The translations under genes and the position numbers were made by a program. Shown here piece by piece: positions 1 through 64,000 of a stretch of 64,000 nt of DNA. The stretch comes from Methylonatrum kenyense (lineage in GTDB: Bacteria; Pseudomonadota; Gammaproteobacteria; Nitrococcales; Aquisalimonadaceae). The DNA lies in NCBI RefSeq assembly GCF_023195885.1, contig NZ_JALPKO010000006.1, forward strand, positions 124,001 to 188,000, given 5' to 3'. Under the pieces are notes generated by a model that was not told where the DNA came from, made no database searches, and saw nothing but the letters and a program-made list of their open reading frames with translations. How positions within the stretch are numbered: the stretch's first letter is position 1; each line of letters begins with the position of its first letter.

Positions 1-619
1 CGTCGCTCTCGATCAGCAGGCGGTTGGCCGGAATGTCCCGGACAATGCCGCGAAGCGTCTCGCCGCGGCGTTCATCGCAGATCCATCCGGTGACGCCGAT
101 GTAGAGGTCCAGATCCAGATAATCGTGCAGGGCCTCGCGGGTGTCGGTGAAGCAGTGGACCACGGCGTCCACCAGGTCATCGCGGTACTCCCGCAGGATC
201 GGCAACAGCCGGGCATGCGCATCCCGTTGGTGGATGAATACCGGCATTTCGAGCTCAACGGCCAGTTCCAGTTGTGCGGCGAAGGCCTTCTCCTGGTCAG
301 GGCGCGGTGAGAAATCCCGATTGAAGTCGAGCCCGGTTTCTCCGATGGCGACGACTTCCGGCAGGGCCGCCAGTTGCCGCAACTCCTGCAGTCCCTCGGT
401 GGTCAGCGAATCCGCGTGGTGCGGATGGACGCCGGCGGTACTGACGACCTGACGCGGGAAACGCGCCGCGATTTCGGCGGCCTTGCGCGACTCTTTGACC
501 GTGGTTCCGGTTGCGACCATTGCCAGGACGCTGGCCGCCGCGGCGCGTTCGAGAACGGTTTCCAGGTCGTCCGCAAAGGCCCGGTTTCCGAGATTGACGC
601 CGATGTCGATCAATTCCAC
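1..619 (-). CDS. tatD: TatD-family metal-dependent DNase (3' end cut by window)
   Basis: Cytoplasmic TIM-barrel metallohydrolase of the TatD family, known for 3'-5' exonuclease activity. The N-terminus reads ELIDIGVNL, the form seen in true TatD, where YcfH/YjjV paralogues carry an HxH motif. Further family landmarks are visible: AGVHPH, GETGLDF, FIHQRDAH, VHCFTDT and TGWICDERRG. The start is GTG at 617-619, with GGGGAT 8-9 bases upstream on the minus strand. About 206 codons are present; the C-terminal quarter lies beyond position 1. It is divergent from the acyl-CoA synthetase. The family is certain; the exact substrate cannot be read from sequence. Confidence 0.9.
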   Translation of the reverse strand, partial: MELIDIGVNLGNRAFADDLETVLERAAAASVLAMVATGTTVKESRKAAEIAARFPRQVVSTAGVHPHHADSLTTEGLQELRQLAALPEVVAIGETGLDFNRDFSPRPDQEKAFAAQLELAVELEMPVFIHQRDAHARLLPILREYRDDLVDAVVHCFTDTREALHDYLDLDLYIGVTGWICDERRGETLRGIVRDIPANRLLIESD

Positions 620-783
620 GTGCTTGGATCCCCGTAGTCGAAACGTGTCGCTCCAGCCGGCGAGTATGACAAGCCGCCTGCTTGCCGCACAATAAACGCA
701 AAACGGAAGAAGGGGGCGGCTGGTCGCGCCGGACACAGTCCGGGCACCGGAAATCCCCAAATGCCAGCAGAGGAGGGCAGGCA

Positions 784-2352
784 ATGACCCGCGTGCAGCC
801 CATGGAAACACAGCCGATGGACTGGATCGGCAACTGGGTCGGTCGCTGGGCCAGGGTCGCGCCCGACCGGGCGGCCCTCTACGACGACTTGCGTGGCACC
901 ACGTTCAGCTACGCGGAACTGAACGCACGGGCCAACGCGCTTGCTCACTGGCTGACCCGGGTCCGGGGATTGCGCAAGGGCGACCGCATTGCGCTGATGT
1001 TGCACAACCGGGTGGAGGCGGTGGATTTCTACCTGGCCTGCGGCAAGGTCGGCATCATACTGGCGCCACTCAGCTACCGGCTGCGACCACGCGAGCTGAA
1101 TGCGTTACTGCATCGAATTCGCCCCCGTCTGCTGGTCAGCGAGGACACCTTCGACAATCTCGCCGCGGCGCTCGAACAGCCCGAGTCGCTCGAGTACCGC
1201 CTCGAGATCGTGGATCACGGCGAGAGCTATGATGCGGAAATGCTGCAGACCGGGCGCGGCAGCGAGGCGAATTGCCCGTTGGCGATGACCGATGTGTTTC
1301 TGTACATCCATACCGGTGGCACGACTTCAACGCCGAAAGTGTGCATCGTTCCCTACCGGCAGATGATCTGGAATGCGCTGGAACTGATTGTCGCCGGTGG
1401 TGGCACCATGGACGCGCGCGAACTGGTCACGTTTCCGTTGTTTCACGTCGGCGGCTGGAACTCGCTGACACCGATCCTGCATGGTGGTGGCTTCTCGGTG
1501 TTGATGGGGCAATTCGATCCGGAGCGCCTGCTGGATCTGGTCGACCAGCAGCGTATTCGGCATTTCGGCGCCGTCGAGGCCATGCTCAGCCTGATTGCCG
1601 CCGCGCCCTCGTTCGCCGACACATCGCTGGCCACGCTTGAAGCGATCACCACCGCGGGCGCGCCCTGCGCCAGGGAAGTCATGGCACCTTTCGTCGAACG
1701 CGGTATCGCGGTGCGCCAGGCCTACGGCCTGACCGAGGCAGGACCATCCAACTTCATTCATGCGCCGCCCGACGCCACCGCTACGAACCTGCGTCATGCA
1801 CAGCACAGCATCGGCACGGCGATGCCGCATGGCGATTACCGGATTGTCGATCCCGAGACGATGAGCGATGTCCCGCGCGGAGAGGCGGGCGTGCTTTGCC
1901 TGCGCAGCATGCACAGTTTTGCCGGTTATCTGGGTGATCCGGAGCGGACCCGGGCGGCCCTGCTTGCCGATGGCTGGGTCTTCAGCGGCGATCTGGCACT
2001 CGAGGAAGCGGATGGCCTGGTCCGGATCATCGGTCGCGCCGACAACATGTTCATCAGTGGCGGCGAGAATGTCTCGCCGGAGGAAATCGAGCAGGTCATG
2101 GAGGTTCTGCCAGTGGTGCGCCAGGCCGCGGTTGTCGCGGCACCGGATTCGCGCTGGGGCGAGGTGCCGATCGCGGCCGTGGTGATCGGTGACGGCGTTG
2201 ATCCGGCAGAGGCGGAAGTGACCATCCTCGGCCATTGCCGCGAGCAACTGGCGGCCTTCAAGGTGCCCAAACGGGTGCATTTCCTGCAGCAACTGCCGTT
2301 GACCGGGGCCGGCAAGCTGGATCGACGAAGCCTCGAGGAAAAACTGCGATGA
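784..2352 (+). CDS. AMP-dependent acyl-CoA synthetase/ligase
   Basis: Class I adenylate-forming enzyme of 522 residues that would activate a carboxylic acid with ATP and CoA. The phosphate-binding loop HTGGTTSTPK lies near residue 175, the AYGLTEAGP motif near 313, and the C-terminal GAGKLDRRSLEEKL with the catalytic Lys near 510. The start is ATG 784 with GAGGAGGG just upstream; an in-frame extension to 682 lacks a ribosome site. It overlaps thiD in an ATGA junction, so the two are probably co-translated. Size and motifs fit a medium- or long-chain fatty acyl-CoA synthetase, but the substrate is not readable. Confidence 0.88.
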   Translation: MTRVQPMETQPMDWIGNWVGRWARVAPDRAALYDDLRGTTFSYAELNARANALAHWLTRVRGLRKGDRIALMLHNRVEAVDFYLACGKVGIILAPLSYRLRPRELNALLHRIRPRLLVSEDTFDNLAAALEQPESLEYRLEIVDHGESYDAEMLQTGRGSEANCPLAMTDVFLYIHTGGTTSTPKVCIVPYRQMIWNALELIVAGGGTMDARELVTFPLFHVGGWNSLTPILHGGGFSVLMGQFDPERLLDLVDQQRIRHFGAVEAMLSLIAAAPSFADTSLATLEAITTAGAPCAREVMAPFVERGIAVRQAYGLTEAGPSNFIHAPPDATATNLRHAQHSIGTAMPHGDYRIVDPETMSDVPRGEAGVLCLRSMHSFAGYLGDPERTRAALLADGWVFSGDLALEEADGLVRIIGRADNMFISGGENVSPEEIEQVMEVLPVVRQAAVVAAPDSRWGEVPIAAVVIGDGVDPAEAEVTILGHCREQLAAFKVPKRVHFLQQLPLTGAGKLDRRSLEEKLR

Positions 2353-3167
2353 ATCAGGGAACTTCGTCGGGACGCGTCCTGGTTATCGCCGGCTCGGATT
2401 CCGGTGGCGGCGCCGGAATCCAGGCGGATACCAAGGCGATCACCTGCATGGGCGCCTACGCGGCCACCGCGATCACCGCCCTGACCGCGCAGAATACCCT
2501 CGGTGTTCACGGGGTTCATCCGGTTCCGGTGGACTTCCTCCGGCTTCAGATCCGAACGGTGCTGGATGACATCGGTGCGGACAGCCTGAAAACCGGCATG
2601 CTGCATGATGCCGTCACGGTCGAGGCAGTGGCCGGTGAACTGGCGCCATGGACAAACCGCTGCCCCCTGGTGGTCGATCCGGTCATGGTCGCGCAGAGCG
2701 GGGCCCGGCTGCTGGATACCGATGCACTTGACGCCCTCTGGCAGCATCTGATCCCGCAGGCAACGCTGCTGACGCCCAATCTGCCGGAGGCGGCAGCCTT
2801 GCTAGGCAGGCCGGTAGAATCCGGCCCGGATATGCCCGAGGCCGCTCGGAGACTGGCTGAACGCGCGGGTACCGCCGTATTGCTCAAGGGCGGCCACCTG
2901 CCGGGTGACGCCTTGCAGGACGTGCTGGCTTCCGCGCAGGGGGTCGAGGTGTTCGAGCACCAGCGCTTGCCGACACGGCATACCCACGGTTCCGGCTGCA
3001 CCCTGGCTTCGGCCATTGCCGCGGCCCTGGCCCAGGGAAACGACTTGAGGACCGCCGTGGAGCGTGGCCGGAACTATCTGCTCGAGGCGATTCGCAGCAC
3101 CCGGCCACTTGGCCGGGGTGCCGGTCCGGTCAACCATGGCTGGACAGTGGATCCGGAACGCTGCTGA
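2349..3167 (+). CDS. thiD: Hydroxymethylpyrimidine/phosphomethylpyrimidine kinase
   Basis: ThiD phosphorylates HMP and HMP-P in thiamine pyrophosphate synthesis. The 272-residue ribokinase-fold protein has the N-terminal GSDSGGGAGIQADTK signature and the C-terminal HGSGCTLASA anion-hole motif with its Cys. Its length is close to that of E. coli ThiD. The ATG at 2349 overlaps the TGA of the acyl-CoA synthetase, so translation is probably coupled although the pathways are unrelated. No TPP riboswitch is seen upstream. It converges with ispG across a 30-base gap. Confidence 0.95.
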   Translation: MNQGTSSGRVLVIAGSDSGGGAGIQADTKAITCMGAYAATAITALTAQNTLGVHGVHPVPVDFLRLQIRTVLDDIGADSLKTGMLHDAVTVEAVAGELAPWTNRCPLVVDPVMVAQSGARLLDTDALDALWQHLIPQATLLTPNLPEAAALLGRPVESGPDMPEAARRLAERAGTAVLLKGGHLPGDALQDVLASAQGVEVFEHQRLPTRHTHGSGCTLASAIAAALAQGNDLRTAVERGRNYLLEAIRSTRPLGRGAGPVNHGWTVDPERC

Positions 3168-3197
3168 CCCCGGCGCTCGGCGCACCCAGGGCGTGGC

Positions 3198-4457
3198 TCA
3201 CCCGCCCGTCTGGCGCTGTTCGGTGCCGGCGTGGAGTGGCGGATAGCGCCGTTCCACATAGCGTTCAATCACGGCCTTGAAATCGGCAGCCAGGTTTTCG
3301 CCCTTCAAGGTCACGGTTTTCTCGCCGTCCTCGTAAACCGGTGCTACCGGCCGTTCGCCGGTGCCGGGCAGGCTGATGCCGATGTTCGCGTGTTTGCTTT
3401 CGCCGGGGCCATTGACCACGCAGCCCATCACCGCAAGGCTCATGTCCTCGACGCCCTGATAGGACTGCCGCCAGCTGGGCATGCGCTCGCGCACGAACTG
3501 CTGGATCTCGCCGGCGAGCTCCTGGAATAGCGTGCTGGTGGTCCGGCCGCAGCCCGGGCAGGCTGCAACCAGCGGCGTGAAGGCGCGTAGACCCATGGTC
3601 TGCAGCAGCTCCTGCGCGACCACCACTTCCTGGGTCCGGGGGGCGCCGGGTTCAGGCGTCAGGCTGATACGGATAGTGTCGCCGATTCCCTGCTGCAGCA
3701 GCACACCGATGGCGGCGGAGGAGGCGACGATGCCTTTCGAGCCCATGCCGGCCTCGGTCAGTCCCAGGTGCAGCGGGTAGTCGCAGCGCGCGGCGAGGTC
3801 CCGATAGATCCGGATCAGGTCCTGCACGCCGCTCATCTTGCAGGAGATCAGGATCCGGTCGTGGCCCAGGCCCAGTTCCTCGGCCCGGACCGCGCTGTCC
3901 AGTGCCGATGTGATCAATGCCTCCATCATCACATCGCGGGCGTCCAGCGGCCGCTGGCGCGAGGCGTTCTCGTCCATCATGCGCGCCATCAGGTCCTGGT
4001 CCAGGCTGCCCCAGTTGACGCCGATGCGAACGGGCTTGTCGTGTTCGACCGCGATCCGGATCATCTCGGCGAACTGTCCGTCGCGGCGAGCACCCCGTCC
4101 AACATTGCCCGGGTTGATACGGAACTTGTCCAGCGCCGCGGCGCAATCGGGAAAGCGTGACAGCAGTTTGTGGCCATTGAAGTGAAAGTCGCCGACCAGT
4201 GGCACGCGCAGGCCCATCTCGTCGAGCCGCTTGCGAATCCCCGGAACCGCGGCCGCCGCGTCCTCGCGATCCACGGTGATGCGAACGATTTCGGAGCCGG
4301 CGCGCGCCAACTCGGCAACCTGGATTGCCGTGCCGACCTCGTCGGCGGTGTCGGTGTTGGTCATCGACTGCACGACTACCGGGTGCTCGCCACCAACCAT
4401 GACGCCGCCCACGTTGACCGCGACGCTGGCGCGCCTTTGCGCTGGACCTGTCTGCAT
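3198..4457 (-). CDS. ispG: 4-hydroxy-3-methylbut-2-enyl diphosphate synthase
   Basis: IspG (GcpE) converts MEcPP to HMBPP in the non-mevalonate isoprenoid pathway using a [4Fe-4S] cluster. The protein has 419 residues. The cluster ligands are visible in [10 protein letters not shown] and [11 protein letters not shown], and the N-terminal barrel carries [11 protein letters not shown] and RINPGNVG. It is longer than E. coli IspG (372) but is colinear throughout, with no sign of damage. It is monocistronic, divergent from a TPR lipoprotein gene, with a likely sigma-70 promoter at 4502-4531. Confidence 0.96.
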
Positions 4458-4501
4458 AGTGCTGGATTCCGAAACTGCATTGGGGTTTGCTGATGCCGGT
4501 T

Positions 4502-4531
4502 ATGATACAGAGCGCATCAGAGCCACACCAA
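4502..4531 (-). promoter_or_regulatory. Predicted sigma-70 promoter of ispG
   Basis: On the minus strand a TTGGTG -35 box (4526-4531) is separated by 18 bases from a TATCAT -10 box (4502-4507), about 45 bases upstream of the ispG start. The same AT-rich block also reads TATGAT on the plus strand, so the divergent lipoprotein gene may share it. This is a consensus match only. Confidence 0.4.
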
Positions 4532-4575
4532 CGCAGACTCGGTCTGGTGCTCATTGAATGGGGGTAAGGCTTTCC

Positions 4576-5046
4576 ATGCGGTCACTGTTACTTGTTGGAC
4601 TGCTGTTCGGTCTCGCCGGCTGCGCCGCACTACCCGGCGCGGGCGACGGGCCGGACAATCAGGTTCTGCGGCTGGAAGCGCATGCCATGCATGCCTACCA
4701 CGGTGACGAACCGGAGGAAGCCGAGGCGCTTTACCGGCAGGTGGTGGAGCGCGATCCGTCCCGTACCCAGGCCTGGTTTCGTCTGGGTAACCTGACGGCT
4801 GCCCGCGGCGAACTGGAGTTTGCCATTGAGGCTTTCGATACTGCCCTGGAACTTGATTCGGACCTGCATCGTGCCCGGCATAACCGGGCCGTGGCGCAAT
4901 TGCGTCTCGCGGCCCGGGAGCTCGAGGCGGCGAGGGAATCGCTGGAGCGGGAGGGCGTTGACAACGTCTATCAGGCGGATCGTTTCATCGCCCAGTTGCT
5001 GGTTGGCCTGGTTCGCAGCGTGGATCTGGCGATCGATTGCGATTAA
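4576..5046 (+). CDS. TPR-repeat lipoprotein
   Basis: A 156-residue exported lipoprotein. A short signal sequence ends in the lipobox LAGC, with the acylated Cys at residue 15. Two tetratricopeptide-like helical pairs follow (about residues 25-100, for example AEALYRQVVERDPS and AIEAFDTALELDS), then an acidic C-terminal helix. ATG 4576 is preferred over ATG 4558 because GGGGTAAGG lies just before it and the signal peptide then has normal length. The TPR fold suggests a protein-interaction role at the outer membrane; no specific partner can be named. The stop codon overlaps that of the convergent TetR gene. Confidence 0.82.
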   Translation: MRSLLLVGLLFGLAGCAALPGAGDGPDNQVLRLEAHAMHAYHGDEPEEAEALYRQVVERDPSRTQAWFRLGNLTAARGELEFAIEAFDTALELDSDLHRARHNRAVAQLRLAARELEAARESLEREGVDNVYQADRFIAQLLVGLVRSVDLAIDCD

Positions 5047-5669
5047 CAGCGCTTTGCCGCGGCAGCGGCGGCATCCTCGGGCGTCAGGCCGCCTTCGATG
5101 AAGGCCATGACCGTATCGACGACCTCGGCAGGCGGCAGCCGGCCTTCCCAGACGGAATAGCGCAGGCCCAGAAAGTTGGCGATACCCATCAGGGCCCAGG
5201 CCTGGGCCGTGGCAGAACCGGCACGCGTTTCACCCAGTTCCTGGGAGCGCTGCAATTGGGCCGTGTAGGCCTCGGCCAGGCGTTCGTAATAGTCGCGATA
5301 AATCGATTCATCGATGAACTGGGATTCAAGTACCACGCGGTAGAGGTTCTTCTCGCGAATCGCGAATTCCAGGAATGTCAGCAGCCCCTGGCGCTCCATT
5401 TCCATCCGGGTGGCGAGACCATCCGTGGCCTCTTTCAGGGTTCGCCGGAGCTTCTGCCCGATGCTGTCGACCAGCTCGCGTAGTATCGCTTCCTTGGAAC
5501 TGTAATAGATATAGAAGGTACCCTGAGCGACGCCGGCGCGCCGGGTAATGCTGCTAACGGATGCGTTGTGGAATCCGAATTCGCCGAATTCGCGTTCGGC
5601 TGCATGGAGCAACTTGCAGCGGGTGCGTTCACCGCGGGCGGTCAAGGGCTTTCGCGCCTGTCTGCTCAA
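5043..5669 (-). CDS. TetR/AcrR family transcriptional regulator
   Basis: A 208-residue DNA-binding regulator. The N-terminal helix-turn-helix (about residues 15-60) includes ASVSSITRRAGVAQGTFYIY and SSKEAILREL; the remainder is an all-helical ligand-binding domain. The chosen start is TTG 5669, preceded by GAGGGAGAT; the frame stays open upstream through mazG, but that extension is antisense coding and not credible. It is divergent from mazG, which may be its target, although no palindromic operator was found. Its stop codon overlaps that of the convergent lipoprotein gene within a TTAA palindrome. The ligand is unknown. Confidence 0.85.
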   Translation of the reverse strand: MSRQARKPLTARGERTRCKLLHAAEREFGEFGFHNASVSSITRRAGVAQGTFYIYYSSKEAILRELVDSIGQKLRRTLKEATDGLATRMEMERQGLLTFLEFAIREKNLYRVVLESQFIDESIYRDYYERLAEAYTAQLQRSQELGETRAGSATAQAWALMGIANFLGLRYSVWEGRLPPAEVVDTVMAFIEGGLTPEDAAAAAAKRC

Positions 5670-5766
5670 TACCGGATCTCCCTCAGGTCTGCCGCCTGAT
5701 TGACCTTGATTGTCGCCGGCTTCACGCCGATAGCACTTCGTTCCGGTGGCGCGACGTTGCAACTCG

Positions 5767-5795
5767 ACGGTAGGCAAGCCATGTCGGCCTGTCAA
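5767..5795 (-). promoter_or_regulatory. Predicted promoter of the TetR-family gene
   Basis: On the minus strand a perfect TTGACA -35 box (5790-5795) is followed after 17 bases by TACCGT (5767-5772), about 100 bases upstream of the TTG start. The -35 is strong and the -10 is weak. Confidence 0.38.
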
Positions 5796-5888
5796 CTTGC
5801 TTCGCTGGCAAAATGTTGCACCTTGGGAAGCGCCTCTGCGGTTTCCAATCCGGGGGCAGCGGTGCAATGATTCGGGAGCAATTGGGCG

Positions 5889-6719
5889 ATGGACGATGTG
5901 ATGGCGCAGGACGATCTGCTGGCGATGCGTGAGTTGTTGCACATCATGCGACGGCTGCGCGATCCGCAATTTGGTTGCCCCTGGGATGTGCAACAGACGT
6001 TTCGCAGCATCGCGCCATACACGCTGGAAGAAGCCTACGAGGTGGCCGACGCGATAGAGCGCGATGATCTTGTTGCGTTGCGCGATGAGCTGGGTGACCT
6101 GTTGTTGCAGGTGGTGTTTCATGCGCGCATGGCGGAAGAGGCCGGTCATTTCGATTTCGCGGAGGTGGCAGCGGGTATCGCCGACAAGATGCTCCGGCGG
6201 CATCCGCATGTGTTCGGCGACGAGCAGGTGCGGAGCGCCGAGGATCAAACCCGGCGCTGGGAGGCCATCAAGGCAGAGGAACGCGCCGCCAGCGGCGCCT
6301 CGCAGGACGATGATTCGGCACTGGCCGGCGTCAGCCTGGCGATGCCCGGCCTGTTGCGTGCCGTCAAGCTCACCCGGCGGGCTGCCCGGGTCGCGTTTGA
6401 CTGGCCGGATGCCGACGGCGTGTTTGACAAGGTAGCCGAGGAACTGGACGAGCTGCGCGCCGAACACCGCCAGCACGGTGGACATGAGCGGCTGGAGGAC
6501 GAGCTCGGCGACCTGTTGTTCGCGACTGCGAATCTTGCCCGGCACCTGGAGCTGGATCCGGAGGCGGCCCTGCGACGGGCCAACCGGAAATTTGAACGAC
6601 GTTTTCGACACATGGAACGGCATCTGGCCGGACGAGGCGAACGCCTGGACACAGTGGATTTCGAGGAACGGGAGCGGGCATGGAATCGGGCAAAACAACA
6701 CGAACGGCAAGAACAATGA
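5889..6719 (+). CDS. mazG: Nucleoside triphosphate pyrophosphohydrolase MazG
   Basis: MazG hydrolyses non-canonical and excess NTPs to NMPs plus pyrophosphate, cleaning the nucleotide pool. The 276-residue protein has both MazG domains. The first carries CPWDVQQT, LEEAYEVADAI and DELGDLLLQ, giving the EExxE and ExxD metal ligands. The second carries EELDELRAE and EDELGDLLFA. The length matches the two-domain enterobacterial form. It is followed in overlap by a small outer-membrane protein gene. Confidence 0.94.
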   Translation: MDDVMAQDDLLAMRELLHIMRRLRDPQFGCPWDVQQTFRSIAPYTLEEAYEVADAIERDDLVALRDELGDLLLQVVFHARMAEEAGHFDFAEVAAGIADKMLRRHPHVFGDEQVRSAEDQTRRWEAIKAEERAASGASQDDDSALAGVSLAMPGLLRAVKLTRRAARVAFDWPDADGVFDKVAEELDELRAEHRQHGGHERLEDELGDLLFATANLARHLELDPEAALRRANRKFERRFRHMERHLAGRGERLDTVDFEERERAWNRAKQHERQEQ

Positions 6720-7300
6720 TGCGTGCCCTGGTCGCCGGTGTCGGCCTGCTGTTGGCGACCACCTTGCCGGCACTCGACGAATTCGAGGATGACCCGGAGT
6801 TGGTCGACACTGGTGCAGACACCGATGCCGGTGCCCGCGGCTACTACGTGTTTGCGGGTGCCGGGGTGCAATCATTCGAAGGCTGGAACAGCGGCACGCT
6901 GGGCAGCCTGGTGCTGGGTCGGAAATTCAACTACACGCCGGTGGATTCGCCGCGCTCAAGCCTGGCCCTGGAGCTCGAGTTGTCGCGGAGCATTGATCCG
7001 GTGACCAGGACCCGTGGTGGCGAACGCAGGGAACGGAATGTCACCACCGTTGGCGGCTGGCTCGCATTGAATACCTATGTGACGGAAAACGCCTTCCACC
7101 GGGTTCGACTTGGCGCGGTGTATCGCTATCTGGATCGTGATCCGGGGAGCGGCTCCAGTCAGGCGCGGATCGGCTTTGGTCTTGGCCTCGGTTATGCGCT
7201 CACCGAGCAGGTGGAAGCAGTCGCCGATGCCACGCTGCATTACATGGGAACGCAGGAACTGATGTATGGCGCAGTCGGTGGCCTGCGCCTGAATTTCTAG
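6716..7300 (+). CDS. Small outer-membrane beta-barrel protein
   Basis: A predicted secreted protein of 194 residues. A signal peptide (MMRALVAGVGLLLATTLPA) is followed by an acidic linker and alternating hydrophobic/polar strands rich in Gly and Tyr. The C-terminal residue is Phe, as in proteins inserted by the Bam complex. The strand pattern resembles the OmpW/OmpA-barrel fold class, but no family signature was recognised. ATG 6716 overlaps the mazG stop. ATG 6680, inside mazG, has a better ribosome site (GGAACGGGAG) and would add 12 basic residues, so the start is uncertain. Confidence 0.72.
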   Translation: MMRALVAGVGLLLATTLPALDEFEDDPELVDTGADTDAGARGYYVFAGAGVQSFEGWNSGTLGSLVLGRKFNYTPVDSPRSSLALELELSRSIDPVTRTRGGERRERNVTTVGGWLALNTYVTENAFHRVRLGAVYRYLDRDPGSGSSQARIGFGLGLGYALTEQVEAVADATLHYMGTQELMYGAVGGLRLNF

Positions 7301-7344
7301 CGCATGCAGGGCGGTGAGCGTGTCCTTGTCCGGCCTGGTTCCCA

Positions 7345-7470
7345 TGGCTGCTGTTGCTGCCGCTGTCCCGCTGGACCGCCGATGAGCCGCAAGCCATCGT
7401 CCTGTTCCTGCACAGTTTCGGTGATTTTCGGGAGGCGGCAGTCCTGGCAGGCCCCTGGCTGCGTTGCGTC
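7345..7470 (+). pseudogene. Truncated alpha/beta hydrolase (N-terminal fragment)
   Basis: About 33 codons read like the N-terminal strand region of a lysophospholipase/monoacylglycerol-lipase type alpha/beta hydrolase: LPLSRW, then an Ala-rich stretch, then IVLFLHSFGDF and AGPWL. This is the part that normally leads into the oxyanion-hole HGF motif (here HSF). There is no nucleophile elbow, acid or His because the frame passes into a repeat element near 7455. No start codon with a ribosome site is evident. I read it as a gene relic; family assignment from so short a fragment is tentative. Confidence 0.45.
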
Positions 7471-7572
7471 ACCGGCCCGGTAGCTCTATGGCTACCGACC
7501 CGGCACCGCGCCTTGCCAGATGACCAAAACAGGTCTCGGGCGCAGGCGTGCGAATAGATCAGTGTTTCCCTA
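7455..7572 (+). repeat. Repeat-like element with hairpin and GTGTTTCCCTA end
   Basis: A roughly 118-base noncoding segment replaces the rest of the hydrolase relic. It contains a perfect 7-bp hairpin, CGGTAGC/GCTACCG (7478-7497, loop TCTATG). It ends in GAATAGATCAGTGTTTCCCT at 7552-7571, which recurs with few changes at 11374-11398 and 28410-28430. The last bases supply the stop codon of the minus-strand lipoprotein gene. The outer left boundary is a guess. Confidence 0.5.
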
Positions 7573-7977
7573 GAGCTGTCCCACCCAGCGGTCATTCTCG
7601 CGGGTAAAACGAATGGCCACCGGCATTTCCTTGCCGTCATCGAAGATCAGGCGGCCGTCGATCATGACCTCCTCCTCGCTCCAGGCGTCTTCCCGGTCGA
7701 TCTGGACTTCCCGCAGCCTGCCGTGGTCTTCGATCTGATCGGAGACATTGCGCGCCATCATGTAATAGGCGCCGCCGCGAAAGGTATCGCCCAACGCGCC
7801 CTCCGGGGCAAGTTTTTCCAGCGCGCTGTTGGTGTTGCCGCGGCCAAGCTGGGTGAAGAATTCCTCGTAGCTCTCGGCCGGGCTGAGGTCGCGATAGGTG
7901 TCGGATTCACCGCAGGCCGCCAGCAGCAGCGCAAGCAGCAACACCGCGGTTAAACGAAAGCCCCCTACACGGTGCAT
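7570..7977 (-). CDS. Putative lipoprotein, DUF4878-like
   Basis: A 135-residue exported lipoprotein. The signal sequence ends with LLLAAC (Cys near residue 22), followed by a compact alpha/beta domain with SYEEFFTQLGRGN, GGAYYMMARN and a C-terminal strand pair ending in VAIRFTRENDRWVGQL. The layout of one helix pair followed by a curved sheet resembles small NTF2-like lipoproteins of the DUF4878 type, but this is a structural impression. ATG 7977 is preceded by CAGGAGGTG. The TAG stop lies inside the dispersed repeat, so the natural C-terminus may have been trimmed. Confidence 0.72.
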   Translation of the reverse strand: MHRVGGFRLTAVLLLALLLAACGESDTYRDLSPAESYEEFFTQLGRGNTNSALEKLAPEGALGDTFRGGAYYMMARNVSDQIEDHGRLREVQIDREDAWSEEEVMIDGRLIFDDGKEMPVAIRFTRENDRWVGQL

Positions 7978-7996
7978 GGTCGCACCTCCTGCCGGC

Positions 7997-8614
7997 TCAG
8001 CGATCCTGCTGCTCAGTGTAGGGCGCGACGGGGTCTTGTGCAGCATCGGCCAGCGATTGATGGAGATCCCGCATCACGCGGCGGTGTAGCGGGCGCAGCG
8101 CCGGCAGGGCGGCACGGATTTCCGATTCCGTACCGTGCAGGCCGATATCCCGACGCAGGCGGGTACCGATGCGCTCCAGGCTGGCAGCGACGACTGCCGG
8201 GTCTTGATAGTTCTCCAGCCACTGACGCCTGACCAGCGAGTCCAGCACGCCACGACCGGCCGCGGGCCAGTATTCGCGGGTTGCCTCCAGGTCGGCATAG
8301 CAACCATCCAGAAAGGCATCCAGCGGTTGCCTGGCGAAGGCATTCCAGTCGTGGATCAGCAAATGGTCGAAGACCACATCGAGTATGATCGGAACGGCCC
8401 GTCGGCGGTGCGGCGAGAACAGTCGATGGGCATCCCGGAGCAGGGGGTGGTGATCAGTGGTGGCGTCGATCCAGCGATGCCGGCGCACGCCGTCGAGCAT
8501 GCGACGTGGCAGCGCAAGACCCTCGATCCGGCCCTTGATCCAGTCGCCACCCAGATTGCCGAGCCGGTGCAGGCCATCGCTGTCCGAGAAATACAGGTGC
8601 CCCAGGTAATTCAA
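7997..8614 (-). CDS. acpH: Acyl carrier protein phosphodiesterase
   Basis: AcpH removes the 4'-phosphopantetheine arm from holo-ACP. The 205-residue helical protein starts with the family signature MNYLGHLYFSD and continues with LGGDWIKGR, RHRWIDATTDHHP and DVVFDHLLIHDW. These carry the His/Asp metal ligands of the HD-like DUF479 fold. It lies between rhlB (6-base gap) and the lipoprotein on the same strand, so it is probably co-transcribed. Length matches the family. Confidence 0.9.
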   Translation of the reverse strand: MNYLGHLYFSDSDGLHRLGNLGGDWIKGRIEGLALPRRMLDGVRRHRWIDATTDHHPLLRDAHRLFSPHRRRAVPIILDVVFDHLLIHDWNAFARQPLDAFLDGCYADLEATREYWPAAGRGVLDSLVRRQWLENYQDPAVVAASLERIGTRLRRDIGLHGTESEIRAALPALRPLHRRVMRDLHQSLADAAQDPVAPYTEQQDR

Positions 8615-8620
8615 TGCGAC

Positions 8621-9898
8621 TCAGTCGGCCTTGGCCGCCGGACGTCGGCGACCGCCACCACCACGTTTTCCGCCGTTGCGGCTACCATTCCCGCCACGGC
8701 CTTTCGGTCCGTTGCTGCGGCGGGCGATTTTCTTGGGCGGTTCCGGCTTGACCATCCACTCCGGGTCGGCGACCTCGGTCGGGATCTTCTGCTCGATATA
8801 GGCTTCGATATCGGGCAGTGAATAGACATATTCGTCACAGGCCAGGCTGATAGCGTCACCGCTGGCGCCGGCGCGGGCGGTGCGGCCGATGCGGTGCACG
8901 TAGTCCTCGGCCTCCTGCGGCAGATCGAAATTGACCACGTGGCTGACATCGGGGATATGCAGTCCCCGTGCGGCCACATCGGTGGCCACGAGGATCGGCA
9001 GATCGCCGCTCTGGAAGCGCTGCAGCAGCTTCTCCCGCTTGGTCTGCGGGATATCTCCGGAGATTACCTCCGCCTCGAAACCGTTGCCCAGCAGATAACC
9101 GGTGACATGGTCTGCGCCGCGCTTGGTGTTGACGAACACGATGGTGCGGTTCATCTCGTGCGCCTTGAACAGCCCGATCAGCAGCGGGATCTTGTCTTCC
9201 TTGGCGACGTGGAACAGCCGCTGGTTGACCTTGTCAGCGGTCACCTGCTCCGCCTCGATGCGGATCACCTCGGGTTCGTTCATGTGCTCATAGGCCAGTT
9301 CCATCACCCGATGCGACAGCGTGGCCGAGTACAGCATGTTGATGCGCTGATCCGGCGGCGGCATGCGCCGCAACAGGTAGCGGATGTCATTGATGAAGCC
9401 GAGATCGAACATCCGGTCGGCCTCGTCCAGCACCACCACCTCGATGTTCTTCAGGTCGAACACGCCCTGCTTGTAGAAATCGATGATCCGTCCCGGCGTT
9501 CCAATCATGATGTCCACGCCGGCCTCGATCTGGCGGCGCTGGGATTCGTAACCGGTGCCACCGTAGACCGCGACCCGGTTCATGCCGGTAAAGCGGCCGA
9601 GCAACTCGGCGTCCTTGTGAATCTGCAGGGCAAGCTCGCGGGTCGGCGCAAGAATCAGCGCCCAGGGGCCGATCTTGTCCTCGGCAACCGGCGTTTCCAT
9701 CAGATGATGCATGGTCGCCAGCAGGAAGGCGGCGGACTTGCCGGTGCCGGTCTGTGCCTGGCCGGCCACGTCCTTGCCCTTGAGTGCCAGCGGCAGGGTC
9801 GCGGCCTGGATTGGCGTGCAGTGCGTGTAGCCGGCCTCGTCGAGGCTGTCCAACAGGGACGGTGTCAGGCCCAGGGAGCGGAAATCGGTGGTTGTCAT
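8621..9898 (-). CDS. rhlB: DEAD-box ATP-dependent RNA helicase RhlB
   Basis: RhlB unwinds structured RNA in the RNase E degradosome. The 425-residue protein has the Q motif (CTPIQ), Walker A AQTGTGKS, PTRELA, DEAD, the SAT motif, and C-terminal helicase motifs ATDVAARGLHIPD and HRIGRTARAG. It is colinear with E. coli RhlB, including DRMFDLGFINDIR and EDYVHRIGRT. A basic Gly/Arg/Lys-rich tail of about 40 residues follows the core and probably binds RNA. ATG 9898 has GGAAAAAG upstream; ATG 9913 lacks a ribosome site. The rne gene in this window encodes its usual partner. Confidence 0.92.
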   Translation of the reverse strand: MTTTDFRSLGLTPSLLDSLDEAGYTHCTPIQAATLPLALKGKDVAGQAQTGTGKSAAFLLATMHHLMETPVAEDKIGPWALILAPTRELALQIHKDAELLGRFTGMNRVAVYGGTGYESQRRQIEAGVDIMIGTPGRIIDFYKQGVFDLKNIEVVVLDEADRMFDLGFINDIRYLLRRMPPPDQRINMLYSATLSHRVMELAYEHMNEPEVIRIEAEQVTADKVNQRLFHVAKEDKIPLLIGLFKAHEMNRTIVFVNTKRGADHVTGYLLGNGFEAEVISGDIPQTKREKLLQRFQSGDLPILVATDVAARGLHIPDVSHVVNFDLPQEAEDYVHRIGRTARAGASGDAISLACDEYVYSLPDIEAYIEQKIPTEVADPEWMVKPEPPKKIARRSNGPKGRGGNGSRNGGKRGGGGRRRPAAKAD

Positions 9899-10040
9899 GT
9901 GGTCTTTTTCCATGGCGCGAGAGGGTACAACAATTTCAGCGGCATTTCCGCAGCCGCGCGCGGCTGCCTGCGCGGCCTTTGTCTGGCGCGGGGCTTTGTG
10001 GTTCCATGCCAGCCACTCCGCACTGCCAGGGCAAAACAAC

Positions 10041-10607
10041 ATGTCACCCGAGCATCTCGATTCAATCCTGTCGCGGGCCGAGGAAGTCCATTCCCCGGCG
10101 GCCGTGGATGCGGCCCTGGATCGCATGGCGGACGCGATATCGGCCGACTACCGGGACCGCATGCCACTGGTGCTGAGCGTGATGATCGGTGGTCTGGTGA
10201 TGTCCGGTCGCCTGCTGCCCCGGCTGAAATTCCCGCTGACCGTGGATTATCTGCACGCCAGCCGTTACCGGGGTGAAACCCGGGGTGGTGCAGAGCTGCA
10301 CTGGCTGGCGCGGCCCACCGAGAGTTTGCGCGATCGTTCGGTACTGATCCTTGATGACATTCTCGACGAAGGGCACACCCTGAAGGGGATTATTGCCTTC
10401 TGTCGGCAGCAGGGGGCCCGCGATGTGGCCACTGCGGTGCTGGTGCGCAAACGTCACCAGCGCCGTGTTGCCGGGCTGGACGTGGAATACGTGGGCCTCG
10501 AGGTGCCGGACCGGTATGTGTTTGGCGCCGGCATGGATTACAGGGATTATCTGCGCAACCTGCCGGGCATTCTCGCCCTGGCGCCGGATGACGAGGAGCA
10601 AGCGTGA
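10041..10607 (+). CDS. Hypoxanthine-guanine phosphoribosyltransferase
   Basis: A 188-residue type I phosphoribosyltransferase that would convert hypoxanthine or guanine plus PRPP to IMP or GMP. The PRPP loop ILDDILDEGHTL (about residues 103-114) is canonical. The N-terminal part has PLVLSVMIGGLVMSGRL and a YLHASRYRG loop of the HGPRT type, and the C-terminal base-binding segment has PDRYVFGAGMDY. The start is ATG 10041. It overlaps the next gene (a methylthioinosine phosphorylase) in a GTGA junction; that enzyme releases hypoxanthine, which this one would salvage. Confidence 0.88.
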   Translation: MSPEHLDSILSRAEEVHSPAAVDAALDRMADAISADYRDRMPLVLSVMIGGLVMSGRLLPRLKFPLTVDYLHASRYRGETRGGAELHWLARPTESLRDRSVLILDDILDEGHTLKGIIAFCRQQGARDVATAVLVRKRHQRRVAGLDVEYVGLEVPDRYVFGAGMDYRDYLRNLPGILALAPDDEEQA

Positions 10608-11341
10608 GCGTCGCGATTATCGGTGGTACCGGACTGACCAGTCTGCGCAATCTGGAGATTACGCACCGCGAGGTCGTGCACACGCCGTATGGGGAGCCAT
10701 CGGGCCCGATCACCCACGGCCAGCTGTGCGGGCGGCAGGTCATGTTCCTGGCCCGGCATGGCTACGGACATACAATCCCACCCCATCGGGTCAACTACCG
10801 CGCCAATCTCTGGGCACTGCGCCACCTGGGGGTCGACCGCCTGATCGCGGTCGCCGCGGTTGGCGGCATCGCCGAAGAAATGGGGCCGGGCCGGCTTGCG
10901 ATTCCGGATCAGATCATCGACTACACCTGGGGTCGGCAACACACGCTGTTCGAGGATGATCTGCCCCATGTCACGCATGTGGATTTCACCCATCCCTATG
11001 ACCGGGATCTGCGCCGCCGGTTGCTGGCTGGTGCCGAACGCGCGGAGCTATCCGTGATGCCCGCAGGCACCTACGGGGCGACCCAGGGGCCCCGGCTGGA
11101 GACCGCGGCGGAGATACGCCGGCTGCGCCGGGATGGCTGTGACATGGTGGGGATGACCGGCATGCCGGAAGCGGCGTTGGCGCGGGAACTGGGCATCAGT
11201 TACGCGACTTGCGCGGTCTGTGCCAACTGGGCGGCCGGCCTCGGTGGCGAGGAGATCTCCATGGACCAGATCGAACAGGTCCTGAAGGGCGGCATGGAAC
11301 AGGTCCGCCGCCTACTTGCGGAGATGATTCCGTCGCTGTGA
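10604..11341 (+). CDS. S-methyl-5'-thioinosine phosphorylase
   Basis: A 245-residue member of the MTAP/PNP-2 phosphorylase family. Landmarks are IGGTGL, FLARHGYGHTIPPHRVNYRA, the GTYGATQGPRLET loop and the VGMTGMPEAALARELG base-site segment. The sequence resembles the Pseudomonas PA3004-type enzyme, which splits 5'-methylthioinosine to hypoxanthine and methylthioribose-1-phosphate. The start is GTG 10604, overlapping the preceding phosphoribosyltransferase stop. Pairing with a hypoxanthine phosphoribosyltransferase supports thioinosine rather than thioadenosine as substrate. An MTAP activity cannot be excluded by sequence alone. Confidence 0.83.
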   Translation: MSVAIIGGTGLTSLRNLEITHREVVHTPYGEPSGPITHGQLCGRQVMFLARHGYGHTIPPHRVNYRANLWALRHLGVDRLIAVAAVGGIAEEMGPGRLAIPDQIIDYTWGRQHTLFEDDLPHVTHVDFTHPYDRDLRRRLLAGAERAELSVMPAGTYGATQGPRLETAAEIRRLRRDGCDMVGMTGMPEAALARELGISYATCAVCANWAAGLGGEEISMDQIEQVLKGGMEQVRRLLAEMIPSL

Positions 11342-11373
11342 TTCAGTGACGCACTGACTTACTCGCACGCAGA

Positions 11374-11398
11374 CGGGGAATAAGCCAGCGCCTCCCTA
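11374..11398 (+). repeat. Diverged copy of the GTGTTTCCCTA repeat
   Basis: The stretch GGGGAATAAGCCAGCGCCTC followed by CCTA aligns with GGGAATAAATCAGTGTTTCCCTA at 28408-28430 with several transitions. Its final CTA is the TAG stop of mfd on the minus strand, just as the copy at 7551-7572 gives the lipoprotein stop. Confidence 0.4.
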
Positions 11399-14300
11399 GG
11401 CCGCTTCCTTCAGGCGAAGCGCATCGATCAGTTCGCGCGCCAGGGCGAAGCGCTGGTCGGCATCCGGTAATTCGCGTTCGACCTTCAGCCGTTCCTGGCC
11501 TTCCAGGCGGAAACTCGCCGGTGATCCCTGGACCAACTGGACCAGGGCGCCGGGGTCTACCTGGGTGCCGGCACCGAAGACGATCTGGCCGCCGTTCTCG
11601 CCCAGCTCAATGCGCTTCAGCCCCAGCGGTTCCGCTTCCAGCTTCAGTTCGGTGACCCGGAACAGGTTCTTGGCCGCCGCCGGCAGCAGGCCGAAACGGT
11701 CGATCATCTCCACCTGCAGGTCCTTCAACGCCTCGTGGTCTGCCGCGTTCGCAATCCGCTTGTAGAGCACCAGCCGGGTGTGCACGTCCGGCAGATAGCC
11801 CTCCGGCAGCAGGGCGGGTATCCGCAGTTCGATCTCGGTACCCTGATGCAACGGTTTATCCAGCTCCGGTTCGCGTCCCTGCTTCAGGTCCTTTACCGCC
11901 CGGTCCAGCAGATCGTTGTAAAGGGTGAAGCCAACCTCGCTGATCTGGCCACTCTGTTCGGCGCCCAGCAGTTCCCCGGCACCGCGGATTTCCAGGTCGT
12001 GGCTGGCCAGCGTGAACCCGACCCCCAGGTCCTCATGTGCCGCCAGCGCATCGAGGCGCTTGACCGCATCGGCGGTCATGAGCTTGCGTGGCGGAGCGAT
12101 CAGGTAGGCGTAGGCCCGGTGGTGAGAGCGGCCGACGCGACCGCGCATCTGGTGCAGCTGGGCCAGGCCGAAGCGGTCGGCGCGATTGATGATGATGGTG
12201 TTCGCGGTCGGTACGTCGATACCGGACTCGATGATCGTGCTGCAGACCAGTACATTGTGCCGCTGGTGGTAGAAGTCCAGCATTACCTGTTCGAGTTCCC
12301 GTTCCGGCAGCTGGCCATGGGCGACGCCGATTCGCGCCTGCGGCACCAGCTCCTGCAACTGTTCCGCGGCGCGGTCGATGCTCTTCACGTCGTTGTGCAG
12401 CAGATACACCTGGCCGCCACGCTTGAGTTCGCGCAGGCAGGCCTCCTGGATCAGCGCGTCGTTCCACTCGGAGACGAAGGTCTTGACCGCCAGCCGGCGT
12501 GCCGGCGGGGTGGTGATCACGGACAGGTCGCGCATGCCGGACAGCGCCATGTTCAGAGTCCGCGGAATCGGCGTCGCGGTCAGGGTCAGCAGGTCGACCT
12601 CGGCGCGCAGCTGTTTCAGGCGTTCCTTGTGCTGCACGCCGAAGCGGTGTTCCTCGTCGATAATCACCAGCCCCAGGTTGTTCGCCTTGAGGTCGCTCTG
12701 CAGCAGCTTGTGGGTGCCAATGACGATGTCCAGGTCGCCGCTCTGGAAATCATTGATTGTCTGCGCCTTGGCCTTGCTGCCGCCAAAGCGCGACAGCAGA
12801 CCGATGCGCACCGGCCAGTCGGCGAAGCGGTCCCGGAAGTTCTGGTAGTGCTGCTGGGCGAGCAGGGTGGTGGGCACCAGGATCGCCACCTGATAGCCGC
12901 CCTGGACAGCAACGAATGCGGCACGCATGGCGACCTCGGTCTTGCCGAAGCCGACATCGCCACAGACCACCCGGTCCATCGGTTGTGACGAGGCCAGGTC
13001 CTGGATAACCGCATCTATTGCGTCCTGTTGGTCCGGCGTTTCCTCGAACGGAAAGGCCGCGGCGAAGGCGGCGTATTCCTCGATACCGGATTCGATCGAT
13101 GTGCCGCGTCGGGCGGCGCGGCGGGCGTAGAGATCGAGCAATTCGGCAGCGACGTCGCGAACCTTCTCCGCGGCCTTGCGCTTTGCCTTTTCCCACTGGC
13201 CGCTGCCCAGTCGATGCAGCGGCGCATGATCCTCGTCGGCACCGCTGTAGCGGCTGATCAGCTGCAATGCGGCCACTGGCACGTACAACTTGTCACCGCC
13301 GGCGTATTCCAGGGTCAGGAACTCGGTCGGGTATTCGCCCACATCCAGCGTCTGCAGGCCGTGATAGCGGCCCACGCCGTGTTCTTCGTGCACGACCGGA
13401 GCACCAATCCGCAAGTCATTGAGATCACGTATGATCAGCGCGGGATCACGTTCCTGGCGGCGGCGCCGGCGCCGCTGTTGGGCCCGGTTGCCCGACAGCG
13501 CCGCTTCGGTAACCAGCGCCAACCGGCTCTGCGGCAGGATGCCGCCACGCTCCATCGGCGAGATGGTGATGCCGATGTCCTGATCACTCTCCAGAAACTG
13601 CTGCCAGCCACGGAACTCCCGCGGGCGAATCTGCTGCCGCGCCAGACTCTCCAGCAGGGCCTCGCGGTGCCCAGCGGTCTCGGCGACGAACAGCACCCGG
13701 CGCTCCTGCCGGGCGACCCAGTTGCCGATTGCCTGCCGTTGCTCGCCGTCACGCACGATAATGCCGAGTTCGGGTAGCGGTTCGCTGGCAAAGCGCACCT
13801 GGTCCGGATCGGGTCCGCGCTGCAGAACCTCGGCGGATTCGGTGTTGCAGATCACGGCCCGGCTGGCGGTCGTCCGAGCCCGGATCTCGCGGGGATCGAG
13901 GAACACCCGATTCGGCGGCAGCAGCGGCCGTTCCTGGTCGTGCCGGCGTTGCTCGTACCGTTCGCCGATTTCGTGCCAAAGCTCATCAGCGGCATCGAAG
14001 ACACCGTGATCCAGGTGAATCAGTATGTCGTCGGGCAGGTAATCAAACAGGGTTGCGGTCTGTTCGAAGAACAGCGGCAGGTAGTATTCGATGCCACTGG
14101 GCATCGTGCCTTCGCTGACTTCGCGGTAGATCAGGCTGCGCGTCGGGTCGCCCTCGAAGCAGGAGCGGAAGGCGCCGCGGAAGCGGGCGATGGCTTCCTC
14201 GTTCACCGGGAACTCCCGACCGGGCAGCAGCGATATGCGCTCGACCCGGGCGTCACTGATCTGGGTTTCGGGATCGAACAGGCGAATCGTCTCGATCTCG

Positions 14301-14884
14301 TCATCGAACAGGTCCAGCCGATACGGGCGTTCACTGCCCATCGGAAACAGGTCGAGCAGGGCACCGCGAACGGCGAACTCGCCGTGTTCTCCCACTTCCG
14401 GCACGCAGCGGTAACCGGCCTGTTCGAGACGACCGCGGGTCTGCGCCATGTCCAGCCGGTCCCCGATTGCCAGGTTCAGGGCGTGCCCGTCGAGGAAACT
14501 GCGCGGCGCCAGACGTTGCAGCAGGGTGCCGATCGGCACGATCAGGATGCCGTCGCGGCAGTCGGGCAGCCGGGCCAGGGTTGCCAGCCGTTGCGAGACG
14601 ATGTCCTGATGCGGCGAGAAAATGTCGTAGGGCAGCGTCTCCCAGTCGGGAAACACCAGGATCCGGTCGCTGGCATCGTTGCTGTAGAAGCGCAGTTCCG
14701 TCTCCAGGCGCTGCGCGTCCTGGGAACTCGCGGTCACGGCAAGGACCAGGCCCGATTGCGGGTCATCGGCCATCTGCCAGAGCGCCAGTGCACCCAGGCT
14801 GCCTTCCAATCCGGACCAGTACAGTGCGCGCCCCGGCTTGCGCGGAAACACCGGCGTCAGCGGGTCACAGTGTTCGCGACTCAT
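11396..14884 (-). CDS. mfd: Transcription-repair coupling factor
   Basis: Mfd displaces RNA polymerase stalled at DNA lesions and recruits UvrA. At 1162 residues it is full length. In order: UvrB-like N-terminal domains (YWSGLEGSLGALALWQ onward), the CarD-like RNA-polymerase-interaction domain (GAPVVHEEHGVGRYHGLQ near residue 500), and the translocase with Walker A GDVGFGKTEVAMRAA and Walker B DEEHRFG. Helicase motif VLVCSTIIESGIDVP and the QMRGRVGRSHHRAYAYL region follow, then the C-terminal TRCF domain. It overlaps the upstream DAHP synthase gene in ATGA. The stop codon lies in a dispersed repeat. Confidence 0.96.
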   Translation of the reverse strand: MSREHCDPLTPVFPRKPGRALYWSGLEGSLGALALWQMADDPQSGLVLAVTASSQDAQRLETELRFYSNDASDRILVFPDWETLPYDIFSPHQDIVSQRLATLARLPDCRDGILIVPIGTLLQRLAPRSFLDGHALNLAIGDRLDMAQTRGRLEQAGYRCVPEVGEHGEFAVRGALLDLFPMGSERPYRLDLFDDEIETIRLFDPETQISDARVERISLLPGREFPVNEEAIARFRGAFRSCFEGDPTRSLIYREVSEGTMPSGIEYYLPLFFEQTATLFDYLPDDILIHLDHGVFDAADELWHEIGERYEQRRHDQERPLLPPNRVFLDPREIRARTTASRAVICNTESAEVLQRGPDPDQVRFASEPLPELGIIVRDGEQRQAIGNWVARQERRVLFVAETAGHREALLESLARQQIRPREFRGWQQFLESDQDIGITISPMERGGILPQSRLALVTEAALSGNRAQQRRRRRRQERDPALIIRDLNDLRIGAPVVHEEHGVGRYHGLQTLDVGEYPTEFLTLEYAGGDKLYVPVAALQLISRYSGADEDHAPLHRLGSGQWEKAKRKAAEKVRDVAAELLDLYARRAARRGTSIESGIEEYAAFAAAFPFEETPDQQDAIDAVIQDLASSQPMDRVVCGDVGFGKTEVAMRAAFVAVQGGYQVAILVPTTLLAQQHYQNFRDRFADWPVRIGLLSRFGGSKAKAQTINDFQSGDLDIVIGTHKLLQSDLKANNLGLVIIDEEHRFGVQHKERLKQLRAEVDLLTLTATPIPRTLNMALSGMRDLSVITTPPARRLAVKTFVSEWNDALIQEACLRELKRGGQVYLLHNDVKSIDRAAEQLQELVPQARIGVAHGQLPERELEQVMLDFYHQRHNVLVCSTIIESGIDVPTANTIIINRADRFGLAQLHQMRGRVGRSHHRAYAYLIAPPRKLMTADAVKRLDALAAHEDLGVGFTLASHDLEIRGAGELLGAEQSGQISEVGFTLYNDLLDRAVKDLKQGREPELDKPLHQGTEIELRIPALLPEGYLPDVHTRLVLYKRIANAADHEALKDLQVEMIDRFGLLPAAAKNLFRVTELKLEAEPLGLKRIELGENGGQIVFGAGTQVDPGALVQLVQGSPASFRLEGQERLKVERELPDADQRFALARELIDALRLKEAA

Positions 14885-16020
14885 CAGCTGTTCGCTGCCT
14901 CCCGGGCCAGGCGCTGGCGCTCAGCGGCGCGGCGTCGCTGTTCGTAGGCCTCGCGGGCATGGCCCACATCCTCCAGAAACCAGGGAAGTTCCTCCAGGGT
15001 CAGCGCCTGGGCACCATCCACCAGCGCCCGTTCCGGCTCCGGATGGAAATCCACCAGCACCATGTTGGCGCCGGCAACCACGCCCTGGGCCGTCGCATGC
15101 ACCAGGTCCGGAATGCCGTCCGGCGCACAGGCACGGATGCCCACTGAATGCGAGGGATCGATGCAGACCGGCATGCGGGTCATGCGCTTGACCGTCGGCA
15201 CATGGGCGAAATCAACGAAATTGCGATGCGGGTCGCCGAAGCTGGATTTCATCCCGCGCAGGCCGAACACGACATGGCTGTTGCCCTCGCTGGCCAGGTA
15301 TTCCGCGGCGTTCAGCGATTCCTCCAGGGTAATGCCGAAGCCCCGCTTTAGCAGGACCGGGAAACGGGTCTGGCGGCCCACGTGCTTCAACAGTTCGAAA
15401 TTCTGCGTGTTGCGGGTACCGATCTGCAGCATGACGCCGGTGGGGTTGCCGGTCTGGGCCAGCGCCAGTTCGACTTCCTCGATGTGGCGGTCATGAGTGA
15501 TCTCCATTGCCACCACGCGGATGCCGTACTTGCCTGCCAGCTCGAACACCCAGGGCAGACAGTCCTTGCCATGCCCCTGGAACGAATACGGATTGGTGCG
15601 CGGCTTGTAGGCGCCCATGCGGGCGCACTGCTGTCCGTTCGCCTGCAGCGCGGCGAACATGCGTTCGACATTGGTGGGGTTGTCCACCGCGCAAAGCCCG
15701 GCGAAGACGTGAAAGCTGTCCTGGCTGAAGGTGACGCCGTTGTACTGGAAGCCACTGGTGCGCGCATCGTCGCGATGACGACCCAGGACCCGATAGGCAT
15801 CCGATACGCGGATAACGCGCTGCACGCAGGGCAGCTCCGCCATGTCCCGTTCGGACAGCGCGCTTGTGTTGCCGATCAGGTAGATCTCGGTCAGCGTCCG
15901 TTCTTCGCCGAAAACCTGGTGCACGCGGTGGTGGACGCCCTTGAGCGCTTCCAGGTGACCGATCAGGCTCTGGAACTCCCTGGAATCGGTGTTGGTGTCG
16001 GGATTCAGGATCAGAATCAT
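14884..16020 (-). CDS. 3-deoxy-7-phosphoheptulonate synthase (divergent class I)
   Basis: A 378-residue enzyme of the DAHP synthase/KDO8P synthase family, which condenses PEP with erythrose-4-phosphate in the shikimate pathway. An N-terminal ferredoxin-like domain (about 1-75) precedes the barrel, as in Thermotoga-type enzymes. Core motifs are GAYKPRTNPYSFQGHG, QIGTRNTQNFELLK, LLKRGFG and CIDPSHSVG, and the end is DFHPEPERALVDGAQ. The usual GPC[AS]VE motif is AGLCAVDN here, and the EVM segment reads AMEITH, so this is a divergent subgroup. It sits between aguB and mfd on one strand. Confidence 0.8.
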   Translation of the reverse strand: MILILNPDTNTDSREFQSLIGHLEALKGVHHRVHQVFGEERTLTEIYLIGNTSALSERDMAELPCVQRVIRVSDAYRVLGRHRDDARTSGFQYNGVTFSQDSFHVFAGLCAVDNPTNVERMFAALQANGQQCARMGAYKPRTNPYSFQGHGKDCLPWVFELAGKYGIRVVAMEITHDRHIEEVELALAQTGNPTGVMLQIGTRNTQNFELLKHVGRQTRFPVLLKRGFGITLEESLNAAEYLASEGNSHVVFGLRGMKSSFGDPHRNFVDFAHVPTVKRMTRMPVCIDPSHSVGIRACAPDGIPDLVHATAQGVVAGANMVLVDFHPEPERALVDGAQALTLEELPWFLEDVGHAREAYEQRRRAAERQRLAREAANS

Positions 16021-16045
16021 TGGCGCATTCCTCGTTGCGGCCTGT

Positions 16046-16939
16046 TTAGTCTCGAAACAGGCGATTCAGTTCGCCGTAATGGTCGATACGTCGGTCCCGC
16101 AGGTAGGGCCAGATACGCCGGACTCGTTCGCTGCGCGCCAGGTCGATATCGCAGAGCAGCACCTGGGGCTGGTCTGCGGCGGCGCGGGCCAGGATTTCAC
16201 CCTGGGGTCCGGCGACAAAGCTGTTGCCCCAGAAGCGGGAACCGTTGCCGGGATCGGCGGGGTCGGGCTCGAAGCCAATGCGGTTGCAACTGAGTACCGG
16301 CAGGCCGTTGGCCACCGCATGGCTGCGCTGGATCGTGACCCAGGCGTCCAGTTGCCGGGCCTGCTCCGCCGCATCGTCGGCATCGTCCCAGCCGATCGCG
16401 GTGGGATACAGCAGCAGATCGGCACCGGCGGTGGCCATCAGCCGGGCCGCTTCCGGGAACCATTGATCCCAGCAGACCAGGACCCCGAGCCGGCCCAGCC
16501 GCGTCTCGATGGGCGTGAACCCCAGGTCGCCCGGGGTGAAGTAGAATTTCTCGTAGTAGCCCGGGTCGTCCGGGATATGCATCTTGCGATACCGTCCCGC
16601 CATGCCGCGTTTGCCGTCGAACACGACCGCAGTGTTGTGATACAACCCGGCGGCGCGACGCTCGAACAGCGATCCCACCAGTACGATATCCAGATCCGCG
16701 GCGATGCTCTCCAGTTGTTCCGAGGTCGGCCCGGGAATCGGTTCGGCCAGATCGAAAACCGCGGGATCCTCCTGCTGGCAGAAGTAGCGGCTGCGGTGCA
16801 ACTCCTGCAGCAGCACCAGCTCTGCGCCGGCGGCGGCCGCCTCACGGATACCGTCCAGGCTGGCTGCCAGGTTTGCGGCCAGATCGTCACCACAGGCGTG
16901 TTGGACCAGAGCGGCGCGCAATGTGTCGGGACGGGGCAT
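16046..16939 (-). CDS. aguB: N-carbamoylputrescine amidohydrolase
   Basis: AguB hydrolyses N-carbamoylputrescine to putrescine, CO2 and ammonia. The 297-residue nitrilase-superfamily protein has the Glu-Lys-Cys triad in LLQELHRSRYF, YRKMHIPDDPGYYEKFYF and VLVCWDQWFPEAAR. The PGYYEKFYF segment is characteristic of the carbamoylputrescine branch. The substrate-producing enzyme, agmatine deiminase, is encoded immediately upstream on the same strand about 100 bases away. Length and motifs are complete. Confidence 0.93.
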   Translation of the reverse strand: MPRPDTLRAALVQHACGDDLAANLAASLDGIREAAAAGAELVLLQELHRSRYFCQQEDPAVFDLAEPIPGPTSEQLESIAADLDIVLVGSLFERRAAGLYHNTAVVFDGKRGMAGRYRKMHIPDDPGYYEKFYFTPGDLGFTPIETRLGRLGVLVCWDQWFPEAARLMATAGADLLLYPTAIGWDDADDAAEQARQLDAWVTIQRSHAVANGLPVLSCNRIGFEPDPADPGNGSRFWGNSFVAGPQGEILARAAADQPQVLLCDIDLARSERVRRIWPYLRDRRIDHYGELNRLFRD

Positions 16940-17041
16940 GGCGGTGGTCTCCGCTGAAAATCTCAGGCGCGCAGTGTAGCGAAAGGCGACAAGGATTTCG
17001 TCAGCGGCATCTGTCTGCGATGGAAGGCGGCGGTCGCCTGG

Positions 17042-18061
17042 TCAGGTCAGCGGTATCTGCATGCTTGCGCAGTGCACGCTGCCGTGCTGCCGGACCAGCG
17101 GCAGGGCAGGTATCGGGATGATTTCCCGGTCCGGAAAGGCCTCGCCGATCAGACGCATCGCCAGGGTGTCGCCGGCCTGCGCGTAACAGGGCACCAGCAC
17201 CGCGCCATTGATCACCAGAAAGTTCGCGTAGCTCAGCGGCAGCCGCCTGTCATCGACCACACATGGTTCGGGCCAGGGCAGCGGCAGCAGGGTATACGGC
17301 TTGTCCTCTCGTGTCCGCAGCTGCGCCAGTTCCGCCTCCATTGCACCGAGGTCGGCGGCATGGCTGTCCTGCGGATCGTCACAGGCGGTGTAGAGGATGG
17401 TGTCGCCGGGCGCGAAGCGCGCCAGCATATCCACATGACCATCCGTGTCGTCACCATCAAGATGGCCGTGATCTAGCCAGTGCACCCGGTCGCAGGCAAA
17501 CAGGTCCAGTAGCTGCTGCTCGACCTGGGCGCGGGAGGTGGGCCCATTGCGTGACGGATCAAGCAGGCATCGGCTGGTGGTCAGCAGCGTCCCGTTTCCG
17601 TCACAGTCGATGCTGCCGCCCTCAAACACGAACGGCACCGGCTGGTGTTCAGCCCAGCGAAAGTGGCCGTGTTCCGCAAGCTCCCGGGTCAGGGCGTCGT
17701 CGAGCTCCGCCGGATACTTGCCGCCCCAGCCGTCGAAGCGGAAATCCAGCAGCACTGCCGTGCCATCACGAATTACCGTGATTGGCCCGTGGTCCCTGAC
17801 CCAGATGTCATTGGACGGGGCAATTGCCAGGTCGAAGCTGTTGCCGGCCGGCAGTTGCCTGGCCACATGCTCGCGATGGCCTTGGTCGCGGCAGGCGATA
17901 AGCACACGTTGGAATCGGCCGATGGCCGATGCCATCGCGACAAAGGTCTGCTCGACGGCCGCCAGTCCGTCGGCCCAGTCACCCCGGTCATGGGGCCAGG
18001 TCAGCATGACGCAGCGTTGCGCCGCCCATTCGGGTGGCAGCCAGAGGTTCGAACCGCTCAT
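17042..18061 (-). CDS. aguA: Agmatine deiminase
   Basis: AguA converts agmatine to N-carbamoylputrescine and ammonia. The 339-residue pentein-fold protein has PPEWAAQRCVMLTWPH at the N-terminus, the substrate-binding SNDIWVRDHGP, FEGGSIDCDGNG, the catalytic GHVDMLARF His, and the nucleophilic Cys in GSVHCASMQIP near the C-terminus. With aguB downstream it forms the agmatine-to-putrescine route. A small secreted-protein gene ends only 3 bases upstream, so the operon may begin there. Confidence 0.94.
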   Translation of the reverse strand: MSGSNLWLPPEWAAQRCVMLTWPHDRGDWADGLAAVEQTFVAMASAIGRFQRVLIACRDQGHREHVARQLPAGNSFDLAIAPSNDIWVRDHGPITVIRDGTAVLLDFRFDGWGGKYPAELDDALTRELAEHGHFRWAEHQPVPFVFEGGSIDCDGNGTLLTTSRCLLDPSRNGPTSRAQVEQQLLDLFACDRVHWLDHGHLDGDDTDGHVDMLARFAPGDTILYTACDDPQDSHAADLGAMEAELAQLRTREDKPYTLLPLPWPEPCVVDDRRLPLSYANFLVINGAVLVPCYAQAGDTLAMRLIGEAFPDREIIPIPALPLVRQHGSVHCASMQIPLT

Positions 18062-18064
18062 CGA

Positions 18065-18346
18065 TCAGCGTTTGCGGACACTGTGGAGGACGCGCTCATG
18101 TTCAAAATAGACCATGTATTCGCTGTAGTCCCAGCGGCTGATCGGGGGATCGCCAACCGCCGGGATGCGGTTCTTCGGCGCGCCGAAGCGGGCCTCCACC
18201 TGCTGCATGGTCTCGCCGTTGCGGGGCAGGCTGCGATCCGGGCGGTCCGGATCCAGGTCATCGATGATCAGGCGATCGGCGGCGGCCATTGCCGAAACAC
18301 CGGAAAGGCACGTTGCAAGCAGAAGGTTTGTTAGCCAGTAACGCAT
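18065..18346 (-). CDS. Conserved small secreted protein
   Basis: A 93-residue protein with a cleavable signal peptide (LLLATCLSGVSAMAAA) and a compact mature domain. PRNGETMQQVEARFGAPKNR resembles the SmpA/OmlA-type 'GMxxxxVxxxxGxP' turn. PISRWDYSEYMVYFEHERV forms the following strands. Similar small proteins are common in gammaproteobacteria with no assigned function. ATG 18346 has GGGAGAT just upstream. It is probably the first gene of the run leading into aguA. Confidence 0.75.
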   Translation of the reverse strand: MRYWLTNLLLATCLSGVSAMAAADRLIIDDLDPDRPDRSLPRNGETMQQVEARFGAPKNRIPAVGDPPISRWDYSEYMVYFEHERVLHSVRKR

Positions 18347-18473
18347 GGATGATCTCCCGTGTCCGGATGCTGCGCTATTGGAGCAAGAATAACACCGCCG
18401 CCTGCCGATCAGTCTGCGCACTGTGTCGCGTCCGTGGTGCTGCGGTATGCTCCGCCGCCTGATGAGGATCCCC

Positions 18474-19955
<1,482 letters not shown>

Positions 19956-20062
19956 CGCCGGCTCACGACTGGCCGCGGGCGACACAATCGCGACGAGGGA
20001 GGCGAGATTGAGAAGCAGGACGCCGCAGCCGCCTGCCATGCCGGCGCCGTTGGCGGAACGAA

Positions 20063-20386
20063 TCAAGTCTCGGGATCGTAATCGGTTTCCGGCCAGTTTG
20101 CGCGTATCTCCCGGGCCTGGTCCTCGGCCGAGAACTGTTCCCAGATCAGCCCGTTTATATCGTGCTCCACCGACAAGGTGGTGGCCTGCGGGTCTTCCCA
20201 GCCCAGATGCCGGACGACGCCTCCCTCGCCGTGGATCTGGCGAATGGACAGATTCAGCGTCGCCGTTCGCCAGAGCGCATAGCGGCCAGGCACCACAACG
20301 GTGGGCGCGGCACCGAGGCGCCGACTGTAGTCGGGGATGGTCGCTGCCACGTCAGTGACGGCAAGCGCCAGATGAAACCGTCTCAT
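20063..20386 (-). CDS. VOC-family (glyoxalase-like) protein, CadI-like
   Basis: A 107-residue single-module vicinal-oxygen-chelate protein. The betaalphabetabetabeta pattern begins FHLALAVTDVAATIPDYSRR and continues with TLNLSIRQ and HLGWED. The order resembles the CadI/ArsI branch. It has no Cys, so the ArsI metalloid site is missing and no arsenical or cadmium role can be argued. It lies downstream of rlmM on the same strand, with about 140 bases between. The reaction is unknown. Confidence 0.7.
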   Translation of the reverse strand: MRRFHLALAVTDVAATIPDYSRRLGAAPTVVVPGRYALWRTATLNLSIRQIHGEGGVVRHLGWEDPQATTLSVEHDINGLIWEQFSAEDQAREIRANWPETDYDPET

Positions 20387-20523
20387 GCCCGATCTCCGCC
20401 AGCGGGGCGGCCAGCCCCGGGGCACCACGTCACGCCGGAAGATCGAGACCGGCCGGCGGTGTTTCCCAAAAAGTCTTTTTGTTTTGCAAATCAACCGCGC
20501 GACCCTGGACCGGGCCCGCCATG

Positions 20524-21618
20524 TTATCCCAGTGTAGCCTCTCTGAGCGTGGCGCCCGCCGGGAAAACGGCCACGGTCACTTCGTCGCGGTCGTGGTAGA
20601 GGTGGCGGCAGACCGTGTGCCATGCGGGCCCGGTGGGTAGCCGCGCCAGGCAGTCCCGCACTGTCTGGTGGCGTTGTTTCATCGGTAGCTTGAGGTTGAA
20701 AATGACGGCGCGGCACCAGCCCTGGGCCAGCCAGTGCGCGACCAGGTCCGACACTCTGACGGGTCTCTCCACCATATCGCAGACCAGCAGGTCCACCGGG
20801 CTCGGCGGACGATAGCGGAAACCATCCTCGCGGCGATGTTCCACCAGGCCCGAATCCAGCAACTCCGGCTGGATGGGCCCATTATCCACGGCCGTCACTC
20901 GGATGTGCCGACGCACCAGTTGCCAGCTCCAGCCGCCGGGCGCCGCGCCGAGGTCGACGGCCATGGCCGCCGGTCGCAGCAGGGTGTCCTGAACGTCGCT
21001 CGGCAGCATGAGTCGAATTGCCTCGTCCAGCTTGAGACCGGATCGGCTCGGCGCACCGCGCGACTGGCGCAAGCGCAGTATTCCGTTGGCTTCCGGTGAG
21101 CTGCGTCCGACCAGGCCCTCGGCCGGAAATACCTGGTCGAAGTCGCTGAAAAACAGGTGCAGCCGCCGTGGTGCCGAAGTCGCATTGCTGCTGATACCGG
21201 CGCTGGCCAGACCCTTTTCCAGCGGCTTGCGCAGGCGTCGGGTCAAAGCAGAAACCTGCTTGCCGCAGTTGGTATCCGGATGGTCCAGGCACAGTGCGGC
21301 GTAGGGGCCGATCCGCCCGGCATTCTCCAAAGCTTCCAGTACCGGCTGGACGCGATCACGCCGCGGCAACGGAATCGGCTCCGCGCTGGCAAGCAGCCAT
21401 TGGCGCGGGAAGACCAGGTCCCTCAGGTCCAGTCCGTCCGAGAGTTCCTCGACCACGCCGGAATCCGCGCCGTGGAACTGCAGCCAACCGTCTCCGTGGC
21501 GAGCACGCACGTAACCCGGAAGGGATTCGGCGCTGCTCCGGGCCATGATTTCGGCCGCGCAATCCTTTTCGAAGCCGGGACGGCAGTAGAACAGCAGGGA
21601 GGGGGACTCGTTCGCCAT
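20524..21618 (-). CDS. rlmM: 23S rRNA 2'-O-ribose methyltransferase (Cm2498)
   Basis: RlmM methylates the 2'-OH of C2498 in 23S rRNA. The 364-residue protein has an N-terminal THUMP-like half ([15 protein letters not shown]) and a C-terminal Rossmann methyltransferase. SAM binding is at [16 protein letters not shown]. The K-D-K-E catalytic residues are recognisable in LVCDMVERP and [10 protein letters not shown], with the C-terminal [11 protein letters not shown]. Length matches the family (E. coli 366). Confidence 0.93.
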
Positions 21619-21714
21619 GGCAACTTAGCCTACTGTAGCGTGGTGCGTGCCGGAACAAGGCCCCGGTGCCGGGGTCGGAACGGTGGCATCCATCCATTCG
21701 CAGGGAGAGTAGGC

Positions 21715-22497
21715 ATGGAAACGATTCTTCTGGTCGTTGCTGCACTGATTATCGCGATTCTGGCGTCGGCGATACGCGTGCTGCGCGAATACGAGCGCGG
21801 CGTCATCTTTCAGCTTGGTCGTTTCTGGAGCGTCAAGGGCCCGGGCCTGATCATCGTCATCCCGGTCATCCAGCAGATGGTGCGTACCGATCTTCGTACC
21901 GTGGTGATGGATGTTCCCAGTCAGGATGTGATTTCCAAGGACAACGTCTCTGTCAGCGTCAATGCGGTGCTCTATTTCCGGGTCGTGGATCCGCAGCGGG
22001 CCGTGATCAATGTCGAGGACTACTTCGCCGCCACCAGCCAGCTTGCCCAGACCACGCTGCGTTCGGTGCTTGGCCAGCATGACCTGGATGAAATGTTGGC
22101 GGAACGCGATCGCCTGAACGAGGACATCCAGACCATTCTCGACGAACACACCGATGCCTGGGGCATCAAGGTGGCCAACGTCGAGATCAAGCATGTGGAT
22201 ATCGACGAAAGCATGATCCGCGCGATCGCACAGCAGGCCGAGGCCGAGCGCAGCCGGCGGGCCAAGATCATCCATGCCGAAGGCGAAATGCAGGCGGCGC
22301 AGAAGCTGCAGGACGCGGCCAATGTGCTGTCACAGAACCCGCAGGCGCTGCAGCTTCGGTACCTGCAGACGCTTTCCGGTATTGCCGGGGAGCAGAACTC
22401 GACCATCGTGTTCCCGCTGCCAATGGACCTGATGGGCGCATTCAAGGACATGATCAACCGGGCCAATGCCGGTGCCAGCGGCTCGGACAAGGGCTGA
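21715..22497 (+). CDS. Slipin / stomatin-like SPFH membrane protein
   Basis: A 260-residue SPFH-domain protein. One N-terminal hydrophobic segment (about residues 3-22) anchors it in the inner membrane. The SPFH core then runs [42 protein letters not shown] and [20 protein letters not shown], with a coiled-coil C-terminus. Slipins form membrane microdomain scaffolds. The usual NfeD partner is not adjacent. The ribosome site GGGAGAG precedes ATG 21715. It overlaps xerD by about 30 bases. Confidence 0.9.
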
Positions 22498-23401
22498 TCA
22501 GGGCATCGTCGCGGAGCCTGGCGAGGCGATAGACCGCTTTCTTGACGCCATCTGGGCGGAGAGCGGGCTCAGTCGGCAGACCCTGGCAGCCTATCGGGCT
22601 GACCTGGTGAGTTTCGCGCGTTGGCTCGACGGCCGCGGCGGGGGCCTGTCGGGAGCCGGTCGCGAGGACGTGCTGGCCTACCTGGCGGCCCGGGTGGCGG
22701 GCGGATTGAAGCCTCGCTCCACCGCGCGGTTGCTGTCCACGCTGCGGCGTTACTACCGCTGGCGCTTGCGCGAGGGTCTGGCCGACTCCGATCCGACGGC
22801 CGATGTCGAATCTCCCCGCCTGGGCCGCCCGCTGCCTGGCGCCGTCTCGGAGGCCGAAGTCGAGGCGCTGCTGGTCGCCCCGGACACGGCTGATCCGGTG
22901 GGGCTGCGGGATCGCGCCATGCTGGAGCTTCTGTATGCCAGCGGCTTGCGGGTGTCGGAACTGGTGTCATTGACCCTGGGTCAGTTCAATCCGCGGCAGG
23001 GCGTACTGCGCGTTGTCGGCAAGGGCTCCCGCGAGCGACTGGTTCCGCTGGGTGAACAGGCCCTGGACTGGGTTGATCGCTGGCTACGCGAGGGGCGCGG
23101 TGTCCTGCTTGGCCAACGGCGCAGTGACGCCTTGTTCGTTACGGCGCGCGGTGCCGGCCTCAGTCGCCAGGCGTTCTGGTACCGGATTCGCACCCACGCC
23201 CGGACGGCAGGCATCCGCGGCCATCTGTCGCCGCATACGCTGCGGCATTCCTTCGCCACCCATTTGCTGAACCACGGGGCGGACCTGCGGGTGGTACAGT
23301 TGTTGCTGGGCCACCAGGACCTTTCCACCACCCAGATCTACACTCACATTGCCCGTCAGCGCCTGCAGGAACTGCACGCGCAGCATCACCCGCGGGGCTG
23401 A
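22466..23401 (+). CDS. xerD: Site-specific tyrosine recombinase XerD
   Basis: XerD acts with XerC at dif to resolve chromosome dimers. Its 311 residues contain the SAM-like N-terminal domain ([20 protein letters not shown]) and all catalytic residues: Arg in [11 protein letters not shown], Lys in [13 protein letters not shown], His/Arg in [12 protein letters not shown], His in GHQDLSTTQ and the nucleophilic Tyr in IYTHI. The start is uncertain: ATG 22466 (or GTG 22472) lies inside the slipin gene, and no start codon exists between the slipin stop and the conserved region. Adjacent dsbC is the usual xerD neighbour. Confidence 0.92.
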
Positions 23402-23438
23402 CCGGGTGCCGATTGCATAGCAGAACGATGGGGTTCAG

Positions 23439-24194
23439 ATGACATACCGATTGTTTGCCGCCGTCAGTCTCGCCGTACTGGTGACTGCTGCCCCGGGGTT
23501 GCTCGCCGACGATGAACTGGCGGAAGTGAGCGAGCGCATCAGCGAGCGGCTGCAGGACATCAACCCGGAACTGCGTCCCGACCGGGTGGACCGGTCACCG
23601 GTGCCGGATCTGTACCAGGTGGTGATCGGGGGCCAGGTCCTCTACATCACCGGCGACGGACGTTATCTGGTGCAGGGTGACATGATGGACCTGGAGACGC
23701 GCCGCTCCGTCTCCGATGACTTGCGCGGCCAGGTCCGGCTGGAACAGCTCGACGCCCACGGCGTCGACAACATGATTGTGTATCCGGCAAACGGCGACAC
23801 CGAGCATGTGGTGACGGTGTTCACGGATATCGATTGCCCCTACTGCCGCCAGTTTCACGCCAACATGGATGCCTACAACGACCAGGGCATCGAGGTTCGT
23901 TACGTGCAGATGCCGCGGGCCGGCTTGGGCTCTGATTCACACCGCAAGGCAACGGCTGTCTGGTGTGCCGACGACCGCAGGGCGGCCATGGACGAGGCCA
24001 AAGACCGGGGTGACTTTTCCGGCGACACCGACTGCGACAACCCGGTCGAGGAACAACTGGCCCTGGCGCAGGACCTGGGCGTGAATTCGACGCCGTCGAT
24101 CATTACCGAACGCGGTATCCTGCACCGCGGTTTGGTGCCCGCGGACGAACTGCGTCAGATCCTGGATGAAGAAAAGGCGCGGGCGGGAGATTGA
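23439..24194 (+). CDS. dsbC: Thiol:disulfide interchange protein DsbC
   Basis: Periplasmic disulfide isomerase. A signal peptide (LFAAVSLAVLVTAAPGLLA) leads into the N-terminal cystatin-like dimerisation domain. The thioredoxin fold follows with active site DIDCPYCRQFH, a second structural Cys pair (WCADDRRA and TDCDNP) and the cis-Pro in GVNSTPSI. At 251 residues it is full length. It follows xerD and ends at a strong terminator (24216-24243). Confidence 0.94.
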   Translation: MTYRLFAAVSLAVLVTAAPGLLADDELAEVSERISERLQDINPELRPDRVDRSPVPDLYQVVIGGQVLYITGDGRYLVQGDMMDLETRRSVSDDLRGQVRLEQLDAHGVDNMIVYPANGDTEHVVTVFTDIDCPYCRQFHANMDAYNDQGIEVRYVQMPRAGLGSDSHRKATAVWCADDRRAAMDEAKDRGDFSGDTDCDNPVEEQLALAQDLGVNSTPSIITERGILHRGLVPADELRQILDEEKARAGD

Positions 24195-24215
24195 AGCGCC
24201 TGCACTGGCTTACGC

Positions 24216-24243
24216 AAAAAGGCGGCCTTGTGGCCGCCTTTTT
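24216..24243. terminator. Bidirectional Rho-independent terminator
   Basis: A perfect 12-bp stem, AAAAAGGCGGCC/GGCCGCCTTTTT, with loop TTGT. It lies between the convergent dsbC (plus) and fdxA (minus) and has a T-run on each strand, so it can terminate both. Confidence 0.9.
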
Positions 24244-24269
24244 ATTGGAATAATAGAATAATACGGCGC

Positions 24270-24593
24270 CTACCGCTCAAGCAGCTCGAGTTTGTTCGGC
24301 TTGCCGTCCCATTCCTCGGCGTCGGCCGGCGGGTCCTTCTGCTCGGTAATCACTGGCCACTCCCGTGACAGTTCGGCGTTGAGCTCGAGGAAGTGCATCT
24401 GGTCCTCCGGCAGGTCGTCTTCCGAGAGGATGGCCTCGGCCGGGCATTCCGGCTCGCACAGGGTGCAATCGATGCATTCATCCGGGTCGATGACCAGGTA
24501 GTTCGGGCCTTCATGGAAGCAGTCCACCGGGCAGACTTCCACGCAATCGGTGTATTTGCACTTGATGCAGTTCTCAGTGACGACAAAGGTCAT
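24270..24593 (-). CDS. fdxA: Seven-iron ferredoxin FdxA
   Basis: A 107-residue [3Fe-4S][4Fe-4S] ferredoxin of the Azotobacter FdI type. The Cys arrangement is visible in [19 protein letters not shown] and [15 protein letters not shown], followed by the typical C-terminal extension (about 50 residues). It is a cytoplasmic low-potential electron carrier. It lies downstream of mutS on the same strand with a 111-base gap, a common gammaproteobacterial order. Confidence 0.95.
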
Positions 24594-24704
24594 GGGTTAC
24601 TCCAGTATCAAAAATCCGGTCGGTCCGGTGGTGAGATGGCGCAATAGTACCGATAACGGGCCCGCGGCTCCAAAGGCAAACGCCAGATCGCGGATTCGGG
24701 CCGG

Positions 24705-27281
24705 TCAGTGGTTACCACCGCTGTCCTGCAGGTCTCGGATCCGGTAGAGCAATTCCAGCGCCTGGCGCGGGCTGAGTGCATCCGGGTCCAGGCCATCCAG
24801 CAGATCCCGGACCGGATCATCGGCTTCCGGTTCGCTGAATAGCGGCAACTGGCCGTCGGTCTCCGCGTCGGCGCGCCAGGCCGCGCGCTCCAGGTCAGTC
24901 AGCTTGGCTCGTGCCGCCTGGATCACGGGTTTCGGCACGCCCGCCAGGGCAGCCACCTGCAGGCCGTAACTCTGATTTGCCGGACCATCCTTGAGCTGGT
25001 GCAGGAACACGATTTTCTCGCCATGCTCGACGGCGTCCAGGTGCGCATTGCGGACGCCCCGGTACTGCTCGGCGAGGGCGGTCATCTCGAAGTAATGGGT
25101 GGCGAACAGGGTCAGGGCCTGGATCCGTTCCGCCAGCCAGGCCCCACTGGCCCAGGCCAGCGACAGCCCGTCGAAAGTACTGGTGCCACGACCGATTTCA
25201 TCCAGCAGCACCAGGCTGTTGGCGGTGGCATTGTTCAGAATATTCGCGGTTTCGGTCATCTCCACCATGAAGGTGGAACGCCCCCCCGCCAGGTCGTCGG
25301 AGGCACCGATGCGCGTGAAGATCCGGTCCACCGGGCCGATTTCGGCCTCGCGGGCCGGCACGAAGCTGCCAACGCAGGCCAGCAGCACCGTCAACGCGAC
25401 CTGCCGCATGTAGGTGGATTTGCCGCCCATGTTGGGGCCGGTAATCACCAGCATCCGCTGCTTTCGATCCAGCCGGGTGTCGTTGGGCACGAACGGGCCA
25501 TCCAGCACCTGTTCGACCACCGGATGGCGTCCGTCCCGGATCACCACTCCGGGGCGGTCGCTGAGGCGGGGCCGGCAGTAATCCAGACTGCGGGCGCGTT
25601 CGGCCAGGCTGCAGAGCACGTCCAGTGCGGCCAGTGCCCGGGCGCTGGCCTGCAGCCGGTCCAGCCCCTCGTTCAGCGTCTCCAGCAGCTCGGCGTACAG
25701 GGACTTCTCCCGCGCCAGCGCCCGTTCCCGCGCACTGAGTACCTGGTCCTCGAAATCCTTCAGTTCCGGCGTGATATAGCGTTCGGCACCCTTCAGTGTT
25801 TGCCGACGCTGGTAGTACTCCGGTACCCGCGCGGTCTGGCCGCGGCTGACCTCGATGTAGTAGCCGTGGACACGGTTGTAGCGCACCTTCAGGTTGGCGA
25901 TGCCGGTCTGCTCTCGCTCCCGGTTTTCCAGATCCAGCAGGAACTCGTCGGCATCGCGGCTCAGCTTGCGCAGGCGATCGAGTTCGGCGTCGTAGCCTTC
26001 CGCGATCATGCCGCCATCACGAATCAGCACCGGCGGGTTGTCGACAATCGCCCGGGCCAGTAGATCCGTGGTTTCCGGATGCTCGGACAGGTCCGCGCGC
26101 AGCGCATCGATCAGCGGGGCGGGAAGCTCGGCGGTTTGTTCCTGCAGCGTCGGTAGTCGCGCCAGGCAGAGCCCAAGCGCCTCCAGATCCCGCGGCCGGG
26201 CTGAGCGCAGTGCAATCCGGGCCAGGATGCGCTCTGCATCGCCAAGTCCCGCCAGTGTCTCCCGCAGTAGGGTTTCGCTGCCGCTCTGCAGCAGGGTGTC
26301 GATCGCTTCATGCCGTGCGCGGACGGTGTCCTGGTCCTGCAGGGGGCGTTGCAGCCAGCGCCGAAGCAGGCGGCTGCCCATCGCGGTGCGCGTGCTGTCG
26401 AGTACCGAGGCCAGCGTATGCGCCGTACCGCCGGCCAGGTTCTGCTCGATTTCCAGGTTGCGCCGACTGGCGGCGTCAATGATGACCGCATCATCACGCT
26501 GTTCCAGCTGCAGTCCGCAGACGTGGGGCAGGGCGCTGCGCTGGGTGTCGGCGACGTACTGGAGCAGGCTGCCCGCCGCCTGCACGATGACGGGCAAATG
26601 CTCGCAGCCGAAGCCCGACAGGTCCCGTGTGCCGAACTGCCGGTTCAGCAGCCGCCGGCAGCTTTCTTCCTCGTAATGCCACGGTGGCCGGATCGTTCGG
26701 CCACTATGTTGCGACAGCCAGTCCGGCGCCGGGTCGCCCTCGCGCAGAAGTACTTCCGCCGGATTCAGGCGTTCGAACTCGGCCTGCAGGGTTTCCTCGT
26801 CATCAACCTGTTGCGCCAGGAACTCGCCGCTGGAGACCTCAAGCACGGCAAGCCCGAACTGCTCCTGCTGGCGGACCACCGACAGCACGCGATTACTGCC
26901 GCGTTCCGGCAGCAGGCTGTCTTCGGTCAGGGTGCCGGGCGTGACGATGCGCGTGACCTGGCGGTCCACCGGTCCCTTGCTGGTGGCCGGATCGCCGATC
27001 TGCTCGCAGATCGCCACCGATTCGCCCTGCCGGATCAGCCGGGCGAGATAGTTGTCGGCCGAGTGGTAGGGCACGCCGGCCATCGGGATCGGTTCGCCGG
27101 CCGTGGTGCCGCGGGCGGTCAGGGTGATGTCCAGCAGTTCGGCGGCGCGACGGGCATCGTCGAAGAACAGCTCGTAGAAGTCGCCCATCCGGTAGAACAG
27201 CAGGATGCCTGGATGTTCGGCCTTGATGCGCAGATACTGCTGCATCATCGGCGTGTGCTGGTCCTGTTCGCGTGCTGCCAT
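24705..27281 (-). CDS. mutS: DNA mismatch repair protein MutS
   Basis: MutS recognises mismatches and recruits MutL. Its 858 residues are complete. The N-terminal mismatch-binding domain has [13 protein letters not shown], which carries the Phe-x-Glu contact. Connector, lever and clamp domains follow, then the ATPase with Walker [14 protein letters not shown], Walker [17 protein letters not shown] and the FATHYFEMT switch. The C-terminal dimerisation helices end in ELLYRIRDL. It is divergent from pncC. Confidence 0.97.
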
Positions 27282-27373
27282 CTGGGTTCCGGGTTGGTTT
27301 GCGCGGTTGACGTTTGTCGACGGTCCGTCATCGTAGGGAAAGCCGCATCGATTCGCACGTACAGGGATTGGGC

Positions 27374-27868
27374 ATGAGCGAGGACCGCCTGCAACGAAGC
27401 AGTGAACAGCTCGGACAGCTGTTGCAGCTGCGCGGCCTGCGGGTTGTCACCGCCGAGTCCTGCACAGGCGGCTGGATCGGCAAGGCGCTCACCGACATCG
27501 CCGGTAGTTCCGCCTGGGTGGAAGGCGGCTTCATCAGCTATTCGAACCAGTGCAAGCAAAGCATGCTTGGCGTTGATCCGGCACTGCTGCAGCACCATGG
27601 TGCGGTCAGTGAGTCGGTGGTGCGGGCGATGGCCGCTGGCGCATTGCAGCGGACCGGCGCTGATCTCAGCATTGCCGTCAGTGGCGTGGCCGGACCGGCC
27701 GGGGGTAGTGCCGGGAAGCCTGTGGGGCTGGTCTGGTTTGCCTGGGCCCGGGCCGCTGGCGAGGTCCGGGCCGAATCAGTGCGGTTTTCCGGCGACCGCG
27801 AGGCCGTTCGCCTGGAGGCCGCCATCTTCGCACTTCGCGGACTGCGGGGATGGCTCGATGTCGGATGA
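27374..27868 (+). CDS. pncC: Nicotinamide-nucleotide amidohydrolase (CinA C-terminal)
   Basis: A 164-residue stand-alone CinA C-terminal domain that deamidates NMN to NaMN for NAD salvage. Signatures are [30 protein letters not shown], and ISVAGPAGG-like [19 protein letters not shown] 27374 is the first start near the conserved region. It sits between mutS and recA, as in many gammaproteobacteria, and overlaps thpR. Confidence 0.93.
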
Positions 27869-28379
27869 GGCGGTGCGGCTGTTCTTCGCCATGCAGCCGG
27901 AGCGGGAGGTACGCGCGAGCCTGCATCGCGCTGCGGCGGCTATCGGCGCCGGGCGGCCGACCCCGGCTGACAATATCCACCTGACGCTGTTTTTCCTCGG
28001 ACGCTGTGACCACTCGCAAAGGCAGCAGGCGGAGCGGGTCGGGTCGGCGATCAGGTCGCCGGTCACATTGGTTCGTACCACTGAGCTCGAATACTGGAGC
28101 GGTCCCCGTGCCGGAGTGCTGCTCGCCGAGCCATTGGACGATGAACTGATCCGGCTGCAGCAGGATCTGCGGCAGGCACTCGAGAACGCCGGCTTTGTAC
28201 CGGACCGGCGGCCGTTCCGGCCGCACCTGACATTGCTGCGCAAGCTGGACGCCCCGACCGGGCTGCCGGAATTGCCATCGCAGCGCCTTCGACTGGCGGG
28301 TTTCGGGCTGTTCCTGTCGCGGCCGGGAGCGCAGGGATCGGTTTACGAACACCTCCGGTACTGGCCGGCGGCAGACTGA
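27858..28379 (+). CDS. thpR: RNA 2',3'-cyclic phosphodiesterase (2'-5' RNA ligase family)
   Basis: A 173-residue two-histidine phosphoesterase. Both HxTx motifs are present: HLTLFFLGRC (about residue 41) and HLTLLRKLD (about 127). The N-terminus RLFFAMQPEREVRASL is typical. The family opens 2',3'-cyclic phosphates on RNA and can reverse-ligate 2'-5' bonds in vitro. ATG 27858 overlaps pncC by 11 bases, and the gene ends 13 bases before the inverted repeat upstream of recA. Confidence 0.9.
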   Translation: MSDEAVRLFFAMQPEREVRASLHRAAAAIGAGRPTPADNIHLTLFFLGRCDHSQRQQAERVGSAIRSPVTLVRTTELEYWSGPRAGVLLAEPLDDELIRLQQDLRQALENAGFVPDRRPFRPHLTLLRKLDAPTGLPELPSQRLRLAGFGLFLSRPGAQGSVYEHLRYWPAAD

Positions 28380-28391
28380 GCGGCAGTCCCC

Positions 28392-28429
28392 AGGGAAACA
28401 CTGACGCGGGAATAAATCAGTGTTTCCCT
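28392..28429. repeat. Perfect inverted repeat, copy of the GTGTTTCCCTA element
   Basis: Two 13-base arms, AGGGAAACACTGA (28392-28404) and TCAGTGTTTCCCT (28417-28429), are perfect inverses around a 12-base loop. The right half matches the end of the element at 7551-7572. The hairpin lies between thpR and recA. It could act as a terminator without a U-tract, or be a mobile-element footprint. Confidence 0.7.
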
Positions 28430-28538
28430 AAGGGTGCGGCTCGGCACCCCGGTATGGGATACTGACGGATCGCACGGCGAGCGCCATGGATGGTGTGTTG
28501 CCGATGCCGACCGAAACCACAGCAGGAGATGCAAGAGA

Positions 28539-29575
<1,037 letters not shown>

Positions 29576-29579
<4 letters not shown>

Positions 29580-30064
29580 TCGTGAGGGCGGACGAATCCG
29601 GTCCGGAGGCGCCGGATCCGGCCGAGATCGAGGACAAGGCAGTCAGGCTTCTGGCAAGACGGGAACACTCCCGCAAGGAACTGCAACGCAAGCTGCGCCA
29701 GCGTCAGTACCCCGAAAGTCTGATAGCCGACACCCTTGAATTGCTGGAACAGCGTGGCTATCTCGATAATCAGCGGTTTGCCGAGGCCTTTATTCGCGAA
29801 CGCATCGGCAAGGGCCATGGACCGCTGCGCATCACCGCCGATCTTCGCGAGCGCGGAATCAAGGACGGCATGATCCGTGCGCTGCTCGACGCGGCCGAGG
29901 TGGACTGGCAGCAGCAGGCAGCGGTGGTGCGGGAGCGGCGCTTCGGCACGGCGCCGCCGGCGAATCGGACGGAATGGGGCCGGCAGGGGCGATTCCTTGC
30001 CGGCCGCGGTTTTTCTGCCGAGCAGGTCAGGCGCGTGCTCGGCGACGGCCGGGGCGATGACTGA
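29576..30064 (+). CDS. recX: Regulatory protein RecX
   Basis: RecX caps and inhibits RecA filaments. The 162-residue protein consists of three-helix repeats: [20 protein letters not shown], then [20 protein letters not shown], then [19 protein letters not shown], with a last repeat ending [15 protein letters not shown] 29576 overlaps the recA stop; GTG 29582 is an equally possible start. It is co-transcribed with recA. Confidence 0.92.
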
Positions 30065-30093
30065 TCGCACCCGGCGTTTGGTATGGGATCAAC

Positions 30094-32691
<2,598 letters not shown>

Positions 32692-32768
32692 GCCGCTGTG
32701 GACGCATATTCGTATCGACAGACAGGTCGGCTGCCCGTCCGGCCCCACAACACGATGAATGGAATCAC

Positions 32769-34019
32769 ATGGCACTGATTGTTCAGAAATACGGTGGTAC
32801 CTCGGTCGGCAGTCCCGAGCGCATCGAGCGGGTTGCCGAAAGGGTTATCACCGCGCGAGAGGCCGGCCACGACGTCATCGTCGTTGTCTCGGCGATGAGC
32901 GGTGAGACCAATCGGCTGCTGGAACTGGCGCGTTCACTGCACCCGTCGCCGCCGGCCCGGCTGTCCGATCTGCTGGTTTCCACCGGCGAGCAGGTAACCA
33001 TTTCCCTGCTCGGCATGGCGCTGGAGAATCGCGGTTGCCCGACCCGGTGCTATACCGGTGCGCAGGTCCGCATTCTCACTGATAGCGCGCACAGCAAGGC
33101 GCGAATCCAGGAAATCGATGCCAAGGTGCTGACCGAGGACATGAAGGCCGGTCGAGTCGCGGTTGTAGCCGGTTTCCAGGGTGTCGATCCGACCGGTGCC
33201 ATCACGACGTTGGGACGCGGCGGTTCCGACACCACGGCTGTCGCCCTTGCGGCGGCGCTGAAGGCCGATGAATGCCAGATTTACACTGATGTGGATGGCG
33301 TCTACACCACGGATCCGCGGGTGGTGGCGAAGGCCCGTCGGCTGAAGCGCATCACCTTCGAGGAAATGCTGGAAATGGCCAGTCTCGGCTCCAAGATCCT
33401 GCAGATCCGGGCCGTCGAATTCGCCGGCAAGTACCACGTGCCGCTGCGCGTGCTGTCCAGTTTCGAGGACGGCCCTGGCACCCTGATTACGTTTGAGGAT
33501 GAAACCATGGAAGAACCGCTGATCTCTGGCATTGCGTTCCACCGCGACGAGGCCAAGCTTACAGTGCTGGGTGTGCCGGATCGTCCGGGGATTGCCGGCG
33601 CGATCCTGGGGCCGGTGTCGGACGCCAATATCGAAGTGGACATGATCGTTCAGAACATCAGCCAGTCGGGCGCCACCGACTTCACGTTCACGATCCACCG
33701 CAATGATTACGAGAAGGCGCTGCAGATTCTTGAAAAGACGTGCAACGATCTGGGCGCACGTGAGGTCTACGGAGACACGAAAATCGTCAAGCTGTCGCTT
33801 GTCGGGGTAGGGATGCGATCCCATGCGGGCGTTGCCAGCACGATGTTCAAGGCGCTGGCCGATGAGGGTATCAACATCCAGATGATTTCCACCTCCGAGA
33901 TCAAGATCTCGGTGGTCATCGAAGAGAAATATCTGGAGCTTGGCGTCCGTGCACTGCATTCGGCGTTCGGCCTGGACGACGAATCCGCTCAGGTTCAGGT
34001 TGAAGGGCAGGGCAGCTGA
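32769..34019 (+). CDS. lysC: Aspartate kinase
   Basis: Aspartokinase makes aspartyl-phosphate for lysine, threonine and methionine. The 416-residue protein starts with the kinase signature VQKYGGTSVGSPERIERV. LGRGGSDTTAVALAAAL and CQIYTDVDGVYTTDPRVV follow, then two C-terminal ACT domains (about residues 265-410) for allosteric feedback. As a single-domain kinase it lacks a fused homoserine dehydrogenase. It lies 77 bases after alaS and upstream of csrA, the standard order. Confidence 0.95.
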   Translation: MALIVQKYGGTSVGSPERIERVAERVITAREAGHDVIVVVSAMSGETNRLLELARSLHPSPPARLSDLLVSTGEQVTISLLGMALENRGCPTRCYTGAQVRILTDSAHSKARIQEIDAKVLTEDMKAGRVAVVAGFQGVDPTGAITTLGRGGSDTTAVALAAALKADECQIYTDVDGVYTTDPRVVAKARRLKRITFEEMLEMASLGSKILQIRAVEFAGKYHVPLRVLSSFEDGPGTLITFEDETMEEPLISGIAFHRDEAKLTVLGVPDRPGIAGAILGPVSDANIEVDMIVQNISQSGATDFTFTIHRNDYEKALQILEKTCNDLGAREVYGDTKIVKLSLVGVGMRSHAGVASTMFKALADEGINIQMISTSEIKISVVIEEKYLELGVRALHSAFGLDDESAQVQVEGQGS

Positions 34020-34179
34020 CAGCAGGTCCTGCGAGACAGAGTTGAAGTTGGGGCGGGAAGTGGTTCCCGCTCCGGGGTCTCACTGAGGCCGCGCGTTGGT
34101 ACCAGGAAGGGGGGGCGCTGAACTTGAGCCGGTTTAGCGGTCTTAGAAAGGACACCTCGGGATTGAGGAGTAGGCAACG

Positions 34180-34371
34180 ATGCTGATTTTGACCAGGCGC
34201 GTGGGAGAGACACTGATGATCGGCGACGAAATCACCGTCACCGTGCTTGGTGTGAAAGGAAACCAGGTGCGCATTGGCGTTAACGCCCCACGCGACGTTT
34301 CCGTGCACCGCGAAGAAATCTACGACCGTATCCGCGAAGAGGGCGGCGGCAATCCGGAGCAAAAGGACTAA
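34180..34371 (+). CDS. csrA: Carbon storage regulator CsrA
   Basis: A 63-residue homodimeric RNA-binding protein that blocks or stabilises mRNAs at GGA motifs. The sequence begins [16 protein letters not shown] and contains the RNA-contact segments [18 protein letters not shown]. The ribosome site TTGAGGAGTAGG precedes ATG 34180. A 7-bp hairpin GCGGGAA/TTCCCGC (34053-34070) sits in the lysC-csrA gap and may attenuate read-through. tRNA-Ser follows, as in many relatives. Confidence 0.97.
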
Positions 34372-34382
34372 GCCTCCCAGGG

Positions 34383-34411
34383 TTTACGCTGCAGGCCCGA
34401 TCCACTATCCT
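34383..34411 (+). promoter_or_regulatory. Predicted promoter of tRNA-Ser
   Basis: TTTACG (34383-34388), a 17-base spacer and TATCCT (34406-34411), followed by a GC-rich discriminator TTGCGGCC. Transcription would start about 26 bases before the tRNA. Confidence 0.5.
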
Positions 34412-34443
34412 TGCGGCCTTCGCTTCGGCGAGTACCAGATACC

Positions 34444-34534
34444 GGAGAGGTGGCCGAGCGGCTGAAGGCGCTCCCCTGCTAAGGGAGTATGGGTCAAAAG
34501 CCCATCGAGGGTTCGAATCCCTCCCTCTCCGCCA
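34444..34534 (+). tRNA. tRNA-Ser(GCU)
   Basis: A 91-base class II tRNA. The acceptor GGAGAGG pairs with CCTCTCC, discriminator G and an encoded CCA follow. Anticodon stem CTCCC/GGGAG encloses the loop CTGCTAA with anticodon GCT at 34478-34480. A long variable arm (TATGGGTCAAAAGCCCATC) and T-arm GAGGGTTCGAATCCCTC are present. The CCA runs directly into a 24-bp hairpin. Confidence 0.97.
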
Positions 34535-34584
34535 TACAAATGAAAAGGGGGTGTCCGAATGGACACCCCCTTTTCATTTGTATG
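34533..34584 (+). terminator. 24-bp perfect hairpin after tRNA-Ser
   Basis: Positions 34533-34556 and 34561-34584 are perfect inverses (24 bp) around a GAAT loop. The stem starts with the last two bases of the tRNA CCA. The right arm contains CCCCCTTTTC, so it can end tRNA transcription, but it is far longer than a usual terminator. Similarity continues beyond the stem into the tRNA T-arm, which suggests an inverted duplication. Confidence 0.75.
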
Positions 34585-34623
34585 CGAAAAGAAGATTCGA
34601 ACCCGAGATAATAAAAAAGTCGG

Positions 34624-34700
34624 GTTCGATTACCGAAGCGAAGCGCAGGGAAGTCGCAGGAGCGCAGCGACTGCGACAATCCCGACCCAACCGGTTGCCG
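34624..34700 (+). repeat. Hairpin repeat, unit A
   Basis: Starts GTTCGATTACCGAAGCGAAG and ends CGGTTGCCG. It contains a perfect stem GTCGCAG/CTGCGAC. It aligns at both ends with unit B at 34740-34818, while the stem sequence differs and stays paired. Confidence 0.55.
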
Positions 34701-34739
34701 TGACGCTCGGATCGAAGAGCACCGTACCTAATGGACCAC

Positions 34740-34818
34740 GTTCGATTGCCGTAGCGAAGCGAAGGCAACCCCCGTCGCCGCGGAGAGGCGACGACCACCC
34801 CTCCCCAATCGGTTGCCG
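34740..34818 (+). repeat. Hairpin repeat, unit B
   Basis: Starts GTTCGATTGCCGTAGCGAAG and ends CGGTTGCCG, like unit A. Its stem CGTCGCC/GGCGACG occupies the same place as the unit A stem but with other base pairs. Confidence 0.55.
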
Positions 34819-35053
34819 CAAACCCCTGCCGAAGCCACCTGCCGGGTATTTCCCGGCTGCCAGGGGCACGCGAAGCGTACGGAACCCAGTTGGCACCTGA
34901 CTACTGGCTGGATGGCACCTGTCGAGCAACGATCAGACCCTGCCCGAAAACCTGATCGCAACCACATCCACCTGCGATCGCCCCACCTATACTCGCAGAA
35001 CCTTCATCCAACATCGCTTTCAAAGCCAGAGACGCCGCCACGGATCCGCCGCC

Positions 35054-35920
35054 ATGCGCCGATTTCATCCCTACGCCTTGTTGTTGATCCTGCTGCTGCC
35101 CCTGCAGGCGCAGGCGGCAGGCCTGATTGGTGACCGTGACAATTTCCTGGCCTGTCGCGAAGGCGATGAAGCGCTGTGCGACCCCGGTCTGCTCTCGGAA
35201 GCACAGCGGGAGACCGTCGAGAAAGCGGCCCAGCGGCGCAACGTGCAGGCCTGTATCCGAGGCACTGATGCCTGCCGTCGTGATCGCCTGACGGAGTCTC
35301 AGCGCTACGAGGTCGACGAAGAGCGGTATTCCATCAATTACAGCCTCTGCCTTGCCGGCGACTCCGCCTGCCGTTGGGAACAGCTTTCCAGCGCGCAATA
35401 CCTGGAGGCCGAGGAGAGATCCGATAAACGCAACCTCGAATCCTGCATGGTCGGGGGACCCTGTGATTCCGATCGGCTCAGTGACCGGCAGCAGGCTGAA
35501 GTCGAGATCACCGTGCGCCAGCGCAATTTTCAGGACTGTGTGGCGCGTGCGCCGGAGTGTCAGCGAAGCGTGCTGACCGAGTCACAACGGAACGAGGTGG
35601 ATCGACGGCTGGCGGAACGCAATTTCAATGCCTGTCTGCGGGACGACGGACGTTGCGACTACGGCGCCCTGAGTGACGATCAGCGTGCAGCGGTGGATCG
35701 TGCCGAACGGCGCGCCGCCCAGCAGGCGGCCGCGCCACAGGTGGTGTACGTGCAACCAAGGCAACCGCGCCTGCGAACCCACACCTATGTTGGCGTCAAC
35801 GTCGGTCGCGGTTTCCGCCACCGCCGCGGCGTGACCACCGGATTCGGCATCGGCCGCAGCTTCGGTCACTCGCGGTTCCATCATGGTTGGCACGGACACT
35901 ACCACCCGTTCTACTGGTAA
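35054..35920 (+). CDS. Secreted protein with six Cys-pair repeats
   Basis: A 288-residue exported protein of no recognised family. A signal peptide (YALLLILLLPLQAQA) precedes six repeats of about 31-34 residues between about residues 28 and 222. Each follows the pattern RNxxxC, five to seven residues, C, then L(S/T)xxQ and a charged helix. For example NVQACIRGTDACRRDRLTES and NFNACLRDDGRCDYGALSDD. The even Cys spacing suggests one disulfide per repeat after periplasmic oxidation. The C-terminus is Pro/Arg- then His/Gly-rich (HHGWHGHYHPFYW) and may bind metal. The two flanking tRNA genes and noncoding debris suggest an accessory gene. Confidence 0.8.
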   Translation: MRRFHPYALLLILLLPLQAQAAGLIGDRDNFLACREGDEALCDPGLLSEAQRETVEKAAQRRNVQACIRGTDACRRDRLTESQRYEVDEERYSINYSLCLAGDSACRWEQLSSAQYLEAEERSDKRNLESCMVGGPCDSDRLSDRQQAEVEITVRQRNFQDCVARAPECQRSVLTESQRNEVDRRLAERNFNACLRDDGRCDYGALSDDQRAAVDRAERRAAQQAAAPQVVYVQPRQPRLRTHTYVGVNVGRGFRHRRGVTTGFGIGRSFGHSRFHHGWHGHYHPFYW

Positions 35921-35928
35921 GGAGTCGT

Positions 35929-35957
35929 TTGACTGTCCCCGGCAATTTATGGATACT
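35929..35957 (+). promoter_or_regulatory. Predicted promoter of tRNA-Arg
   Basis: TTGACT (35929-35934), a 17-base spacer and GATACT (35952-35957), with a GC-rich discriminator CTCGGCCC. The predicted start is about 11 bases before the tRNA. It lies just after the stop codon of the Cys-repeat protein. Confidence 0.6.
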
Positions 35958-35974
35958 CTCGGCCCTCAAACAAC

Positions 35975-36051
35975 GCGCCCGTAGCTCAGCTGGATAGAGT
36001 ACCTGGCTACGAACCAGGCGGTCGGAGGTTCGAATCCTTCCGGGCGCGCCA
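35975..36051 (+). tRNA. tRNA-Arg(ACG)
   Basis: A 77-base tRNA with acceptor GCGCCCG/CGGGCGC, discriminator G and encoded CCA. Anticodon stem CCTGG/CCAGG encloses the loop CTACGAA, with anticodon ACG at 36009-36011. The T-arm is GGAGGTTCGAATCCTTC. The A34 would be edited to inosine to read CGN codons. An insertion-sequence remnant abuts its 3' end. Confidence 0.97.
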
Positions 36052-36061
36052 TACGAAAGAA

Positions 36062-36360
36062 GGTCTGTACCGGACACATGGGTTACAGATCATACCGAGC
36101 ACATCGGTAACACTTTTGGCCCGAAGGGATTCTCGGCGGGTTCGACGCGATCCGCGTCCTCGTCGAAGAATCCCAGGTCATATTGCATGAAGCTGACGCG
36201 CCAGATCCTGTCAGCGACCTCCCGAACGCCCACGTGCTGTCCTGCGAATACGGTGCTCAGGCTGAGAACCCTTCCGTCCTGATCCGCGACAGACCACGTG
36301 CCCGTTACATCGTGATAACACGCTCCCATTTTGCGATACTGGCGCCTGTTAAGGGCGACC
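36062..36360 (-). pseudogene. Insertion-sequence remnant: transposase C-terminus and end
   Basis: On the minus strand the reading frame ending at 36090 encodes a typical C-terminal segment of integrase-core (DDE) transposases: GTWSVADQDGRVLSLSTVFA, then VREVADRIWRVSFMQYDLGF, ending NPFGPKVLPMCSV. Outside the stop are two imperfect direct repeats of about 20 bases, TGTTACCGATGTGCTCGGTA and TGTAACCCATGTGTCCGGTA, as at an IS end. The N-terminal and catalytic parts are missing, so it is inactive. IS3/IS481-type placement is a judgement from style. It lies next to the tRNA-Arg gene. Confidence 0.65.
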
Positions 36361-36575
36361 CCGACCGAAAGGCGGGCACGCAAAATCACCGGCCTAAAGA
36401 CCTTCGATTCTACGGCAGCGGGATTGCCGACAGGCGTTGCGGCGTACAAGGCCTGCCGTCAGTCCATCTCCCGTATCGAGTTCACAGGCCCTGGTTTGGC
36501 TCTCGGCGCTGTTTCTCGGGTCGGCCCAACCGTTCTCAGCTTGGGTCACGGATCCGACCGCCAGGGAGTAGCGCA
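36361..36575. other. Upstream region of the LOV protein gene
   Basis: About 215 bases between the IS remnant and the GGDEF/EAL gene. The plus frame is open through it but reads as non-protein-like sequence. No convincing sigma-70 promoter was found. The last bases carry the ribosome site AGGGAG. Confidence 0.4.
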
Positions 36576-39224
36576 TTGGCTGATGAAACCTCGTTGCTGG
36601 AAGCACAACAGACCGTCCATGAGCTGATTGCGGAACGGACACCTCTTCCGCAGATGCTGGACAGCATCGCAAACTGGATCGGAATTCTGCTCCCGCAGGC
36701 CACTGTCGCCTTCATGCGTTACGATGCCGACGCCCACGCGCTGAGCTTGATTCCGAGCGCTCGGTTCTCGCAAACCTACACGCAACTTCTTCAACAGGTG
36801 CCCGTCGGACCGTTTCGGTCAGCCTCCTTCGGTGCCGCGGCCCATGACCGTCACCTGGTGGTGACGGATGACATCGCAACAGATCCGCGCTGGCTGCCAT
36901 TTAGAGAAGGTGCGATGGCTGAGGGCTTTCGGTCCTGCTGGTCGAACCCGATTGTCGCACCGGACGGTGAATTGCTTGGGACCTTTGGCGCCTATTACGC
37001 AAGCCCGGCCTTGCCGACAAGTGCGGCAAAAAAGCGACTGAAACAGGCCTCCGCCCTGATTGGTCTGGCCCTGGTCCGCGACCGTGACAGTCAGCGTCAC
37101 CAGGAGGCCACCGAGTGGCATCACTCATTGTTCGTGAATCATCCGGAAGGCGTTTATGACCTCGACCTGCAGGGGCGCTTTCAGCGATGCAATGCCGCAT
37201 TGGAACGAATCACCGGCTACCGGGAAATCGAAATAATCGGCCGATATTTCAACGAGATTGTTGATCCGCGCTACCGGGAGATGACCCAGCGCTGCTTCGA
37301 TGCCGTGTGTCGAGGAGAGGCGCCGACCTATGAAACGCAGTGCACGCATGCCGACGGCCACAGCTATATCCTGGAGGTCACCAAATTTCCCGTCACCATC
37401 GAAGACAAGGTGGTCGGGGTATCCGGAATCTGCCGTGACGTGACCGAACGCATGCGTCGCAACGAAGAGCTGCGCATACTGAAACGCGGGATCGATACGA
37501 GTCCCAGTGGCATGCTACTTGTTGATGCGCGCGAACCAGATATGCCCATCGTTTACGCCAATCCTGCGTTTACACAGATCACGGGCTACGCCCAGCAAGA
37601 AATTCTTGGCCGGAACTGTCGCTTTCTGCAGGGACCGGATAGCGACCCGGACGTTATTCAAGGGATTCGTCGTGCTATTCGGGCATTTCATGATGCCAGC
37701 GTCGTTCTGCTCAACAACCGGAAGGACGGCACGACATTCTGGAATCACTTGACCATCAGTCCTGTTTTCGATGACGACGGAATATGCACCCACTTCATCG
37801 GTATTCAGCAGGACGTCACCCGGCAGAAGGAACAGGAAGCCCATATTGCCTATCAGGCGACTCATGATCTGCTGACAGGATTGCCCAATTTCTCGGCGTT
37901 CTACGACCGTGTGGAAGAGGCAATGGAGCGGTTTCGCCAAGGTGCCGGGGCGGCCGCGGTTCTATCCCTCAACCTGGATGGTTTCAAAGCCATCAATGAC
38001 GAGCTCGGCCACGACATAGGCAACGAGGTGCTTGCGGCCGTCGCACAACGGCTCGCGCCTTTGGCAGGACCCGATGACTTGGTGGCCCGTCTGGTGGGTG
38101 ATGAGTTCGCCATCCTTCTGGTCAGTGACGTTGACCAGGAGCGCGTTGTCCGGTTGGCCAAACGAATTCTCGCAACCTTGGGCGAGCCGACTGAAGTGGC
38201 GGGATCTCCGATTCACCTGAGTGCGAGTATTGGTATTGCTTGTACGCGTCATTCCATGAGTGACGACTATGAACTGATGCAATGTGCGGATCTCGCCCTG
38301 GAGCAAGCCAAACGCCAGGGACGCAATACCTGGCAGTGGTACCGGAGCAGCCGCTCAGAGGGTATCCGCGAGAGCGTAGCGATGCGTCACGACCTGCACG
38401 CCGCACTGCGGGAAGAGCAGTTCGAGTTGCACTACCAACCTGTGGTCGATGCCTTGAGTGGCCGAATCCGTAGCGTGGAAGCACTGGTCCGGTGGCATCA
38501 CCCAAAGCGTGGCGTGGTTTCGCCTGGCGTATTCATTCCCTTGGCGGAACGCACTGGTCAAATTGTCCCCCTGGGACGCTGGGTGCTACACCGGGCCTGC
38601 CGGGACATGATGGCGTTAAATTCCCGGCACGGGCGTACGCTGCCGGTGGCCGTGAACATCTCCTCACTTCAATTTGGTCGCGAGGGCTTCCTCGGGGATG
38701 TGCAGCGAACACTTGAGGAGACCGGCTTGTCCCCTCGCTTGCTGGAACTGGAAGTTACCGAGAGCGTCCTGATCGACGGGGCCGAGCCCGTTATCGACCT
38801 GATGAACGCACTTCGACGTATGGGGGTGAAAGCCGCTATCGATGACTTCGGAACCGGTTTCTCCAGCCTGAGCTACCTGAGGGACTTGCCCACTCACAAG
38901 GTGAAGCTCGATCAGAGTTTCGTCGCGAAGGCCTTAGATGATCGTCGTACGTCGGCAATCGTCCAGGGGGTTATCACCATGGCGCATCACATGGACATGG
39001 CCGTTGTCGCCGAGGGAATCGAAACCGATGAGGAATGCAACGATATGGTGCGACGGCAGTGTGACCTGCTGCAGGGTTATCTGTTTTCCCGCCCAGTGCC
39101 TTTAGGCGAGCTTGCTGGGTTGCCGGATGTCCTGCCTGTGACCCAATCCGCCCCGGTGTCACGTGGAAGGCATCCTCATGGTTCGCGAGGCATGGGGCAC
39201 ACCCACCAGGACCAATCGTACTAA
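36576..39224 (+). CDS. GAF-PAS-LOV-GGDEF-EAL cyclic-di-GMP signalling protein
   Basis: An 882-residue cytoplasmic protein with no membrane segment. Order: GAF (about 10-165), PAS (180-300), LOV-type PAS (305-425), GGDEF (430-590) and EAL (605-860). The LOV core has GRNCRFLQG at 345-353 with the adduct-forming Cys348, NNRKDG, FWNHL and FIGIQQDV, matching blue-light FMN photoreceptors. The GGDEF signature is VGDEF (507-511) and no RxxD inhibitory site is seen, so cyclase activity is doubtful. EAL (635-637), LELEVTES, IDDFGTGFSSLSYL, KLDQSF and VAEGIE are intact, favouring phosphodiesterase activity. TTG 36576 follows AGGGAG. The last residues read out of frame through another gene's relic. Confidence 0.9.
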   Translation: MADETSLLEAQQTVHELIAERTPLPQMLDSIANWIGILLPQATVAFMRYDADAHALSLIPSARFSQTYTQLLQQVPVGPFRSASFGAAAHDRHLVVTDDIATDPRWLPFREGAMAEGFRSCWSNPIVAPDGELLGTFGAYYASPALPTSAAKKRLKQASALIGLALVRDRDSQRHQEATEWHHSLFVNHPEGVYDLDLQGRFQRCNAALERITGYREIEIIGRYFNEIVDPRYREMTQRCFDAVCRGEAPTYETQCTHADGHSYILEVTKFPVTIEDKVVGVSGICRDVTERMRRNEELRILKRGIDTSPSGMLLVDAREPDMPIVYANPAFTQITGYAQQEILGRNCRFLQGPDSDPDVIQGIRRAIRAFHDASVVLLNNRKDGTTFWNHLTISPVFDDDGICTHFIGIQQDVTRQKEQEAHIAYQATHDLLTGLPNFSAFYDRVEEAMERFRQGAGAAAVLSLNLDGFKAINDELGHDIGNEVLAAVAQRLAPLAGPDDLVARLVGDEFAILLVSDVDQERVVRLAKRILATLGEPTEVAGSPIHLSASIGIACTRHSMSDDYELMQCADLALEQAKRQGRNTWQWYRSSRSEGIRESVAMRHDLHAALREEQFELHYQPVVDALSGRIRSVEALVRWHHPKRGVVSPGVFIPLAERTGQIVPLGRWVLHRACRDMMALNSRHGRTLPVAVNISSLQFGREGFLGDVQRTLEETGLSPRLLELEVTESVLIDGAEPVIDLMNALRRMGVKAAIDDFGTGFSSLSYLRDLPTHKVKLDQSFVAKALDDRRTSAIVQGVITMAHHMDMAVVAEGIETDEECNDMVRRQCDLLQGYLFSRPVPLGELAGLPDVLPVTQSAPVSRGRHPHGSRGMGHTHQDQSY

Positions 39225-39327
39225 CTCGAGCAGTGGCATCCGGGAGCAGTGGATATATCGCTACGGCCCTGGGCGCGCGAACTACGTCTATCTAGAAAAC
39301 GGCCGGGTGACCTCCATCCAGAACTAA
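39178..39327 (+). pseudogene. 3' remnant of a DUF2845-like small protein gene
   Basis: In the frame beginning ATG 39178, 49 codons end at TAA 39325-39327. They contain VREAWGTPTRTNRTNSSSGI, REQWIYRYGPGRANYVYLEN and GRVTSIQN. This is the 'WGxP...NRT...EQWVY...YVYxxNG' pattern of DUF2845-type periplasmic proteins. The signal peptide and N-terminus are missing, and the first 47 bases overlap the 3' end of the GGDEF/EAL gene in another frame. It looks like a target gene cut by the arrival of that gene. Confidence 0.62.
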
Positions 39328-39573
39328 TCCGGTTGCCAGAAGCGGTTCTCGGATTGCCGGGTTATACCCCCGTCTCCACGGAGAACGGCCCTTTCGGCGC
39401 GGCCGCGCCGAAACCTGTTTGCCGCCCGATTCACCCCCCCCCCCCGATTACTGAGCGAGGTGTGTCACTCACGTATACTGGCACCCGTGGTTTCGGTTTC
39501 TGTGTACACGGAAACCTCGGACCTGCTCACGTCCGCGACTGCTGTTGCATCTGCAGAGAACAATGGAGTACGC
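39328..39573. other. Intergenic region with 12-C homopolymer
   Basis: About 246 bases with no gene seen. It contains a run of 12 C at 39434-39445 and an isolated TATACT box at 39474-39479 about 95 bases before the oxidoreductase start; the -35 position is poor. Confidence 0.4.
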
Positions 39574-40569
39574 ATGCGCGCAATCGAGATTCGCGAGTTC
39601 GGTGATCCGTCCGTTCTTAGCCGGGCCGAGCGTCCGATGCCCAAGCCGGCGGCCGGCGAGGTGCTGGTGCGGATCGCCGCTGCCAGCGTCAACCCGATCG
39701 ATACCAAGATTCGGCGCAATGGTCCGCCGATGGCACCTGAACTGCCGGGTGTGCTGGGTTGTGATTTCGCCGGCACCATCGAGGCCGTGGGTGACGGTGT
39801 CGATGACCTCTCCGTCGGGGATCAGGTTTACGGTTCACCCGGGGGCGTGCGCGGTACCTGCGGCGCCTACGCGGAATACGCGGCGGCTGACGCCCGCTGC
39901 CTGGCGCCCAAACCCGAAGCGCTGGATATGCGGCAGGCGGCAGCCATGCCGCTGGTCGGCATCACCGCCTGGGAGGGGCTGGTCATTCGTGGCGGCATCA
40001 CGCCGGGGATGAACATCCTGATTCATGGCGGCGCCGGCGGTGTCGGTCATGCCGCGATCCAGATTGCCAAGGCCCATGGCGCCCGGGTGACGACCACGGT
40101 GTCGAGCCAACAGAAAGCGGACCTGGTGCGCGAGCTGGGTGCCGACGAGGTGGTGTTCTATCGCGAGGAAGCGGTGGAAGACTATGTCGAGCGGTTGACC
40201 CGCGGAGAGGGCTTCGACCTGGTGTTCGACGCCACCGGCGGCAGCGACCTGCCGACCTCGTTCAAGGCGGCGCGGCTCAACGGCCAGGTGGTGACCATCG
40301 TCTCGCAGTACCAGGCGGATCTGACCCTGATGCACCTGCGGGGCCTGACCCTGCACGTGGTGTTCATGATCATCCCGGTACTCTACAACCAGGGGCGCGC
40401 AGTGCATGGTGAAATCCTGCGCAATCTGTCGGCACTTGTGGAGCAGGGGCATTACAAGCCATTGCTCGATCCAACCCGCTTTACCCTGGAACAGGCCGCC
40501 GAGGCGCATCGCCGGCTAGAGGCGGGTGAGGCCCTCGGCAAGCTCGTCCTTGATGTGGATGTAAGCTGA
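39574..40569 (+). CDS. Zinc-independent quinone oxidoreductase (MDR family)
   Basis: A 331-residue medium-chain dehydrogenase/reductase of the NADPH:quinone reductase group. The N-terminal GroES-like domain has VRIAAASVNPIDTKIRRNG and LGCDFAGTIEAVGDGV. The Rossmann domain has the coenzyme motif ILIHGGAGGVGHAAIQIAKA. No structural- or catalytic-zinc Cys cluster is present. ATG 39574 is chosen because upstream frame content is not protein-like. The next gene overlaps the stop, so an esterase is co-translated. The physiological substrate is unknown. Confidence 0.88.
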   Translation: MRAIEIREFGDPSVLSRAERPMPKPAAGEVLVRIAAASVNPIDTKIRRNGPPMAPELPGVLGCDFAGTIEAVGDGVDDLSVGDQVYGSPGGVRGTCGAYAEYAAADARCLAPKPEALDMRQAAAMPLVGITAWEGLVIRGGITPGMNILIHGGAGGVGHAAIQIAKAHGARVTTTVSSQQKADLVRELGADEVVFYREEAVEDYVERLTRGEGFDLVFDATGGSDLPTSFKAARLNGQVVTIVSQYQADLTLMHLRGLTLHVVFMIIPVLYNQGRAVHGEILRNLSALVEQGHYKPLLDPTRFTLEQAAEAHRRLEAGEALGKLVLDVDVS

Positions 40570-41228
40570 TGGCGGTGGCGCGACAGGGAAGGCCGCTGCT
40601 GCGAAAGCCCTCGGCGGCGGTTCGGCTGGGCGTTATTGCCTTTCACGATGCCGGTGCGGCACCCGAGCAGTTCGATGCAGCGTTTGATGCCTGGGCGACG
40701 GTTTTGCCGGATGCCGTTTTCTACGCGCCCCGTGCACCGATGCCCTGTCTTGCGACCATGCGCGGTTACCAGTGGTACGAGATAGAGGATATCGGTCCGG
40801 AAAACATCGAGCAGCGACTGGCCGAGGGCCAGGAACTGGTAGCGGGGCTGATTCAACGTTTCCAGGAGCAGTTCGGGCTGAGCCCGCAGAACACCATCGT
40901 CGCCGGATTCTCCCAGGGCGCAGTGCTGTTGACCGGCCTGCTGCAGGACGGCGAACCACCCTACGGCCAGTTGCTGAGTTTCAGCGGTCAACCGATTCCC
41001 GATGCGGCGCTGGATACGGCCGCTGTCAGCGACACGGAGCAGGCCCTGTTCCACGGCGCCGAGGATGACGTGGTGCCGCTGGCCTTCGCCGAGAACCTGT
41101 TCCGCTGGTTCGCTGATGCCGGCGGCAACCCCAGCCTGTATGTGGAAGAGCAGGGCGGCCACGATATCGGCGAGGGCAGCATCAGACGGGCCGCCGAGCA
41201 GCTCCAGCAGTACCGGGAGCGGCTGTAA
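40569..41228 (+). CDS. Carboxylesterase / phospholipase-type alpha/beta hydrolase
   Basis: A 219-residue serine hydrolase of the YpfH/carboxylesterase-2 group. The nucleophile elbow GFSQGA lies near residue 116, the acid in HGAEDDVVPLAFAENLF and the His in QGGHDIGEG. The N-terminus has VIAFHDAGAAPEQF in place of the usual HG oxyanion strand (HDAG). The ATG overlaps the oxidoreductase stop (TGATG). It is predicted to be cytoplasmic; the substrate is unknown. Confidence 0.85.
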   Translation: MAVARQGRPLLRKPSAAVRLGVIAFHDAGAAPEQFDAAFDAWATVLPDAVFYAPRAPMPCLATMRGYQWYEIEDIGPENIEQRLAEGQELVAGLIQRFQEQFGLSPQNTIVAGFSQGAVLLTGLLQDGEPPYGQLLSFSGQPIPDAALDTAAVSDTEQALFHGAEDDVVPLAFAENLFRWFADAGGNPSLYVEEQGGHDIGEGSIRRAAEQLQQYRERL

Positions 41229-41386
41229 TTCGCGACGGCGGATGCAATACCGCCGAGCAGGCCTGATAAACTGGGGCCTCACTGAGTGATCCCCGCCTGC
41301 GTGCGAGCCCGGCTGCGTTCATCTGGCACGGCGTGACGGAGATCAATCCGTATTTCCCTGATTTTGCTTTGAGGACGGTTTGCCTG

Positions 41387-42091
41387 ATGGGTTCCGAGGC
41401 CGCGCTGCTGCTTTTCTCCGGGGGACAGGACTCCGCCACCTGCCTGGCCTGGGCGTTGCAGCGGTTCGAGCGCGTCGACACCGTGGGCTTCAGCTACGGC
41501 CAGCGCCACCATGTGGAACTTGAGGCCCGCAAGCGCGTGCGCGGGGCCATGGCTGATGGCTTTCCGCAATGGGCGCCCCGCCTGGGGCAGGACCGGCTGC
41601 TGGACCTCGGCCTGCTGGGCGAGCTGGGCGGCAACAGCCTGACCGATGCGGCGGCCATCGGCGAGCGCCCGGACGGCCTGCCCGATACCTTCGTGCCCGG
41701 CCGCAACCTGCTGTTCCTTACCGCTGCCGCGGCACTGGCATCGCAGCGTGGCTGCCGTCACCTGGTTGCCGGTGTCTGCGAGACGGATTTTTCCGGCTAT
41801 CCGGACTGCCGGGACGACACCGTGAAGGCCATGCAGGTCGCACTGAATCTGGGCATGAACGAGCGCTTCGTGATCCACACGCCGTTGATGTGGCGGGACA
41901 AGGCCCACACCTGGCAACTCGCCCATGCCCTGGGCGGCGATGCACTGATTGGACTGCTGCTGGAGGACACCCATAGCTGTTATCTGGGCGAACGCCGGCA
42001 ACGCCACCCCTGGGGCTATGGCTGCGGCAATTGCCCGGCCTGCGAGTTGCGTGCTGCGGGCTGGCAACGCTGGCAGGACGAACTGGCGTGA
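41387..42091 (+). CDS. queC: 7-cyano-7-deazaguanine synthase
   Basis: QueC makes preQ0 from 7-carboxy-7-deazaguanine with ATP and ammonia. The 234-residue protein has the PPi-loop [18 protein letters not shown] at the N-terminus and the four-Cys zinc site in [10 protein letters not shown] and [16 protein letters not shown] 41387 follows GAGGACGG. An in-frame upstream start at 41333 would add 18 residues from a repeat-like segment. It overlaps queE in a GTGA junction; queC-queE-queD form one operon. Confidence 0.95.
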
Positions 42092-42708
42092 CCTACACGG
42101 TGCATTCGCTGTTCCACACCCTGCAGGGCGAGGGCGTGATGACCGGTCGCTCGGCGGTGTTCCTGCGCTTCGCCGGTTGCAACCTCTGGAGCGGACGGGA
42201 AGAGCACCGAGCGTCCGCCATCTGCCGGTTCTGCGATACCGAATTCGTTGGCGGCGCCAAGTATGCCATCGCGGAGGCCCTGGCAGCCGAGGCGCGCGCG
42301 GTCTGGGACAGGGCGGTCAGCGATGCGGGTAAGCCGTATATTGTCTGCACCGGCGGCGAACCGCTGCTGCAACTGGACGCCGAACTGACTGAAGCGCTGC
42401 ATGAAGCCGGGTTTACCATTGCCGTGGAAACCAATGGCACCCTGCCGGCGCCGCCGGGGGTCGACTGGCTTTGCGTTTCGCCGAAGGCCGGTGCCGAGTT
42501 GGTGCAGCGTTCCGGCGATGAATTGAAACTGGTCTGGCCGCAGCAGGGGATCGACCCGGCCGAGCTGGAAGAACTGGCATTCGAGCATTTCCTGCTGCAG
42601 CCGATGGATGGTCACGAAGGCGCGACCCGGCTGTGCCTGGACTGGTGCCTGGCCCATCCCCGCTGGCGTCTGTCGCTGCAAACCCACAAGATTCTGGATA
42701 TCCCATGA
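42088..42708 (+). CDS. queE: 7-carboxy-7-deazaguanine synthase
   Basis: QueE is a radical-SAM enzyme that contracts 6-carboxytetrahydropterin to CDG. The 206-residue protein starts [20 protein letters not shown]. The cluster-binding Cys are spaced CX14CX2C (in FAGCNLWSG and ICRFCDTEF), not the usual CX3CX2C. This matches the Burkholderia multivorans type. ICTGGEP-like [10 protein letters not shown] binds SAM. GTG 42088 overlaps the queC stop, and the stop overlaps queD. Confidence 0.93.
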
Positions 42709-43241
42709 GCACTGTCTACCGCATCAGCCGCCGCATCGCCATCGACGCCGGCCACCGCATCGCCTCCCATGGCTCCAAATGCCGGCACCTGCACGGCCAC
42801 CGCTATGAGATCGAGGCCTGGTGTCGTGCCAGCCGCCTGCACCAGGCCGGCGAACAGGCGGGCATGGTGCTGGATTTTGGCTTTCTGAAAGAGGAAATGC
42901 TGGCACTGATCGATGCCGCCTGCGATCACGGCTTCATCGCCCATGTGGAAGACGAGGAATTGCTGCGCATGTTCTGCCCCGAGGACGAGGATATCGCGAC
43001 CTGGCTTCGGGGCATGCGCGACCGTGTGGAACGGGACGGTTTTCTCTTGTGTCACGACACCCGGTTGCAGACACGTTTGTATGTGATGGCCGAGCCGCCT
43101 ACTGCCGAGGGGCTGGCCAGCCACTGGTTCCGGCGGCTGGCAGAGCGTGTCCGTGTCCGCAGCGACGGTATCGCCGAGCTGGAACGGATCCGGGTCTGGG
43201 AAACCCCCAATTGCTGGGCCGAACACGGCATTGCGGGGTGA
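42705..43241 (+). CDS. queD: 6-carboxytetrahydropterin synthase
   Basis: QueD converts dihydroneopterin triphosphate to 6-carboxytetrahydropterin, the substrate of QueE. The 178-residue protein has zinc His ligands in [10 protein letters not shown] and [11 protein letters not shown], the catalytic Cys in [10 protein letters not shown], and the conserved [10 protein letters not shown]. At 178 residues it is longer than E. coli QueD (121) and carries an insert around residues 75-125. ATG 42705 overlaps the queE stop. Confidence 0.93.
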
Positions 43242-43305
43242 TGATTACCCATGCGTCTTGTACGGTAACCGGAAAATACTCACGCGGATCAACGAGGGAC
43301 GGTCA

Positions 43306-44244
43306 ATGACGGACGACCTGCTGTCACAGCTCAAGCAGATGACCACCGTGGTGGCGGACACCGGTGACCTGGAGGCAATCCGCCGCTTCTCGCCGCAGGA
43401 CGCCACCACCAATCCGTCACTGCTACTGCAGGTGGCCCAGCGTGAAGATCGACGTGCCCGGCTGGCCGAGATCGCGCGCCAGGCCAGCGACATCGACGAT
43501 GCCCTGGATGCCGTGGCCGTGGAGGTCGGCAGCGAGATCACCGGCCTGGTGCCAGGCTACGTCTCCACCGAGGTCAGCGCCCGGCATTCCTTTGATACCG
43601 ATGCCACGATTGCCCGCGCGCGCTCGCTGATCGAACGTTATGATCGCCACGGCGTGGGTCCCGAGCGCATCCTGATCAAAGTGGCCGCTACCTGGGAGGG
43701 GATTCGCGCGGCCAGCCAACTGGAGCGCGAGGGCATTCACGCGAATCTGACATTGCTGTTCAGTTTCACCCAGGCCCGCGCCTGCGCCGACGCCGGCGTG
43801 ACCCTGGTCTCGCCCTTCGTCGGACGCATCCTCGACTGGCACAAGGCGCGAGATCCGGAGGCCGACTTCAGCGGCGACCGGGATCCGGGCGTGCAGTCGG
43901 TCCGGCGCATCTACGACTATTTCAAGGCAAACGGCTACCAGACCATCGTCATGGGCGCCAGTTTCCGCAACAGCGGGGAAGTACTGGCGCTGGCCGGCTG
44001 CGACCGGCTGACGATCTCCCCGGCGCTGCTCGGCGAGCTGACGGCGGCCCGCGGCACGCTGGAGCGGCGTCTGACGCCCGGGCGGGCCGGCAACGCGGCG
44101 CCGCCCCCCCAGGACGAGGCAGAATTTCGCTGGGCTCTGAACGAGGATGCCATGGCCACCGAGAAGCTCGCAGAGGGCATCCGCAAGTTCACCGAGGACC
44201 AACGCAAACTGGAGGCCCTGCTTGGCGAACTGCGGAGGCATTGA
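43306..44244 (+). CDS. tal: Transaldolase
   Basis: Transaldolase B-type enzyme of the non-oxidative pentose phosphate pathway; 312 residues. Landmarks are [12 protein letters not shown], the Schiff-base Lys in [32 protein letters not shown] and [13 protein letters not shown]. The C-terminal helix ends [12 protein letters not shown]. It has full family length and lies 64 bases after queD. It links to the que genes only by position. Confidence 0.95.
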
Positions 44245-44445
44245 GGCGCTCCATCCGATTGATTATCGCCCCGTGCCCCTAGGTGACCCGGTCCAGCCTT
44301 TCCCACCGCAAGTCCGAACACCAAACCTCCCTTTCAGTTGGTTGAGGCCATCTTGGGGATTCTCCGCCGCTAGCGTCAGAACAATGTTTCTGGGCGACTC
44401 TATTCGACAACGGATACGTTCCTTCACTGGAGTGAAGTCAGATAT
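44245..44445. other. Intergenic region with inverted repeat TTCACT/AGTGAA
   Basis: About 200 bases after transaldolase with no gene seen. A short inverted pair TTCACT-GG-AGTGAA at 44423-44436 sits 10 bases upstream of the predicted -35 box of the FleQ-like gene and is a possible operator. Confidence 0.4.
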
Positions 44446-44474
44446 TTGACGGCCCCATGGCGATCAGGAATAGT
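44446..44474 (+). promoter_or_regulatory. Predicted sigma-70 promoter of the FleQ-like gene
   Basis: TTGACG (44446-44451), a 17-base spacer and AATAGT (44469-44474). It would give a leader of about 60 bases to ATG 44540. Confidence 0.45.
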
Positions 44475-44539
44475 ACCGAAAAGCAATACCACTTTTGGCG
44501 AAAGTGTTGAACAGAAAGCGGGTACACGGGGTCGATCGG

Positions 44540-46003
44540 ATGGCAAAGGTGGTGGCGTTCGCGGGATCCGAGCAGCGTGCGGCGGCGATGCATGCGGTGT
44601 TCTGTTTTCTGCAGCATGATTGCGAAGCGTTCAGCTGCCTGGATGCGCTATGCCAGCATTTGCAGGACAGCGAACGCGCCCCGGATATGACACTCCTCTG
44701 GGCCGATGGCAGCCCTGGTGACCTGGATGCTGCCGTATCCGTGATGCTGGACAGTTCCCCACAGTCACCGTTCTTTATCGTCACAGGACAGAACGCAGGC
44801 ATTGCAGCGCGCTATGCCGATGACGGCTGTCTCGGTCAGCTGGATTTCCCGCTCGAGCAGCAACAGTGCGTCGGTGCCATCGAGCGCGCACTGCGCCAAG
44901 CCCCCATCGCCGGGCTGTCAAGGAACAACGCGACCACCGAGCGCCGGGCCGCGGAACCTCCGGGTTTCCCGCGGCTGATTGGCAGCAGCCGGCCGATGGC
45001 GGTGGTCCGCCGGCTGGTGCAACAGGTGGCTGCCACCGAGGCCACGGTGCTGATTCGCGGGGAATCCGGCACCGGTAAAGAGGTGGTGGCGCGCAATATC
45101 CACATGCGTTCCGATCGAAAGCACAAGCCGTTCGTGCCGATCAACTGCGGCGCCACCCCGGCGGACCTGTTGGAAAGCGAACTATTCGGCCATGAGAAAG
45201 ACGCCTTCAGCGGTGCCTTCACGGCCCGCCAGGGCCGCTTCGAGATGGCTCAGGGCGGTACGCTTTTCCTGGATGAAATCGGCGACATGAGCCTTCACAT
45301 GCAGGCCAAGTTGCTGCGGGCACTGCAGGAACGCACCTTTGAGCGCGTTGGCGGCAACAAGCCGATTCGGACCGATGCACGTATTGTGGCGGCGACCCAT
45401 CGGGACCTGGAAAAGCAGATCGAAGACGGGCAGTTCCGCGAGGACCTGTTCTATCGCCTGAACGTTTTTCCGATCGACATGCCGCCGCTGCGTGAACGCC
45501 CCAGCGACATTCCGGAACTGGCGGAAAATCTGTTGCAGCGGCTGGATGCCGACGGCCGCGGGCGGGTCAAGCTCAGCCAGCGCGCGCTGGCCGCATTGGG
45601 GCAGTACGACTGGCCCGGCAACGTCCGGGAACTGAGCAACCTGATGGAGCGGCTGGTTATCGTTGCCGAATCCAGTTCCGTGTGCGCTAGAGATTTGCCG
45701 CCGCAGTTCCAGACCGCCAGCCTGGAAGAGATCATGGCGGATCTCGATGCCTCGCTGGATGACGATTCCCTGGCAGTCATGCCCGGCGCTGCGACGCTGC
45801 CGTCGGTGGACTGGGACAACGGCGGTATCGACCTCAAGCAGATGCTTGGCGACATGGAAGTCCGCCTGATCCGCGAGGCGCTCAGCGCAGCCAACGGCGT
45901 CGTCGCCCATGCCGCCAAGCTGCTGAACCTGCGGCGCACGACCCTGGTAGAAAAACTCCGCAAATACGATATCTCCCGCGAAAAAGACGAAAGCGTGGCA
46001 TAG
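44540..46003 (+). CDS. FleQ-like sigma-54 enhancer-binding protein
   Basis: A 487-residue AAA+ regulator. An atypical REC-like N-terminus (about 1-130) precedes the central domain with Walker A GESGTGKE (174-181) and Walker B TLFLDEIGD, and the C-terminal Fis-type helix-turn-helix with AHAAKLLNLRRTTLVEKLRK. The middle is very close to Pseudomonas FleQ, including QERTFERVG and NVRELSNLMERL. The sigma-54 contact loop GAFTGA reads DAFSGA (221-226). At the site of the FleQ LFRS cyclic-di-GMP motif it has GFPR, while the ARN contact is kept. No flagellar genes are nearby. ATG 44540 is preferred; TTG 44495 is possible. Confidence 0.83.
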   Translation: MAKVVAFAGSEQRAAAMHAVFCFLQHDCEAFSCLDALCQHLQDSERAPDMTLLWADGSPGDLDAAVSVMLDSSPQSPFFIVTGQNAGIAARYADDGCLGQLDFPLEQQQCVGAIERALRQAPIAGLSRNNATTERRAAEPPGFPRLIGSSRPMAVVRRLVQQVAATEATVLIRGESGTGKEVVARNIHMRSDRKHKPFVPINCGATPADLLESELFGHEKDAFSGAFTARQGRFEMAQGGTLFLDEIGDMSLHMQAKLLRALQERTFERVGGNKPIRTDARIVAATHRDLEKQIEDGQFREDLFYRLNVFPIDMPPLRERPSDIPELAENLLQRLDADGRGRVKLSQRALAALGQYDWPGNVRELSNLMERLVIVAESSSVCARDLPPQFQTASLEEIMADLDASLDDDSLAVMPGAATLPSVDWDNGGIDLKQMLGDMEVRLIREALSAANGVVAHAAKLLNLRRTTLVEKLRKYDISREKDESVA

Positions 46004-46058
46004 AGCCTGCCTCGGTGTGGAGTCTCATGAGGTTGTCCCCGGTTAGCCCCAGGACGCA

Positions 46059-46775
46059 ATGATGTTTTTCGAGACACCGCTGCTCGCCGGCCACCTGATT
46101 CGTCGATACAAGCGATTCCTGGCAGACGTCAGGCTGGACAACGGCACGACGCTGACCTGTCATTGTCCCAACACCGGATCCATGCTCGGCTGCGCGACGC
46201 CGGGCGCGCGGATATGGTTGAGTACCTCGGACAATCCGCGGCGCAAGTACGCCCACACCTGGGAACTGGTGGAGGCGGACAATGGCGTGCTCACCGGCAT
46301 CCATACCGGTCGCGCCAACGCCCTGGTGGCGGAAGCACTGGAAAACGGCGCGTTGCCAGCCGTTGCCGGGCTGCATCAGATCAAGCCTGAGGCTCGCCAA
46401 CCCGGTGGCCGCAGCCGCATCGACTTTCGGCTCGCGTTCCGGGACGATCGCGCCGACTGCTTCCTGGAAGTCAAGAACGTCACCGCCGCGGTAAACGACG
46501 GGGTCGCGCTGTTTCCGGACGCGGTCAGCGAACGGGGCACGCGGCATCTGGAGGCGTTGATGCAGCTGCGTGAAGAAGGTTATGGCGCGATGCTGGTATT
46601 CTGCGTCCAGCGTGGGGATGTGCAGGAGGTGCGTCCCGCGGACAGTATCGATCCTGTCTATGGCGCGGCCCTGCGGCAGGCGATCGCCGCCGGTGTCATG
46701 GTGGGGGCACTCGGTGCCCGGGTCAGCCCGCAGGAAATTCGTTTGTGCAGGCCGCTGCCGGTGGTCTGCCCCTGA
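46059..46775 (+). CDS. sfsA: DNA/RNA nuclease SfsA
   Basis: A 238-residue SfsA protein, originally linked to maltose metabolism regulation in E. coli. Signatures are RRYKRFLADVRLDNG, CHCPNTGSMLGC, RKYAHTWELVE, SRIDFRLAF, FLEVKNVT and LFPDAVSERGTRHLEAL. The D-E-K arrangement resembles a PD-(D/E)XK nuclease core. Full length. It follows the FleQ-like gene by 55 bases and may share its transcript. Confidence 0.93.
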   Translation: MMFFETPLLAGHLIRRYKRFLADVRLDNGTTLTCHCPNTGSMLGCATPGARIWLSTSDNPRRKYAHTWELVEADNGVLTGIHTGRANALVAEALENGALPAVAGLHQIKPEARQPGGRSRIDFRLAFRDDRADCFLEVKNVTAAVNDGVALFPDAVSERGTRHLEALMQLREEGYGAMLVFCVQRGDVQEVRPADSIDPVYGAALRQAIAAGVMVGALGARVSPQEIRLCRPLPVVCP

Positions 46776-46823
46776 CCGCAGGCGGTTGGGCTCGCGCCAC
46801 ATGACCGCCGGAGATCCGACTGC

Positions 46824-48071
46824 ATGTTCAAACCCCTGGAAGTGTTCATCGGCTTGCGCTACACCCGCGCCAAGCGACGCAACCAGTTTGTTTCCTTCAT
46901 ATCTCTCAGTTCGATGCTCGGCATCGCGCTCGGGGTTACCGCCTTGATCACCGTGCTGTCGGTCATGAACGGTTTCGAAAAGGAATTGCGGGAACGCATC
47001 CTCGGCATGGTCGCGCACGGCTCGGTCACCGAGGCCGGCGGACGCCTGCGGGACTGGCCCCGGCTGGCCGACGAGGTGGAGGCTCACCCGCGCGTGGAAG
47101 CCTCGGCGCCTTTTATCGACGGCGAAGTGATGATCACCCGTGGCAGCGAGGTCAGTGGCACGATGATTCGCGGCATTGATCCGCAACGGGAGGGCGATGT
47201 CGCACGGGTGATGGACCATATCGTGACGGGTTCGGCCGACGACCTCGAGTCCGGTGCCTTCCGGGTGATTCTGGGCAGCGCCCTGGCGCGGATGATGCGG
47301 GTCGAGGTCGGTGACATGGTGACCCTGGTCACGCCCGAGGCACGCGCCACGGTTGCCGGTATTGTCCCCCGCATCAAGCGCTTCGAGGTGGCCGGTACGT
47401 TCCACATCGGCATGTACGAATACGACCGCGGTCTGGCGATGATTCACATCGACGACGCGGCGACCATCTTCCGCATGGGCGACCAGATCAGCGGGCTGCG
47501 CCTGCAGTTCGACGACATGATGGCCGCACCGCGGCTGTCGCGGGAATTGAGCCTGACCCTCGACGGAGATTACCGGGTCCGGGACTGGACCCAGGAACAT
47601 GCCAACTTCTTCCGTGCGGTGCAGACCGAGAAAACCGTGATGTTCGTGATCCTGACGCTGATCATCGCGGTGGCTGCGTTCAACATCGTCTCCACCCTGG
47701 TCATGGTGGTAAACGAGAAAAAGGCGGATATCGCCATTCTGAGAACCCTCGGCGCCGAGCAGGGCGCGATCCTGCGGATCTTCGTCATCCAGGGCGCCAT
47801 CATCGGCTTCTTCGGCACCCTGCTGGGCACCGCCGGCGGGATTGCCCTGGCGCTCAATGTCGAGAACATCGTGCCGGCCATTGAGAGCCTGCTGGATCAG
47901 GAGTTCCTGGCGGCGGACGTGTACTACATCAGCGATTTGCCCAGTGAGCTGCGCTGGCCGGACGTATTCCGCATCTCCGGCGTCGCGCTGGTGCTGTCAT
48001 TGCTGGCGACGTTGTATCCGGCATGGCGCGCCTCGCGCACCGAACCGGCGGAGGCCCTGCGCTATGAGTAA
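46824..48071 (+). CDS. lolC: Lipoprotein-releasing system permease LolC/LolE
   Basis: An inner-membrane subunit of the Lol ABC transporter that releases outer-membrane lipoproteins to LolA. Its 415 residues have four transmembrane segments: one near residues 25-48 and three between about 270 and 405. A large periplasmic MacB-like domain lies between them. LolC/E motifs are [21 protein letters not shown] and [18 protein letters not shown]. Only one permease gene is next to lolD, so it may work as a LolC/LolE hybrid (LolF type) or pair with a distant lolE. It overlaps lolD by 8 bases. Confidence 0.9.
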
Positions 48072-48756
48072 CGCCGACGACAACATCATTCTCAGCTGCC
48101 GCAACGTCAGCCGTCGCTTCAGCGACGGTCGCCTGTCGGTGGACGTATTGCAGGACGTCAACCTGGACGTGGCGCGTCAGGAGCAGTTGGCGATTGTCGG
48201 CCGCTCCGGTTCCGGCAAGAGCACCCTGATGCATCTGCTCGGTGGTCTGGACAGGCCCACCGAAGGCGATGTCCGCTTGATGGGGCGATCTCTCAGCAAG
48301 CTCGGCAGTCGTCAGTTGAGCGCCATGCGCAATCGCCACCTGGGGTTCATCTACCAGTTCCATCACCTGCTGCCGGAATTCACGGCATTGGAGAACGTGG
48401 CCATGCCACTGCTGATCCGACGCCAGCCCGTCAACGAAGCGCGAAACGCGGCCGAGCGTATCCTGCAGCGGGTTGGTCTGGGCGAACGCCTGACGCACAA
48501 ACCCGGCGAACTCTCCGGCGGAGAGCGCCAGCGTACGGCCATTGCCCGGGCCCTTGTCACGCGCCCGGACTGCGTGCTCGCGGACGAGCCGACCGGTAAT
48601 CTGGACAGCCAGACGGCCGAGGATGTGTTCGACCTGCTTCAGGAACTGAACCGGGAGGAGGGCACCAGCCTGGTGATGGTGACGCATGACCGGAACATCG
48701 CCGCGCGCATGGACCGCACGCTGACGATGATGGACGGGCATCTGAAACCCGGTTAA
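48064..48756 (+). CDS. lolD: Lipoprotein-releasing system ATP-binding protein LolD
   Basis: The 230-residue ATPase of the Lol exporter. Walker [18 protein letters not shown], the LolD-typical [24 protein letters not shown] signature [15 protein letters not shown] and Walker [13 protein letters not shown] are present, with the H-loop in MVTHD. ATG 48064 lies inside the lolC stop region. The gene ends in an 18-bp palindrome shared with the convergent DUF2062 gene. Confidence 0.95.
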
Positions 48757-48763
48757 CCGGGTT
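48746..48763. other. 18-bp perfect palindrome spanning two stop codons
   Basis: AACCCGGTTAACCGGGTT contains the lolD TAA in its centre and most of the DUF2062 gene's stop at its right edge. It may serve as a compact convergent junction; there is no loop or T-run. Confidence 0.5.
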
Positions 48764-49310
48764 ACTTCCCGGTGCGCTGTTCTTTTTCGGCATTCCGTCG
48801 CTGCCGCAGTCGCCGAAGTCTGAGCCGCTGGCGCAGATGTAGCCGCCAGACCAGATGCACGAAACCATAGGCGGCCATTGCAGCAATCGCGCCGCAGATA
48901 ATGCTACCCAGCAGCAGGGGCTGCCAGATGGCATGGAACTCGGTCCAGAACCAGTGCAGCGTCGGCTCGAAGCCGCGCTCCCGATCGCCGCGGCCCAACA
49001 TCCAGCTACCGATCCGGTAATTGAAAAACAGCAACGGTGCCATGGTCAGTGGATTGGAAATCCACACCGCCAGCACCGATACCGGAAGGTTGAGCCGTAG
49101 CAGGATTGCCAGGAAGGCGGCGGCCAGCATCTGGAAAGGCATGGGCTGAAAGGCGAGAAACACACCGATGCCGAAGCCTCCGGCGACCGGATGCCGGTTC
49201 AGATGCCAGAGCCGGGAGTCCTGCAGGCGGTTGCCGAACATGCGCACGGACTGGTGCTCACGCAGCTTTCGCGAACTGGGCAGGTAACGTCGGATCAGGT
49301 GTTTCGGCAT
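48762..49310 (-). CDS. DUF2062 membrane protein
   Basis: A 182-residue inner-membrane protein with the DUF2062 signature: HPVAGGFGIGVFLAFQPMPF, ISNPLTMAPLLFFNYRIGSW, and a hydrophobic segment LLLGSIICGAIAAMAAYGFV near residue 140. A highly basic C-terminal tail (RQRLRLRRLRQRRNAEKEQR) should stay in the cytoplasm. DUF2062 genes are regularly next to comEC. Function unknown. Confidence 0.85.
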   Translation of the reverse strand: MPKHLIRRYLPSSRKLREHQSVRMFGNRLQDSRLWHLNRHPVAGGFGIGVFLAFQPMPFQMLAAAFLAILLRLNLPVSVLAVWISNPLTMAPLLFFNYRIGSWMLGRGDRERGFEPTLHWFWTEFHAIWQPLLLGSIICGAIAAMAAYGFVHLVWRLHLRQRLRLRRLRQRRNAEKEQRTGK

Positions 49311-49560
49311 CGTCCAGTCGCTCTCCGGCGGACCCTCGTGGTGACCGGAACAGGCTCATGGGTGTTCAGCGGCAAAACGCTGTCGCATTCCCGCGCCTGC
49401 AGCCGTGCGTCAGCGTACCCCCGGGGCGGCGGGATTGTCTCAGCAGATCCCTGCCAGCGCCACTCCAGCGCGCAACTTTTCTACACTGATTCGAGGGACA
49501 ACATGAACGTTGCCCCCGGATACCTGGCCCGATTCTGCCAGGCTACGGCCAGGGACGGTC

Positions 49561-51762
49561 ATGCCTGCCTTGCTGCTTGCCTTCGCTACCGGCCTGCTCC
49601 TGGTGCACCTGTTGCCGGTGCTGCCATCGCCATGGATTGGTGCAGGCCTGTTACCATTGCTGCCATTCCGGCATCACCGGGTGATTCGGCTTTCGATGGC
49701 GGTGTTGGCCGGACTTTTTGCCGGCATCCTGGTGCTGCAACCACAGGTCGCGGCCTGGCAGATTCCCGCCTCGCAATGGGGCGGTTCGGCTGTCAGTGGC
49801 AGTGTTGTCAGTATCCCACGACTGCGCGGCGAATCGCTGGAGTTTCAGTTTCGACCGGACCGCACCGCAGTGACGCCGGAGCGTGCGCGGATTCTTGTCC
49901 GCTGGTATCGCCCCTCCGTCGATGTCCCGGCAGGGTCCCGTTGGCAACTGGACCTGCGCACGCGTTCCACCGCCGCGCCACGGAATCCGGGCGGCGTCGA
50001 TATGGAGCGCTACTGGCGTTCACAACGGTTGGCGGCCATCGGCTCGGTACAGACCAACTCCGACAACCGCCAATTGGCACCACCTCGTGGGCTGCACGCC
50101 TGGCGCCAGCAACTCGGCGAAACGCTGCGACACCGCATCAGTCGGACGGACGGCAGCGCCCTGGCGGTTGCCCTGCTGGTCGGTGACCGCCAGCACCTGT
50201 CGCCTGACCTGCGTGAGACCCTGATCGTCACCGGCACTGCCCATCTGATCGCGATCTCCGGCCTGCACGTCGGCCTGGTGGCAGCCGCGGTCTGGGCCGT
50301 GGCCGCCGCGCTCTGGCGCTTCCTGCCAGTGTTGCCGGGCAGGGTCCCGTGCCACCTCGCAGGTGTTCCCCCGGCCCTGCTGGCTGCGGGCGGGTATGCG
50401 GCCCTGGCAGGCTTTGCCCTGCCCACGCAGCGCGCGCTGATCATGCTCTGCCTGGCCATGCTGCTGCTTGCCGCACGCCGTTTGCGCGCGAGCTGGGCGA
50501 TCCTCTTGACGGCATTCTGTCTGGTCCTACTGTTGGACCCCCTCGCGCCACTCAGCCCCGGCCTCTGGCTGTCCTTCGGCGCGGTACTCAGCCTCTATCT
50601 GCTGCTTGCCGACCGACCGCTGCCGCCAACGGCATGGCAACAGTTCCTGCGCGTGCAGGTCGCGCTCCTGTTCGCCTTGCTGCCTCTGACCCTGTTCTGG
50701 TTCGGGCGCATTGCCTGGCTGTCGCCGCTCGCCAACCTTGTGGCCGTGCCGCTTGTGGGCGGCCTGGTGGTGCCGTTGTTGATGCTTGGCGCCGCGCTCG
50801 GCCTGATCTGGGACGCCGGCGGCACCTTTCTGCTGCAATGGGGCGCGTGGCTGCTGGAACTGCTGGTGTCCACGCTAACAATGTTGCAGGGCTGGTCGCC
50901 CGCGGAACGGCGACCTGGACCGCCCGCATGGTTGCTGCTGCTGGCATTGCCAACTGCGCTCGCGCTGCTGCTGCCGTTGGGGCTGGTCCGCCGTCTCGCC
51001 TTGCTGCTGATCCTGGCCGTGCCTGTCAGCTGGCAGGCACCGGCGCCGCCATCGGGCCAAGCCCGCGTTACCGTGCTGGATCTCGGACATGCGCACGCGA
51101 GCATTGTCCGCACACGTCGCCATGCATTGCTTTTCGATGCGGGGCATCGACATCAGGCGGTCATTCTGCGGAGTGCGCTTCGGCAGCAGGGCATTTCCGC
51201 CCTGGACCGTCTGGTCGTCAGCAATCAGCGCGCCGGCAGCGAAGGTGGTCGCGAGCGGCTGACCCTGCCGGTGGAATCCGGCGTCGGCCATGGTTTCGAC
51301 CGGGCCTGTGGCGAGGTTGATGCCTGGCACTGGGATGGCGTGGATTTCCGTTTTCTTGACCCTGGCGCGGGGAATGATTGCCTGCTCCGGGTCACGGCAA
51401 GCGGGGAGCGTCTGCTGCTGGCGCACGGCACAGAGCAACCCATCACGAGCCATGTTCATTCCCTGGCTGCACCCCGGATCGACTGGCTGGTGCTTCCGGC
51501 CCACGGTCATCGACAGGGTTTGCCGCAAGGTGGGGAAACCGGCCTGTCACCGATCGCTGCCATCGTTCCCGTGGACAAGCGCAATCGGTTCGGACTACCG
51601 CACGCCGAAGTTCGGGAACACTGGCAGGCCCGCGGCTCCCGCTTGCTGACAACCGGCGAGCGCGGCGCCATCACGCTGCAGCTGGGATCCGGGCGGACCG
51701 TCCGCGCCAGTCGCGACGCGGACCGCGCCTGGTGGCGGTCGCGGTCAGGGCAACCGGAGTGA
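49561..51762 (+). CDS. comEC: DNA internalization protein ComEC/Rec2
   Basis: A 733-residue polytopic inner-membrane protein that would pass single-stranded DNA into the cytoplasm. An N-terminal OB-like DUF4131 domain precedes the competence domain (HLIAISGLHVGLVAAAVWAV, LPTQRALIMLC, PGLWLSFGAVLSL) with many transmembrane helices. The C-terminal metallo-beta-lactamase-like domain is degenerate: the expected SHxDxDH reads SNQRAGS and HHGS is reduced to AHGH. ATG 49561 follows AGGGACGG; TTG 49510 is a weaker choice. It begins the exbB-exbD-lpxK-kdsB block. Confidence 0.9.
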   Translation: MPALLLAFATGLLLVHLLPVLPSPWIGAGLLPLLPFRHHRVIRLSMAVLAGLFAGILVLQPQVAAWQIPASQWGGSAVSGSVVSIPRLRGESLEFQFRPDRTAVTPERARILVRWYRPSVDVPAGSRWQLDLRTRSTAAPRNPGGVDMERYWRSQRLAAIGSVQTNSDNRQLAPPRGLHAWRQQLGETLRHRISRTDGSALAVALLVGDRQHLSPDLRETLIVTGTAHLIAISGLHVGLVAAAVWAVAAALWRFLPVLPGRVPCHLAGVPPALLAAGGYAALAGFALPTQRALIMLCLAMLLLAARRLRASWAILLTAFCLVLLLDPLAPLSPGLWLSFGAVLSLYLLLADRPLPPTAWQQFLRVQVALLFALLPLTLFWFGRIAWLSPLANLVAVPLVGGLVVPLLMLGAALGLIWDAGGTFLLQWGAWLLELLVSTLTMLQGWSPAERRPGPPAWLLLLALPTALALLLPLGLVRRLALLLILAVPVSWQAPAPPSGQARVTVLDLGHAHASIVRTRRHALLFDAGHRHQAVILRSALRQQGISALDRLVVSNQRAGSEGGRERLTLPVESGVGHGFDRACGEVDAWHWDGVDFRFLDPGAGNDCLLRVTASGERLLLAHGTEQPITSHVHSLAAPRIDWLVLPAHGHRQGLPQGGETGLSPIAAIVPVDKRNRFGLPHAEVREHWQARGSRLLTTGERGAITLQLGSGRTVRASRDADRAWWRSRSGQPE

Positions 51763-51895
51763 GCCGATCCTGCCAAGACCGCGGGCTCCGCGCAGCATGC
51801 GCCACGGCCCGCGCAGATCTGTGACCTCATCAGCGTTTCCCTTTCCGAAGATGCGTATCATCTGCCTCAGGCAATTCGGGGACGAGGAGACCTCT

Positions 51896-52528
51896 GTGTG
51901 GGAACTGATCGCCGCAGGCGGCTGGTTGATGGTACCAATCCTGATCTGTTCGGTGTTCGCCATGGCCATCATCGGCGAACGGTTCTGGACGCTGCAAAGT
52001 CATCGCATCATCCCCAGGCACCTGGTAGCCCGTAGCTGGAGTCTCGTTCGCGACCGGAAGGTGAACTCCGACGAGGTCCTGCGCCTGCGCGAGGACTCGC
52101 CGCTGGGACGGGTACTCGCCGCAGGCCTGGTGCACATGCACCAGAGCCGCGAAGTGATGATGGAGGCCATCGAGGACGCCGGCCGCCACGAAGCTCACGG
52201 CCTGGAACGTTTCCTGAACAGTCTCGGTACGATTGCCGCGGTAACGCCATTGCTCGGGCTGCTGGGCACCGTGATCGGCATGATCAAGGTCTTTAGCGCC
52301 ATCACCACACAGGGCGTGGGCAACGCGCCGGCACTGGCGGGTGGCATCTCCGAAGCCCTGATAACGACCGCGGCCGGATTGACCGTGGCAATCCCGTCGC
52401 TGATCGCCTATCGCTACTTCAGTGGCCTGGTCGACAAGTACGTCGTTGCCATGGAACAGGATGCGCTGAAACTGGTGGAGGCAATGCAGGCCCAGCGCCC
52501 GGCAGCGGGGCAGGGTGGGGCGCGGTGA
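51896..52528 (+). CDS. exbB: MotA/TolQ/ExbB proton channel family protein
   Basis: A 210-residue inner-membrane protein with three transmembrane segments: ELIAAGGWLMVPILICSVFA at the N-terminus, then TIAAVTPLLGLLGTVIGMIK and ITTAAGLTVAIPSLIAYRYF. The TPLLGLLGTVxGM and ITTAxGLxVAIP motifs are diagnostic. With ExbD it forms a proton-driven motor, probably for a TonB-like or envelope function. GTG 51896 follows GAGGAG at the right distance. It overlaps exbD by a GTGA. Confidence 0.92.
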   Translation: MWELIAAGGWLMVPILICSVFAMAIIGERFWTLQSHRIIPRHLVARSWSLVRDRKVNSDEVLRLREDSPLGRVLAAGLVHMHQSREVMMEAIEDAGRHEAHGLERFLNSLGTIAAVTPLLGLLGTVIGMIKVFSAITTQGVGNAPALAGGISEALITTAAGLTVAIPSLIAYRYFSGLVDKYVVAMEQDALKLVEAMQAQRPAAGQGGAR

Positions 52529-52947
52529 ACCTGCGGGGACGCCGGAACCGGGAACCGGAAATCAACCTGACTCCACTGATCGATGTGGTTTTTCTGATGT
52601 TGATCTTCTTCATGGTCAGCACCACCTTCCAGCATGACGCCGATCTGTCGATCCAACTGCCCGAGGCCGGCATTGAAACGGGTCCCCGCGAGGCCACGAC
52701 CATGCATCTCAGCATCAGCGCCGACGGTGAATACGCCCTGGATGGACGCATTCTTGCCGACGGCAGCCGCGAGACGATTGTTCGCGCCCTAGAGCAGGCC
52801 AGGGAAGAAGATCCCGAGCGGCATCTGATCGTCCGTGCCGATGCCCGCACGCCACACCAGAACGTTGTCCGTGCGATGGAGGCAGCGGGTCTGGCGTCGA
52901 TCTCCCGCCTGTCGTTTGCAACCCTGCAAGGCGATGGCTCCGAGTAG
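52525..52947 (+). CDS. exbD: Biopolymer transport protein ExbD/TolR
   Basis: A 140-residue protein with a short cytoplasmic N-terminus, one transmembrane helix and a periplasmic domain. INLTPLIDVVFLMLIFFMVS holds the conserved channel Asp. It is the stator partner of ExbB encoded immediately upstream. GTG 52525 overlaps the exbB stop. lpxK follows after 54 bases without the msbA often found between them. Confidence 0.93.
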   Translation: MNLRGRRNREPEINLTPLIDVVFLMLIFFMVSTTFQHDADLSIQLPEAGIETGPREATTMHLSISADGEYALDGRILADGSRETIVRALEQAREEDPERHLIVRADARTPHQNVVRAMEAAGLASISRLSFATLQGDGSE

Positions 52948-53001
52948 GCTGTCGAAGCGGAGAAGCGCGACCGTGGCCGCAGCCCAGGGAAATTGTGCGG
53001 C

Positions 53002-53991
53002 ATGACGGGCATCCCGGATTTCTGGCTGAGACGGGGGCTTGCGGCTTACCTGCTGTGGCCGCTGGCACTGCTGTTCCGGGCTGTCGTCGGCCTGCGTCGC
53101 CTTGGCTTCCAGTCAGGGCTGTTCCGTTCCCAACGCCTTCCGGTGCCCGTGATCGTGGTCGGCAACATCTTTGTCGGTGGCACCGGCAAGACACCCCTGG
53201 TGCTCTGGCTGGCGGAAACGCTCCGCGCACGCGGTCGACGGCCGGGCATCGTGACCCGCGGTTACGGCGGCAGCGCCAGCAGCTGGCCGCAAGCGGTTAC
53301 GGCACAGAGCGACCCAGCGCAGGTTGGTGACGAGCCCGTACTGCTGGCCCGCCGCAGCAGTTGTCCGGTCATGGCCGGACCGGACCGGGTCGGCTCGGGC
53401 CTGGCGCTGATCGAACACCACGGCTGTGATTGCCTGATTTCCGACGACGGCCTGCAGCACTATGCGCTGCAGCGTGATCTCGAAATCGTGGTGATTGACG
53501 GCAAGCGCGGTCTGGGAAACGGTTTCCTAATGCCGGCCGGGCCGCTGCGGGAGCCGCCTGCCAGACTGCGCTCCGTGAACCTGCTGTTGTCCAATGGCGG
53601 ACCATCCGCGTGGACCGCGCACCATTTCAGCCTGCGGCTGGATAGCGCCCGCCAGCTCGTGGACGGCGGAACAGGCCGTGCGCTGACTGATTTCGCCGGA
53701 CAGGAGGTGCATGCGGTGAGTGGAATCGGCAATCCCCAGCGATTCTTCGACGCCCTCCGTACCAGCGGCATAAAGGTCATTCCGCATGCGTTTCCCGACC
53801 ATCACCCGTTCCGCTCGGCCGATCTGGAGTTTGCCGACGGGCATCCGGTACTGATGACAGAGAAGGACGCGGTAAAATGCGAGCCGTTCGCCAAGGCCCA
53901 TTACTGGGTGGTGCCTGCCCGGACCGAGCTTTCCACGTCAACCCGGCAGACCCTCGAGGCCTGCCTCGAGCATTGCCTGAGCAGCCGATGA
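53002..53991 (+). CDS. lpxK: Tetraacyldisaccharide 4'-kinase
   Basis: LpxK phosphorylates the lipid A disaccharide. The 329-residue protein has an N-terminal membrane-associating helix (LAAYLLWPLALLFRAVVGLR), Walker A VGNIFVGGTGKTPLVLWLAE, VTRGYGG, GDEPVLLARR and the DDGLQHYALQRD active-site motif. ATG 53002 is preferred over TTG 52993 because AGGGA lies too close to the latter. The stop overlaps kdsB (ATGA). Confidence 0.94.
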   Translation: MTGIPDFWLRRGLAAYLLWPLALLFRAVVGLRRLGFQSGLFRSQRLPVPVIVVGNIFVGGTGKTPLVLWLAETLRARGRRPGIVTRGYGGSASSWPQAVTAQSDPAQVGDEPVLLARRSSCPVMAGPDRVGSGLALIEHHGCDCLISDDGLQHYALQRDLEIVVIDGKRGLGNGFLMPAGPLREPPARLRSVNLLLSNGGPSAWTAHHFSLRLDSARQLVDGGTGRALTDFAGQEVHAVSGIGNPQRFFDALRTSGIKVIPHAFPDHHPFRSADLEFADGHPVLMTEKDAVKCEPFAKAHYWVVPARTELSTSTRQTLEACLEHCLSSR

Positions 53992-54749
53992 CCGAATTCC
54001 TGACTGTGATACCCGCCCGCTATCAGTCCTCGCGTTTTCCCGGCAAACCGCTCGCCGTGCTGGCCGGAAAGCCGATGGTGCAGCATGTCTGGGAGAAGGC
54101 CCGTGCCAGTGGCGCCAGTCGCGTGCTGGTTGCGACCGATGACGACAGGATCAGGGCGGCCTGTGAGAGCTTTGGCGCCGACGTCATGCGGACAGCGGCC
54201 CACCACCGTTCAGGCACGGACCGTCTCGCGGAAGTGGTCGAGCGGCTGGCGCTGCCGGATTCGACCATTGTGGTGAACCTCCAGGGTGATGAACCACTGA
54301 TGCCGCCGGGTCACATCCGTCGCGTGGCGGATCTCCTGGTGGAGCACAACGATGCCGAGATGAGCACCTTGCTGCTGCCCATGCAGGGACCGGTAACGAA
54401 CTCCTCCGCCAACACGGTCAAGGCAGTCACCGACCGCCGCGGCTACGCCCTGTACTTCAGCAGGGCACCGATTCCCTGGCCGCGGGAGCTCGCCGGAACT
54501 GACAAGCCCGCGACGCCGAGCTGGCATCGGCACCTCGGTATCTACGGCTACCGAGCCGGATTTCTGCGGCGTTACCCGGACCTGGCCGTGTCCGAACTGG
54601 AGCGTCTCGAATCGCTGGAACAGTTGCGTGCGCTGGATCATGGCATCCGTATAATCACCGGGACCGTCGCCCAGGATGGCGGGCCGGGCATCGACACACC
54701 CGAGGACCTGCATCGGGCTCAGGTTCTTCTGACAACTGCCGATACCTAG
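53988..54749 (+). CDS. kdsB: CMP-KDO synthetase
   Basis: KdsB activates KDO with CTP for lipopolysaccharide assembly. The 253-residue nucleotidyltransferase shows VIPARYQSSRFPGKPLA, VATDDDRI, HRSGTDRLAEV, VNLQGDEPLMPP and KAVTDRRGYALYFSRAPIPW, with the C-terminal GIDTPEDL. Full length. It overlaps lpxK, so two LPS-core steps are co-translated. Confidence 0.96.
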   Translation: MTEFLTVIPARYQSSRFPGKPLAVLAGKPMVQHVWEKARASGASRVLVATDDDRIRAACESFGADVMRTAAHHRSGTDRLAEVVERLALPDSTIVVNLQGDEPLMPPGHIRRVADLLVEHNDAEMSTLLLPMQGPVTNSSANTVKAVTDRRGYALYFSRAPIPWPRELAGTDKPATPSWHRHLGIYGYRAGFLRRYPDLAVSELERLESLEQLRALDHGIRIITGTVAQDGGPGIDTPEDLHRAQVLLTTADT

Positions 54750-54879
54750 GTGTGGCGTCCGCCACCCGGATCCACGATCTGCCCGGATCGGCCCGTTCCC
54801 GCAATGCCGACAGCGGATTGGGCACCGCCGTTTACTGGTAGACTCGGCACCTTTGACGAGGCTATCGGGAGTAATCTAA

Positions 54880-55374
54880 GTGTCGGATCAGGATTTTGTG
54901 CGTGTGTTGTTCGTCTGCATGGGCAATATCTGCCGCTCGCCGACGGCCGAGGGCGTATTTCGCCACAGGGTCCGGAATGCCGGCCTGGCGGATCGAATCG
55001 AAACCGATTCAGCCGGCACACACGGCTACCATATCGGAAAGGGACCGGACCAACGTTCGCAGGCGGAAGCACGAAACCGCGGGATTGACCTCAGCGACAT
55101 ACGCAGCCGCCGGGTAAAGGCAAGTGATTTCAGTTATTTCGACTGGATTCTTGCGATGGATCGGGAGAACCTGTCGATCCTCGAATCGGAGTCCCCTGAC
55201 GCCGAGCGGCACAAGCTGCACCTGTTTCTCAAGTTCGCGCCGGATCTTCCGGAAGAGGAAGTGCCGGATCCGTATTACGGCGGTGAACGGGGATTCGTTC
55301 ACGTCTTCGACTTGATCGATGCGGCTGCCGAGGGGCTGCTGGATACGATACGTCGGCAACATGGCTTGAGGTAG
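54880..55374 (+). CDS. Low-molecular-weight protein-tyrosine phosphatase
   Basis: A 164-residue LMW-PTP. The P-loop VCMGNICRSPTAEG holds the nucleophilic Cys and Arg, and the general-acid Asp is in VPDPYYGG. In Gram-negatives such enzymes may act on tyrosine kinases of polysaccharide export (Wzb type), but no kinase gene is nearby and this placement after kdsB is widespread. GTG 54880 follows CGGGAGT. It ends before a hairpin shared with rne. Confidence 0.92.
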   Translation: MSDQDFVRVLFVCMGNICRSPTAEGVFRHRVRNAGLADRIETDSAGTHGYHIGKGPDQRSQAEARNRGIDLSDIRSRRVKASDFSYFDWILAMDRENLSILESESPDAERHKLHLFLKFAPDLPEEEVPDPYYGGERGFVHVFDLIDAAAEGLLDTIRRQHGLR

Positions 55375-55396
55375 CGGCCAGTAACATCAGCGCGGT

Positions 55397-55429
55397 ACGG
55401 GGGTGCCTCACCGAAAGCGGTGCCCCCGT
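55397..55429. terminator. Hairpin between convergent phosphatase and rne genes
   Basis: An outer stem ACGGGGG/CCCCCGT with a one-sided bulge and an inner stem CACCG/CGGTG with loop AAAG. There is no long T-run, so it is a weak or Rho-assisted terminator candidate. Confidence 0.4.
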
Positions 55430-55467
55430 CGCCACCGCGGGGAACACCATCTCGACGATTACCCTGA

Positions 55468-58413
55468 TCAGCCCGATTTACCCTCACGATGCCTTTCGTC
55501 CGGCGCTTGCTGTTCCGATTCATCGGTCGCGGCCGGTCCGGTATCCCCGTCCTTACCGGATTCTGCCGCCACGCCGGCCGTCCCGGCTTTCGAGGGTTTT
55601 TCCGGCTCCACCGAATCCAGGCCCTCTTCACGCGCCTCCTCCGCAGTTGCCTCCTGCAACGGCTGCCAGGCCCTGGGTGCGGCGTCCGCGCCAGCGGTGG
55701 ATATCTCCTCTGCGCCGCCTGTGGTTTCGGTCTCGCCGCTCTCGGCCGCCGATTTCGCCTGCTGCTCGGTCGATGCCGTTTCCACCGTCTCGACGGCAGC
55801 ACCCGCGGAGTCGGAAACCGGCTTCTGCGGCGTCTGCGCGGCGGACGATTCAGTGACAGACTCCGACGATTCCGCGGCCTTACGGCTACGTCTGCGCCTC
55901 GGCTTGGGGCTCGCCTGCGTGTCGTCCGCGGATGTCTGCGGGGCAGCTTGCTCCGGTTCCGGACTCTCAGAGTCGGTGCGGGATGCCTTGCTGGACGCCT
56001 CCGCCTTGTCCGCTGCCGGGATGCGCGGCCGACCGCTGCGCATTCGAGGGTCCTGCTGTTCCTCGGCGGCCGCAGTTTTCTTTGCCTCCTCGGGCTGTGC
56101 CTGCTGATCGTCTGCGGATCCGCCGGCTGGCTTTGATTTCGCTCCCTTCGCGGAAGGTTTTGCGGACCCGGCCTGCTCGGATTTCGCTGCGGTATCGGAC
56201 CCGGAATCCTGGCTGGATTCGGCGGTGGCATCCTGCTCCGGATTCCGCGCCTCCGTGGACTGGCCCTCGGCATTCTGTCCGCCGCGTCGCCGGCGACGCC
56301 CACCGCGACGACCCCGACGGCTGCGTCCGCCACCCTGCGCGCCTTCGGCATTTTTCTGTTCACCGGCAGCAGCCTGCGTCTGCTTGGCGTTTCCTTCGGT
56401 ATCGGTCTTTTCTGCTGCGGGATCGGCTTTCTTGTCCGTCTTCGCAGGCCCGCCCTTGCGCGCGTCGGTGGCGCGACTTTCCTCATCCGAGGCACTGGCG
56501 CCACGCCCACCGCGCCGGCGACTGCGTCCGCCGGAACGGCGGCCGTTACCCGCGCCCGACTGCTGGCCGGCGCGCCGACGCCGTTGCCCACCATCGCTGC
56601 CAGACTGTTCCGATTCGCCATCCTTGTCACCGGCGGTGTCGGCGAGGCGCTCACTTTCAGCGGTGTCGGGCGAGAACAGGGAACTCATCCAGCGGAAGAA
56701 TCCACGCACGCCACCATCCGTCGTCGTGGCGCTGGTCGCCGGGCTGGTGGCGGCGGCTGCGGCCTTGGTCGGAGCCGGTTTCTCCGAGGGCTCGGCAATG
56801 GTCGGCGCCGGTTCCGTACTCACCGAAAGGGCACTCACTGCCGGTGCCTCGGCACGCGGCCGCTCGCTGACCTGGGCGAGGGTGCTGGTATCACCGGCTT
56901 CGTCGGTTGCCAGCAGGTAGCTACTGTCATCCGCGGAGTCGTCGTCACCGCGCACCCGCTGCACCGAGTAATGCGGTGTCTCCATGGTCTTGTTCGGAAC
57001 AAGCAGGATCTGCACGCGGTGGCGTTGTTCGATTTCCGTCACCGCATCGCGTTTTTCGTTCAGCAGGAACGTGGCGACATCGACCGGCAGCTGCGCCATG
57101 ACCTTGGCCGTCTTGTCCTTCATCGCCTCTTCCTCGACAAGGCGAAGAATCGACAGGGCAAGGGATTCCACACTGCGGATCGTGCCCTGGCCACTGCAGC
57201 GCGGGCAGACTTCCTGACTAGCCTCACCCAGAGAGGCACGTAGCCGCTGACGCGACATCTCCAGCAGCCCGAAGCGGGAAATGCGGCTGAGTTGAACCCG
57301 CGCGCGGTCCATTTTCACTGCCTCGCGCAGGCGGTTCTCGACGTCGCGCTGGTTGCGATTCGGCCCCATGTCAATGAAATCAATCACGATCAGGCCACCA
57401 AGGTCGCGCAGGCGGAGTTGCCGGGCGATCTCCTCGGCCGCTTCCAGATTGGTATTGAGTGCGGTTTCCTCGATATCGCTGCCCTTGGTGGCTCGCGCCG
57501 AGTTGATATCGATGGAAATCAGAGCCTCGGTGTGATCAATGACGATCGCGCCGCCCGATGGCAGCTGCACCGTCCGCTCGAAGGCGGATTCGATCTGGCT
57601 TTCGATCTGGTAGCGGGTGAATAGCGGTACCGTGTCCTGATACAGCTTCAGTTTGTTCAGGTTGTACGGCATCACCTGCCGCACGAAGTCCTGCGCCTGC
57701 TGGAACACGCCCGGGTCGTCGATCAGGATTTCGCCGGTATCGGCCCGCAGGTAGTCCCGCAGGGCTCGGATGATGACGTTGCTCTCCTGGTAGATCAGGA
57801 AGGGAGCACTGCGCTCTTCGGCGGCCTTGTTGATCATCTCCCAGAGTTGCAACAGGTAGTTCAGATCCCACTGCAATTCTTCAATGTTCCGGCCTACACC
57901 GGCAGTGCGAACGATGAGGCCCGCACCCTCCGGCGTCTCGAGCTGACGCAGGGCTTCGCGGATCTCGTCGCGTTCCTCGCCCTCAATCCGGCGTGAAACA
58001 CCACCGGCGCGCGGATTGTTGGGCATCAGCACCAGGTAGCGGCCGGCCAGGCTGATGAAGGTGGTGAGCGCGGCGCCCTTGGTGCCACGTTCTTCCTTGT
58101 CCACCTGCACCACGACTTCCTGGCCCTCGCGGATCACGTCCTTGATGCTGGCCTTGCCGTTGCTGCCGCTGCCTTCAGCGTAATAGCTGCGGGCGATTTC
58201 CTTGAAAGGCAGGAACCCGTGCCGTTCGGAGCCGTACTGTACAAAGGCCGCTTCAAGGCTCGGTTCAACCCGAGTGATCTTGCCCTTGTAGATATTGGAC
58301 TTTTTCTGCTCCCTGGACGGGGTTTCGATGTCTAGATCATAGAGCTTCTGGCCGTCGACCATTGCCACCCGCAGCTCTTCCGGCTGGGTGGCGTTTATCA
58401 GCATTCTTTTCAT
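55468..58413 (-). CDS. rne: Ribonuclease E
   Basis: RNase E is the main endoribonuclease for mRNA decay and rRNA/tRNA processing and the degradosome scaffold. Its 981 residues start [20 protein letters not shown]. The catalytic half (about 1-530) has the S1 domain, [12 protein letters not shown] and IVIDFIDM with the metal-binding Asp, and the zinc link [12 protein letters not shown]. The C-terminal 450 residues are low-complexity, rich in Ala, Glu and Ser with Arg-rich patches ([17 protein letters not shown]) that bind RNA and probably RhlB. ATG 58413 follows AGGAATTTT. Confidence 0.96.
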
Positions 58414-58809
58414 AAAATTCCTGTCTCCGACGCTCGACCCTGCCACGCCGGCATCCGTCCAGCGGCGACCCTGTAGGGAAAACCGCCGACCCAGGCATTA
58501 GAACGGCTCCAGCCACCGCATCGGGCGCTGACACAGTGTGTGCGTCGCGCCAAATCAGCAGTTGCAGGAGCAGCATCCGGAGTGGGGACATGGGAGCGTC
58601 CAATGTAGCCGACCCAGGGGCCGGCATTTCCAAAAAAGAGTGTCAATCGCACATGCGACTGACCCGTAAACCGTGTCTAGCGCGCCACGCGATCCGTGAG
58701 TCCGGGGGCGCGAATTTCCGCCGGCACAATTTGGCTACCCTGATCCGGAACATTCGGCGGACCGCCATTCCGGTAACAAAAAGCGATTGAGGTACCCCGC
58801 ACCTGCGGC
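58414..58809 (-). promoter_or_regulatory. Long 5' leader of rne
   Basis: About 400 bases between the predicted rne promoter and its start codon hold no open gene. A stem CCGGAA/TTCCGG with a GGCGG inner stem lies at 58745-58773, and a short GTCGCA/TGCGAT pair at about 58643-58660. E. coli rne has a 361-nt leader through which RNase E controls its own mRNA. The length and structure here suggest the same, by inference. Confidence 0.55.
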
Positions 58810-58815
58810 CCGAGG

Positions 58816-58844
58816 ATTATAGCGACGATATTGTGGTGCATCAA
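58816..58844 (-). promoter_or_regulatory. Strong predicted promoter of rne
   Basis: On the minus strand TTGATG (58839-58844), a 17-base spacer and a perfect TATAAT (58816-58821). The best sigma-70 match in the window, placed about 400 bases upstream of rne. Confidence 0.75.
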
Positions 58845-58950
58845 TTGCCCCAGCGGTGTGTTGGCAGTGGGCGCAAAAGCTGTCCTGGCCTGCAGAAACG
58901 GCCTGCCCGAAAAGCGGTCAAGGCCTGCTCGGGCTGGTATGATCTGGCGC

Positions 58951-59967
58951 GTGGAAAAGCCAAACACGCAAGCATCTGCGCCCACGACCGTGCGGCATGT
59001 CAATGTCCCGGCCGACCAGGCGGGGCAACGCATCGACAATTTCCTGGCCAGGGAGTTGAAAGGCCTGCCACGGACGCGGCTCTATCGGCTGCTGCGCAAG
59101 GGCGAAGTCCGCGTCAACAAGGGGCGGGTGCAGCCGAGTTTTCGCTTGAACGCCGGCGATACGGTCCGCATTCCGCCGGTCCAGGTCGCGGACAGCCGGC
59201 CCGGCCCCGGAAAGGCACCCGAAGGCCTGCTGGATGAACTCGAGGCGGCGATCCTGCATGAGGACAAGCACCTGATGGTGTTGAACAAACCGGCGGGGCT
59301 GGCGGTGCATGGTGGCAGCGGGCTGCGCTTCGGTCTGATCGAGGCCTTGAGGCAACGGCGGAGCGATTGCAGGTTTCTCGAACTGGTCCACCGGCTTGAT
59401 CGCGACACCAGTGGCTGCCTGCTGATCGCGAAGAAGCGCAGCGAATTGCGGCGCCTGCACACATTGCTGCGCGGCAATGCTGTCGAGAAACGCTATTGGG
59501 CGCTGCTTGCCGGCACGCTGCCGCGCGGTCCTGTTCCGGTGGAAGCCGCGCTCGACCGCTCGGGCAAGAAGCTCGGCGGGCAGGTGCAGGTCGCCGCCAG
59601 CGGCAAGGCCTCGCGCTCGGTTTTCCGGCGCCTGGAAGTCTTTCGCCATGCCAACTGCACCTTGGCCGACGTGCAGATCGAGACCGGGCGCACCCATCAG
59701 GTGCGGGTGCATGCCGCACATATCGGCCATCCGGTCATCGGCGATGTCCAGTATGGCGACCCGGAGCGCAACCGCGAATTCAGGGGGCTCGGCCAGAAAC
59801 GGCTCTTTCTGCATGCGGCGGAGTTGCGCTTTTTCGATCCGGATGCCGATGCATGGACGGGGTTCCGCGCTCCGTTGCCGACGGACCTGCAGCAGATTCT
59901 GGACAATTTACGCACTGATCCGGCCACTGGCGGTGTGCGAAACGATATGGAGGCCGAAGAGCGATGA
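58951..59967 (+). CDS. rluC: 23S rRNA pseudouridine synthase RluC
   Basis: RluC makes pseudouridines 955, 2504 and 2580 in 23S rRNA. The 338-residue protein has an N-terminal S4 domain (RLYRLLRKGEVRVNKGRVQP) and the catalytic Asp in the signature HRLDRDTSGCLLIAK, then ETGRTHQVRVHAAHIGHPV. GTG 58951 gives an N-terminus close to E. coli RluC; ATG 58939 is also possible. A TATGAT box at 58938-58943 would put transcription near the GTG, making a leaderless message possible. It is divergent from rne, the usual arrangement. Confidence 0.92.
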   Translation: MEKPNTQASAPTTVRHVNVPADQAGQRIDNFLARELKGLPRTRLYRLLRKGEVRVNKGRVQPSFRLNAGDTVRIPPVQVADSRPGPGKAPEGLLDELEAAILHEDKHLMVLNKPAGLAVHGGSGLRFGLIEALRQRRSDCRFLELVHRLDRDTSGCLLIAKKRSELRRLHTLLRGNAVEKRYWALLAGTLPRGPVPVEAALDRSGKKLGGQVQVAASGKASRSVFRRLEVFRHANCTLADVQIETGRTHQVRVHAAHIGHPVIGDVQYGDPERNREFRGLGQKRLFLHAAELRFFDPDADAWTGFRAPLPTDLQQILDNLRTDPATGGVRNDMEAEER

Positions 59968-60908
59968 ACGACGAGCGTTGGGAGCGCGAAGCACTCCGCG
60001 AGGTGGCACAGGAAGGAATTCGCGAACGGCGTCGGGCGAGACGCTGGAGCATCTTCTTCCGCCTGGCCTTTCTGATCTACCTGTTCCTGCTGTTGTTCGC
60101 TTTCCGCGGGCTGGACCTGGGGCTAGGCAGTGACCGGGAGGACGTCGGACCGCACGCCGCAGTGGTGAAAATCAACGGCGTCATCATGTCGGACGGCACA
60201 ACCCGGGCCGAGACAGTCATTCAGGGCCTGCGACGGGCCTTCGAAGACGGTTCCACCGCCGGCGTGATCCTGCAGATCAACAGTCCCGGCGGCAGTCCGG
60301 TCCAGGCCAGCCAGATCAACAACGAAATTCGTCGCCTGAAGGACGAGTATCCGGACACGCCGGTGTATGCCGTCGGCGAGGACATGTTTACCTCCGGTGC
60401 CTACTACCTGGCGGTATCCGCCGACAAGATCTTTGTCGACCGGGCGACCATGATCGGATCCATCGGCGTGCTGATGAACGGCTTCGGCTTCACCGACGCG
60501 ATGGACAAGCTCGGTGTCCAGCGGCGCTTGTACACAGCTGGCGACAACAAGGGACTGCTGGACCCGTTCTCCGAGGAACGGGACGAGGATGTGGCGTGGA
60601 TCCAGGGCTTGCTGGATGACATCCACGAACAGTTCATTGACGCGGTGCGGGACGGTCGCGGTGACAAGCTGAGCGATGACGACAAGCTGTTCTCGGGCCT
60701 CATCTGGACCGGCGAGGAGGGGGTTCGTCTGGGTCTGGCGGATGAGATCGGTTCCGTGCATGACGTCGCGCGCAACGAGCTGGATACCGAAAACCTGCGG
60801 GATTTCACGCCGCGGCCCAGTTTCTTCGAGCGCTTCGCCGGTCGTATCGGCATGAGCCTCGCCGAGGGCTTCAGCAATATTCTGCTGCGGGAGCAGGCTC
60901 CGCGCTGA
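59964..60908 (+). CDS. S49-family signal peptide peptidase (SppA-like)
   Basis: A 314-residue inner-membrane serine protease. One N-terminal transmembrane helix (about 31-48, IFFRLAFLIYLFLLLFAF) anchors a periplasmic S49 domain. The catalytic Ser is in DMFTSGAYYLAVSADKI and the Lys in TAGDNKGLLDPF; QINSPGGSPVQASQI is the oxyanion region. At 314 residues it is the short single-domain type. The ATG overlaps the rluC stop. Confidence 0.9.
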   Translation: MNDERWEREALREVAQEGIRERRRARRWSIFFRLAFLIYLFLLLFAFRGLDLGLGSDREDVGPHAAVVKINGVIMSDGTTRAETVIQGLRRAFEDGSTAGVILQINSPGGSPVQASQINNEIRRLKDEYPDTPVYAVGEDMFTSGAYYLAVSADKIFVDRATMIGSIGVLMNGFGFTDAMDKLGVQRRLYTAGDNKGLLDPFSEERDEDVAWIQGLLDDIHEQFIDAVRDGRGDKLSDDDKLFSGLIWTGEEGVRLGLADEIGSVHDVARNELDTENLRDFTPRPSFFERFAGRIGMSLAEGFSNILLREQAPR

Positions 60909-61505
60909 TCAGGGAACCGGATAGCCGAGGGCGCGCAACCGCGCGCCCAGGCGAATCAGGGGCAGGCCGACCAACGCGGTGGGGTCGTCGCCGCGCATGG
61001 CGCTGAGCAGACTGATACCAAGCCCTTCGGAACGAAAGCTCCCCGCACAATCGTAGGCCGGCTCGGCCGCCAGATAACGTTCCGCCGTGTCCCGGTCGAT
61101 GGTGCGGAACTCTGCCGCGACTGTCACCACGTCCAGACTGTGCTGCTGTCGCCGCGCATCGAGAACGCAAACGGCGGTGTGGAATTGCAGTGTGGCGCCG
61201 GAGGCATCCAGCAGCTGCTCGACGGCCTGCGCATGCCCTCCAGGCTTGCCGATAAGCCGCTGACCGCGGCAGGCCGTCTGGTCGGAGCCAATGATGACAC
61301 TGCCGGGGTAACGGCAGGCGACGGCTTCGGCCTTGCCGAGCGCAAGCCGACGGACGTAGTCGATGGCGGTCTCGCCGGCATGCTGGCGTTCGTCGATGTT
61401 CGGGGAGTCCTGTTCGAAGGACAGGCCGAAGCGCTGCAGCAGCAGCTTTCGATGGGGCGAACCGGAGGCCAGCACCAGGGCTGGCGGAGTGAGTTCCCGA
61501 GGCAT
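60909..61505 (-). CDS. yceF: Maf-family nucleotide pyrophosphatase, YceF type
   Basis: A 198-residue Maf-like house-cleaning pyrophosphatase. Signatures are LVLASGSPHRKLLLQRFGL, DERQHAGETAIDYVRRLALGKA, IIGSDQTACRGQRLIGKPG and YDCAGSFRSEGLGISL. The GSDQ and SFRSEGLG forms match the YceF subgroup, which prefers 7-methyl-GTP. Neighbourhood (rluC upstream, yceD-rpmF divergent) is as in E. coli. The stop overlaps with sppA in a TGATCA palindrome. Confidence 0.92.
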   Translation of the reverse strand: MPRELTPPALVLASGSPHRKLLLQRFGLSFEQDSPNIDERQHAGETAIDYVRRLALGKAEAVACRYPGSVIIGSDQTACRGQRLIGKPGGHAQAVEQLLDASGATLQFHTAVCVLDARRQQHSLDVVTVAAEFRTIDRDTAERYLAAEPAYDCAGSFRSEGLGISLLSAMRGDDPTALVGLPLIRLGARLRALGYPVP

Positions 61506-61564
61506 GCAGAACGAGTCCGTTTTTTCGCTGAGAAACAGTGTGCTATTCGCCCATTGACGCCATT

Positions 61565-61593
61565 TTGACAGCCATCGGACGCAGGGCTAGTAT
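61565..61593 (+). promoter_or_regulatory. Strong predicted promoter of yceD-rpmF-plsX-fabH
   Basis: A perfect TTGACA (61565-61570), a 17-base spacer and TAGTAT (61588-61593). The predicted start is near 61600, only about 3 bases before the yceD ATG. Confidence 0.65.
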
Positions 61594-61602
61594 GCGCGGC
61601 TT

Positions 61603-62136
61603 ATGACCGGCCGTGGCCTGCCCGCATTCATCGATCCGTTCCGGCTTGCCGCGGCAGGCGGGAGACTGAATGGCCGCCTGCCGCTCGCGATTATGCGACG
61701 TCTCGGTGAGGCACTGCTGGACCAGAGTGGCGAAGTCCGGGTGGCACTGCAATTCGACCGTCATCAGGACTGCCACGGCCAGGTCGTCGGGCAGGTGGAA
61801 GCGCGGGTAAGGATGCGTTGCCAGCGGTGCCTGCGACCGGCCGAGCTGGAACTGCTGGTGCCGGTATCGCTCGGCGTCGTTCGCTCGGAAAGCGAGGCAG
61901 AGCGCTTGCCGCACGAACTGGAACCGTTGCTCGTCGGTGACGACCGTTATCGGCTGTCGGACCTGGTCGAAGACGAATTGTTGCTGGCGCTTCCAGTGGT
62001 GCCAATGCATTCGGAGAATGCGACGGAATGCGTTCCCGGAACGATGGAATTCAAGAGCGAGGGGGCGACTGAATCCGGCGCGGCCGATACCGAACGACCC
62101 TTCGATGTTCTGGCGGCGCTGAAGAAACAGCAATAG
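61603..62136 (+). CDS. yceD: YceD/DUF177 23S rRNA accumulation protein
   Basis: A 177-residue DUF177 protein needed for normal 23S rRNA levels in E. coli and plants. Landmarks are [11 protein letters not shown] at the N-terminus, the Cys pair [14 protein letters not shown], and [22 protein letters not shown]. The end is [16 protein letters not shown] 61603 matches the start of homologues but has no ribosome site, in line with a leaderless message from the promoter just upstream. It leads the rpmF-plsX-fabH operon. Confidence 0.92.
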
Positions 62137-62173
62137 ACGCCAGCGAGTTACCTTTACCCGGAGTACAGACACA

Positions 62174-62362
62174 ATGGCTGTTCAACAAAATCGCAAGACC
62201 CGTTCCAAGCGCGGTATGCGTCGCGCCCACGATGCCCTGACCGGTCCGACACTGTCGGTCGAACAGAAGACCGGGGAGACGCACCGGCGCCACCACATCA
62301 GCCCGGACGGTTTCTACCGTGGCCGGCAGGTTATCGCCTCGGCCGAAAACGACGACGAATAA
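62174..62362 (+). CDS. rpmF: Ribosomal protein bL32
   Basis: A 62-residue 50S subunit protein starting [20 protein letters not shown] and ending in [15 protein letters not shown] and an acidic tail. It is the Cys-free form without a zinc ribbon. Its place between yceD and plsX is conserved across bacteria. Confidence 0.97.
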
Positions 62363-62551
62363 GACCCTTTTCCCGGCGCAGCGGCATCGGTGCAGCTGAT
62401 ACCGATGCCGGGGCACCTGGCGCCGATTTCGCGCGAGCATATGTCTCGCCGAACCGCAGGATCCAAGGCTGTCGGGCTTGTCGGTTTGTCTCGTCCGGCG
62501 TGTCGTACCGAACGTGATCACGACAGGGACGCGCCACCTTCAGGAGCATGC

Positions 62552-63601
62552 ATGGCCTTGCCTGTGCCGCAGGAAAATTCAGTCACCATCGCGCTTGATG
62601 CCATGGGCGGCGATCACGGCGTTGACGTGGTGGTTCCTGCCGCATTGCGCTGTCTACAGCGTCATCCGGATAACCTGAGGCTGATCCTTGTCGGTGATGA
62701 AAGCCGGATTCGCGAGGCGCTGGAAACCGCCGGTCGGCCCGAGTCGGAGCGGTTGATCGTGCGCCATGCGTCACAGGCCATTGCCATGGACGAATCACCG
62801 TCCCAGGCACTACGGCTAAAGAAGGACTCGTCGATGCGGGTGGCGATCGATTGCGTCAAGCAAGGCATCGCCGATGCCTGCGTCAGCGCCGGCAACACGG
62901 GCGCGCTGATGGCCACCGCGCGGTACGTGCTGAAAACGCTGCCGGGTATCGATCGGCCGGCGATCATCACCACCATTCCCTGCCGCGGCGGCTATACCCG
63001 GATGCTTGACCTCGGGGCCAACGTCGATTGCTCTGCCGAGCACCTGTTCCAGTTTGCAGTGATGGGCGCGGTACTCGCCGAAGCGCTGGACGGCACCGCG
63101 AGGCCACGGGTTGGCCTGCTGAACATCGGCGAGGAAGAAATCAAGGGAAATGATCAGGTCAAGCAGGCGGCGCGGATACTGGCGGCCAGCGACTTGAACT
63201 ATCAGGGCTATGTGGAAGGCGACGACGTCTTTCAGGGAACGGTTGATCTGGTTGTCTGCGATGGTTTTGTCGGCAATGTAGCGCTGAAGAGCTCGGAGGG
63301 TGTGGCCTCGCTGATCACGCATTATCTGCGTGAGGAGTTCCAGCGGAATCTGCTGACACGACTGGCCGGCCTGGTCGCCATGCCGGTGCTGAAGCGCCTG
63401 CGCCGGAGAACGGATCCGAGGCGTTACAATGGCGCAAGTCTTCTGGGGCTGCGCGGCATCGTCGTGAAAAGCCATGGGGGCGCCGACCGGATCGCCTTCG
63501 CCACGGCCATCGAAACCGCAATCCTGGAGGTCGAGAAGGGCGTCCCGACCCTGATCGATCAGTCCATCGACGACATGTTTTCGGAAAGGCAAGCGCCGTG
63601 A
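62552..63601 (+). CDS. plsX: Phosphate acyltransferase PlsX
   Basis: PlsX makes acyl-phosphate from acyl-ACP for phospholipid synthesis; peripheral membrane. The 349-residue protein shows [71 protein letters not shown] and [21 protein letters not shown] 62552 follows CAGGAGC; the frame is open upstream for 54 codons, but that part is not conserved-looking. The 190 bases after rpmF are otherwise empty. The stop overlaps fabH (GTGA). Confidence 0.95.
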
Positions 63602-64000
63602 AGTACTCGCGCATCACCGGCACCGGCAGCTATCTGCCCGCGAGAGTCATGACCAACGCCGAACTGGAGGCGCGTGTCGAAACCAGCGACACCTGGATTC
63701 GGGACCGGACCGGAATCGCCGAGCGGCGCATTGCGGCCGACCATGAACTGTGCTCGGACCTCGCGCTCGCCGCCGCTCGCCGGGCTTTGGAGATGGCAGA
63801 CCTCACGGCCGACGAGATCGATCTGCTGGTGCTCGGCACCTGCACGCCGGACCGGGTGTTCCCGAGTACTGCCTGCCTGGTCCAGCGCGGGCTTGGCATG
63901 CGCGAGGGCAGCATCGCATTCGACCTGTCGGCGGCCTGCTCCGGCTTCGTCTATGCACTGGATGTCGCCAATCGCTTTTTGCTGACCGGTGGCGCGCGGC
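63598..64000 (+). CDS. fabH: 3-oxoacyl-ACP synthase III (cut by window end)
   Basis: FabH starts fatty-acid synthesis by condensing acetyl-CoA with malonyl-ACP. About 134 codons are present. [37 protein letters not shown] and the active-site Cys (about residue 114) in [15 protein letters not shown] are visible; the His and Asn of the triad lie beyond 64000. GTG 63598 overlaps the plsX stop. Confidence 0.94.

Follow-up and report, generated by a model that had tools for sequence, protein, structure and literature searches.

The analysed window was a stretch of 64,000 nucleotides from Methylonatrum kenyense. An uninterrupted frame of 882 codons on its forward strand encodes a GAF-PAS-LOV-GGDEF-EAL protein (Table 1). 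The TTG start codon is preceded by AGGGAG at a distance of about 7 bases. The open frame reaches back beyond this TTG to position 36183, and a start at 36183 was considered and dropped. A start near 36576 is reasonable because no Pfam match was obtained in the stretch 36183-36575 and because the stop-to-stop frame of the ortholog L038, which aligns from residue 1, comprises only 859 aa. The order of domains proposed in an earlier note on this DNA was borne out by the order of the Pfam matches (GAF_2 24-166, PAS_4 190-292, PAS_9 312-415, GGDEF 428-584, EAL 606-840) and by PDB matches that ranked LOV proteins first.

Table 1. Features at the locus of the LOV gene (window positions; residue numbers refer to the 882-aa protein)
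Feature	Position	Strand	Evidence
tRNA-Arg(ACG), edge of variable slot containing the gene	35975..36051	+	comparison of window with G001
119-aa frame, probable IS transposase C-terminal remnant	36090..36449	-	upstream of LOV gene; second copy in genome
GAF-PAS-LOV-GGDEF-EAL protein	36576..39224	+	882 aa, TTG start, open frame and Pfam
GAF domain, residues 24-166	36645..37073	+	Pfam GAF_2; AF2 model similar to many GAF structures
First PAS domain, residues 190-292, not LOV	37143..37451	+	Pfam PAS_4; four weak PDB matches
LOV domain segment, residues 301-425, core 312-415	37476..37850	+	PDB LOV matches, ten of ten LOV residues
Cys348 codon, predicted FMN adduct cysteine	37617..37619	+	motif position, LOV residue list
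21-residue linker LOV to GGDEF, D413 (DVT) to L433 (DLLT)	37812..37874	+	alignment; helix 415-429 in model
Degenerate GGDEF, residues 428-584, VGDEF 507-511, without RxxD I-site	37857..38327	+	Pfam, motif inspection
EAL phosphodiesterase domain, residues 606-840, nine checked catalytic positions intact	38391..39095	+	Pfam, alignment

In G001, a genome of the same genus, the interval from tRNA-Arg to the quinone oxidoreductase-like gene is occupied instead by one alpha/beta-hydrolase-like gene and one GGDEF gene, as read from sequence. The 119-aa frame on the reverse strand gave no Pfam match, and judged from its sequence it is probably the C-terminal remnant of an IS transposase. A second genomic copy of this frame was found (L193 1498-1908, reverse strand; 93% over 60 residues). 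The frame matches 51 plasmid records, mostly rhizobial, and no annotated feature lies under the eight listed. At 35054-35920 on the forward strand lies the frame of a 288-aa protein without a Pfam match, in which Cys-containing segments recur and the tail is rich in His; it occupies the same place in G001 (L082 207-1334) and is conserved by eye. The downstream genes were assigned by Pfam as zinc-type alcohol dehydrogenase/quinone-oxidoreductase-like, Abhydrolase_2, QueC, radical SAM, PTPS and transaldolase. They show no visible link to the LOV protein, and the possibility of a partner operon was dropped.

Near full-length orthologs with 56-65% identity were found in Marinobacter, Halomonas and Vreelandella (57-65% for L021-L038). 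The family and order of the host also contain Cys-LOV relatives at a greater distance (L003, 39%; L002, 48%). In three genomes of the same genus (one of them 86% complete; 15 of the candidate places scored per genome), no ortholog-level match was found, only paralog-level ones, with best E-values of 1.5e-112, 1.0e-115 and 5.0e-76. The GC3 of the LOV gene is 0.652, compared to 0.748-0.814 for seven other genes of the window. Acquisition of the gene from a Halomonas/Marinobacter-type source is probable, as suggested by the lack of an ortholog-level match among the places scored in the three same-genus genomes, the different content of the slot in G001, the lower GC3, and the adjacent probable IS remnant. 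The host genome encodes 15 EAL domains, and a search for BLUF in it gave 0 matches. It contains a further LOV with adduct Cys (L085, G000:C23:75936-76301; YQDCRFLQTGD) in a 176-aa frame; this LOV is 44% identical to that of the window and resembles a short LOV protein.

Residues 301-425 are, by sequence, a LOV domain. The four motifs named in the earlier note were found in the translated frame where they had been placed, i.e., GRNCRFLQG at 345-353 with Cys348, NNRKDG from 380, FWNHL from 388, and FIGIQQ from 407. Pfam by itself cannot tell LOV from other PAS domains and gave no discrimination here, assigning only PAS_9, a family that includes LOV (PMC8846402); phmmer against PDB ranked LOV proteins first. 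The top match of residues 301-425 was the histidine kinase 9vf7 (135.7 bits, E 6.2e-39), whose aligned stretch contains the same GRNCRFLQG, and the next matches were aureochromes, phototropin, bacterial blue-light photoreceptors and the LOV cyclase 8c05. The first PAS, used as internal control, yielded four weak matches of at most 27.7 bits, to PAS domains from other proteins. The LOV search pattern given in PMC4844311 matched the protein once, at 329-348, with Cys348 as final residue. All ten residues of the LOV signature list given in PMC4682037 are present, Cys348 among them, which agrees with the full set of FMN-contact residues claimed previously. The LOV assignment is based on the PDB matches with their PAS control, the published pattern and the ten-residue list. 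An ordinary PAS domain is ruled out by 136 versus 28 bits in PDB together with ten of ten LOV residues, and a chance motif by the E-value of 6e-39 against PDB.

The EAL domain scored 243 bits in Pfam, and its model was closest in fold to the EAL domain of MucR (Z 34.7, rmsd 1.4 over 247 residues). Nine positions, which we take to be catalytic (E635, L637, N694, E726, D756, D757, K777, E813 and Q833), are conserved in 113 of 116 aligned rows; in the other three (L048, L150, L167) the frame is truncated or changed ahead of the C-terminus. The VGDEF of the GGDEF domain retains D and E and fits neither GG(D/E)EF nor the widened (G/S/A)G(D/E)EF of PMC3974145. Of the 116 rows, 15 have Gly at the first position of this motif and 101 another residue, among them 36 with Val and 39 with Thr. 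The RxxD inhibitory site is replaced by GxxD at 498-501 and was found in 7 of 116 rows. Degeneration of this kind, with VGDEF and no I-site, was not mentioned in the earlier note and makes hydrolysis more likely than synthesis. Hydrolysis of c-di-GMP is the likely output, with GGDEF as a relay.

The LOV domain sits directly before GGDEF-EAL. In all but one of 116 rows, the linker between them measures 21 residues; the one that differs, L191, is without both PAS and LOV. PMC10396304 gives this length for the short-linker group of LOV cyclases and for two earlier constructs derived from LOV-GGDEF-EAL proteins; in the account given there, these constructs showed no light-regulated synthesis, and light control of EAL was judged plausible. 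The full-length AF2 model (pLDDT 84.9) placed helices between the modules at 149-188, 290-307 and 415-429; with a pTM of 0.39, the packing of modules cannot be read from it. The GAF model (pLDDT 92.8) has a generic GAF fold with mixed structural neighbours, including the cAMP GAF 5w10 and phytochromes. Assignment of the GAF to a known ligand type was dropped, since its sequence had no PDB match at E <= 0.1 and only the generic fold was recognized.

Light control of c-di-GMP output is the best reading of this arrangement, because the EAL site is complete, LOV is joined to the output by the 21-residue linker, and SL2 of Synechococcus elongatus offers a precedent. We propose, with a probability of about 0.7 for the whole, that the protein is a cytoplasmic, probably dimeric blue-light receptor phosphodiesterase modulated by GAF and PAS. 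The LOV domain would bind FMN and form a Cys348-FMN adduct in blue light, and Gln411 would read the protonation of the flavin. The signal would travel along helix 415-429, within the DVT-to-DLLT linker, into GGDEF-EAL. GGDEF would act mainly as a GTP-binding or dimer relay, and the EAL site would hydrolyse c-di-GMP, presumably more in light. The GAF and first PAS upstream may tune the same helix stack with other signals, so that integration of light with another signal through these two domains is plausible.

It is unlikely that light inhibits hydrolysis instead, or that it toggles a bifunctional enzyme between cyclase and phosphodiesterase. Such behaviour would agree with the retained D and E of VGDEF and with the activity of some first-position GGDEF variants: according to PMC3974145, A, G, H and M are active in VCA0965, most other substitutions being inactive, and S can be active in ECA3270; its authors warn that each enzyme may obey its own rules at this position. 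The LOV-GGDEF fragment of a LOV-GGDEF-EAL protein of Mesorhizobium loti is described in PMC9098866 as a blue-light-repressed cyclase, so output and sign may differ among proteins of this layout. However, Val is not among the residues tolerated in VCA0965 (PMC3974145), the I-site is missing, and D or E of the motif has been lost in three relatives (SGDGF, VGDKF, SGNEF) with EAL positions intact. Hydrolysis stimulated by light is the reading retained.

For the comparison of relatives, 133 translated loci, 115 of them distinct and drawn from a part of the genome matches, were used, with 116 aligned rows. A tree of 113 rows (without L048, L150 and L191) was built without the LOV columns by a quick method and has several long branches; the fork nearest the window gene was not starred (90 in this tree, 88/80 in a first tree of 34 rows). 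Genomes were searched with a LOV-bearing query at E <= 1e-200. LOV-less copies are under-counted, and paralogs make up 40-46% of the counts. Matches were obtained, paralogs included, in 22 of 124 genomes of the genus of L022 (Marinobacter; 7 candidates scored per genome), in 37 of 82 genomes of the genus of L038, and in 110 of 275 genomes of the family of L038 (3 candidates scored per genome).

By alignment coverage, GAF, PAS and LOV are all present in 93 of 113 tree rows. The LOV module occurs in 107 of them, Cys348 in 88 of these 107, Gln411 in 92, and both in 82. Cys348 is replaced in the remaining 19 LOV rows (8 Ser, 4 Trp, 2 Arg, 2 Tyr, 2 Leu, 1 Phe), which requires at least 7 changes on the 113-row tree. 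Any loss of light input requires at least 7 changes on the 34-row tree and 12 on the larger one. Module presence gave 6 parsimony changes on the 113-row tree, with L040 and L044 included, which the alignment scored as GAF-PAS without LOV; these two were dropped as clean LOV losses, their N-termini looking membrane-type by eye and not like GAF. Parsimony does not tell whether LOV was gained or lost. Two observations favour loss, namely the presence of LOV in outlying rows and the agreement between LOV distances and GGDEF-EAL distances (rho 0.65, 5778 non-independent pairs).

In L041, L042, L045, L047 and L048, the first PAS is present and LOV is absent. The first PAS of these five loci is 48-68% identical to that of five relatives, compared to at most 47% identity to LOV, and then over about 30 residues. 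An alignment step of exactly 375 nt at LOV was found in the pairs L035/L042, L033/L041, L034/L048 and L036/L047; L048 is frame-shifted and L047 also lacks most of the GAF. The genomes of L035 and L042 both bear the name Marinobacter persicus, and the 5 kb upstream of the two genes match at 79%, which indicates a single locus that has LOV in one genome and lacks it in the other. In the 34-row tree, L042 is sister to L035 (100/100) and L041 to the Cys-bearing L033 (100/99). The opposite arrangement, with LOV present and the first PAS absent, was found in L039, L151, L186, L187 and L190. Relatives without the Cys or the whole LOV show that the output, as predicted from sequence, can exist without light input.

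A clade of 7 rows from Halomonas and Vreelandella (L023, L027, L028, L031, L123, L132, L137) carries Ser in place of Cys348 and His in place of Gln411. Exchange of Gln for His abolished the light response of NmPAL, which PMC9098866 calls consistent with YF1. Relaxed selection on the Cys-less LOV is not apparent in this clade, with a median LOV/EAL ratio of 1.22 versus 1.3-1.8 in six Cys groups, and its conserved LOV fits a candidate light-independent flavin sensor. The ratio of the Trp/Arg set is 2.90, but on the tree a Cys row (L101) falls among its members; two further sets, Tyr/Phe (2.12 from 2 pairs) and Leu (1.20 from a single pair), are too small to be informative. L113, L115 and L116, paralogs from the genus Marinobacter with 43-44% identity, have Tyr or Phe at the adduct position and GKGYLVLFG-type loops, and form a Cys-less line of their own. 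A coupled loss of Cys348 and Gln411 was considered, since Gln is absent in 9 of 19 Cys-less rows and 6 of 88 Cys rows; on the tree, 7 independent pairs gave a median p of 0.5 in a sign test, which is not significant.

The persistence of relatives without Cys and the low ratio of the Ser clade would agree with a LOV domain whose main task in vivo is to sense flavin redox state or oxygen, light being secondary. A role of this kind has been proposed for the LOV-like PAS of RmcA, which has no Cys (PMC8846402), and Cys-less LOV domains are able to signal via flavin photoreduction (PMC4682037). For the window protein such a role is improbable, as it retains Cys348 and the full adduct set, and most LOV rows of the family keep both Cys and Gln. 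Still less probable is a vestigial light input, in which LOV is intact by descent and uncoupled from the output in this host. The signs of gene acquisition and the repeated loss of light input among relatives point in this direction, but all LOV signature residues and the linker are intact, and relative to the five best LOV matches the LOV is 66-71% identical and GGDEF-EAL 63-68%. A functional blue-light input continues to be favoured for the window protein.

For the family as a whole we suggest, as a tentative view with somewhat less than an even chance of being correct, that these halophilic or marine bacteria share a constant GGDEF-EAL core with GAF/PAS, in which LOV is a removable cassette and light sensing has been switched off repeatedly by three routes. 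By the first, the adduct Cys would have been replaced by Ser, Arg, Trp, Leu, Tyr or Phe. By the second, the whole LOV would be precisely absent between repeated DIT motifs, the 21-residue linker being unchanged. The third would be the Cys-to-Ser and Gln-to-His remake in the Halomonas/Vreelandella clade, which may have produced a light-independent flavin sensor. No description of repeated LOV loss in the Marinobacter/Halomonas family was found in a search of the open-access literature. If the cassette view is true, the family is a natural series for what light adds to a c-di-GMP enzyme. It offers matched natural pairs, namely L035 and L042, which differ at one locus in the presence of LOV, and orthologs that carry either Cys or Ser; such pairs allow a direct look at the coupling of light to c-di-GMP hydrolysis and at any sensing by a Cys-less LOV, and they also bear on the loss of a sensor cassette with the output unbroken.

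The window protein itself is an ordinary, clean candidate for a LOV phosphodiesterase. DosP of Escherichia coli, of the PAS-GGDEF-EAL type, is similar in having PAS modules ahead of GGDEF-EAL; it is not known to contain a GAF. The model of residues 180-856 compared to DosP chains gave Z 27.8-31.3 at an rmsd above 26 A, hence a match of single domains only. RmcA of Pseudomonas aeruginosa has a GGDEF-EAL layout. It is a phosphodiesterase with several PAS domains, the fourth of which is LOV-like and needed for light effects, whereas this PAS lacks the cysteine that the window protein has (PMC8846402). DosP (PdeO) differs in that it senses oxygen by a heme PAS and not by LOV (PMC8846402). MsLadC and the short-linker LadCs, LOV-GGDEF cyclases such as 8c05, have LOV coupled to GGDEF by a helical linker, of 21 residues in the short-linker group (PMC10396304), but make c-di-GMP, whereas the output of the window protein is a GGDEF-EAL with degenerate GGDEF. 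Its orthologs in Marinobacter, Halomonas and Vreelandella differ in some lines by replacement of Cys348 or by absence of LOV or of the first PAS. Natural LOV domains without Cys (about 70 entries, PMC4682037) and without Gln (about 350, PMC9098866) are on record. Of the 1390 bacterial LOV proteins surveyed in PMC4844311, about 18% carry GGDEF or GGDEF and EAL, and only two LOV phosphodiesterases are discussed in the available text of the review PMC8846402. The LOV-GGDEF-EAL protein SL2, whose phosphodiesterase activity is stimulated by blue light (PMC8846402), resembles the window protein, as far as its description goes, in having a LOV with adduct Cys followed by GGDEF and EAL; the window protein, known here from its sequence, differs by the additional GAF and PAS in front. 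LOV-GGDEF-EAL receptors are already a known class, represented by SL2, and the window protein is predicted to join it.
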